The translations under genes were made by a program, and so were the position numbers. Shown one piece after another: positions 1 to 40,589 of a stretch of 40,589 nt of DNA (its first letter is position 1; every line of letters begins with the position of its first letter). The stretch is from Cyanobium sp. Prado107 (GTDB lineage Bacteria > Cyanobacteriota > Cyanobacteriia > PCC-6307 > Cyanobiaceae). The stretch is taken from positions 1 through 40,589 of the forward strand of contig JALOOQ010000005.1 of NCBI GenBank assembly GCA_025454305.1, in the 5' to 3' direction. Under the pieces are notes generated by a model. The model was not told the DNA's origin, did no database searches, and worked only from the letters and a program-made list of their open reading frames with translations.

Positions 1-1
1 G

Positions 2-805
2 GAAACCCCCACCGGCTACTGGCAGCTGGCGATGGCCTGCCGCGGCCTCTCGGCGGCCTGCACGGCCCTGGAGACCCCCGTCACCGGCGGCAACGTGTCG
101 CTCTACAACGAGACCCGGCTGCCCGACGGCAGCATGCAGCCGATCCACCCCACCCCGGTGGTGGGCATGGTGGGCCTGGTGCACGATCTGGCCCATGTGC
201 GCGGTCAGGCCTGGCGCACGGCCGGCGACGCCATCTGGCTGTTGGGGGTGCCGCTGAGCGAGGCCGGTGATCCACGCGTGACGCTGGCCGGCAGCAGCTA
301 CCTTGAGCGCATCCACGGCGTCCTCACCGGCCGGCCCCCGGTGATCGATCTCGCCCTGGAGAAGGTGGTGCAGGCCTTCCTGCGGCGGGCCATCGCCGCA
401 GGTCTGGTGGCCTCCGCCCATGATCTCAGCGACGGCGGCCTGGCGGTGGCCCTGGCCGAAGCCTGCGTCGCCACATCCGCGGAGGCAGCACTGGGAGCCG
501 ATCTCGACCTGCCTGCGGCGGTCGAGGGGCGACTCGATCGGCTGCTGTTCGCCGAGGGAGGCGCGCGCATCCTGGTGAGCGTGCCGGCGGAGCGTTCCGA
601 CCACTGGCAGGCCGCCCTGGAGGCGGCTGCGGCGGGCGCCGCAGCGCTACCCGCCGAACGGCTGGGCCAGGTGCAGGCCAGCCCGCGGCTGAGCCTGCGC
701 CAGGGCGACCAGGTGCTGATCGACCTGGCGGTGGACGACCTGCGGCGCAGCTTCGAGCAGGCGATCCCCCGCCGCCTCGGCCCGGATCTTCCTCCCACGG
801 CCTGA
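2..805 (+). CDS. purL: Phosphoribosylformylglycinamidine synthase subunit PurL, C-terminal part (5' truncated by window edge)
   Basis: Frame is open from base 2 (ETPTGYWQLAMACRGLSAACTALETPVTGGNVSLYNE...), with PurL motifs TPVTGGNVSLYNE and SAHDLSDGGLAVALAE. Confidence 0.95.
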   Translation, partial: ETPTGYWQLAMACRGLSAACTALETPVTGGNVSLYNETRLPDGSMQPIHPTPVVGMVGLVHDLAHVRGQAWRTAGDAIWLLGVPLSEAGDPRVTLAGSSYLERIHGVLTGRPPVIDLALEKVVQAFLRRAIAAGLVASAHDLSDGGLAVALAEACVATSAEAALGADLDLPAAVEGRLDRLLFAEGGARILVSVPAERSDHWQAALEAAAAGAAALPAERLGQVQASPRLSLRQGDQVLIDLAVDDLRRSFEQAIPRRLGPDLPPTA

Positions 806-873
806 GGAAGCCCCGCGACTGCCGCTCCACTGCCGCTCCCACCGGGGGAGGTGTTCCGCACCCAGTTGTCGAG

Positions 874-2406
<1,533 letters not shown>

Positions 2407-2412
2407 CGCCCT

Positions 2413-4908
<2,496 letters not shown>

Positions 4909-5009
4909 CCGGTGCTGCGGTCTGAGGCCACACTGTGGCGCTCAGCCTACCGATCCCGACCGGACCGAACGGCGGCCGCTCCGGGATCGGCACGGCGAGG
5001 GGATCCGGG

Positions 5010-5891
5010 TCAGGAGCTGGCGTTCGCCTGGGCCCGCTCCACATCCACGCGCAGTTCCGGGATCTCCAGCAGACGACGGGTGGTGCTGCGCAGCCTCGGC
5101 CCCCACAGCTGCTCCTTCTGGTAGCTCTCGAGCACGTAGTTGGGCTCGGCGTCCAGCGCCTGAGCAGCCCGCTCCAGGGCTTCCCTGCGGCCCTCAGGGC
5201 CACGCTCGAACACGGCTGCGGCCAGGGCCAGGTTGGGTTCGGCGGCCTCGGGACGGATCTGCAGCACCCGGCGCCAGCGCTCGATCGCCCGTTCCGCCTT
5301 GCCCTGCTCGTACAGCACGAGGGCCTGGTTGTTGATCGCTTCCCAGAAGTCGCGGCGCAGCTCGGAGGCCCGCTCGAAAGCGGTGAGGGCCTGGGTGGGC
5401 TGATCGAGCAGGATGTGGGCATTGCCCACGTCGAAGAAGGCGCTGGCGTTGCGTGGGTCGCGCCGCAGACCCTGGCGGAGCAGCTCCAGGGCCTCGCCGG
5501 GGCGACCGTCCCGCAGGGCCAGGGATCCCTGGGCGAACCAGATGCCTGCGTTGTCCGGATCGAGTTCCCTGGCGCGCCCCAGCGAAAGCACCGCCGCTTC
5601 GGTCTGGTCGCTGCGCAGCTGCGCCTCAGCCAGCAGCACCCAGCCACGGGGATCGGCCGGCAGCATCTGCACCGTGAGGGCAGCCAGCCGCGCAGCGTCC
5701 TCCGCCTGGCCGAGCTGCAGCAGCCGTGCCGCCGCCTGGGCGATGCCCAGGGCCGCCCCTTCCAGTTCCTGGCGCTGGGGCACATACACGTAGGGCACCA
5801 GGGCCCGGGCCGGTTGAATGCCTCCGAGGCTCATCCCGAGCGCCAGGAGCGGAAGGATGCGCAGCAGAGTGCGCCGCCAGCGCGACGGCAT
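5010..5891 (-). CDS. TPR-repeat protein with N-terminal signal/anchor
   Basis: N-terminal hydrophobic segment and multiple TPR-like repeats (AGIWFAQGSLALRDGRPGEALELLRQGLRRDP...). Confidence 0.85.
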   Translation of the reverse strand: MPSRWRRTLLRILPLLALGMSLGGIQPARALVPYVYVPQRQELEGAALGIAQAAARLLQLGQAEDAARLAALTVQMLPADPRGWVLLAEAQLRSDQTEAAVLSLGRARELDPDNAGIWFAQGSLALRDGRPGEALELLRQGLRRDPRNASAFFDVGNAHILLDQPTQALTAFERASELRRDFWEAINNQALVLYEQGKAERAIERWRRVLQIRPEAAEPNLALAAAVFERGPEGRREALERAAQALDAEPNYVLESYQKEQLWGPRLRSTTRRLLEIPELRVDVERAQANASS

Positions 5892-5915
5892 CGGGAGCAG
5901 GCAATTCCACTCAGC

Positions 5916-6932
5916 CTAGGGATCGGCTTCCATCCGGCCCGCCAGCACGGCTCGGATGTTGCGCCGCCACATCCATGGCCGGATGCGCCGCAGTGCCGAG
6001 GCCCGCAATCTGACGTCCCATTCGGCGTCGCTCCAGGCGAGGGCTTCCCCGGCGTGCAGATTCAGCCACCAGGGCCGCGGCAGAAGATCCGCTTCGGTGC
6101 TGCTCTCGAGCGGCTGGTGGTTCCAGGGGCAGGCCTCCTGGCAGAGGTCGCAGCCCGCCACCCAGCCGTGCAGTGCGGTCCGGATGGCCTCGGGCAGCTC
6201 CGGGTCGCGGTTCTCGATCGTGTGGTAGGCAATGCAGCGGCGGCTGTCCACCACGAAGGGTTCGCGGATGGCACCGGTGGGGCAGGCGGGGATGCAGCGG
6301 CTGCAGCTGCCGCACAGGGCCTGGGCCGGGCTGTCCGCCGGCAGCTCCAGAGTGGTGAGCAGATGCCCCAGCAGCAGCCAGGAGCCGCGGCGGCGGTGGA
6401 TCAGGTTGCCGTGCTTGCCGATCCAGCCCAGCCCGGCCTCCTCGGCCCAGGCCTTGTCCATCAGCGGCGCGCTGTCCACACAGACGCGCCAGCGCACACC
6501 GTGCACCTGCTGCTCCAGCCAGCGGCCCAGTTGCCGCAGGCGCCCGTCGATCACCCGGTGGTAGTCGCGGCCCCAGCCGTAGCGGGCCACCTTCAGGGTG
6601 CCCGGGGCCCTGGCTGCCGCCACGTGATGGTTCAGTCCCACGGCCAGCAGGCTGCGCACCCCTGGCAGCAGGGTCTCCACCGCCCGCCGGCGTGGATCGG
6701 CCATCCAGCCCATCCCAGCCTGGTGTCCCCCTTTAAGCCAGCGCTCCAGGGCAGCCGTGCGCAGCTGCATCCGCTCACCGCCCGGGACGGCGGCGATCCC
6801 CACTGGATCGAAGCCCAGGCTCCGGGCCCGTTCCCGGAGCCGAGCCGCCAGCGCCGTGGCAGAGCCGGCCGTCACCCGTACACTTGCGCAACTTTCCCAG
6901 TCTGTAGCGCTTGACTCCGAGTACCGCCTCAA
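5916..6932 (-). CDS. queG: Epoxyqueuosine reductase QueG (true start may be internal)
   Basis: Two 4Fe-4S motifs CGSCSRCIPACPTGAI and CDLCQEACPWN; KHGNLIHRRRGSWLLLGHLLT. Confidence 0.93.
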   Translation of the reverse strand: MRRYSESSATDWESCASVRVTAGSATALAARLRERARSLGFDPVGIAAVPGGERMQLRTAALERWLKGGHQAGMGWMADPRRRAVETLLPGVRSLLAVGLNHHVAAARAPGTLKVARYGWGRDYHRVIDGRLRQLGRWLEQQVHGVRWRVCVDSAPLMDKAWAEEAGLGWIGKHGNLIHRRRGSWLLLGHLLTTLELPADSPAQALCGSCSRCIPACPTGAIREPFVVDSRRCIAYHTIENRDPELPEAIRTALHGWVAGCDLCQEACPWNHQPLESSTEADLLPRPWWLNLHAGEALAWSDAEWDVRLRASALRRIRPWMWRRNIRAVLAGRMEADP

Positions 6933-7585
6933 CGGGCCGCATCGCCCAGCTTCTGCGTTGGCTGGGCCTCACCCTCGTGGTGCTGATGGGGCTTCAGCTC
7001 ACCCCGCTGCTGGTGAACTGGAACTGGGATCTGGAGGCCTTCCGCCAGGTGTTCCTCGACCGGCTCGTGGGCGAGGGTCCCATGGCGCTGGTGGGTCTGC
7101 TGCTGATGCTGGTCGCCCAGCGGGTCGAGGGCCCCTCGTCCCGCACCCCTCTGCGCTGGCTCGTGGGCGTGCTCGCTGCCCTGCTGGCGATCGCCATGGT
7201 GGTGGCGGTGCCGCTGTCCCTGAGTAGCGAGGCAGCGATGGCCCAGGAGGCTCAGCAGCAGGAGGCGGCGATCGCCCAGCAGGCGATGCAGGTGGAGATG
7301 CAGAAGCAGCAGATCGAGAATCCGGGCTTCGTGGACCAGCTGATCGCCGAGGCAGAGAAGGAGGGACGCATTCCTCCCCAGGCCACCGACGCGGAGAAGA
7401 AGAAACGGGCCCGTGAGTTCATCGACACCCAGATCAGGCCTCAGCTGGAGCAGGCGGAGAAGCAGGTTGCCCAGGCACGCTTCGCCCGCAACCTGGGGCT
7501 GCAGCAGCGCCGCTTCGGCGTCACCGGACGTGCCGCCGCTCTGGCCGTCGCCTTCGTCCTGGTGGCGGTGGTGGCCCTGGTGTGA
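6911..7585 (+). CDS. HpsJ-like cyanobacterial membrane protein
   Basis: Two N-terminal and one C-terminal TM segments around a Gln-rich coiled coil (AQEAQQQEAAIAQQAMQVEMQKQQIENPGFVDQLIAEAEKEGRIP). Confidence 0.6.
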   Translation: MTPSTASTGRIAQLLRWLGLTLVVLMGLQLTPLLVNWNWDLEAFRQVFLDRLVGEGPMALVGLLLMLVAQRVEGPSSRTPLRWLVGVLAALLAIAMVVAVPLSLSSEAAMAQEAQQQEAAIAQQAMQVEMQKQQIENPGFVDQLIAEAEKEGRIPPQATDAEKKKRAREFIDTQIRPQLEQAEKQVAQARFARNLGLQQRRFGVTGRAAALAVAFVLVAVVALV

Positions 7586-7694
7586 GCACAGGTCCCGGCC
7601 TGATCCACACGTTCTCTCTCCCTGATGCTCGAGGGGGAACCCTGCCTGGCTAAGTTGCCTGTCTCAGCAGACGGCCGGAACGCGGGGTTTTGCC

Positions 7695-8423
7695 TTGGTT
7701 CAATCCAGTCCCAGACCTGACGAGCCCCTGGTGGGCCGGCTCCAGCAGGACCTGAAGAACGACCTGATCGCAGGCCTGCTGGTGGTCATCCCCCTGGCCA
7801 CGACCATCTGGCTGGCCACCACCGTCAGCCGTTTCGTGCTGGCTTTCCTCACCACGATTCCCAAGCAGTTCAATCCCTTCAACACCCTCAATCCGCTTCT
7901 CCAGGAGCTGATCAATCTCGGGGTGGGTCTGCTGGTGCCACTGCTGGGCATCCTGCTGATCGGCCTGATGGCCCGCAACATCGTGGGCCGCTGGTTGCTT
8001 GAATTCGGGGAGGGCACCCTGCTGCGCATCCCCCTCGCCGGTTCGGTCTACAAGACCCTCAAGCAGCTTCTGGAAACCTTTCTGCAGGGCAATGCCACCC
8101 GCTTTCGCCGTGTCGTGCTCGTGGAGTATCCAAGCGAGGGCCTCTATGCCCTGGGTTTCGTCACCGGTCCCCTCGGCACCACCCTCCAGAGCGGCTTCGC
8201 CGAGCCGATGCTGAGCGTGTTCATTCCCACCGCACCGAATCCCACCACCGGCTGGTACACCGTGGTGCCGGAGCGTTCGGTGAAGGACCTCGACCTGACG
8301 GTGGAGGATGCCTTCCGCACCATCATCTCGGCGGGCATCGTCAGCCCCGATGAGCGCGAAGCCCCCTCAAACCGCAGTTTCTCCAGCCTTCTGGCCCAGC
8401 TCCGGGCCCCCCAGATGTCCTGA
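7695..8423 (+). CDS. DUF502 family membrane protein (TTG start)
   Basis: LQQDLKNDLIAGLLVVIPLATTIWL, VPLLGILLIGLMARNIVGRWLLEFGE, IPLAGSVYKTLKQ are typical of DUF502. Confidence 0.88.
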   Translation: MVQSSPRPDEPLVGRLQQDLKNDLIAGLLVVIPLATTIWLATTVSRFVLAFLTTIPKQFNPFNTLNPLLQELINLGVGLLVPLLGILLIGLMARNIVGRWLLEFGEGTLLRIPLAGSVYKTLKQLLETFLQGNATRFRRVVLVEYPSEGLYALGFVTGPLGTTLQSGFAEPMLSVFIPTAPNPTTGWYTVVPERSVKDLDLTVEDAFRTIISAGIVSPDEREAPSNRSFSSLLAQLRAPQMS

Positions 8424-9073
8424 TGCCCAGTCGCAGTCTCTCCCGTGAACTGGCCCTGCTGATGCTGGGCCAGACCAGTGACCGTGGCTCCACGGGGGGG
8501 GACCGGGGGCCGGCTGCCCCTGAGCCGCCGCTCGATGAGCTGCTGCAGCAGGCCCTGGCCACCCTCACCCAGCACGTGCGCGAGGCCCTGGACCAGTCCG
8601 CCGCCGATCTGCAGACCGCCCAGCAGCAGCTGCTCGACAGCGAGCTCCAGGAGCAGGGTGCCGACCAGCTGCCGCGGGTGCGCCAGCATCTCCAGCAGGG
8701 TCTGGCGGCCGCCGAACAGGCCCTGAACCGCCTCTCCGCCAGTCTCGAGCTGCCGCGCCTGCTGCTGCTGGCCGATCAGGAGGAGGTGCGGCGCGGGGCC
8801 GTCGAGCGCACCCGGGCGGTGCTGCGTGACCGTGAAGGCATCGACCGCCGGCTCGATGCCGTGATGGAGGGCTGGCGGCTGGGCCGACTGCCCCGCATCG
8901 ACCGCGACATCCTGCGTCTGGCCGCCGTGGATCTGACCGACTTCGGCACCCCCGCTGCGGTGGCCTGCAGCGAGGCCGTGGAACTGGCCAACCGCTACAG
9001 CGACGAGCAGGGCCGGCGCATGATCAACGGCGTCCTCCGCCGCTTCACCACCGCCGCCGGCAGGGGAGCCTGA
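8423..9073 (+). CDS. nusB: Transcription antitermination factor NusB
   Basis: MPSRSLSRELALLMLGQ; GRLPRIDRDILRLAAVDL; AVACSEAVELANRYSDEQGRRMINGVL; ATG overlaps the upstream TGA. Confidence 0.93.
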   Translation: MPSRSLSRELALLMLGQTSDRGSTGGDRGPAAPEPPLDELLQQALATLTQHVREALDQSAADLQTAQQQLLDSELQEQGADQLPRVRQHLQQGLAAAEQALNRLSASLELPRLLLLADQEEVRRGAVERTRAVLRDREGIDRRLDAVMEGWRLGRLPRIDRDILRLAAVDLTDFGTPAAVACSEAVELANRYSDEQGRRMINGVLRRFTTAAGRGA

Positions 9074-10579
9074 TGGTCTTCGACTGGTTCAAACGCACCC
9101 TGCGGCCCCAGTCAGCCCCAGCCGAGCCGGCAGCAGCCGAGGCTCCGGCAGCGCCGGAGCAGCCTGCGGTGGAGCCGGCGGATGGCGAGTCCCCCGCGCC
9201 TGAGCCGGTCACCCCGGAATCCGCGGAACCCTCCCAGCCGCCTTCGGCCCCGTCGCCCGCGTTCTCCCAGGGCACGGCCGACACCCCGACGCTTCAACCC
9301 ACCGGCCACCCCAGCTCCCAGCCCAGCTCCCACCTCTCCGAAGATGCCCTGGCCTGGGCGCGCGAGGCCTACGCCCGGCTCAAGGCCGAGCAGCAGATGA
9401 GGCAGCAGGCCGCTCCCGAGCAGCCCCGGCCGCAACCCCGAGCTGAACCCGAACCGGCCGCGGAAGCGGCCAGCACCGCCCCACCGTCCACTTCTCCACC
9501 GCCCACCCGAACCCGGGGCCGATGCAGCGGGCCAGCCGGCTGAAGCCGACAGCGCCGAGCCCCGGCTGGGGGCCTTCGATGACACCTTCACCTGGTCGGC
9601 CGAGGTGCTGGCGGCCCAGGGCAGGCGGGTCGATCAGGTGTCGCTGGAGGAGATCGACTGGCTGGGCCGGCTGCGCCAGGGTCTGGAGAAAACCAGGCGC
9701 GGCTTCGTCACCCAGTTGCTCGACAGCCTCGGCGACGACCCCCTCAGCCCTGAACTCCTCGATGACCTCGAGACCGCCCTGCTGCGGGCCGACGTGGGCG
9801 TGAGCGCCACCGATCGGGTGCTCGAGGCCCTGCGCCAGCGGCTCAACGAGGAAGTGGTGGATTCAGCCGAGGGACTTCGGTTCCTCAAGGAGCAGCTGCG
9901 CGGGATTCTCGATGGCCCCATCGAGGCCAGCGGTGTGCCCCTGCTCGCTCCCCAGCATGAGCGTCTCAACGTGTGGCTGATGGTGGGGGTGAACGGCGTG
10001 GGCAAGACCACCACCCTCGGCAAGCTCGCCAACCTGGCCGTGCGCAGCGGCTACAGCTGCCTGATCGCCGCCGCCGACACCTTCCGGGCCGCCGCGGTGC
10101 AGCAGGTGGAGGCCTGGGGGGAGCGCAGCCATGTGCCGGTGATCGCCAACCCCAGCGCCAACGCCGACCCCGCGGCCGTCGTCTACGACGCCATCGGTGC
10201 GGCCAAGGCCAAGGGCACGGAGCTGGTGCTCGTGGACACGGCCGGCCGGCTGCAGACCAAGCACAACCTGATGGAGGAGCTCTCCAAGGTGCGCCGCATC
10301 ATCGACAGGCTGGCCCCCGATGCCGCGGTGGAGTCCCTGCTGGTGCTCGATGCCAGCCAGGGGCAGAACGGCCTTCGCCAGGCGATGGCCTTTGCCACCG
10401 CCGCCGGTCTCACCGGGGTGGTGATCACCAAGCTCGACGGCAGCGCCCGCGGTGGCGTCGCCTTGGCGGTTGCGTCCGAGGCCGGTCTGCCGATCCGGTT
10501 CATCGGCGCCGGTGAGGGGATCCGCGACCTGCGGCCCTTCAACAGCTTCGAATTCGTCGAGGCGCTGCTGGCGGGCTGA
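9073..10579 (+). CDS. ftsY: Signal recognition particle receptor FtsY, with an apparent frameshift around 9495-9541 (ORF 9073-9543 plus NG-domain ORF 9605-10579)
   Basis: NG GTPase motifs GVNGVGKTTTLGKLAN, DTFRAAAVQQ, DTAGRLQTKHNLM, TKLDGSARGG; frame-2 translation upstream of 9605 continues as ADAAGQPAEADSAEPRLGAFDDTFTWSAEVLAAQGRR, joining the acidic N-domain of frame 1. Confidence 0.92.
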
Positions 10580-10605
10580 GGTCAGACGGGGCCAGCGGGT
10601 CTATC

Positions 10606-12051
10606 TTGCGGCTCCCCCGCGGCAGCTCGGTGAGCCAGACGCCGCCAGCTCTGCCCCAGCAGCCCCCGCTCTCCCCCGGCGCGTCGCTGCGGCAGCTGCT
10701 CGACAGCCTCAACCGGGAGCAGCGCCGCAACCAGGAGCTGCTGGCTTCGCTGGGTTTCGTGCTGCGCAGCTTCACCAACCTCAGCCGCCTGCTGGAGCTG
10801 GTGCCGCTGGTGGCCGCGCGTCTGGTGGAGGCCGACGGTGCCCTGCTCGTGCCCTTCCACGAGGACGGTCGCCTCTGGCGCGACCAGGTGCATGCCTCGC
10901 CCCTCAAGCGCGCTGCCGAGCTCGTGCGCCGCTTCGCCGCTCTGCCCGACGGCGAGCTGACGGCCGCCGGCCAGGGCGCGGACGACGGTGAAGGGGAGCG
11001 GGCCGCCCGGCTGGATCAGCGGGTGCTGCGGCTGCTGGGCCGGGCCGAGGTGTTCGCCACGTCCGTGGTGGCCCGCGGCCGACAGCGCGGCCGGCTGTAC
11101 GTGTTCAGCGAGCGGGAGGATTTCTGCTGGAGCGAAGTGCACCGGCGGCACGTGCAGCTGGTGGCTGATCTCACCGCTGTGGCCCTGGAGAACGAGGTGC
11201 TGCAGCAGGACATGCGCCGCCATGAGCGGGTGGATCGGCAGCTCAGCATCGGCGCCGAGATCCAGGCCCAGCTGGTGCCGGACCGCTGTCCGGTGATCGA
11301 GGGGGTGGAGCTGGCGGCCCGTTGCCGCCCAGCCTTCGAGGTGGGCGGCGACTACTACGACTTCATCCCCACACGCCCCCGCCTGCAGGGCCGCCGCCGG
11401 GAGCGCGGCCGCTGGGCGGTGGCGATGGGCGATGTGATGGGGAAGGGGTTGCCGGCGGGGCTGCTGATGACCCTGGTGCGGGGGATGCTGCGCGCCGGGG
11501 CGCTCAGCGGCCATGCCCCCGATCGGATTCTTCGCGACCTCAACCAGCTGGCCCAGGAGGACCTCTCCCAGTCGCACCGGTTCGTGACGCTCTTCTATGC
11601 CGACTTCGATCCTCTCACCCGGCTGCTGCGCTACAGCAACGCCGCCCACAATCCACCGCTGCTCTGGCGGCGGCGCCTCAACCGCGTCGAACGGCTGGAT
11701 GCCCCGGGGCTGCTGATCGGCCTGCAGAGCGAGGCCGACTACGGAATGGAATCGATCGTGCTCGAGCCTGGCGATGTGGTGCTCTTCTACACCGATGGCG
11801 TCACCGAGGCCCGGGGATTCAGCGGCGAGCGCTACGAGGAGGATCGCCTGTGCCGCAGCCTGCAGGTGGCCAGCCGCTCCGGCACCGGGGCCCAGGCCAT
11901 CCTCGATCAGCTGTTCGCCCGCCTCGATCGCTTCGTGGGTCCGGATCGGCAGCTGGAGGACGATGCCTCCATGCTGGTGTTCAAGGTGCAGGAAGAGGTG
12001 ATGCTGCCCCCCCTCCCCCAGGGCGGCCCCGGCAGCCGAGTGGCAAGCTGA
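10606..12051 (+). CDS. GAF-like + PP2C/SpoIIE (RsbU-type) protein phosphatase
   Basis: FEVGGDYYDFIP, VAMGDVMGKGLPAGLLM, LEPGDVVLFYTDGVTEAR; N-terminal GAF-like segment; start uncertain. Confidence 0.88.
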   Translation: MRLPRGSSVSQTPPALPQQPPLSPGASLRQLLDSLNREQRRNQELLASLGFVLRSFTNLSRLLELVPLVAARLVEADGALLVPFHEDGRLWRDQVHASPLKRAAELVRRFAALPDGELTAAGQGADDGEGERAARLDQRVLRLLGRAEVFATSVVARGRQRGRLYVFSEREDFCWSEVHRRHVQLVADLTAVALENEVLQQDMRRHERVDRQLSIGAEIQAQLVPDRCPVIEGVELAARCRPAFEVGGDYYDFIPTRPRLQGRRRERGRWAVAMGDVMGKGLPAGLLMTLVRGMLRAGALSGHAPDRILRDLNQLAQEDLSQSHRFVTLFYADFDPLTRLLRYSNAAHNPPLLWRRRLNRVERLDAPGLLIGLQSEADYGMESIVLEPGDVVLFYTDGVTEARGFSGERYEEDRLCRSLQVASRSGTGAQAILDQLFARLDRFVGPDRQLEDDASMLVFKVQEEVMLPPLPQGGPGSRVAS

Positions 12052-12084
12052 GCCCCAGCCCGCGCTGTCGCTGAGCCCCCGTCC

Positions 12085-13524
12085 ATGGCCGTCGATTCCA
12101 CCGCGTCCGCCTGGAGCCAGCGCTTCGACCAGGGCCTTCATCCGGCGATCGAGCGCTTCAACGCCTCGATCGGTTTCGACATCACCCTGCTGCAGGAGGA
12201 CCTCGACGGCTCGATCGCCCACGCACGCATGCTGGGTCGCTGCGGCGTGATCAGCGAGGCCGAGGCCGAGGAACTGATCGGCGGGCTGGAGCAGGTGCGG
12301 GCCGAGGCGGCCCTGGGTGAGTTCAACCCCGGCCTGGAGGCAGAAGATGTGCACTTCGCCGTGGAGCGGCGGCTGATCGAGCTGCTCGGGCCCCTGGGCA
12401 AGAAGCTGCACACCGGCCGCTCCCGCAACGACCAGGTGGGCACCGACATCCGTCTGTGGCTGCGCCGCCGGATCGATGCCATCGATGGCGCCCTGCTGCG
12501 CTTCCAGCGGGCCCTGCTCGAGCAGGCCGAGCGCCATGCCGACACCCTGATCCCCGGCTACACCCACCTGCAGCGGGCCCAGCCCCTCTGCCTGGCCCAT
12601 CACCTGCTGGCCTATGTGGAGATGGCCGAGCGCGACCGCCAGCGCCTGGCCGATGTGCGCCGGCGGGTCAACATCTGCCCCCTGGGGGCGGCGGCCCTGG
12701 CCGGCACGCCGGTGCCGATCGATCGCCGCGCCACCGCCGCCGAGCTCGGCTTTGACGCCATTTACGCCAACAGCCTCGATGCGGTGAGCGACCGGGATTT
12801 CGCCGTGGAGTTCATGGCGGCGGGTTCCCTGGTGCTGGCCCACCTCAGCCGTCTGGCCGAAGAGGTGATCCTCTGGGCCAGTGAGGAGTTCGGTTTTGTC
12901 GCCCTCAGCGATCGCTGCGCCACCGGCAGCAGCCTGATGCCCCAGAAGAAGAACCCCGATGTGCCGGAGCTGGTGCGGGGCAAGAGCGGGCGCGTATTCG
13001 GCCACCTGATGGGCCTGCTCACGATGATCAAGGGCCTGCCCCTCGCCTACAACAAGGACTTCCAGGAAGACAAGGAAGCCCTCTTCGACGGCGTGAAAAC
13101 GGTGCTGGATTGTCTGGAGGCCATGGCGATCCTCTTCGAGGAGGGGCTGGAGTTCCGGCCCCAGCGGCTGGAGGCGGCGGTGGGCTCCGATTTTTCCAAC
13201 GCCACCGATGTGGCCGACTACCTGGTGACCCGGGGAGTGCCCTTCCGCGAGGCCTATCAGCTGGTGGGCGGCCTGGTGAAGACCTGCCTGGCCGAGGGGC
13301 TGCTGCTCCGGCAGCTGCCGCTGGAGCGCTGGCAGCAGCTGCATCCCGCCTTCGAGGCCGACATCTTCGCGGCGATCGAACCCCGCCAGGTGGTGGCGGC
13401 CCGCCGCAGCGAGGGTGGCACCGGCTTCGAGCAGGTGCGGGCACAGCTGGAGGTGCTGCGGCAGCGGCTGGGCCCGGCCAGGGCTGAACCGCAACCGAAT
13501 CCTGCCCCTAGGCTGGGCGGTTGA
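12085..13524 (+). CDS. argH: Argininosuccinate lyase
   Basis: [61 protein letters not shown]. Confidence 0.97.
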
Positions 13525-13561
13525 CAGGCCTGGGTTCCTTTCCCCGCCTGACCCCCTGGAC

Positions 13562-14077
13562 GTGAGCATCTTTGTCGGCAATCTGCCCTTCCGCGCTGAG
13601 CAGGAGGATGTGGTGGAGCTGTTTTCCCCCTTCGGGGATGTGGTCAACTGCTCGTTGCCCCTTGAGCGGGACACCGGCCGCAAGCGCGGTTTCGCCTTCG
13701 TGGAGATGGCCGACCCGGAGATGGAAGCCCGCGCCATCGAGGCGCTTCAGGGCGCTGAATTGATGGGTCGCCCGCTGCGCATCAACCGGGCCGAACCCCG
13801 CGGCAGCGCCCCTCGCCGCCCCTCCGGAGGCTATGGCGGCGGTGGCAGTGGTTACGGCGGTGGCGAGGGTGGCGGCCAGGGCGGCGGCGGCCATGGTGCC
13901 GGCGGCCCGAGGGGGTCGGGGGCCCGTGGCTGGGAAGACCGCAGCTATGGCGGCGGCACGCCCGAGGCAGGTTTCGAGGCCGGTCGCACCCGCCGCCGTC
14001 GCAGCGGCGGCGCGGGTGGCGGGTTTGACGGTGGCTTTCAGGACAGCGACGGCGGCTATCCCGGCGCGGAGGGCTGA
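13562..14077 (+). CDS. RRM-type glycine-rich RNA-binding protein (GTG start)
   Basis: VSIFVGNLPFRAEQEDV (RNP2), RKRGFAFVEMADPEMEARAIEALQGAELMGRPLRINRAEPR (RNP1), Gly-rich C-terminal tail. Confidence 0.92.
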   Translation: MSIFVGNLPFRAEQEDVVELFSPFGDVVNCSLPLERDTGRKRGFAFVEMADPEMEARAIEALQGAELMGRPLRINRAEPRGSAPRRPSGGYGGGGSGYGGGEGGGQGGGGHGAGGPRGSGARGWEDRSYGGGTPEAGFEAGRTRRRRSGGAGGGFDGGFQDSDGGYPGAEG

Positions 14078-15111
14078 GCTTCCTCAAGCAGTCGGGCGGC
14101 GCGCTCCAGCACCTCGGGCCCGGCCTGTTGGGCCCCGGCTGCCTGGGTGATCTGCTGCCGCCACGGCCGTGCACCGGGAACCCCCTGCACCAGCTTCACC
14201 AGATGGCGTGCGATCGGCCACAGCCGTTCCCCGCGGCTGCACCATCGCTCGGCGTAGGGGATCAGACCGCGCAGCACTGTCGCGGCAGTGGCCTCATCCC
14301 CGTTCTCAGGCTCGGCATGGATGCTCCGGTCCACGCCGGCCCAGCGCAGGGGATGGTCGTAGGCCGCCCGTCCCACCATCACCCCATCCACATGGCGCAG
14401 CTGGTGGAGGCAGTCCTCCACGGTCTCCAGGCCGCCGTTGATCTCGATCGTCAGTCCGGGCCGGTCGGCCTTGAGGCGGTGCACCCAGTCGTGGCGCAGC
14501 GGCGGGATGGTGCGGTTCTGCTTCGGGTCCAGCCCCTGCAGCCAGGCCTTGCGCGCATGCACGCTGAAGCGCTGCGCTCCGGCGGCCGCCACGGTGTCCA
14601 CGAAGGTCAGCAGCTCCGCGTAGGAGTCGCGGTCGTCGATGCCGATCCGGTGCTTGACGGTCACCGGCAGCGGAGTCGCGGTGGCCATGGCCTCTACACA
14701 ACGCGCCACCCGCTGCGGTTCCGCCATCAGGCAGGCGCCGAAGCGCCCCTGCTGCACCTTTTCACTGGGGCAGCCCACATTGAGGTTGATCTCGTCGTAG
14801 CTCCAGCCGGCTGCCAGGCGGGCGGCTTCGGCCAGCAGCGCCGGGTCGTCACCGCCCACCTGCAGGGCCAGGGGCCTCTCGCAGGGATCGAAGCCCAGCA
14901 GCCGCTCCAGCCGGCCGCCGGGCCGATCAGCCCCCGGCTCCCGACTGGCATGGTGCAGGGCCCGGGCCACCACCATCTCGCTGTAGAGCAGGCTGTGGCG
15001 GGTGATCTGCCGCATCAGCACGCGGAAGTGCCGATCGGTGCAGTCCATCATCGGGGCCACACTGAAGCGGAAGCTGGTCACCCCCCTGCTCTGGCCGATC
15101 TCTTGCTCCAT
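14056..15111 (-). CDS. dusA: tRNA-dihydrouridine(20/20a) synthase DusA (start at 15111 or 15132)
   Basis: FSVAPMMDCTDRHFRVLMRQIT, EINLNVGCPSEKVQQGRFGACLMAEP, PVTVKHRIGIDD, VHARKAWLQGLDPKQNRTIPPL. Confidence 0.93.
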   Translation of the reverse strand: MEQEIGQSRGVTSFRFSVAPMMDCTDRHFRVLMRQITRHSLLYSEMVVARALHHASREPGADRPGGRLERLLGFDPCERPLALQVGGDDPALLAEAARLAAGWSYDEINLNVGCPSEKVQQGRFGACLMAEPQRVARCVEAMATATPLPVTVKHRIGIDDRDSYAELLTFVDTVAAAGAQRFSVHARKAWLQGLDPKQNRTIPPLRHDWVHRLKADRPGLTIEINGGLETVEDCLHQLRHVDGVMVGRAAYDHPLRWAGVDRSIHAEPENGDEATAATVLRGLIPYAERWCSRGERLWPIARHLVKLVQGVPGARPWRQQITQAAGAQQAGPEVLERAARLLEEAQPSAPG

Positions 15112-15130
15112 CCCTCCATGCTGCCCAGCC

Positions 15131-16423
15131 ATGCTTCCTGAGCGGCTGCCCGTGCTGGTGGCCGGGGGTGGTCCGGCGGGGTTCATGGCTGCCATCACCG
15201 CAGCCGAGGCCGGCGGGCGAGGTGTGCATCTGCTCGAGGCCACGCCTGAGCCCCTGCACAAGGTGCGCATCAGCGGCGGCGGTCGCTGCAATGTCACCCA
15301 TGCCTGCTGGGATCCCCGCGAGCTGGTGGCTCACTATCCCCGGGGCAGCCGCGCGTTGCGGGGCCCCTTCTCCCGGTTCGCGGCGGGGGATGCGCTGGCC
15401 TGGTTCCACGAGCACGGCCTGGAGCTGGTGGAGGAAGCCGATGGCCGCCTGTTCCCCCGCTCCAACCGCTCCAGCTCGGTGGTGGACACGCTCCGCCGGG
15501 CCGCCACCAGGGCCGGGGTGACGCTGCACACGGGTCTGGCCCTGCAAAGTGCCGCCCCGGCTCCGGACGGCTTTGCCCTGCAGCTGCGGGGCCAGCAGCT
15601 GAGCGGCCGGTCCGGCGGGGTCACGGCCCGTCGGCTGGTGCTGGCCACCGGCAGCCATCCCAGCGGGCGCCGGGTGGCGGCATCCCTGGGCCACAGCCTG
15701 GTGCCGCCGGTGCCCTCCCTGTTCACCCTGGCCCTGGCCGGCGAGACCCTGCTGGCCCTGGCCGGGGTGGCGATGGATCCGGTGGGCCTCACCCTGGAGC
15801 TGCCCGATGGGGGAATCCAGCGTCAGCGGGGGCCGGTGCTGATCACCCACTGGGGCCTCAGCGGCCCGGCCACGCTGCGGCTCACCGCCTTCGCCGCCCG
15901 CCAGCTGCACGCGTGCCGCTACCGCGCCAGGCTGCGGGTGGACTGGAGTGGTGGCCGCAGTCAGACGGATCTCGCGGAGCTCTTCCAGCAGGCCCGCGGC
16001 GCCCAGGCCCGGCGACAGCTCGGCAACGCCAGGCCCTGGCCGGAGCTCAGCCGCCGGCTCTGGCAGCATCTGCTCGCCGAGGCGGGGGCGATGCCGGAGC
16101 GGCGCTGGGCCGAGCTCACCCGGGAGCTGCAGGGGCACCTGATCCGTTCCCTGAGCGATTCCTGCTATGCGGTGAGCGGTCGCGGTCCCTTCGGCGAGGA
16201 GTTCGTCACCGCCGGTGGTGTTCCCCTGGGGGAGGTGAACCTGACGACGATGGAGAGTCGCCTGCAGCCCGGGCTGTTCATTGTGGGCGAGCTGCTGGAT
16301 GTGGACGGCATCACCGGAGGCTTCAACTTCCAGCACTGCTGGACCTCGGGATGGATTGCCGGGCAATCCATCAGCGGATCAACGAGTGTAGCGGAAATCA
16401 GCGGATCTGATCGAAGATGTTGA
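15131..16423 (+). CDS. BaiN/HI0933-family NAD(P)/FAD-dependent oxidoreductase
   Basis: VLVAGGGPAGFMAAITAAEAG, KVRISGGGRCNVTHAC, VTAGGVPLGEVNLTTMESRLQPGLFIVGELLDVDGITGGFNFQHCWTSGWIAG. Confidence 0.93.
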   Translation: MLPERLPVLVAGGGPAGFMAAITAAEAGGRGVHLLEATPEPLHKVRISGGGRCNVTHACWDPRELVAHYPRGSRALRGPFSRFAAGDALAWFHEHGLELVEEADGRLFPRSNRSSSVVDTLRRAATRAGVTLHTGLALQSAAPAPDGFALQLRGQQLSGRSGGVTARRLVLATGSHPSGRRVAASLGHSLVPPVPSLFTLALAGETLLALAGVAMDPVGLTLELPDGGIQRQRGPVLITHWGLSGPATLRLTAFAARQLHACRYRARLRVDWSGGRSQTDLAELFQQARGAQARRQLGNARPWPELSRRLWQHLLAEAGAMPERRWAELTRELQGHLIRSLSDSCYAVSGRGPFGEEFVTAGGVPLGEVNLTTMESRLQPGLFIVGELLDVDGITGGFNFQHCWTSGWIAGQSISGSTSVAEISGSDRRC

Positions 16424-17657
16424 ACATTGGCAGATACATCGCAACCAGGATGACCCCCACGATGCCACCCACAAAGATGATCATCATCGGTTCAAGAAGT
16501 GAGGTCAGGGCCTTGGTTGCGTTCTCAACCTCATCTTCGTAGAAGTCGGCCACCTTGGAGAGCATGGTGTCCATTTCCCCGGTTTCCTCGCCGATGGCGA
16601 GCATGCTGAGAGCGAGCTCCGGGAAGGCCTTGGTGCGTCCCAGCGCAACGCTCAGGGGAATGCCCTGCATCACGTCCTCACGGCTGTTGGCAATGGTGTC
16701 GGCGATGATCGAGTTGCCGGTGATTTCCCGCACCACATCGAGCGAGAGAAGGATCGGCACGCCGGCCCGGGTGAGGGAGCTGAAGGTGCGGCAGAACCGT
16801 GCGGTGGCGGTTTTCTGGATGAGATCCCCGAACAGAGGCAGCTTGAGCATCAGAGCGTCGATGCGCCGTCTGCCGTAGTGGGTTCTGTAAAACCGCACCA
16901 GGATGAAAATGGCCAGCGCGATTCCGGCGGCCACGAAGATCGCGGCACTGGACCGCAGCAGATTGCTGATATTCAGGAAGAACAGGGTAAAGGCAGGCAG
17001 TTCAGCGCCCAGCTGAGAATAGAGATCTGCGAAAATGGGAATGATGAACAGCATCATTCCAAAGAACACAGCGATGGCGATCACCAGCACCGCGATCGGG
17101 TAGGCCAGGGCGCCCTTCACCTTGTTCTGGAGCTTGGCGTTCTGCTCCAACAGCTGGCCAAGGCGGCGCAGCGCCTCATCCAGCACCCCCCCCGCCTCGC
17201 CGGCCTCCACCATGGCGATCGTGAGTCGGTCGAACACCTGCGGCCAGGCCCGCATCGCCATGCCCAGGGTGTTGCCCTGGTTGAGCTCCAGGCTCACCGA
17301 TTCCAGCGCCCGCTTGAACACCGGCAGTTTCTGCTGGGATGCCATCAGCTCGATGCTGCGGATGATGGGCACACCGGTGCTCACCAGGGCGCCCATCTTG
17401 CTGGCGAACACGGCGCGGTGGCGGATGCCCGGCCGCCGCTCGAACAGGCTCTGCAGGCCGGAGAAGCGCAGCTTGCGCTTCAGTTCTTCCTGTGCCCGCT
17501 GACTGCTGGCGGAACTGCGTGGCTTGACCTTGATGTCGTTCACCAGAATGCCGCGCTGGCGCAGGCGTCGCTTCGCCTGCAGCAGATCCCCCGCATCCAC
17601 GTCGATGGCCTGTGTCTTGCCTCGGCTGTTGGTGTAGCTGGCGGTGAAGGTGGGCAT
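16398..17657 (-). CDS. pilC: Type IV pilus assembly inner-membrane protein PilC (T2SS F family)
   Basis: FASKMGALVSTGVPIIRSIELMA, VEAGEAGGVLDEALRRLG, FCRTFSSLTRAGVPILLSLDVV, ALSMLAIGEETGEMDTML. Confidence 0.95.
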   Translation of the reverse strand: MPTFTASYTNSRGKTQAIDVDAGDLLQAKRRLRQRGILVNDIKVKPRSSASSQRAQEELKRKLRFSGLQSLFERRPGIRHRAVFASKMGALVSTGVPIIRSIELMASQQKLPVFKRALESVSLELNQGNTLGMAMRAWPQVFDRLTIAMVEAGEAGGVLDEALRRLGQLLEQNAKLQNKVKGALAYPIAVLVIAIAVFFGMMLFIIPIFADLYSQLGAELPAFTLFFLNISNLLRSSAAIFVAAGIALAIFILVRFYRTHYGRRRIDALMLKLPLFGDLIQKTATARFCRTFSSLTRAGVPILLSLDVVREITGNSIIADTIANSREDVMQGIPLSVALGRTKAFPELALSMLAIGEETGEMDTMLSKVADFYEDEVENATKALTSLLEPMMIIFVGGIVGVILVAMYLPMFNIFDQIR

Positions 17658-17720
17658 GGTCGGAGATGTGGGGAGATCGACGCAGAGGGATCGGCCGGGG
17701 AACAGCCCATCGGCCGGGGA

Positions 17721-18800
17721 TCAGCTCACCTGGGCGATCAGACGCTTGAGTTCCTCCGGTTTGGTGGTTTTGGCGAGAGCTTCGTCCATGGTCACCTCGT
17801 TGGCAACCACTAGGTCGGCCAGCGCTTTCTCCAGGGTCTGCATTGCCATCTGGCCGCCCGTCTGGATCTGGGAATACAGCTGGGCCGTCTTGCCCTCCCG
17901 GATCAGGTTGGCGATGGCCGGGGTGTTGATCATGATCTCCTGGGCCATCACCCGGCCCAGCTGACCGGGAGACGGACGGTGCCGGACGCAGAGCGTCTGG
18001 GCGAACACCGCGGCCAGGCTGGTGCTGAGTTGCACGCGAATCTGGGTCTGCTGGCCGGCCGGGAACACGTCCACCATCCGGTCCACCGTCTGGGCGGCGG
18101 AGCTGGTGTGCAGGGTGCCGAACACAAGGTGGCCGGTTTCAGCTGCGGTGATCGCCAGCTGGATCGTTTCCAGGTCGCGCATTTCCCCCACCAGGATGAC
18201 GTCGGGGTCTTCGCGGAGGGCCGCCCGCAGGGCGTTGGCGAAGCTGCGGGTGTCGTCGTGCACCTGTCGTTGGTGCACGACGCTTTTCTCAGAGCGGTAG
18301 GTGAACTCGATCGGATCCTCGATCGTGATGATGTGCTCGGCGCGGGTCTTGTTGATGTGATCGAGGATGGCCGCCAGGGTGGTGGTCTTGCCGGAGCCGG
18401 TGGGGCCGGTCACCAGCACCAGCCCCTTGGGCAGTCGGCTCACCTCTTCTACGACCGAAGGCAGGCCGAGGGCCTGCATGCTGGGAATCTCATTGCCCAA
18501 GGCGCGCAGGCTGGCCGCGTAGGTGCCGCGCTGCCGGAACACGTTCACCCGGAAGCGGGCGACTCCCCGCAGGCCGTAGGAGCAGTCCAGTTCCCACTCC
18601 TGCTCCAGCTGCTTGCGCTGGGAATTGTTGAGCATGGAAAAGATCAGCTTGTTGCAGGCGTCGCTGTCCAATTGCTCGTCCTGGATCGGCCGCAGCTGGC
18701 CGTTGAAGCGCCCGTAGGGAGGCAAGCCGGCGCTGATGTGCAGGTCGCTGCCGCCATCGGCAACGAGCTGGCTCATCAGATCCTCGATCATCACGGCCAT
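17721..18800 (-). CDS. pilT: Twitching motility / pilus retraction ATPase PilT
   Basis: GGSDLHISAGLPPYGRFNG, GPTGSGKTTTLAA, DPDVILVGEMRDLETI, TGHLVFGTLHTSSAAQTVDRMVDVFP. Confidence 0.96.
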   Translation of the reverse strand: MAVMIEDLMSQLVADGGSDLHISAGLPPYGRFNGQLRPIQDEQLDSDACNKLIFSMLNNSQRKQLEQEWELDCSYGLRGVARFRVNVFRQRGTYAASLRALGNEIPSMQALGLPSVVEEVSRLPKGLVLVTGPTGSGKTTTLAAILDHINKTRAEHIITIEDPIEFTYRSEKSVVHQRQVHDDTRSFANALRAALREDPDVILVGEMRDLETIQLAITAAETGHLVFGTLHTSSAAQTVDRMVDVFPAGQQTQIRVQLSTSLAAVFAQTLCVRHRPSPGQLGRVMAQEIMINTPAIANLIREGKTAQLYSQIQTGGQMAMQTLEKALADLVVANEVTMDEALAKTTKPEELKRLIAQVS

Positions 18801-18822
18801 GGGAAACCTCGGGAAGGGTTGA

Positions 18823-20607
<1,785 letters not shown>

Positions 20608-20684
20608 GCGCCGAAGGTGCGGGCTTCCCCCGCTTGTGGGGGGCGGCCCTGGAGTTCCAACATGTCTAGAACCAAAGCCTGCGC

Positions 20685-21437
20685 TTGTCAGCCATGAGTG
20701 GAGAATCTGCGGTGGGGCCCGAGTCCAGCGCCGGAGCTGATCTGCAGCACCCACTTCCGCAGGACCCATCGGGGACCGCTGCCGCCCCGGAGTCTGGCCT
20801 GCCCGGCCCTTCCGGGACCGAAGCCGCCCCGGAGAGTCCTGGCGGTGCCGGCGATGAGGCCCAGGCTGAAGGCGACCTCGATCCCGGGCAGCGCGCCGCC
20901 CGGCTGGAGGCCGAGCTGGCGGCCCTGAAGGCCGATTACGACAACCTCAACGGCCAGTACGTGCGCCTGGCGGCGGACTTCGACAACTTCCGCAAGCGCC
21001 AGAGCCGCGACCAGGATGACCTGCGCCTGCAGATCACCTGCGGCACCCTGAGCGAGATCCTGCCGGTGCTGGACAACTTCGAGCGGGCACGGCAGCAGCT
21101 CACTCCCCAGCATGAGGAGGCCCAGACCCTCCATCGCAGCTACCAGGGCCTGTACAAGCAGCTGGTCGAGGTGTTCAAGCAGCTGGGTGTTTCTCCAATG
21201 CGCGTGGAGGGTGAGCCCTTCGATCCCAGCCTGCACGAAGCGGTGCTCCGGGAGGAGAGCCAGGAGCATCCCGAAGATGTGGTCATCGCCGAACTGCAGC
21301 GCGGGTACCAGCTCTCGGGCCGGGTGCTGCGCCATGCCCTCGTGAAGGTGTCCATGGGCCCCGGTCCCGAGTCCACCCCGGCCGCAACCGACGGCCAGGC
21401 CGGCAGCGAGGCCCAGGCCGCGTCCTTCGACGCTTGA
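20685..21437 (+). CDS. grpE: Nucleotide exchange factor GrpE (ATG at 20685 or 20694)
   Basis: [67 protein letters not shown]. Confidence 0.95.
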
Positions 21438-21440
21438 GCC

Positions 21441-22565
21441 ATGGCCGACTACTACGACCTGCTTGGGGTCAGCCGTGACGCCGATGCCGACACCCTCAAG
21501 CGGGCCTACCGGCGCCTGGCCCGCCAGTACCACCCGGACATCAACAAGGATCCGGGAGCCGAGGATCGCTTCAAGGAGATCGGCCGGGCCTATGAGGTGC
21601 TCAGTGATCCCCAGACCAGGGCTCGCTACGACCAGTTCGGTGAGGCCGGCCTCGGTGGAGCTGCCGGCATGCCGGACATGGGCGACATGGGTGGCTTCGC
21701 CGACCTGTTCGAAACGTTCTTCAGCGGCTTCGGCGGGGCGCCCGGTGGAGGTCCGCGCCGCCGCGGCCCGCGCCAGGGAGACGACCTGCGCCTGGATCTG
21801 ACGATCACCTTTCAGGAGGCCGTCTCCGGCATCGAGAAAGAGGTGCAGATCCGCCATCTGGAGACCTGCTCCACCTGCAAGGGCAGTGGCGCCAAGGCCG
21901 GCAGCGGTCCCACCACCTGCCCCACCTGCGGGGGTGCCGGCCAGGTGCGACGCGCCACCCGCACGCCGTTCGGCAGTTTCACCCAGGTGGCCGCCTGCCC
22001 CACCTGCGAAGGCAGCGGCGAGGTGATCGCCGACCCCTGCGGTGCCTGCGGCGGCCAGGGCCTCCAGCAGGTGCGCAAGAAGCTGCGCATCAACATCCCC
22101 GCCGGTGTCGATTCCGGAACGCGTCTGCGGGTGGCCAGTGAGGGCAACGCCGGACAGCGGGGTGGTCCTGCCGGCGATCTCTACGTGTTCCTCAGCGTGC
22201 AGCCCCACCCCCACCTGCGCCGGGACGGGATCAACGTCCAGTCGGAGGTGACGCTCAACTATCTGCAGGCGATCCTCGGCGACACGATCGAGGTGGAGAC
22301 CGTCGACGGGCATGAGCAGCTGACCATTCCGCCGGGCACCCAGCCGGGGGCGGTGCTGAGCCTGCAGGGCAAGGGAATCCCCAGGCTCGGCAACCCGGTG
22401 GCCCGGGGCAACCACCTGTTCACCGTGAAGGTGCAGCTGCCCACCCGGATCACGGATCACGAGCGCGAGCTGCTCGAGGAGCTGGCCGGCCACCACACCC
22501 GCAAGGGTGACAAGCATCCCCACAAGAGCGGGTTGTTCGGCGGCCTTTTCGGCCACCGCGACTGA
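21441..22565 (+). CDS. dnaJ: Chaperone DnaJ
   Basis: [37 protein letters not shown] (J domain), four CxxCxGxG-type zinc motifs. Confidence 0.97.
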
Positions 22566-22591
22566 TCCGCCCCGGACACTCCCCGGCTGCC

Positions 22592-22861
22592 ATGGCATCG
22601 ACCCCGTCCCCTCCCGCCTCCCGCCTGAACCTGCGCGGCACCCCCTGTCCGCTCAATTTCATCCGCTCCCGGCTGGCCCTGGAGGCCCTCGCCCCCGGGG
22701 AGTGGCTGCAGCTGGATCTCGACCCCGGCGAACCGGAGCAGATGGTGAGCGAAGGCCTGCGCCAGGCCGGCCACTGCGTGCAGCGGCTGGCGGAGCCCCC
22801 GGCTGAGGAGGGTGATGATCCTGCCGGGGTCCGCCTGCTCGTCAGGCGGCATGACGGCTGA
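22592..22861 (+). CDS. TusA/SirA-like small protein
   Basis: LNLRGTPCPLNFIRSRLALEALAPGEWLQLDLDPGEP; TusA fold signature with the catalytic Cys retained. Confidence 0.8.
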   Translation: MASTPSPPASRLNLRGTPCPLNFIRSRLALEALAPGEWLQLDLDPGEPEQMVSEGLRQAGHCVQRLAEPPAEEGDDPAGVRLLVRRHDG

Positions 22862-23930
22862 CCCTGCCTGCCAGCCTCCCCCCCCGAGCGGTCTGGTGGT
22901 GGCCCTGCAGGCCAACTACTGCTGGGTGGAGCTGGAACGACCCGGCCCCGGCGAGCACAGCCGACTGCTCTGCACCCGCCGCACCCGCCTGGCCAAGGCC
23001 GGCCAGACGATCTGCGTGGGGGATCGGGTGCGGCTCGCCGGCATCGACTGGGCCTCCGGCCGGGGAGCCGTGGCGGCCGTGGAGGAGCGCAACGGTCTGC
23101 TGTCGAGACCCGCGGTCGCTAATGTGTCCCGGGTGGTGGTGGTGGTGGCCCTGGCGGAACCCGAGCCCGACCCCCTCCAGCTCACCCGTTTCCTGATCAC
23201 CGCCGAGGCCAGCGGCCGGCCTGTGGAAGTGGTGCTCTCCAAGGCCGATCTGCTTTCGCCTGGGGAGGTGGAGGCCTGGTGCCTGCGGCTGCGGGGCTGG
23301 GGCTATGGGCCGGTGCCGGTGTCGGGGCACACGGGCCAGGGGCTGGAGCCGCTGCGCCGCCTGCTCTCCCGTCCAGGCATTTCGGTGCTCTGCGGCCCGT
23401 CCGGGGTGGGCAAGAGCAGTCTGCTCAATCGCCTCGATCCGGACCTGGCGCTGCGGGTCGGCGCCGTGTCGGGGCGTCTGCAGCGGGGACGGCACACCAC
23501 CCGCCACGTGGAGCTGTTCGCCCTCGCTCCCGGAGCCCTGGTGGCGGACACCCCCGGTTTCAACCGCCCCGAGCTGCCGGAGGATCCGGTGTCCCTGGCG
23601 GTCCTGTTCCCTGAACTGCGCCAGCGCCTCAGCCAGGCCCGCTGCCGGTTCGGAGACTGCCTGCACCAGGACGAACCGGGCTGTGTCGCGTCTGAACCCT
23701 GGGAGCGTCAGCCCCTCTACAACCACTGCCTGGAGTTGATCCAGGCCCGCCTGGAGCGGCAGCGGGGTGGCGACAACCGCTGCGAGCAGCCGGGGGTCCG
23801 GCGCCGGGGCGATCGCCTGGAGCCCCGCATCGACCCTCGCCTGCGGCAACCCTCAAGGCGCAGCCGCCGTCAGCAGACGGGGCTGGAGAGCACTCGCGAC
23901 AGGGCTGACGACGACGCCTCTCTTGCCTAG
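22851..23930 (+). CDS. rsgA: Ribosome small subunit-dependent GTPase RsgA
   Basis: SVLCGPSGVGKSSLLNRLDP, HTTRHVELFAL, VADTPGFNRPELPE, CRFGDCLHQDEPGCV (circularly permuted GTPase and zinc motif). Confidence 0.96.
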   Translation: MTADPACQPPPPSGLVVALQANYCWVELERPGPGEHSRLLCTRRTRLAKAGQTICVGDRVRLAGIDWASGRGAVAAVEERNGLLSRPAVANVSRVVVVVALAEPEPDPLQLTRFLITAEASGRPVEVVLSKADLLSPGEVEAWCLRLRGWGYGPVPVSGHTGQGLEPLRRLLSRPGISVLCGPSGVGKSSLLNRLDPDLALRVGAVSGRLQRGRHTTRHVELFALAPGALVADTPGFNRPELPEDPVSLAVLFPELRQRLSQARCRFGDCLHQDEPGCVASEPWERQPLYNHCLELIQARLERQRGGDNRCEQPGVRRRGDRLEPRIDPRLRQPSRRSRRQQTGLESTRDRADDDASLA

Positions 23931-23972
23931 GCCGGCGCGGGTGGCCTCCTTCGCTTCAGCGGCCCGGCCGCT

Positions 23973-24308
23973 TCAGGCGCCCGGCAGATTCAGGTTGAGC
24001 CCGCCGGTGAGTTCCTCCATGCGGCCCTTCATGGTGCCGGTGGAGAGGTCATAGGCCGCCTGCAGGGCCTCCAGCACGGCCGCCTCGCAGACCCCCGCAC
24101 CCTCGGCGACCAGATCCGGGGCCAGCTGCACCCTCAGGGGCTGCTGGTTGCCCGACAGCCAGACGCTGGCACGTCCGTCGGCGCTGCGTCCCTCGAGCTC
24201 CATGGCATCGAGTTCCTCCTGCAGCTTCTGGGCGTTCTGCTGCAGTTCCTGGGCCTTCTTGAAGGCTTCGGTGAGCTGACCGAAGTTGGGAAGTCCGAAG
24301 CCGGCCAT
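23973..24308 (-). CDS. YbaB/EbfC family nucleoid-associated protein
   Basis: [62 protein letters not shown]. Confidence 0.93.
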
Positions 24309-24355
24309 GGCTGCTGGGGGAGCATTTGCGGCAGGCTAAGCGCTGGCGGGAGGGC

Positions 24356-25273
24356 TCAGAACCCCAGCCGCTTCACCTCGGGGTGGAGTCTCACTCCATG
24401 GGCGGCCTCCACCCGCCGCTGCACCTCGGCGATCAGGGCGTCGATGTCGTGGGCGGTGGCGCTGCCGGTGTTGACGATGAAGTTGGCATGAACCGGCGAC
24501 ACCTGGGCGCCGCCGATGCTCAGCCCCTTGAGTCCCAGCGCCTCGATCAGCCGGCCGGCCTTGAGGGGCTCGGGATTGCGGAACACGCTGCCGCAGCTGG
24601 GCTGCTGGTAGGGCTGGGTGCTGGTGCGGCTGTGCAGGTTGGCGCTGGTGCGGGCGCCGACCGCGGCCGGGTCATGTCCGGCCGAGAGGCGAAACCGGGC
24701 CGAGAGCACCACCAGGGGCACCTGCTGGAGCCGGCTGTGGCGGTAGGCGAAGTCCAGCTCGGCGGCCTGGAGCGTGAAGGGCGCCTGGGGGCGGGCGGGA
24801 TCCACCACCTGCAGGGAATGCAGCCACTCCGCCGTGCAGCCCCCCTGGGCGCCGGCGTTCATCACCGCCGCCCCGCCCACGGTGCCCGGGATGCCCACGG
24901 CCCACTCCAGACCGCTGAGACCGGCGCGGGCCGCCTTGCGGGCCAGCGAGGGAATGGGCTCGCCGGCATCGGCCTCCACCCACCCCTCCAGCGGATCGAG
25001 CCGGCTGCCCTGAAGGCGGCGCAGGCAGAGACAGAGACCCTCCAGCCCGGTGTCGGCGATCAGCAGATTGGAGCCGGCGCCGATGCAGTGCAGCGGCACA
25101 CCGGCCTGGTGGCACCAGCTCAGCAGTGCGTTCAGCTCTTCGGCGCTGGCCGGTTCGGCAAACCACTGGGCTGTGCCGCCCACCTTCCAGGTGGTGTACT
25201 CCTGCAGGCCGACCCCCGGCCGCAGGCCCGTGGTCTCGCGCAGGCTCAGCGGTGGGCTGATGGACGGCGCCAT
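24356..25273 (-). CDS. murB: UDP-N-acetylmuramate dehydrogenase
   Basis: [62 protein letters not shown]. Confidence 0.96.
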
Positions 25274-25280
25274 GGCTGCC

Positions 25281-26717
25281 CTAGGCCACGAGTTGGTGCA
25301 GGTCGCTGGGCAGTTGGCTGAGGCGGTCCCAGAGACTGTTCACATCGCCGGCTCCCATGGCCAGCACCAGATCGCCGGCGGCGCTGCAGCGGCTGATGTT
25401 CCGTGCCAGTTCCTCCATGCTGCCGGCCACGGTCACGGGCAGGGATGGATCCAGCCTGCGCACCGCCTCCGCCAGGGCCTGACTGCTCACCCCCTCGATC
25501 GGATCCTCACCGGCGGCGTAGAGCGGGGCGATCTGCACGGCGTCGGCCCTGGTGAGTGCCAACGCGAACTCCTCGAGGAACTGGGCCGTGCGGCTGTAGC
25601 GGTGAGGCTGGAACACCGCGAGCAGCCTCCGGGGAGCCTGGGGCAGGGGGCTGCGGCCGCTGCTCACCATCAGACGGGCCGTGTCCAGGGTGGTGGCCAC
25701 CTCGCTGGGGTGATGGGCATAGTCGTCCACCACCAGGCGACCGTTCCAGACCCCCCGGAAATCGAAGCGCCGTCCCGGAGTGCGGAGGTTGCCGACGGCC
25801 TCGGCCAGGTCGCTGAACTCCACTCCTTCCAGCCGGCAGGCGGCCAGGGCGGCGGCGGCATTGCTGAGATTGTGGCGGCCTGGCAGGGGCAGCTCCAGCT
25901 GGCCCACGAGCACCCCCTGCTCATGGAAGCCCAGGCGGGTGCCGTCGCCCCGCTCCTCGATGGCGATGGCGGCGAAGTCCACCCCCTCGCTGGTTTCGGT
26001 GGACCACCAATGGTCGGCCTCGAAGTGCTCACGCAGGATCGGGCAGTCGCGGTTGGCCAGCAGGCGACGGCTGCCCCGGGCGAAGCGCTGCATGGTGCCG
26101 ATCAGGGCCTCGAGATTGCCGTAGTGATCGGTGTGGTCGAGCTCGAGATTGGTGAGCACCCCGAGCTCGGGCCGGAATTTCACCAGCGAGCCGTCGGACT
26201 CATCGGCCTCGGCCACCAGCAGCCTGCCCGCTCCATGGCGGCCGTTGCTGCCGAAGGCCGGCACCACGCCACCGATCACCGCCGTGGGGTCGTGCCCGGT
26301 GGCGGCCAGCAGGGTGGCCACCAGGGTGCTGGTGGTCGTCTTGCCATGGGTGCCGGCCACGGCGATGGAGGGCTGGGCGTTGATCAGGGCGGCCAGGACG
26401 TCGGAACGGTGCCAGATCGGCAGTCCCACCCGGCGGGCTTCCACCAGTTCTGGATTGGTGTCCGGCACCGCCGAGCTGATCACCACCTGGGGTGTGTGGG
26501 AGGTGCCGCTGAGGATCGCCGCCACCGTCGCCGGGCTCTGCTGCAGGAAAACACGCACACCCAGGCGGCGGAGCCGGTCGAGAACCGGGCCATCCCGGTG
26601 GTCGGAACCGCTCACGGGATGGCCGCGCTCCGCCAGGATTCCCGCCAGAGCCGACATGCCGATCCCCCCGACACCGATGAAGTGCAGAGGTTGGTGACGG
26701 CTGAGCGAGGGGATCAA
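25281..26717 (-). CDS. murC: UDP-N-acetylmuramate--L-alanine ligase
   Basis: [64 protein letters not shown]. Confidence 0.97.
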
Positions 26718-26892
26718 GGGGGGCTCCGGTCCGGTGGTCTGGACTTCGATGACGCCAGAACCGAGGACGTCACCACGGTGGATCCCAGCTGGGGGGCAGC
26801 CGCCGCAGCAGGAACTTAGGGCTTCCCCATGCCCTGTGCCATGACGACTTGCTACGCCCCGCTCCTCCCGGGGCCGCAGGCGGGGTCCGCGA

Positions 26893-26933
26893 GCCCGGGG
26901 AGCGGGAGTTGGAGAGGGCTATTTCTGTATGAT
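26893..26933 (+). promoter_or_regulatory. Putative gap2 promoter region: TATGAT -10-like box (26928-26933) just after the 3' arm of an imperfect GC-rich inverted repeat
   Basis: CTATTTCTGTATGATC about 48 nt before the gap2 ATG; no convincing -35 box. Confidence 0.3.
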
Positions 26934-26981
26934 CTGCAGCCAAATCTCCCTGCCGCCGGCGACTGCCGCCGCTCCCTTGCC

Positions 26982-28004
26982 ATGGCTCTGAAAGTTGCGA
27001 TCAATGGATTCGGCCGGATCGGTCGCAACTTCATGCGCTGCTGGCTCAGTCGGGGCGGCAACACCGGCATCGAGGTGGTGGGCCTGAACGACACCTCCGA
27101 TCCCAGGACCAATTCCCACCTGCTCCAGTACGACTCGATGCTCGGCCGCATCCGTGATGCGGAGGTTTCTTATACCGATGATGCCATTGTTGTGAATGGC
27201 AAGCATATCAAGTGCTTCTCTGATCGCAATCCTCTCAACCTGCCCTGGAAGGAATGGGGCGTTGATCTGGTGATCGAGAGCACTGGTGTGTTCGTGGATC
27301 AGGCCGGCGCCGGCAAGCACCTCGAAGCCGGCGCTTCCAAGGTGCTGATCACGGCCCCAGGCAAGGGCGAGGGTGTCGGCACCTTCGTGGTGGGTGTGAA
27401 CGACCACGAATACCGCCATGAGGACTGGACGATCATCTCCAACGCCAGCTGCACCACCAACTGCATGGCGCCCCTGGTGAAGGTTCTCGATCAGACCTTC
27501 GGGATCGTCAAGGGCACGATGACCACCACCCACAGCTACACGGGTGACCAGCGCATCCTCGACGCGTCCCACCGTGACCTGCGCCGGGCCCGCGCTGCCG
27601 CCATCAACATCGTGCCCACCAGCACCGGCGCCGCCAAGGCCGTGGCCCTGGTGTATCCGGCCGTGACGGGCAAGCTCAACGGCATCGCCCTGCGTGTTCC
27701 CACCCCCAACGTTTCGGTGGTTGACATGGTGCTGGAGGTGAGTCGTGCCACCACCGCCAAGGAGGTGAACGCCACGCTCAAGGCCGCCGCCGAAGGGCCG
27801 ATGAAGGGCATCATCAAGTACTCCGATCTGCCTCTGGTGTCCAGCGATCACGCCGGCACCGACGAGAGCACCATCGTGGATTCCGACCTCACGCTGGTCA
27901 TGGGGGACAACATGGTGAAAGTGATCTCGTGGTACGACAACGAGTGGGGCTACAGCCAGCGGGTCGTGGATCTGGCCGAGGTGGTGGCCCGCAACTGGAA
28001 GTGA
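26982..28004 (+). CDS. gap2: Glyceraldehyde-3-phosphate dehydrogenase, cyanobacterial Gap2 (Calvin cycle) type
   Basis: [86 protein letters not shown]. Confidence 0.95.
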
Positions 28005-29017
28005 GTGAATCCGGCTGCACCTGCGGGCCAATCGCCGGCTTCCCCCGCCCAGCCGACCGCCCCGCCGTCCCCTGACCGCTCGGCCAGACCGCCGATGATC
28101 TGAGCTCCGGGCAGCAGCGCCACCAGCGCTTCCGCCCAGGTTGGCTCGAGGGCCAGGATCAGCTCGAAGTCCTCTCCGCCGCCCAGGCACCACTCCACGG
28201 CCTCAGGCAGTCCGGCCATGGCGGGATCGAGCGGCAGCCGCCGCCGGTCCAGCTGCGCCCGGCACCGGCTGGCCCTGGCAATCGCCGCGGCCGCGGCCGC
28301 GAGGCCATCGCTGCTGTCGGTGCCCGCCACCCGCCAGGGTGTGCCACCAGGGCGGCTCGCATGCAGCGCCGCCACGGCATCCAGCCGCGCCCGCGGGCGC
28401 TGGTGAGCTCTGATTGCGCGGTGCTGGAGGGGCTGCTCAAGGCCCTCCACCGCCTGCTCCGGCAGCGCTCCCAGCAGCAGAGCCAGCCCCAGGCGGCTGA
28501 GGCCGTGGGGGCCGGTGCTCACCAGGCTGTCGCCCGGCCTTCCGTCGGCCCGACGGATCACACCCGCGCGACCCTCGGCGCTGTGGGCCAGGGCCCCCAG
28601 GGCGGTGACCGCCAGCAGGCGCTGGGCCCCGCTGCTGCAATCACCCCCCAGCAACAGTCCGCCATGGGGTTCGAGGCAGGTCCGCAGTCCGCAGTAGACC
28701 GCCTCCACCCAGGGCCAGGGCGTGCTCCCCGGGGCCACCAGGCCCACGGTGAGGCCACAGACGCTGCGGCAGCCCATCGCCGCCAGGTCGGACAGATTCG
28801 CGGCCGCCGCCCGCCAGCCCACATCGAAGCCGCTGGTGCTGGCGTCACTGAAGTGCACTCCCTCCACCAGCACATCGGTGTTCACCACCAGCGGGCCGGT
28901 CGGATCGACCAGGGCGGCGTCATCCGCGAACTGGCCAGGCGGCGCGAAGGCGGCCAGACGCTCGATCAGCTCCCACTCGCCCAGGTCGGCGAGAGTGGGG
29001 CCCTCAGCCGCGGTCAT
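27950..29017 (-). CDS. thiL: Thiamine-monophosphate kinase ThiL
   Basis: [74 protein letters not shown]; 3' end overlaps gap2. Confidence 0.92.
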
Positions 29018-29042
29018 CAGCCAGGGTGATCTCCAGGGTCAT

Positions 29043-30317
29043 TCAGGCATGGGGCCTGAGATTGTCGGCCCCGTCGATCACCGTCGCCTTGACGATGGCG
29101 TCATCGACACCCAGCTCGCCGAGCACGTCGAAGCCATCCACCACGTAGCCGAAGGCGGCATAGCGGCCGTCCACCAGGTTCAGACCCGCCGGGGTGAGTT
29201 CCGGCTCGTAGAGGAAGAAGAAGAACTGCGACGAGCCGTCATCGAGCCGCTCGTCGGAATGGGCCCAGCCCAGCGTGCCGAAGGTGGCGAAGGGCAGCAT
29301 GGGGGTGGCCTTGTAACGCCCCAGATCCTCGAAGGTCTGGTTGTAGAAGGGCGCAGATTCTCCGGGCACCCGGATCTCCAGCGGCACGCTGCGCTGCTCC
29401 CCGGTCCTGGGATCCACGTAGCCCTGCTCGGGTCCCTTGGGATCGCCCGTCTGGAGCACGTAGAAGTCCTCGGCCCGGATGAAGGGAAGTCCGTCGTAGA
29501 AGCCCCTCTGCACCAGATCCACGAAGGCGCCGGCCGTCAGCGGGGCGTTGTAGCCGTCCACCACGGTGGTGATGTCGCCCTTGGTGGTGGAGACCTGCAC
29601 GGTGGCGCGGCCGAGCAGCCGGGGCAGGCCGTCAAATTCGGGCGGAATGGTGAAGGGGAAGTCGCCCACCAGCAGCGCCTCGGCCTCGCCGATGCTGGCG
29701 AGGGCGCTGCGGCGGGCACTGAGGAATGTGTCCCGCTGCTGCGTTCCGGCGGCCGCGGCCATCTCCTGAAACTGGGCTTCCAGGTTCTCCAGGAGGGCTG
29801 CGGCCCGCTCCTGGTCGGCGGGCTGGAAGTCCTCGAGGATGCCGTTGCGGTTGCTGCTCAGCAGCGACTGGGTGCGCCGCACGGTGTTGGCCAGGGCCGT
29901 CCAGCGCTTGGCCCGCAGGTCGTCGCTGGTGTCCTCGAGGCGGTGCTGCAGATCCTGCAGCCGTGGCGCGTTCACCGGCAGGGCGTTGCGCAGGATCGCG
30001 GCCGGGTCCTTCACGGCGTTGCCCTCCGGGAGCGCCGCGTGGGCGGCAGGGGCCAGTACCAGCAGGGCCAGCAGCAGGGCCAGCGTGCTCCGGCTGAAAT
30101 CCGTCAGCAGCCGGGTCAGCCAGGCAGCCTGGCCGAATCCGCCGAGTCGGCAGAACCCGCTGTGGCGGATGGCGTCGAGGTGGAAGGCGGGGGGGACTGG
30201 GACGAGGCGGAATGGGCCGTGTGCCATGGCCATGGATCCTCTCTGGCCGGACTTTGGCACAGCTCGCCGGTGGCGGCCCGCCATCTTCACGATGGCTTGC
30301 TGTAGCCAGCCGTACAA
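29043..30317 (-). CDS. Cyclophilin-type peptidylprolyl isomerase with N-terminal helical domain (CYP38/TLP40-like); start likely internal (~30228)
   Basis: Signal-like N-terminus, helical domain, cyclophilin-like [55 protein letters not shown] ... [35 protein letters not shown]. Confidence 0.88.
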
Positions 30318-30340
30318 TCCGCCCGGTCCGCATCGCCGGG

Positions 30341-30901
30341 ATGATCTCCAGCAACGACTTCCGCACCGGTACCTCGATCGAGCTGGATGGGCAGGTCTGG
30401 CGAGTCGTTGAATTCCTGCACGTGAAGCCGGGCAAGGGCTCGGCCTTCGTGCGCACCAAGCTCAAGGCCGTGCAGAGCGGCAACACGGTGGAGAAGACCT
30501 TCCGTGCCGGCGAGATGGTGCCGCAGGCCCTGCTCGAGAAGAGCACCCTTCAGCACACGTACATGGAAGGCGACGAGTACGTGTTCATGGATATGGGCAG
30601 CTACGAGGAAACCCGCCTCAGCGCGGCCCAGATCGGTGACGGCCGCAAGTACCTCAAGGAGGGCATGGAGGTGAACGTGATCTCCTGGAACGGCAGGCCT
30701 CTGGAGGTGGAACTGCCCAACTCGGTGGTGCTTGAGATCACCCAGACCGATCCCGGTGTGAAGGGCGACACCGCCACCGGCGGCACCAAGCCGGCGATCG
30801 TCGAGACCGGCGCCCAGGTGATGGTGCCGCTGTTCCTGTCCGTGGGCGACAGGATCAAGATCGACACCCGCACCGACTCCTATCTGGGACGGGAGAACTG
30901 A
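30341..30901 (+). CDS. efp: Translation elongation factor P
   Basis: [42 protein letters not shown]. Confidence 0.97.
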
Positions 30902-30906
30902 TCGCC

Positions 30907-31398
30907 ATGCAGCTCGACCACGATCAGCTTCAGGCGCTCCTGTCTCTGCTGGGTGAGAGCGACATCCAGGAGTTCAAGCTCGAAGGCGATGATTTCCGCC
31001 TTGAAATCCGTCGCAACCTTCCCGCGCCTGCTGCCCTGGTGCCGCTGCCGCACCCTGCGGCGGCCCCAGCTGCGATGCCAGCCGCTCAGGCGCCTGCCGC
31101 CGTGATGCAGGAGGTGCCCTCCGCCCCCCCGCCGGCCGCGGCCGCCAGCCGCGGCGACCTGGTGGAGATCACCGCGCCGATGGTGGCCACCTTCTACCGC
31201 GCCCCGGCTCCGGGGGAGCCCTCCTTCGTGGAGCTGGGCACCCGCATCCGGGAGGGGCAGACGGTGTGCATCCTCGAGGCCATGAAGCTGATGAACGAAC
31301 TGGAGGCCGAAGTGAGCGGCGAGGTGGTGGAGATCCTGGTGGAGAACGGCACCCCGGTGGAATTCGGCCAGGTGCTGATGCGCGTCAAGCCGGGCTGA
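30907..31398 (+). CDS. accB: Biotin carboxyl carrier protein of acetyl-CoA carboxylase
   Basis: APMVATFYRAPAPGEPSFVELGTRIREGQTVCILEAMKLMNELEAE (biotinyl-Lys motif EAMKLM). Confidence 0.97.
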   Translation: MQLDHDQLQALLSLLGESDIQEFKLEGDDFRLEIRRNLPAPAALVPLPHPAAAPAAMPAAQAPAAVMQEVPSAPPPAAAASRGDLVEITAPMVATFYRAPAPGEPSFVELGTRIREGQTVCILEAMKLMNELEAEVSGEVVEILVENGTPVEFGQVLMRVKPG

Positions 31399-31423
31399 GG
31401 CCTGCCTCGCCCCAGCCCCCCTC

Positions 31424-32491
31424 TCAGCCCAGCTCCCAGGCCGTCTGGATCGCGGCCGCCATGCTCAGGGGCCGGGCGATTCCCCGTCCGGCGATGTCGA
31501 AGCCTGTGCCGTGGTCGGGAGAGGTGCGCAGGAAGGGCAGCCCCAGGGTGGTGTTCACGGCGGCGTCGAAGGCCAGCAGTTTCACCGGGATCAGGCCCTG
31601 GTCGTGGTAAAGGGCCAGGTAGCCATCGGGTCCGGGGCCCTGCCCCCGCCAGGCGGCCGCCGCATCCAGCCAGCAGCTGTCCGGGGGCCGGGGCCCCTCC
31701 ACGCGCACCCCGGGGTGGACGGCCCGCCAGTCCTCCAGGCAGCCCTCGAGCCAGTCGCGCTCTTCACGGCCCAGGCCGCCGGCTTCGCCGGCATGGGGAT
31801 TGAGGGCGGCCACCACCAGACGCGGCTCGGGGTTGAAGCGCCGGCAGAAGGCCAACAGCAGGTCGAGCTTGCGTCTGACCAGCTCAGCGTTGAGCTGCCT
31901 GGGCACCGCGGCCAGGGGGATGTGGGTGGTGGCCAGGAGCGTGTTGAGGCGCCAGCTGCCGCCCGGAGCGCGGGCGGTGAACAGCATGGCGGCCTCGCGG
32001 GTGCCGCTCAGCTCCGCCAGCCGTTCCGTCTGGCCCGGGTAGTGATGCCCGGCCGCATGCCAGCTGGCCTTGGCCACCGGGGCCGTGACCAGGGTCCGGC
32101 AGCGGCCCGCCAGCACCAGGCCGGCGGCCGCCTCCAGCCAGGCGAAGCTGGCGGCCCCGGCGGCGGGGCCGCTGTGGCCGGGCCGCACCGGCCGGTCCAG
32201 CGGCAGATCGACGATCTCCAGATCGGCGGGATCGCGCAGCGGTGCATCGCTGTGGTGCTGCAGTTCGGCATGGCTGGCCTCCAGCCAGCGGCGGCAGCCC
32301 ACCAGCACCGGCTCCAGCCCCTCGGGCAGGGGGCCTGCCAGGGCCTTGAGCACCACTTCGGCGCCGATGCCCGCAGGATCCCCCATGGCGATGGCCAGGC
32401 GCCGGTGGATCGAGTTGGATGGATCGCTGGTGCCGCTGCTGCCCATGCTGCGCTGGTTGTTGCTGTTGGGGTTGCTGTGGGGTCTGGGCAC
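31424..32491 (-). CDS. pdxA: 4-hydroxythreonine-4-phosphate dehydrogenase PdxA
   Basis: LAIAMGDPAGIGAEVVLKAL, TAPVAKASWHAAGHHYPGQTERLAELSG, ALNPHAGEAGGLGREE, YHDQGLIPVKLLAFDAAVNTTLGLPFLRTSPDHGTGFDIAG. Confidence 0.96.
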   Translation of the reverse strand: MPRPHSNPNSNNQRSMGSSGTSDPSNSIHRRLAIAMGDPAGIGAEVVLKALAGPLPEGLEPVLVGCRRWLEASHAELQHHSDAPLRDPADLEIVDLPLDRPVRPGHSGPAAGAASFAWLEAAAGLVLAGRCRTLVTAPVAKASWHAAGHHYPGQTERLAELSGTREAAMLFTARAPGGSWRLNTLLATTHIPLAAVPRQLNAELVRRKLDLLLAFCRRFNPEPRLVVAALNPHAGEAGGLGREERDWLEGCLEDWRAVHPGVRVEGPRPPDSCWLDAAAAWRGQGPGPDGYLALYHDQGLIPVKLLAFDAAVNTTLGLPFLRTSPDHGTGFDIAGRGIARPLSMAAAIQTAWELG

Positions 32492-32678
32492 CGGGATCAG
32501 CCGCGGCTGGATCGAGCTGCGCTGGGGCCGGATGCTTCAGGATCTGGGGCTGCCCTTCGTGGCCGATCCTGATCCTGCCGACTGCCCGCCGGCGGGTGGC
32601 TCCCCTTCGGAGGGTCCATCCGCCGGGGCCTCCTCCTCCCTCAGGCAGGCCGGCAGTCCCTCACGGAAGCTGGGATAG
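32445..32678 (+). CDS. Small hypothetical membrane protein
   Basis: ATG-initiated 77-78 aa ORF: MLRWLLLLGLLWGLGTGISRGWIELRWGRMLQDLGLPFVADPDPAD...; one hydrophobic helix; overlaps flanking genes antisense. Confidence 0.45.
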   Translation: MLRWLLLLGLLWGLGTGISRGWIELRWGRMLQDLGLPFVADPDPADCPPAGGSPSEGPSAGASSSLRQAGSPSRKLG

Positions 32679-33526
32679 CGCAGCCTGTAACCCAGCTCCT
32701 CGCAGAGCAGCCGGTTGCTGGCCCGCCTGTTCTCGGCCCAGAAGCTGCGCGCCATCGGGCTGAGCTCGGCTTCGATGGCGGCGTAGCGTTCCAGCGCAGG
32801 CAGCTTGAGGCCCAGCAGATGGCAGGCGAAGCCGAGGATCTCGCTGGAAGGGCAGGGGCGGTCGTCGGTGATGTTGAGCAGCGCCGGCCGCCGGTCGACC
32901 GGCAGAGAGAGGCAGTGCAGCAGAGCGCCGACGATGTCGTCGACATGGACGCGCGAAAACACCTGGCCGGGCTTGTGGATCAGCCGGCTGCGCCCAGCCC
33001 GCAGACTCTCGAAGGGGCTGCGTCCCGGCCCGTAGATCGCCGGCAGGCGCAGGATCTGCACCGGCAGACCGCTCTCCCGCCAGGCCTGCTCCGCCTTCAG
33101 CCGGGCCTGGCTGCGGCCGGGCCGGGGGTTGGGCGGCGCAGACTCATCGACCCACGCTCCGCCGGTGTCGCCGTACACGCCCGTGGTGGAGAGGTACCCC
33201 AGCCACTGCAGCGGCAGCTCCCGCAGCAGCGGGCCCAGACAACGCAGCGTCGGGTCACCCGGGCCGCCGTCCGGAGGGACGGTGACCAGCACATGGATCA
33301 CGCCTGCCAGGGCTGAGGCAGCGGGGAGCGCGGGCGCGCCGCTGTCGAACACCAGCCAGTCCAGCTGCGCTGGTGAGGTGTCGCCCGACCCGGGCGGTGG
33401 AGGCCGCCGGCTGGTGAGCAGCACCGGCAGGGACTGCCCCAGAGCTGCGCGGGCGAAGCGTCGGCCCGTGTATCCACCCCCCACCACCAGCAGGCGGCCC
33501 GCGGGCTTGACATCCACGCTCGGCAT
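32537..33526 (-). CDS. NAD-dependent epimerase/dehydratase (extended SDR-like)
   Basis: GRLLVVGGGYTGRRFARAAL, GYLSTTGVYGDTGGAWVDESAPPNPRPGRSQARLKAEQAW; start MPSVDVKPAGR. Confidence 0.9.
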   Translation of the reverse strand: MPSVDVKPAGRLLVVGGGYTGRRFARAALGQSLPVLLTSRRPPPPGSGDTSPAQLDWLVFDSGAPALPAASALAGVIHVLVTVPPDGGPGDPTLRCLGPLLRELPLQWLGYLSTTGVYGDTGGAWVDESAPPNPRPGRSQARLKAEQAWRESGLPVQILRLPAIYGPGRSPFESLRAGRSRLIHKPGQVFSRVHVDDIVGALLHCLSLPVDRRPALLNITDDRPCPSSEILGFACHLLGLKLPALERYAAIEAELSPMARSFWAENRRASNRLLCEELGYRLRYPSFREGLPACLREEEAPADGPSEGEPPAGGQSAGSGSATKGSPRS

Positions 33527-33556
33527 CAGTACACCTGTACCATTCGCGTCCTCACG

Positions 33557-33907
33557 ATGGCCCGCCCCCGCCACTCCTCCCCGGCGTTTGCCGCTTCCGT
33601 GCTCCGCATCCGTGCGCCGCAGCGCCGCCCGTCGCCCCGCTGCCTGTCCTGCGCGCCCGACTCCGCGTCCATTGCCGTGTCCCGCCGCCTTGCGGCTGCC
33701 ATGCCCGCTGCCAAGGTCCTGCACCAGCGTTCGCACCAGCCTGCCGCAGGGGTGGCTGCGCTGGCGGCCCGCCCACCCGGACTGGTCACCGCCCTGGCGG
33801 TGGGCGCCCTGGTGATGCTGGCGGCCCTGCTGGCGCCGGAGCAGCCTCAGGATCAGGCCGCCATCTGCCAGCGCCACAACGGCTCGGTGGCCTGCCGGGT
33901 CTGGTGA
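33557..33907 (+). CDS. Small membrane protein with Cys/His tail
   Basis: One TM helix ([20 protein letters not shown]) followed by [16 protein letters not shown]. Confidence 0.5.
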
Positions 33908-34323
33908 GGATCCGCCCACTGCAACAGCCGCAGCGCCAGTTGCAGATCTCCCTCCAGCCAGGCGCGGACCGCCATGGCCCGGCGCGGGTCATAGAAGCTC
34001 TGGCGCCGGTACCAGACGAACACATCGCCATCCCCCTTGTGGCCATTGCAGGCCAGACAGGCGGGAACGCAGTTCTCGGTGACGCTCGATCCCCCCCGGC
34101 TGCGGGGATGCACGTGGTCGATCGATTCGGAGCGTTCACCGCAGTACACGCAGGTCTGACCGGTGAGTTCGTGCAGGGACCGGCGCCAGCGCCGGTGTTT
34201 GAGCTTGGGACAGAGGTCCTCGAGGGACACGGCGTTGAACGACTGGCTCTGCACCCCGGCGCGGTGCGAACCCCCATCCCTGGCCTGCATGCGCGTGGCT
34301 CGGTTGGCACAGTTATGCCGCAT
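33853..34323 (-). CDS. HNH endonuclease (start uncertain; ORF can extend to 34452)
   Basis: [61 protein letters not shown]: CxxC...DHVHP...N...CxxCN HNH motif. Confidence 0.9.
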
Positions 34324-35953
34324 GAGAAGCGGTGGCACTGTGTCCGGGGCTGCAATCAGGCCTCTCCGTTGCAGCCTGCGTCTGGGCGCCAGCGGCAGCA
34401 TCGAGGTGATCAGCCCGTTCGACGCCGTCACCCAGGCCCAGTTGCGCGCCATCCGGCCCCGGGGTCAGTGGAATGGCCAGCGGCGCTGCTGGGATTTCCC
34501 CCTCGAAGCCGCCGGGGCCCTGCGCCGCACCCTGGCCGACCGCTTTCCGGTGGAGCCGGAACTGGCCCAGTGGCTCGGCTGGCTGCAACAGCCCCTGCCG
34601 CCCCTGCCGCCCCATCGCCTGCTGGTGGAGGCCGCGGCCCTGGGCGAGCCGCTGGCGGATGGCCGCGGCCTGTTCGCCCACCAGCGGGCCGCGGCCCGCT
34701 GGCTGCTGGCCCGGCGAGGTGCCGTGTTGGCCGATCCCATGGGCCTGGGCAAGACCCTCTCCGCCCTGGCGGCCGCCAGGGCGATGGTGCGCCTGGCGGA
34801 CTGTCGCGTGGTGGTGCTGGCGCCGGTGGGGCTCCACGACCACTGGCGCAGCGAGGCCCTGGCCCTGGGGCTGCGGCTGGAGATCCACAGCTGGGCGCGT
34901 CTGCCGGAGTCCCTGCCCCCGGCCGGCACCGTGCTGATCGCCGATGAGGCCCATTATGCCCAGAACGCGCACACGGCACGGTCGCGGGGACTGCTGCGCC
35001 TGGCCCGGCATCCCCGGCTCCGGGCCGCCTGGCTGCTCACGGGCACGCCGATGAAGAACGGTCGTCCGGCCCAGCTCTATCCCTTGCTGGCGGCCATCGG
35101 CCACCCGTTGGTGCGGGACCGGCGTGCTTTCGAGGAGCAGTTCTGTCAGGGGCACTGGTGCGAGCGCGGTGGCCGGCGCATCTGGCAGGCCAACGGCGCC
35201 AGCAACCTCGCTGAGCTGCACCGCCTCATCCGTCCGCTGGTGCTGCACCGCCGCAAGCAGGACTGCCTCGATCTGCCCCCCAAGCAGCGATTGCTGCAGC
35301 CGGTGGAGCTGGACGCCGCTCAGGCCCGCGGGTTCGAGCATCAGCTCCAGCGCCGGGTGGCCGACTTCCGCCGCCGTGCGGAGCGGGGGGAGGTGCGCCG
35401 GGATGCGGAGGTGCTGGCCGTGCTCACCGCCCTGCGCCGCATCGGCTCCGACTACAAGCTCCCGGCGGCGCGGTCACTCGTGCGCCGCCTGCTGGAGCAG
35501 CGGCAGGCGGTGGTGGTGTTCACCGGCTTCGTGTCCACCGCCCGCCTGCTGCGGCACGATCTCGGTGTCGGTGCCCTGCTCACCGGCGCGGTCCCCGTGC
35601 CCGAGCGCCAGCGGCTGGTGGAGCGCTTCCAGGCCGGCGCCACGCCGCTGCTGATCGCCACCTACGGCACGGGTGGCCTCGGCTTCACGCTCCACCGCGC
35701 CCGTCATGTGCTGCTGATCGAGCGGCCCTGGACGCCCGGCGATGCCGAGCAGGCGGAAGACCGCTGCCATCGCATCGGCATGGGCGGCAGCCTCACCAGC
35801 CACTGGCTGCAGCTGGGGGTGGCCGATCAGCTGGTGGATGGTCTGATCGCCAGCAAGGCCGAGCGCATCGCCCTCACCCTGCATCGCGGCGACAAGCTGC
35901 TGCGGCGCCGGGGGATCACGGCGATGGTGCGGGAGGTGCTGCAGGAGTGGTGA
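34322..35953 (+). CDS. SNF2-family helicase, SMARCAL1/annealing-helicase-like with N-terminal HARP-like segment
   Basis: [35 protein letters not shown] (HARP-like), [102 protein letters not shown]. Confidence 0.9.
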
Positions 35954-36338
35954 GCGGTACACCCTCGCAGAGCCTCCGGCGCACCTCCAGGTCGCTGCGC
36001 AGCTGTTCGTCCAGCTGCTCCGCGGGCAGCCTGCCGGCCAGACGCAGGGCCTCACCCAGATCCGCACAGGCGGCCTCGTCGTCTCCGGCCAGGCTGTGGA
36101 GCAGATAGCGGTCGTTGCGCGGGCCGGGGTCGTCGGGAAAGGCTTTCACCACCTCGTCGCAGAGGGTGATCTGCTCCTGGAGTCGATCCAGCGTCACGTT
36201 GCGCAGGCAGTCGTCGCTGCGCACACCCTCATCCTGGGGGAGGGGCTGCTCACTGCAGCCGGCCAGCGCCAGGACGATCAGCAGCAGGGGCCCGACCAGG
36301 CGGGTCGGCCAGGCCTCAGTAGCCGTAGCGTTCGCCAC
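35916..36338 (-). CDS. Putative lipoprotein (GTG start)
   Basis: Signal with lipobox LALAGC; TPR-like body (ITLCDEVVKAFPDDPGPRNDRYLLHSLAGDDEAACADLGEALRL). Confidence 0.65.
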   Translation of the reverse strand: MANATATEAWPTRLVGPLLLIVLALAGCSEQPLPQDEGVRSDDCLRNVTLDRLQEQITLCDEVVKAFPDDPGPRNDRYLLHSLAGDDEAACADLGEALRLAGRLPAEQLDEQLRSDLEVRRRLCEGVPLTTPAAPPAPSP

Positions 36339-36738
36339 GGCTCATGGGGGTGCCGGCCGTCTGGGGAGCCGCTTCGGTCTCCTCCCGGCGGAACAGATCA
36401 CCGAGGTGCATGCCGCAGTTGGGGAAAGTGTCAGGACTCTGCACCACCGCCTCGGTGATCATCACGGCCGCGTGCTGCGGGGAGGTGCGAAACAGTCCGC
36501 CTCCCTGGCGCTTGATCACCTCGTAGGCCGCATCCCAGCTCACCTGATGGGTGTTGCCGCTGCCGCGCATGAAGCAGTAGATCTGCGCTCCCCGCCCCCC
36601 CGGGGTGGAGATCGCCACAGGCACCACGCCGCCGTCCTGGGCGCCTGCCGCCAGGGGCGCCAAGGCGCCGGCGAGCAGCGCCAGGCCCAGTCCCCAGGGC
36701 CGCAGCCTGGCGGGCAGAGACCACCTCGGATCGGCCAT
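36316..36738 (-). CDS. Conserved cyanobacterial secreted/periplasmic protein of unknown function
   Basis: Signal peptide (LRPWGLGLALLAGALAPLAAGAQ) then GAQIYCFMRGSGNTHQVSWDAAYEVIKRQGGGLFRTSPQHAAVMITEAVVQSPDTFPNCGMHLGDLF. Confidence 0.75.
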   Translation of the reverse strand: MADPRWSLPARLRPWGLGLALLAGALAPLAAGAQDGGVVPVAISTPGGRGAQIYCFMRGSGNTHQVSWDAAYEVIKRQGGGLFRTSPQHAAVMITEAVVQSPDTFPNCGMHLGDLFRREETEAAPQTAGTPMSRGERYGY

Positions 36739-36848
36739 GGCTCCTCGTGCACACGCGATCGTCACGGTATCGATCCCCTTGGGCCGCGTCGAGATGGGCC
36801 GCGGGCGGAAGTGGCCGGACGGAGCAGGAGAGCGACTTGGATCCGCGG

Positions 36849-37364
36849 TCAGCCTGGGGGTTGGGCGACCGGCAGCACCAGCCTCAGCACCAGGGGCAGC
36901 ACGATCAGAACAGTGATCAGACGCACGGCGTGCAGCACGGCCACGGCAGCTCCCACTCCGAATTCGGCCCCAGCCAGGCTCATGCCGCTGATCCCTCCGG
37001 GAGCGGAGCCCAGCAGCGCGACCACCGGATCGATGCCGAGCAGACGGCTGCAGATCAGGGCCACCGCCAGGCCGGCCAGGATGAGCGTGCCGGTGATCAG
37101 CAGCGCCGGCCGCCACAGCTGGCGCAGCTCCATCAGCGCCGCTGCGGTGATGCTGGTGCCGATGACGGTGCCGATGGCGATCTCCAGCACCGTGCGGGTG
37201 CCCTGGGGCCACTGGGCCGGCTCCAGGCGGCCCGTGGCGCTCACCAGTCCCGCGGCGAGCAGCGCGCCTGCCAGGGGTGCTGCTGGCAGGCCGGTGCGCA
37301 GAGCGAGCACACCACCGGCCGCCCCCGCCAGGGCGAACAGCAGCAGGGTCCAGGGGTCAGCCAT
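36849..37364 (-). CDS. AbrB-family (COG3180-type) membrane protein, single-repeat length
   Basis: GLPAAPLAGALLAAGLVSATG, VLEIAIGTVIGTSITAAAL, LGSAPGGISGMSLAGAEFGVGAAVAVLHAVRLITVLIVLPLVLR. Confidence 0.8.
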   Translation of the reverse strand: MADPWTLLLFALAGAAGGVLALRTGLPAAPLAGALLAAGLVSATGRLEPAQWPQGTRTVLEIAIGTVIGTSITAAALMELRQLWRPALLITGTLILAGLAVALICSRLLGIDPVVALLGSAPGGISGMSLAGAEFGVGAAVAVLHAVRLITVLIVLPLVLRLVLPVAQPPG

Positions 37365-37448
37365 CCAGCCATCATCGCCAGTGGTGTGCGCCCACGGCTT
37401 GGCCAGCCGGCGCGGATGTGCTGTCATCGGCGTCACGGCACCGATTCG

Positions 37449-37793
37449 ATGACCTCCGCATCCGTTTCCTTCCGCATCACCCGCAGCACCGAGGATCTGG
37501 CCCACACCACCCACGCTCTCTCGCTGCGGCTGGTGAAGCTCGAACAGCGACTCGAGGCTCTCGAACTGCAGATCCAGCATGCTCTGGAACGGCGTGATCA
37601 GCGTGACCCCCTGGAGCTGAACAGCCTCGAGAACGTGGAACGGTTGCTGCACGACTGCCGCTCCCTGCTTGGCCTGGATGGGGATGCCTCCCAGGAAGCG
37701 GCGACCGGTTCAGCATCGAATTCAGACGACGGAATCGAATCCGGCGCTGTGGATGTGCTGGCCATGGACAGCCCGGAGGAGCTTGCGGCCTAG
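37449..37793 (+). CDS. Small coiled-coil protein
   Basis: TEDLAHTTHALSLRLVKLEQRLEALELQIQHALERRDQRDPLELNSLENVERLLHDCRSLL. Confidence 0.65.
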   Translation: MTSASVSFRITRSTEDLAHTTHALSLRLVKLEQRLEALELQIQHALERRDQRDPLELNSLENVERLLHDCRSLLGLDGDASQEAATGSASNSDDGIESGAVDVLAMDSPEELAA

Positions 37794-37864
37794 ACCACTC
37801 CCGGGCCCTGCGGAGGCCTCGCTCAAGGCCGTTGCAGGTGTCAAAATGGGAAGAAAGTGAGCTC

Positions 37865-38197
37865 ATGGCTTTCCCCAGCCCCGCACACGCCAATACTCCC
37901 CAGTCCTCGTCTCAGTCCACGCCTTCCGCTTCCCCGGCATCACTGCCCACTGGCACCGCATCTCCCGGGGTGATGGCCAACGGTCTGCCTCGCGGAGGCC
38001 ATCACCACGCCGCCCCAGCTGCGGCATCAAGACCCTTCCCTCCGCAGCAGGCCCGTGGTTGCGACGGTGAGCATCAGCTCGAGAAGCTGCAATTCGCTCT
38101 AGCGGTGGCGCTCACCCGCGGTGACCGCGATCGGGAACATCGCCTCCGTGAGCAGATCGCCGCCCTGGGCGGAAACGGCGAGGAGCCGGGCACCTGA
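37865..38197 (+). CDS. Small hypothetical protein with disordered N-terminus and charged helical C-terminus
   Basis: C-terminal ...CDGEHQLEKLQFALAVALTRGDRDREHRLREQIAALGGN. Confidence 0.55.
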   Translation: MAFPSPAHANTPQSSSQSTPSASPASLPTGTASPGVMANGLPRGGHHHAAPAAASRPFPPQQARGCDGEHQLEKLQFALAVALTRGDRDREHRLREQIAALGGNGEEPGT

Positions 38198-38260
38198 CCA
38201 TCGCTCGGCCTGGTTTCACCCCGCCAGGAAGGAGCAGTCACCCGCCACCAGTCGCACGGC

Positions 38261-38299
38261 CATCTCTCAAGGTCATCTCTCAAGACCATCTCTGCAGAT
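38261..38299. repeat. Three tandem imperfect 13-bp repeats
   Basis: CATCTCTCAAGGT / CATCTCTCAAGAC / CATCTCTGCAGAT. Confidence 0.8.
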
Positions 38300-38342
38300 C
38301 CTGCGCTCAGGCGGGATGTTGAGATGGTCTGCGATGGACGCC

Positions 38343-38371
38343 GAACGCTGATAGGGCTGAACGCTGATAGG
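38343..38371. repeat. Two direct copies of GAACGCTGATAGG with 16-bp period
   Basis: 38343-38355 and 38359-38371 are identical 13-mers. Confidence 0.85.
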
Positions 38372-38508
38372 ATCGTTATGGTTCATTGATTTCGCGGCGG
38401 CCTCAAGCTGGCGACCTCATTCGCTGCTTCCCGGCTCGGGACCGAAACGGTCTTCCGTAGCTTTCAGCAGGGTCGGTCTCCTGGGACGATTGCCTTCTGG
38501 GCCATTCT

Positions 38509-38641
38509 TCAGGGTCATTGCACCCTGACACTGCATCCAGAGCCGTCGCCTCCAGCGCAAGCCGTTCATTGCACGGCTGTAATCTGGGCATCCGTGGACA
38601 TCCGAGCCGGATGTCCGCCTGCCTTCACGCTCATGCGTGAA
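38509..38641. other. Cluster of perfect hairpin-forming inverted repeats in an intergenic region (candidate structured RNA)
   Basis: TCAGGGT-(6)-ACCCTGA at 38509-38528; GGACATCCG-(3)-CGGATGTCC at 38596-38616; TTCACGC-(4)-GCGTGAA at 38624-38641. Confidence 0.45.
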
Positions 38642-38894
38642 TCAGTGCCCTCCGGATCACAGCCGGCCTGAATCCTCCTCAACGCGGCACACACGAGAGC
38701 ACCGCCGACCTGACCATCTCGGGCCTTAAACCAGGGCCGCAAGTTCACATTTCTGAACCAGGCCAGCCCAGCTCCCTGCAGATCATTCCACGATCGCTTC
38801 AGCCCGAGCTCCTGGTTCTCAATTCTCACGTCTGCTCCTCACCATCCTCAGAACCCAGTCCACCCCGGGTCTGCAGGTCACCCTTCCCCGATCC

Positions 38895-39137
38895 ATGACG
38901 GCAACACTGCCCGCCAAGCCCCGCCTCGCGGTGCTCCAAACCCCGGCCAGCACGGACATCGACCCCAAGGGGCAACTGCGCAGCCGCATCGCCCAGCTCG
39001 AACAGGAAGCCCGGCTCGCTGCCGATGCCGGGGAGATCGAGACGTCTGCCCGGGTCATCCTGCAGGCGCTCGACTGCGAGCGACGTCTCGCCGCCATCGG
39101 GCCTCAGGTGCTGCAGGTGATCAAGCCGAGGAGCTGA
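38895..39137 (+). CDS. Small helical hypothetical protein
   Basis: GQLRSRIAQLEQEARLAADAGEIETSARVILQALDCERRLAAIGPQVLQVIKPRS; ATG start and codon use consistent with coding. Confidence 0.65.
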   Translation: MTATLPAKPRLAVLQTPASTDIDPKGQLRSRIAQLEQEARLAADAGEIETSARVILQALDCERRLAAIGPQVLQVIKPRS

Positions 39138-39314
39138 GCCTCTTTCCAGGCAACTGTCCGTGTCTCACTCCGTGCCTCACGTTGCGGTGACCGCTCTGCG
39201 GCTTTCTCGGACTGTCCAGGCGGGGTGCCGCCGTGATTGCAACCCTTCCGAACCGGCCAGCACGGGGTGACCCGGCAGGCATCAAGGGGGCGATTGCAGT
39301 TGGCGATCGGTGAA

Positions 39315-39360
39315 AGCGGGTGACCGGACTCGAACCGGCGACGTTCAGCTTGGGAAGCTT
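39315..39360 (-). pseudogene. 3'-half remnant of tRNA-Gly(CCC): anticodon loop to discriminator base; no 5' half (candidate integration att scar)
   Basis: Minus strand AAGCTTCCCAAGCTGAACGTCGCCGGTTCGAGTCCGGTCACCCGCT: anticodon loop TTCCCAA, T-arm GCCGG-TTCGAGT-CCGGT, 3' acceptor strand CACCCGC+T; the 5' acceptor GCGGGTG and a D-arm are absent upstream. Confidence 0.8.
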
Positions 39361-39498
39361 CTCAGGCAATCAGCAAGAGCGCTTGCAGGGCAATGAGTCT
39401 CAGGGGTTTGTAGGGCTGGATGTGAGAAGGTCTGTGAGAAGCCTTGGGTCCTGGGTCTTGCCGTGTGATCTCCTTCAGGATCAGAAGCTCGGCATGGA

Positions 39499-40589
39499 TC
39501 ACTGATCGGAAATCAGGGAATACCCCATCGCCCGATAGCCCCGCAGTCGCCGCTCCCACATGCGTTGCGGCACCGGATGGCCGAGATCCAGCCAGTCGAT
39601 GATGCGCACGATGTTTTTCCCAGCTTGCTGCCGGTGCAGGCGGCCGGCGTATTGCTGCAGCGTGCCCTTCCACGACACGGGCATGGCCAGTAACAGGGTG
39701 TCGAGTGGTGGATGGTCGAAGCCTTCACCCACCAAACGCCCGGTGGCCACCACGATGCGGGGTGCATCGGGAGGCAACGCTTGCAACGCGGCCAGGGTGG
39801 CGCTGCGCTGGCGAGCGCTCAGTCGCCCATGCAGCAGGAACAGGTTCGGCACCTGTTCAGCCAGAGCTGTCGCGATCGCCGTGATGTGATCGGTGCGCTC
39901 ACTGAGTAGCAGCAGTTTGCGGTCCTCTTCCCAGCAGGCAAGGGCCTCGGCCACGATCCGTTCGGTGCGTGACTGATCCTCCGCCAGCCGGCGCATCAGC
40001 TCCTGGATCGGCAGATCCACGGGCAGTCCCTCAAGCTGATGGGTGCGACTCACCAGTTCCAGGGTCTGGGGTGCCCCGATCGGTCGCTCGGCGGAGTGGC
40101 GGATGGGCCCGCATTGCATGAACAGGATTGGCTGCAGACCGTCGCGGCGCACCTGCCCGTAGTTCTGTGCCATGGGGTTCACCTCGCCCTTGCGCACCAC
40201 TGACTGCATCACGGCGATGTCGAGCTGGCCGGTGGGCTTGGCTTTGCCGCCACCGATGCAACCGATCGCTTCGGGTGGGACGTCCAGGAAGGTCTGCAAT
40301 CGTTCCTGCCACTGACGCAGCAGTTCGGTCCGGTGGACCAGCACAAGGGAGTTCACGCCTCGCCGGGCCAAGATCGCTGCCGCCACGATGGTTTTGCCGA
40401 AGGCCGTCGGTGCCTGCAGCACGCCGATGTCGTGGTGCAGCATCGCCTCCACCGCAGCCTCCTGGTCGGTGCGCAGTTGGCCTGTGAAGTCCAGTTCCAG
40501 GGTCTGGGGTGCCCCGATCGGTCGCTCGGCGGAGTGGCGGATGGGCCCGCATTGCATGAACAGGATTGGCTGCAGACCGTCGCGGCGCA
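39499..40589 (-). CDS. DEAD/DEAH SF2 helicase of the TOTE-type primase-helicase family (N-terminus beyond window; internally rearranged as assembled)
   Basis: GQLRTDQEAAVEAMLHHDIGVLQAPTAFGKTIVAAAILARRGVNSLVLVHRTELLRQWQERL, RRDGLQPILFMQCGPIRHSAERP, VVATGRLVGEGFDHPPLDTLLLAMPVSWKGTLQQYAGRLHRQQAGK; frame open to the window edge. Confidence 0.88.
   Translation of the reverse strand, partial: RRDGLQPILFMQCGPIRHSAERPIGAPQTLELDFTGQLRTDQEAAVEAMLHHDIGVLQAPTAFGKTIVAAAILARRGVNSLVLVHRTELLRQWQERLQTFLDVPPEAIGCIGGGKAKPTGQLDIAVMQSVVRKGEVNPMAQNYGQVRRDGLQPILFMQCGPIRHSAERPIGAPQTLELVSRTHQLEGLPVDLPIQELMRRLAEDQSRTERIVAEALACWEEDRKLLLLSERTDHITAIATALAEQVPNLFLLHGRLSARQRSATLAALQALPPDAPRIVVATGRLVGEGFDHPPLDTLLLAMPVSWKGTLQQYAGRLHRQQAGKNIVRIIDWLDLGHPVPQRMWERRLRGYRAMGYSLISDQ
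40053..40151. repeat. 99-bp exact direct repeat, inner copy
   Basis: Identical to 40491-40589 (offset 438 bp); left flank differs (a vs t). Confidence 0.97.
40491..40589. repeat. 99-bp exact direct repeat, outer copy (runs to the window end)
   Basis: Identical to 40053-40151 base for base by reading. Confidence 0.97.

Follow-up and report, generated by a model that had tools for sequence, protein, structure and literature searches.

The orphan piece of tRNA-Gly(CCC) near the right edge of the DNA analyzed here is almost certainly the attR scar of an integrative element that a tyrosine integrase put into the tRNA-Gly(CCC) gene. The analyzed stretch of 40,589 nucleotides, hereafter the window, is the entire contig C208 of Cyanobium sp. 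Prado107 (genome G000), a draft in 242 contigs that is 88% complete. The displaced 3' fragment occupies positions 39314 to 39359 on the minus strand (46 nt, AGCTTCCCAAGCTGAACGTCGCCGGTTCGAGTCCGGTCACCCGCTT) and has 45 of its 46 nt in common with the intact tRNA-Gly(CCC) gene of the same genome, which lies on another contig (C163, 13066 to 13137; E = 3e-16). It spans the anticodon stem-loop (AGCTTCCCAAGCT), the T-arm, the 3' strand of the acceptor, the discriminator T, and one extra T. Its element-side neighbor is GAGAAGC, versus ATGTCAGC in the tRNA, and the D-arm and 5' acceptor strand are absent beside it. As expected for a partial gene, neither ARAGORN nor Rfam detected a tRNA in the window. 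A sequence-only reading had recognized a minus-strand 3' half at 39311 to 39364 whose similarity to a tRNA stops in the anticodon stem; both the fragment and its truncation are real, with true bounds slightly narrower than those proposed.

The chromosomal side of the scar was identified by synteny. An intergenic stretch (39138 to 39313) separates the scar from an 80-amino-acid open reading frame (ORF) (38895 to 39137, plus strand), which tblastn places directly after tRNA-Gly(CCC) in empty sites. Further left follow a 121-amino-acid ORF, an AbrB-like gene (36849 to 37652, minus strand; Pfam PF05145), a DUF6554 gene (36316 to 37212, minus strand; PF20191), an SNF2-type helicase gene (34163 to 35953, plus strand; PF00176), and an HNH gene, the last four named by Pfam; the AbrB-like, DUF6554, and SNF2-type genes served as markers of the chromosomal flank. 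Beyond the HNH gene lie what we take to be pdxA-like and then accB-like genes. On C163, the genes 5' of the intact tRNA presumably encode an aminotransferase of the serine/alanine-glyoxylate type and GMP synthase. The two flanks are adjacent in six related genomes (G001, G004, G009, G014, G016, and G021), where the order is aminotransferase, a single intact tRNA-Gly(CCC), the 80-amino-acid ORF, and the AbrB-like gene, with no fragment. When C163 and the window were joined at the tRNA, the alignment to the closest relative, G004, ran unbroken through the tRNA and the intergenic stretch into the 80-amino-acid ORF. This synteny and the continuity of the joined flanks show that sequence left of position 39314 is chromosome and sequence right of it is element, the polarity that had been proposed from the letters alone. 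The intact tRNA-Gly(CCC) predicted to lie to the right of the fragment, sharing its 46-nt 3' end with the fragment, and the empty site predicted in relatives were likewise found, the former on a different contig; the fragment was seen in none of the element-free relatives.

The right end of the element (39360 to 39498, minus strand) is noncoding, has a GC content of 55%, and is kept in other filled sites, which retain TGAGACTCA ... GAGAAGC ahead of the scar. Within it, CTTCTCACA occurs twice in direct orientation, the copies lying 12 nt apart (39421 to 39441, minus strand); they are candidate arm-binding sites of the integrase. The same repeat pair is present at the same place in G008, G011, the Erken MAG, 1G10, G050, and G126, and a similar pair also follows the intact tRNA. 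Going outward from the helicase gene at the contig edge, the order is a noncoding stretch, the paired repeats, GAGAAGC, and the scar. The right-hand segment was described at the outset as lower in GC and helicase bearing; its GC content is indeed 64.4% versus 69.8% for the rest, a modest difference (about the 7th percentile of stretches of the same length), and the helicase gene is cut by the contig end.

The opposite end of the element is visible on C163, where a reading frame that starts 99 nt 3' of the intact tRNA stays open for at least 54 codons and runs off the contig. This N-terminal piece of an integrase (54 to 63 codons, the C-terminal catalytic part lying beyond the contig end) agrees with the tyrosine recombinase expected near the intact gene. 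Its full-length relatives lie 99 to 105 nt after tRNA-Gly(CCC) in G312, G126, and G061; overall, the relatives are found in the same orientation 99 to 121 nt 3' of tRNA-Gly(CCC), tRNA-Gly(TCC), tRNA-Arg(TCT), and once tRNA-Val(TAC). The full-length proteins match the phage integrase PHROG_1 (E of 2e-14 to 2e-21) and keep the Arg...Arg...His...Tyr pattern of tyrosine recombinases, except for the copy at tRNA-Arg in G008 (L104, 373 to 1689), where Asp replaces the presumed catalytic Tyr (AADSRW versus AAYSRW). Identification came from PHROGs, Pfam giving no match to these integrases other than a more distant one on contig C142. Many of these genes have a repeat pair of the form TCTCA-N7-TCTCA overlapping their start.

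Other integrases were observed along the way. In G000, a second, apparently broken member of the same family lies about 106 nt 3' of tRNA-Arg(TCT) (C124; L109, 1297 to 2187), and a different integrase-like frame downstream of tRNA-Ala(CGC) runs off its contig (C89; L084, 1 to 1524). Close relatives of the tRNA-Arg(TCT) integrase (88 to 93% identical) are located at the ends of two IMG/VR contigs of 39 and 67 kb (L257 and L259). Both contigs are classed as viral, a hint that prophages or satellites may use integrases of this family too.

No sequence in the assembly joins C163 to the window, and the end of C163 showed no overlap with other contigs of G000. With the intact tRNA and the scar on separate contigs, it is synteny and the comparison with relatives, not the assembly, that connect the two ends of the element. 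The complete genome G126 shows a filled site end to end, with both ends on one contiguous sequence. There, the aminotransferase gene, tRNA-Gly(CCC), an integrase gene, an element of about 48 kb, and a first tRNA fragment are followed by a second integrase gene, a primase-helicase gene, the repeats, a second fragment, the 80- and 121-amino-acid ORFs, and the AbrB-like gene. The left end of the second element (14.26 kb) is 94.9% identical to the tail of C163 over 333 nt, the N terminus of its integrase is identical to that of C163 at 54 of 54 residues, and at its right end the features follow one another as in the window. Its cargo comprises a PIN-domain protein, a short-chain dehydrogenase, a phosphorylase-family protein, and an amidohydrolase-family protein; its primase-helicase gene is split by an IS-like transposase pair, and its integrase frame is broken. 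Searching the G000 assembly with the interior of the G126 element returned nothing. The match of both ends to G126 suggests that C163 and the window are the ends of one element or of one tandem array.

In the proposed mechanism, the incoming element would itself have carried a copy of the tRNA gene's 3' part. Recombination within the shared stretch from the anticodon to the 3' end would join the chromosomal 5' half to the 3' half brought by the element, so that the tRNA stays intact, as on C163, while the chromosomal 3' part is displaced to the far end, at 39314 to 39359 of the window. The element would then read from the intact tRNA with the integrase gene first to the primase-helicase gene last, followed by the paired TCTCAC repeats and the scar. 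The crossover probably took place in or near the anticodon loop. The sole mismatch between fragment and tRNA lies in the T-loop, where the fragment and the empty-site relative G004 have T and C163 has C. This difference, a single base, fits a crossover upstream of it and close to the anticodon loop, the fragment then being what remains of the original chromosomal copy.

The scar could be an old relic of an element that has decayed and become immobile, a reading to which we give appreciable weight, albeit somewhat less than an even chance. The integrase is missing or broken in the copies of many relatives (G008, M_surface_7, G002, and the second copy in G126), and their primase-helicases are often broken as well. 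In G000, however, the start of the C163 integrase gene is open and in frame to the contig end, the repeats are in place, and the fragment and the tRNA differ by a single base.

Tandem stacks, recognized by successive tRNA fragments or by a second element end after a fragment, were observed at tRNA-Gly(CCC) in G050 (L264 to L265; three tandem fragments with primase-helicases), G126 (L260 to L263), G012 (L077), and, probably, the Erken MAG (L111). Arrays with internal fragments at this very site make it conceivable that two or more elements lie between the tRNA and the scar in G000 and that the C163 integrase and the window helicase belong to different ones. We consider this rather unlikely, given that in G126 the end with the C163-type integrase and the end with the primase-helicase belong to a single element and that just one orphan tRNA-Gly(CCC) fragment was detected in G000. 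A split or intron-containing functional tRNA gene, which had been named as a possible refutation of the integration, has nothing in its favor and is ruled out by the intact tRNA-Gly(CCC) in G000 and the plain tRNA in relatives; equally without support, a chance resemblance or a tRNA piece duplicated without integration is dismissed by the E value of the match and by a break in flanking synteny exactly at the fragment.

The gene that reaches the contig edge (39499 to 40589, minus strand) is the C-terminal part of a TOTE-type primase-helicase gene. Its product is 84 to 87% identical to residues 426 to 545 and 575 to 796 of a 797-residue homologue from G008 (P0002), in which Pfam recognizes an AEP-TOTE primase (PF22548, E = 1e-98) fused to a ResIII helicase; the window holds the helicase end alone. 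Compared with this homologue, the assembled helicase lacks residues 546 to 574, a 29-residue stretch with the DECH motif, and the 5' end of the assembled gene duplicates residues 576 to 607. The final 99 nt of the contig (40491 to 40589), unremarked in the sequence-only reading, are an exact copy of 40053 to 40151. A repeat placed like this usually indicates an assembly-graph edge, although together with the missing DECH segment it may reflect a genuine in-frame duplication or rearrangement. Because the repeat lies at the contig end, the assembled helicase sequence is not fully trustworthy and the terminal portion of the contig may be assembled wrongly; the order assembled for the 5' part of the gene is suspect.

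Of 300 genomes sampled from the family, 31 contain the primase-helicase. At 10 loci, including the window, no more than about 210 nt separate the end of its gene from a tRNA-Gly(CCC) fragment; Synechococcus sp. 1G10 and Microcystis elabens FACHB-917 are among the named carriers of a primase-helicase gene followed by such a fragment. Homologues in proteobacteria and a few other bacteria are about 57 to 65% identical. As tRNA-fragment matches flank only 4 of the 54 proteobacterial TOTE loci checked, the link between TOTE genes and tRNA ends is mainly picocyanobacterial in this sample. At 80% coverage or more, the primase-helicase was matched in 91 plasmid records and in no phage record. Several elements have genes resembling toxin-antitoxin systems, with a Phd/YefM-type antitoxin, ahead of the primase-helicase (L072, 2396 to 2940; L077, 8906 to 10301). 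We favor the reading that the primase-helicase replicates the excised element, given that AEP primases are common in integrated elements (PMC5862659) and that its end position is constant across elements; the alternative, implied by the Pfam name, is that it is defense cargo.

It is well documented that integration into a tRNA gene can regenerate the target and displace a fragment of it (PMC4383910). The Islander islands described there share the regenerated tRNA, the displaced fragment, and the internal tyrosine integrase, and do not differ in principle from what is seen here: an intact regenerated tRNA, a displaced 3' fragment, and an empty site, which together mark a tRNA-integrated genomic island, were all found, and the integrase inside the element is represented by its N-terminal part and by full-length relatives. 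Tycheposons of Prochlorococcus, as described second-hand in PMC10872708 and PMC11389934, likewise have a tRNA at the border with an adjacent tyrosine recombinase, both of which are present here, as well as variable cargo and a picocyanobacterial host. PMC10872708 gives them a length of 4 to 200 kb; the G126 element measures 14.3 kb and that of G008, which has no integrase, about 3.5 kb. The integrated elements with AEP primases (PMC5862659) also carry primase-helicase fusions and are often tRNA integrated with direct-repeat attachment sites; that work covers the PrimPol-PV1 supergroup, whereas here, judged by the homologue, a primase of the AEP-TOTE family is joined to a ResIII/SF2 helicase. 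PICMI phage satellites (PMC10803314) are also small islands with an integrase and a primase, but they target fis, encode AlpA, and have a primase of the DUF3987 type; with its tRNA-Gly target and, in the homologue, an AEP-TOTE primase domain, the present element is not one of them.

The phenomenon is therefore an ordinary and well-known event, here documented nearly end to end in a very small cyanobacterium. Particular to this case are the target hotspot, the repeats at both ends, the distal primase-helicase, and the tandem stacking. Tentatively, and with somewhat less than even confidence, these elements may form a distinct, unnamed family in freshwater and brackish picocyanobacteria. One integrase family would be split by target among tRNA-Arg(TCT), tRNA-Gly(TCC), tRNA-Gly(CCC), and tRNA-Val(TAC); elements at the glycine targets would keep the TOTE primase-helicase, which in those at tRNA-Gly(CCC) would sit right beside attR and act as the replicase of the element, and the family would stack into tandem arrays.

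In Cyanobium sp. Prado107, these results resolve, to a precision of a few bases, where the chromosome gives way to mobile DNA; for the family, they mark tRNA-Gly(CCC) as a recurrent landing site. The constant distal position of the TOTE primase-helicase gives a handle on whether it serves the copying of the element or is defense cargo.
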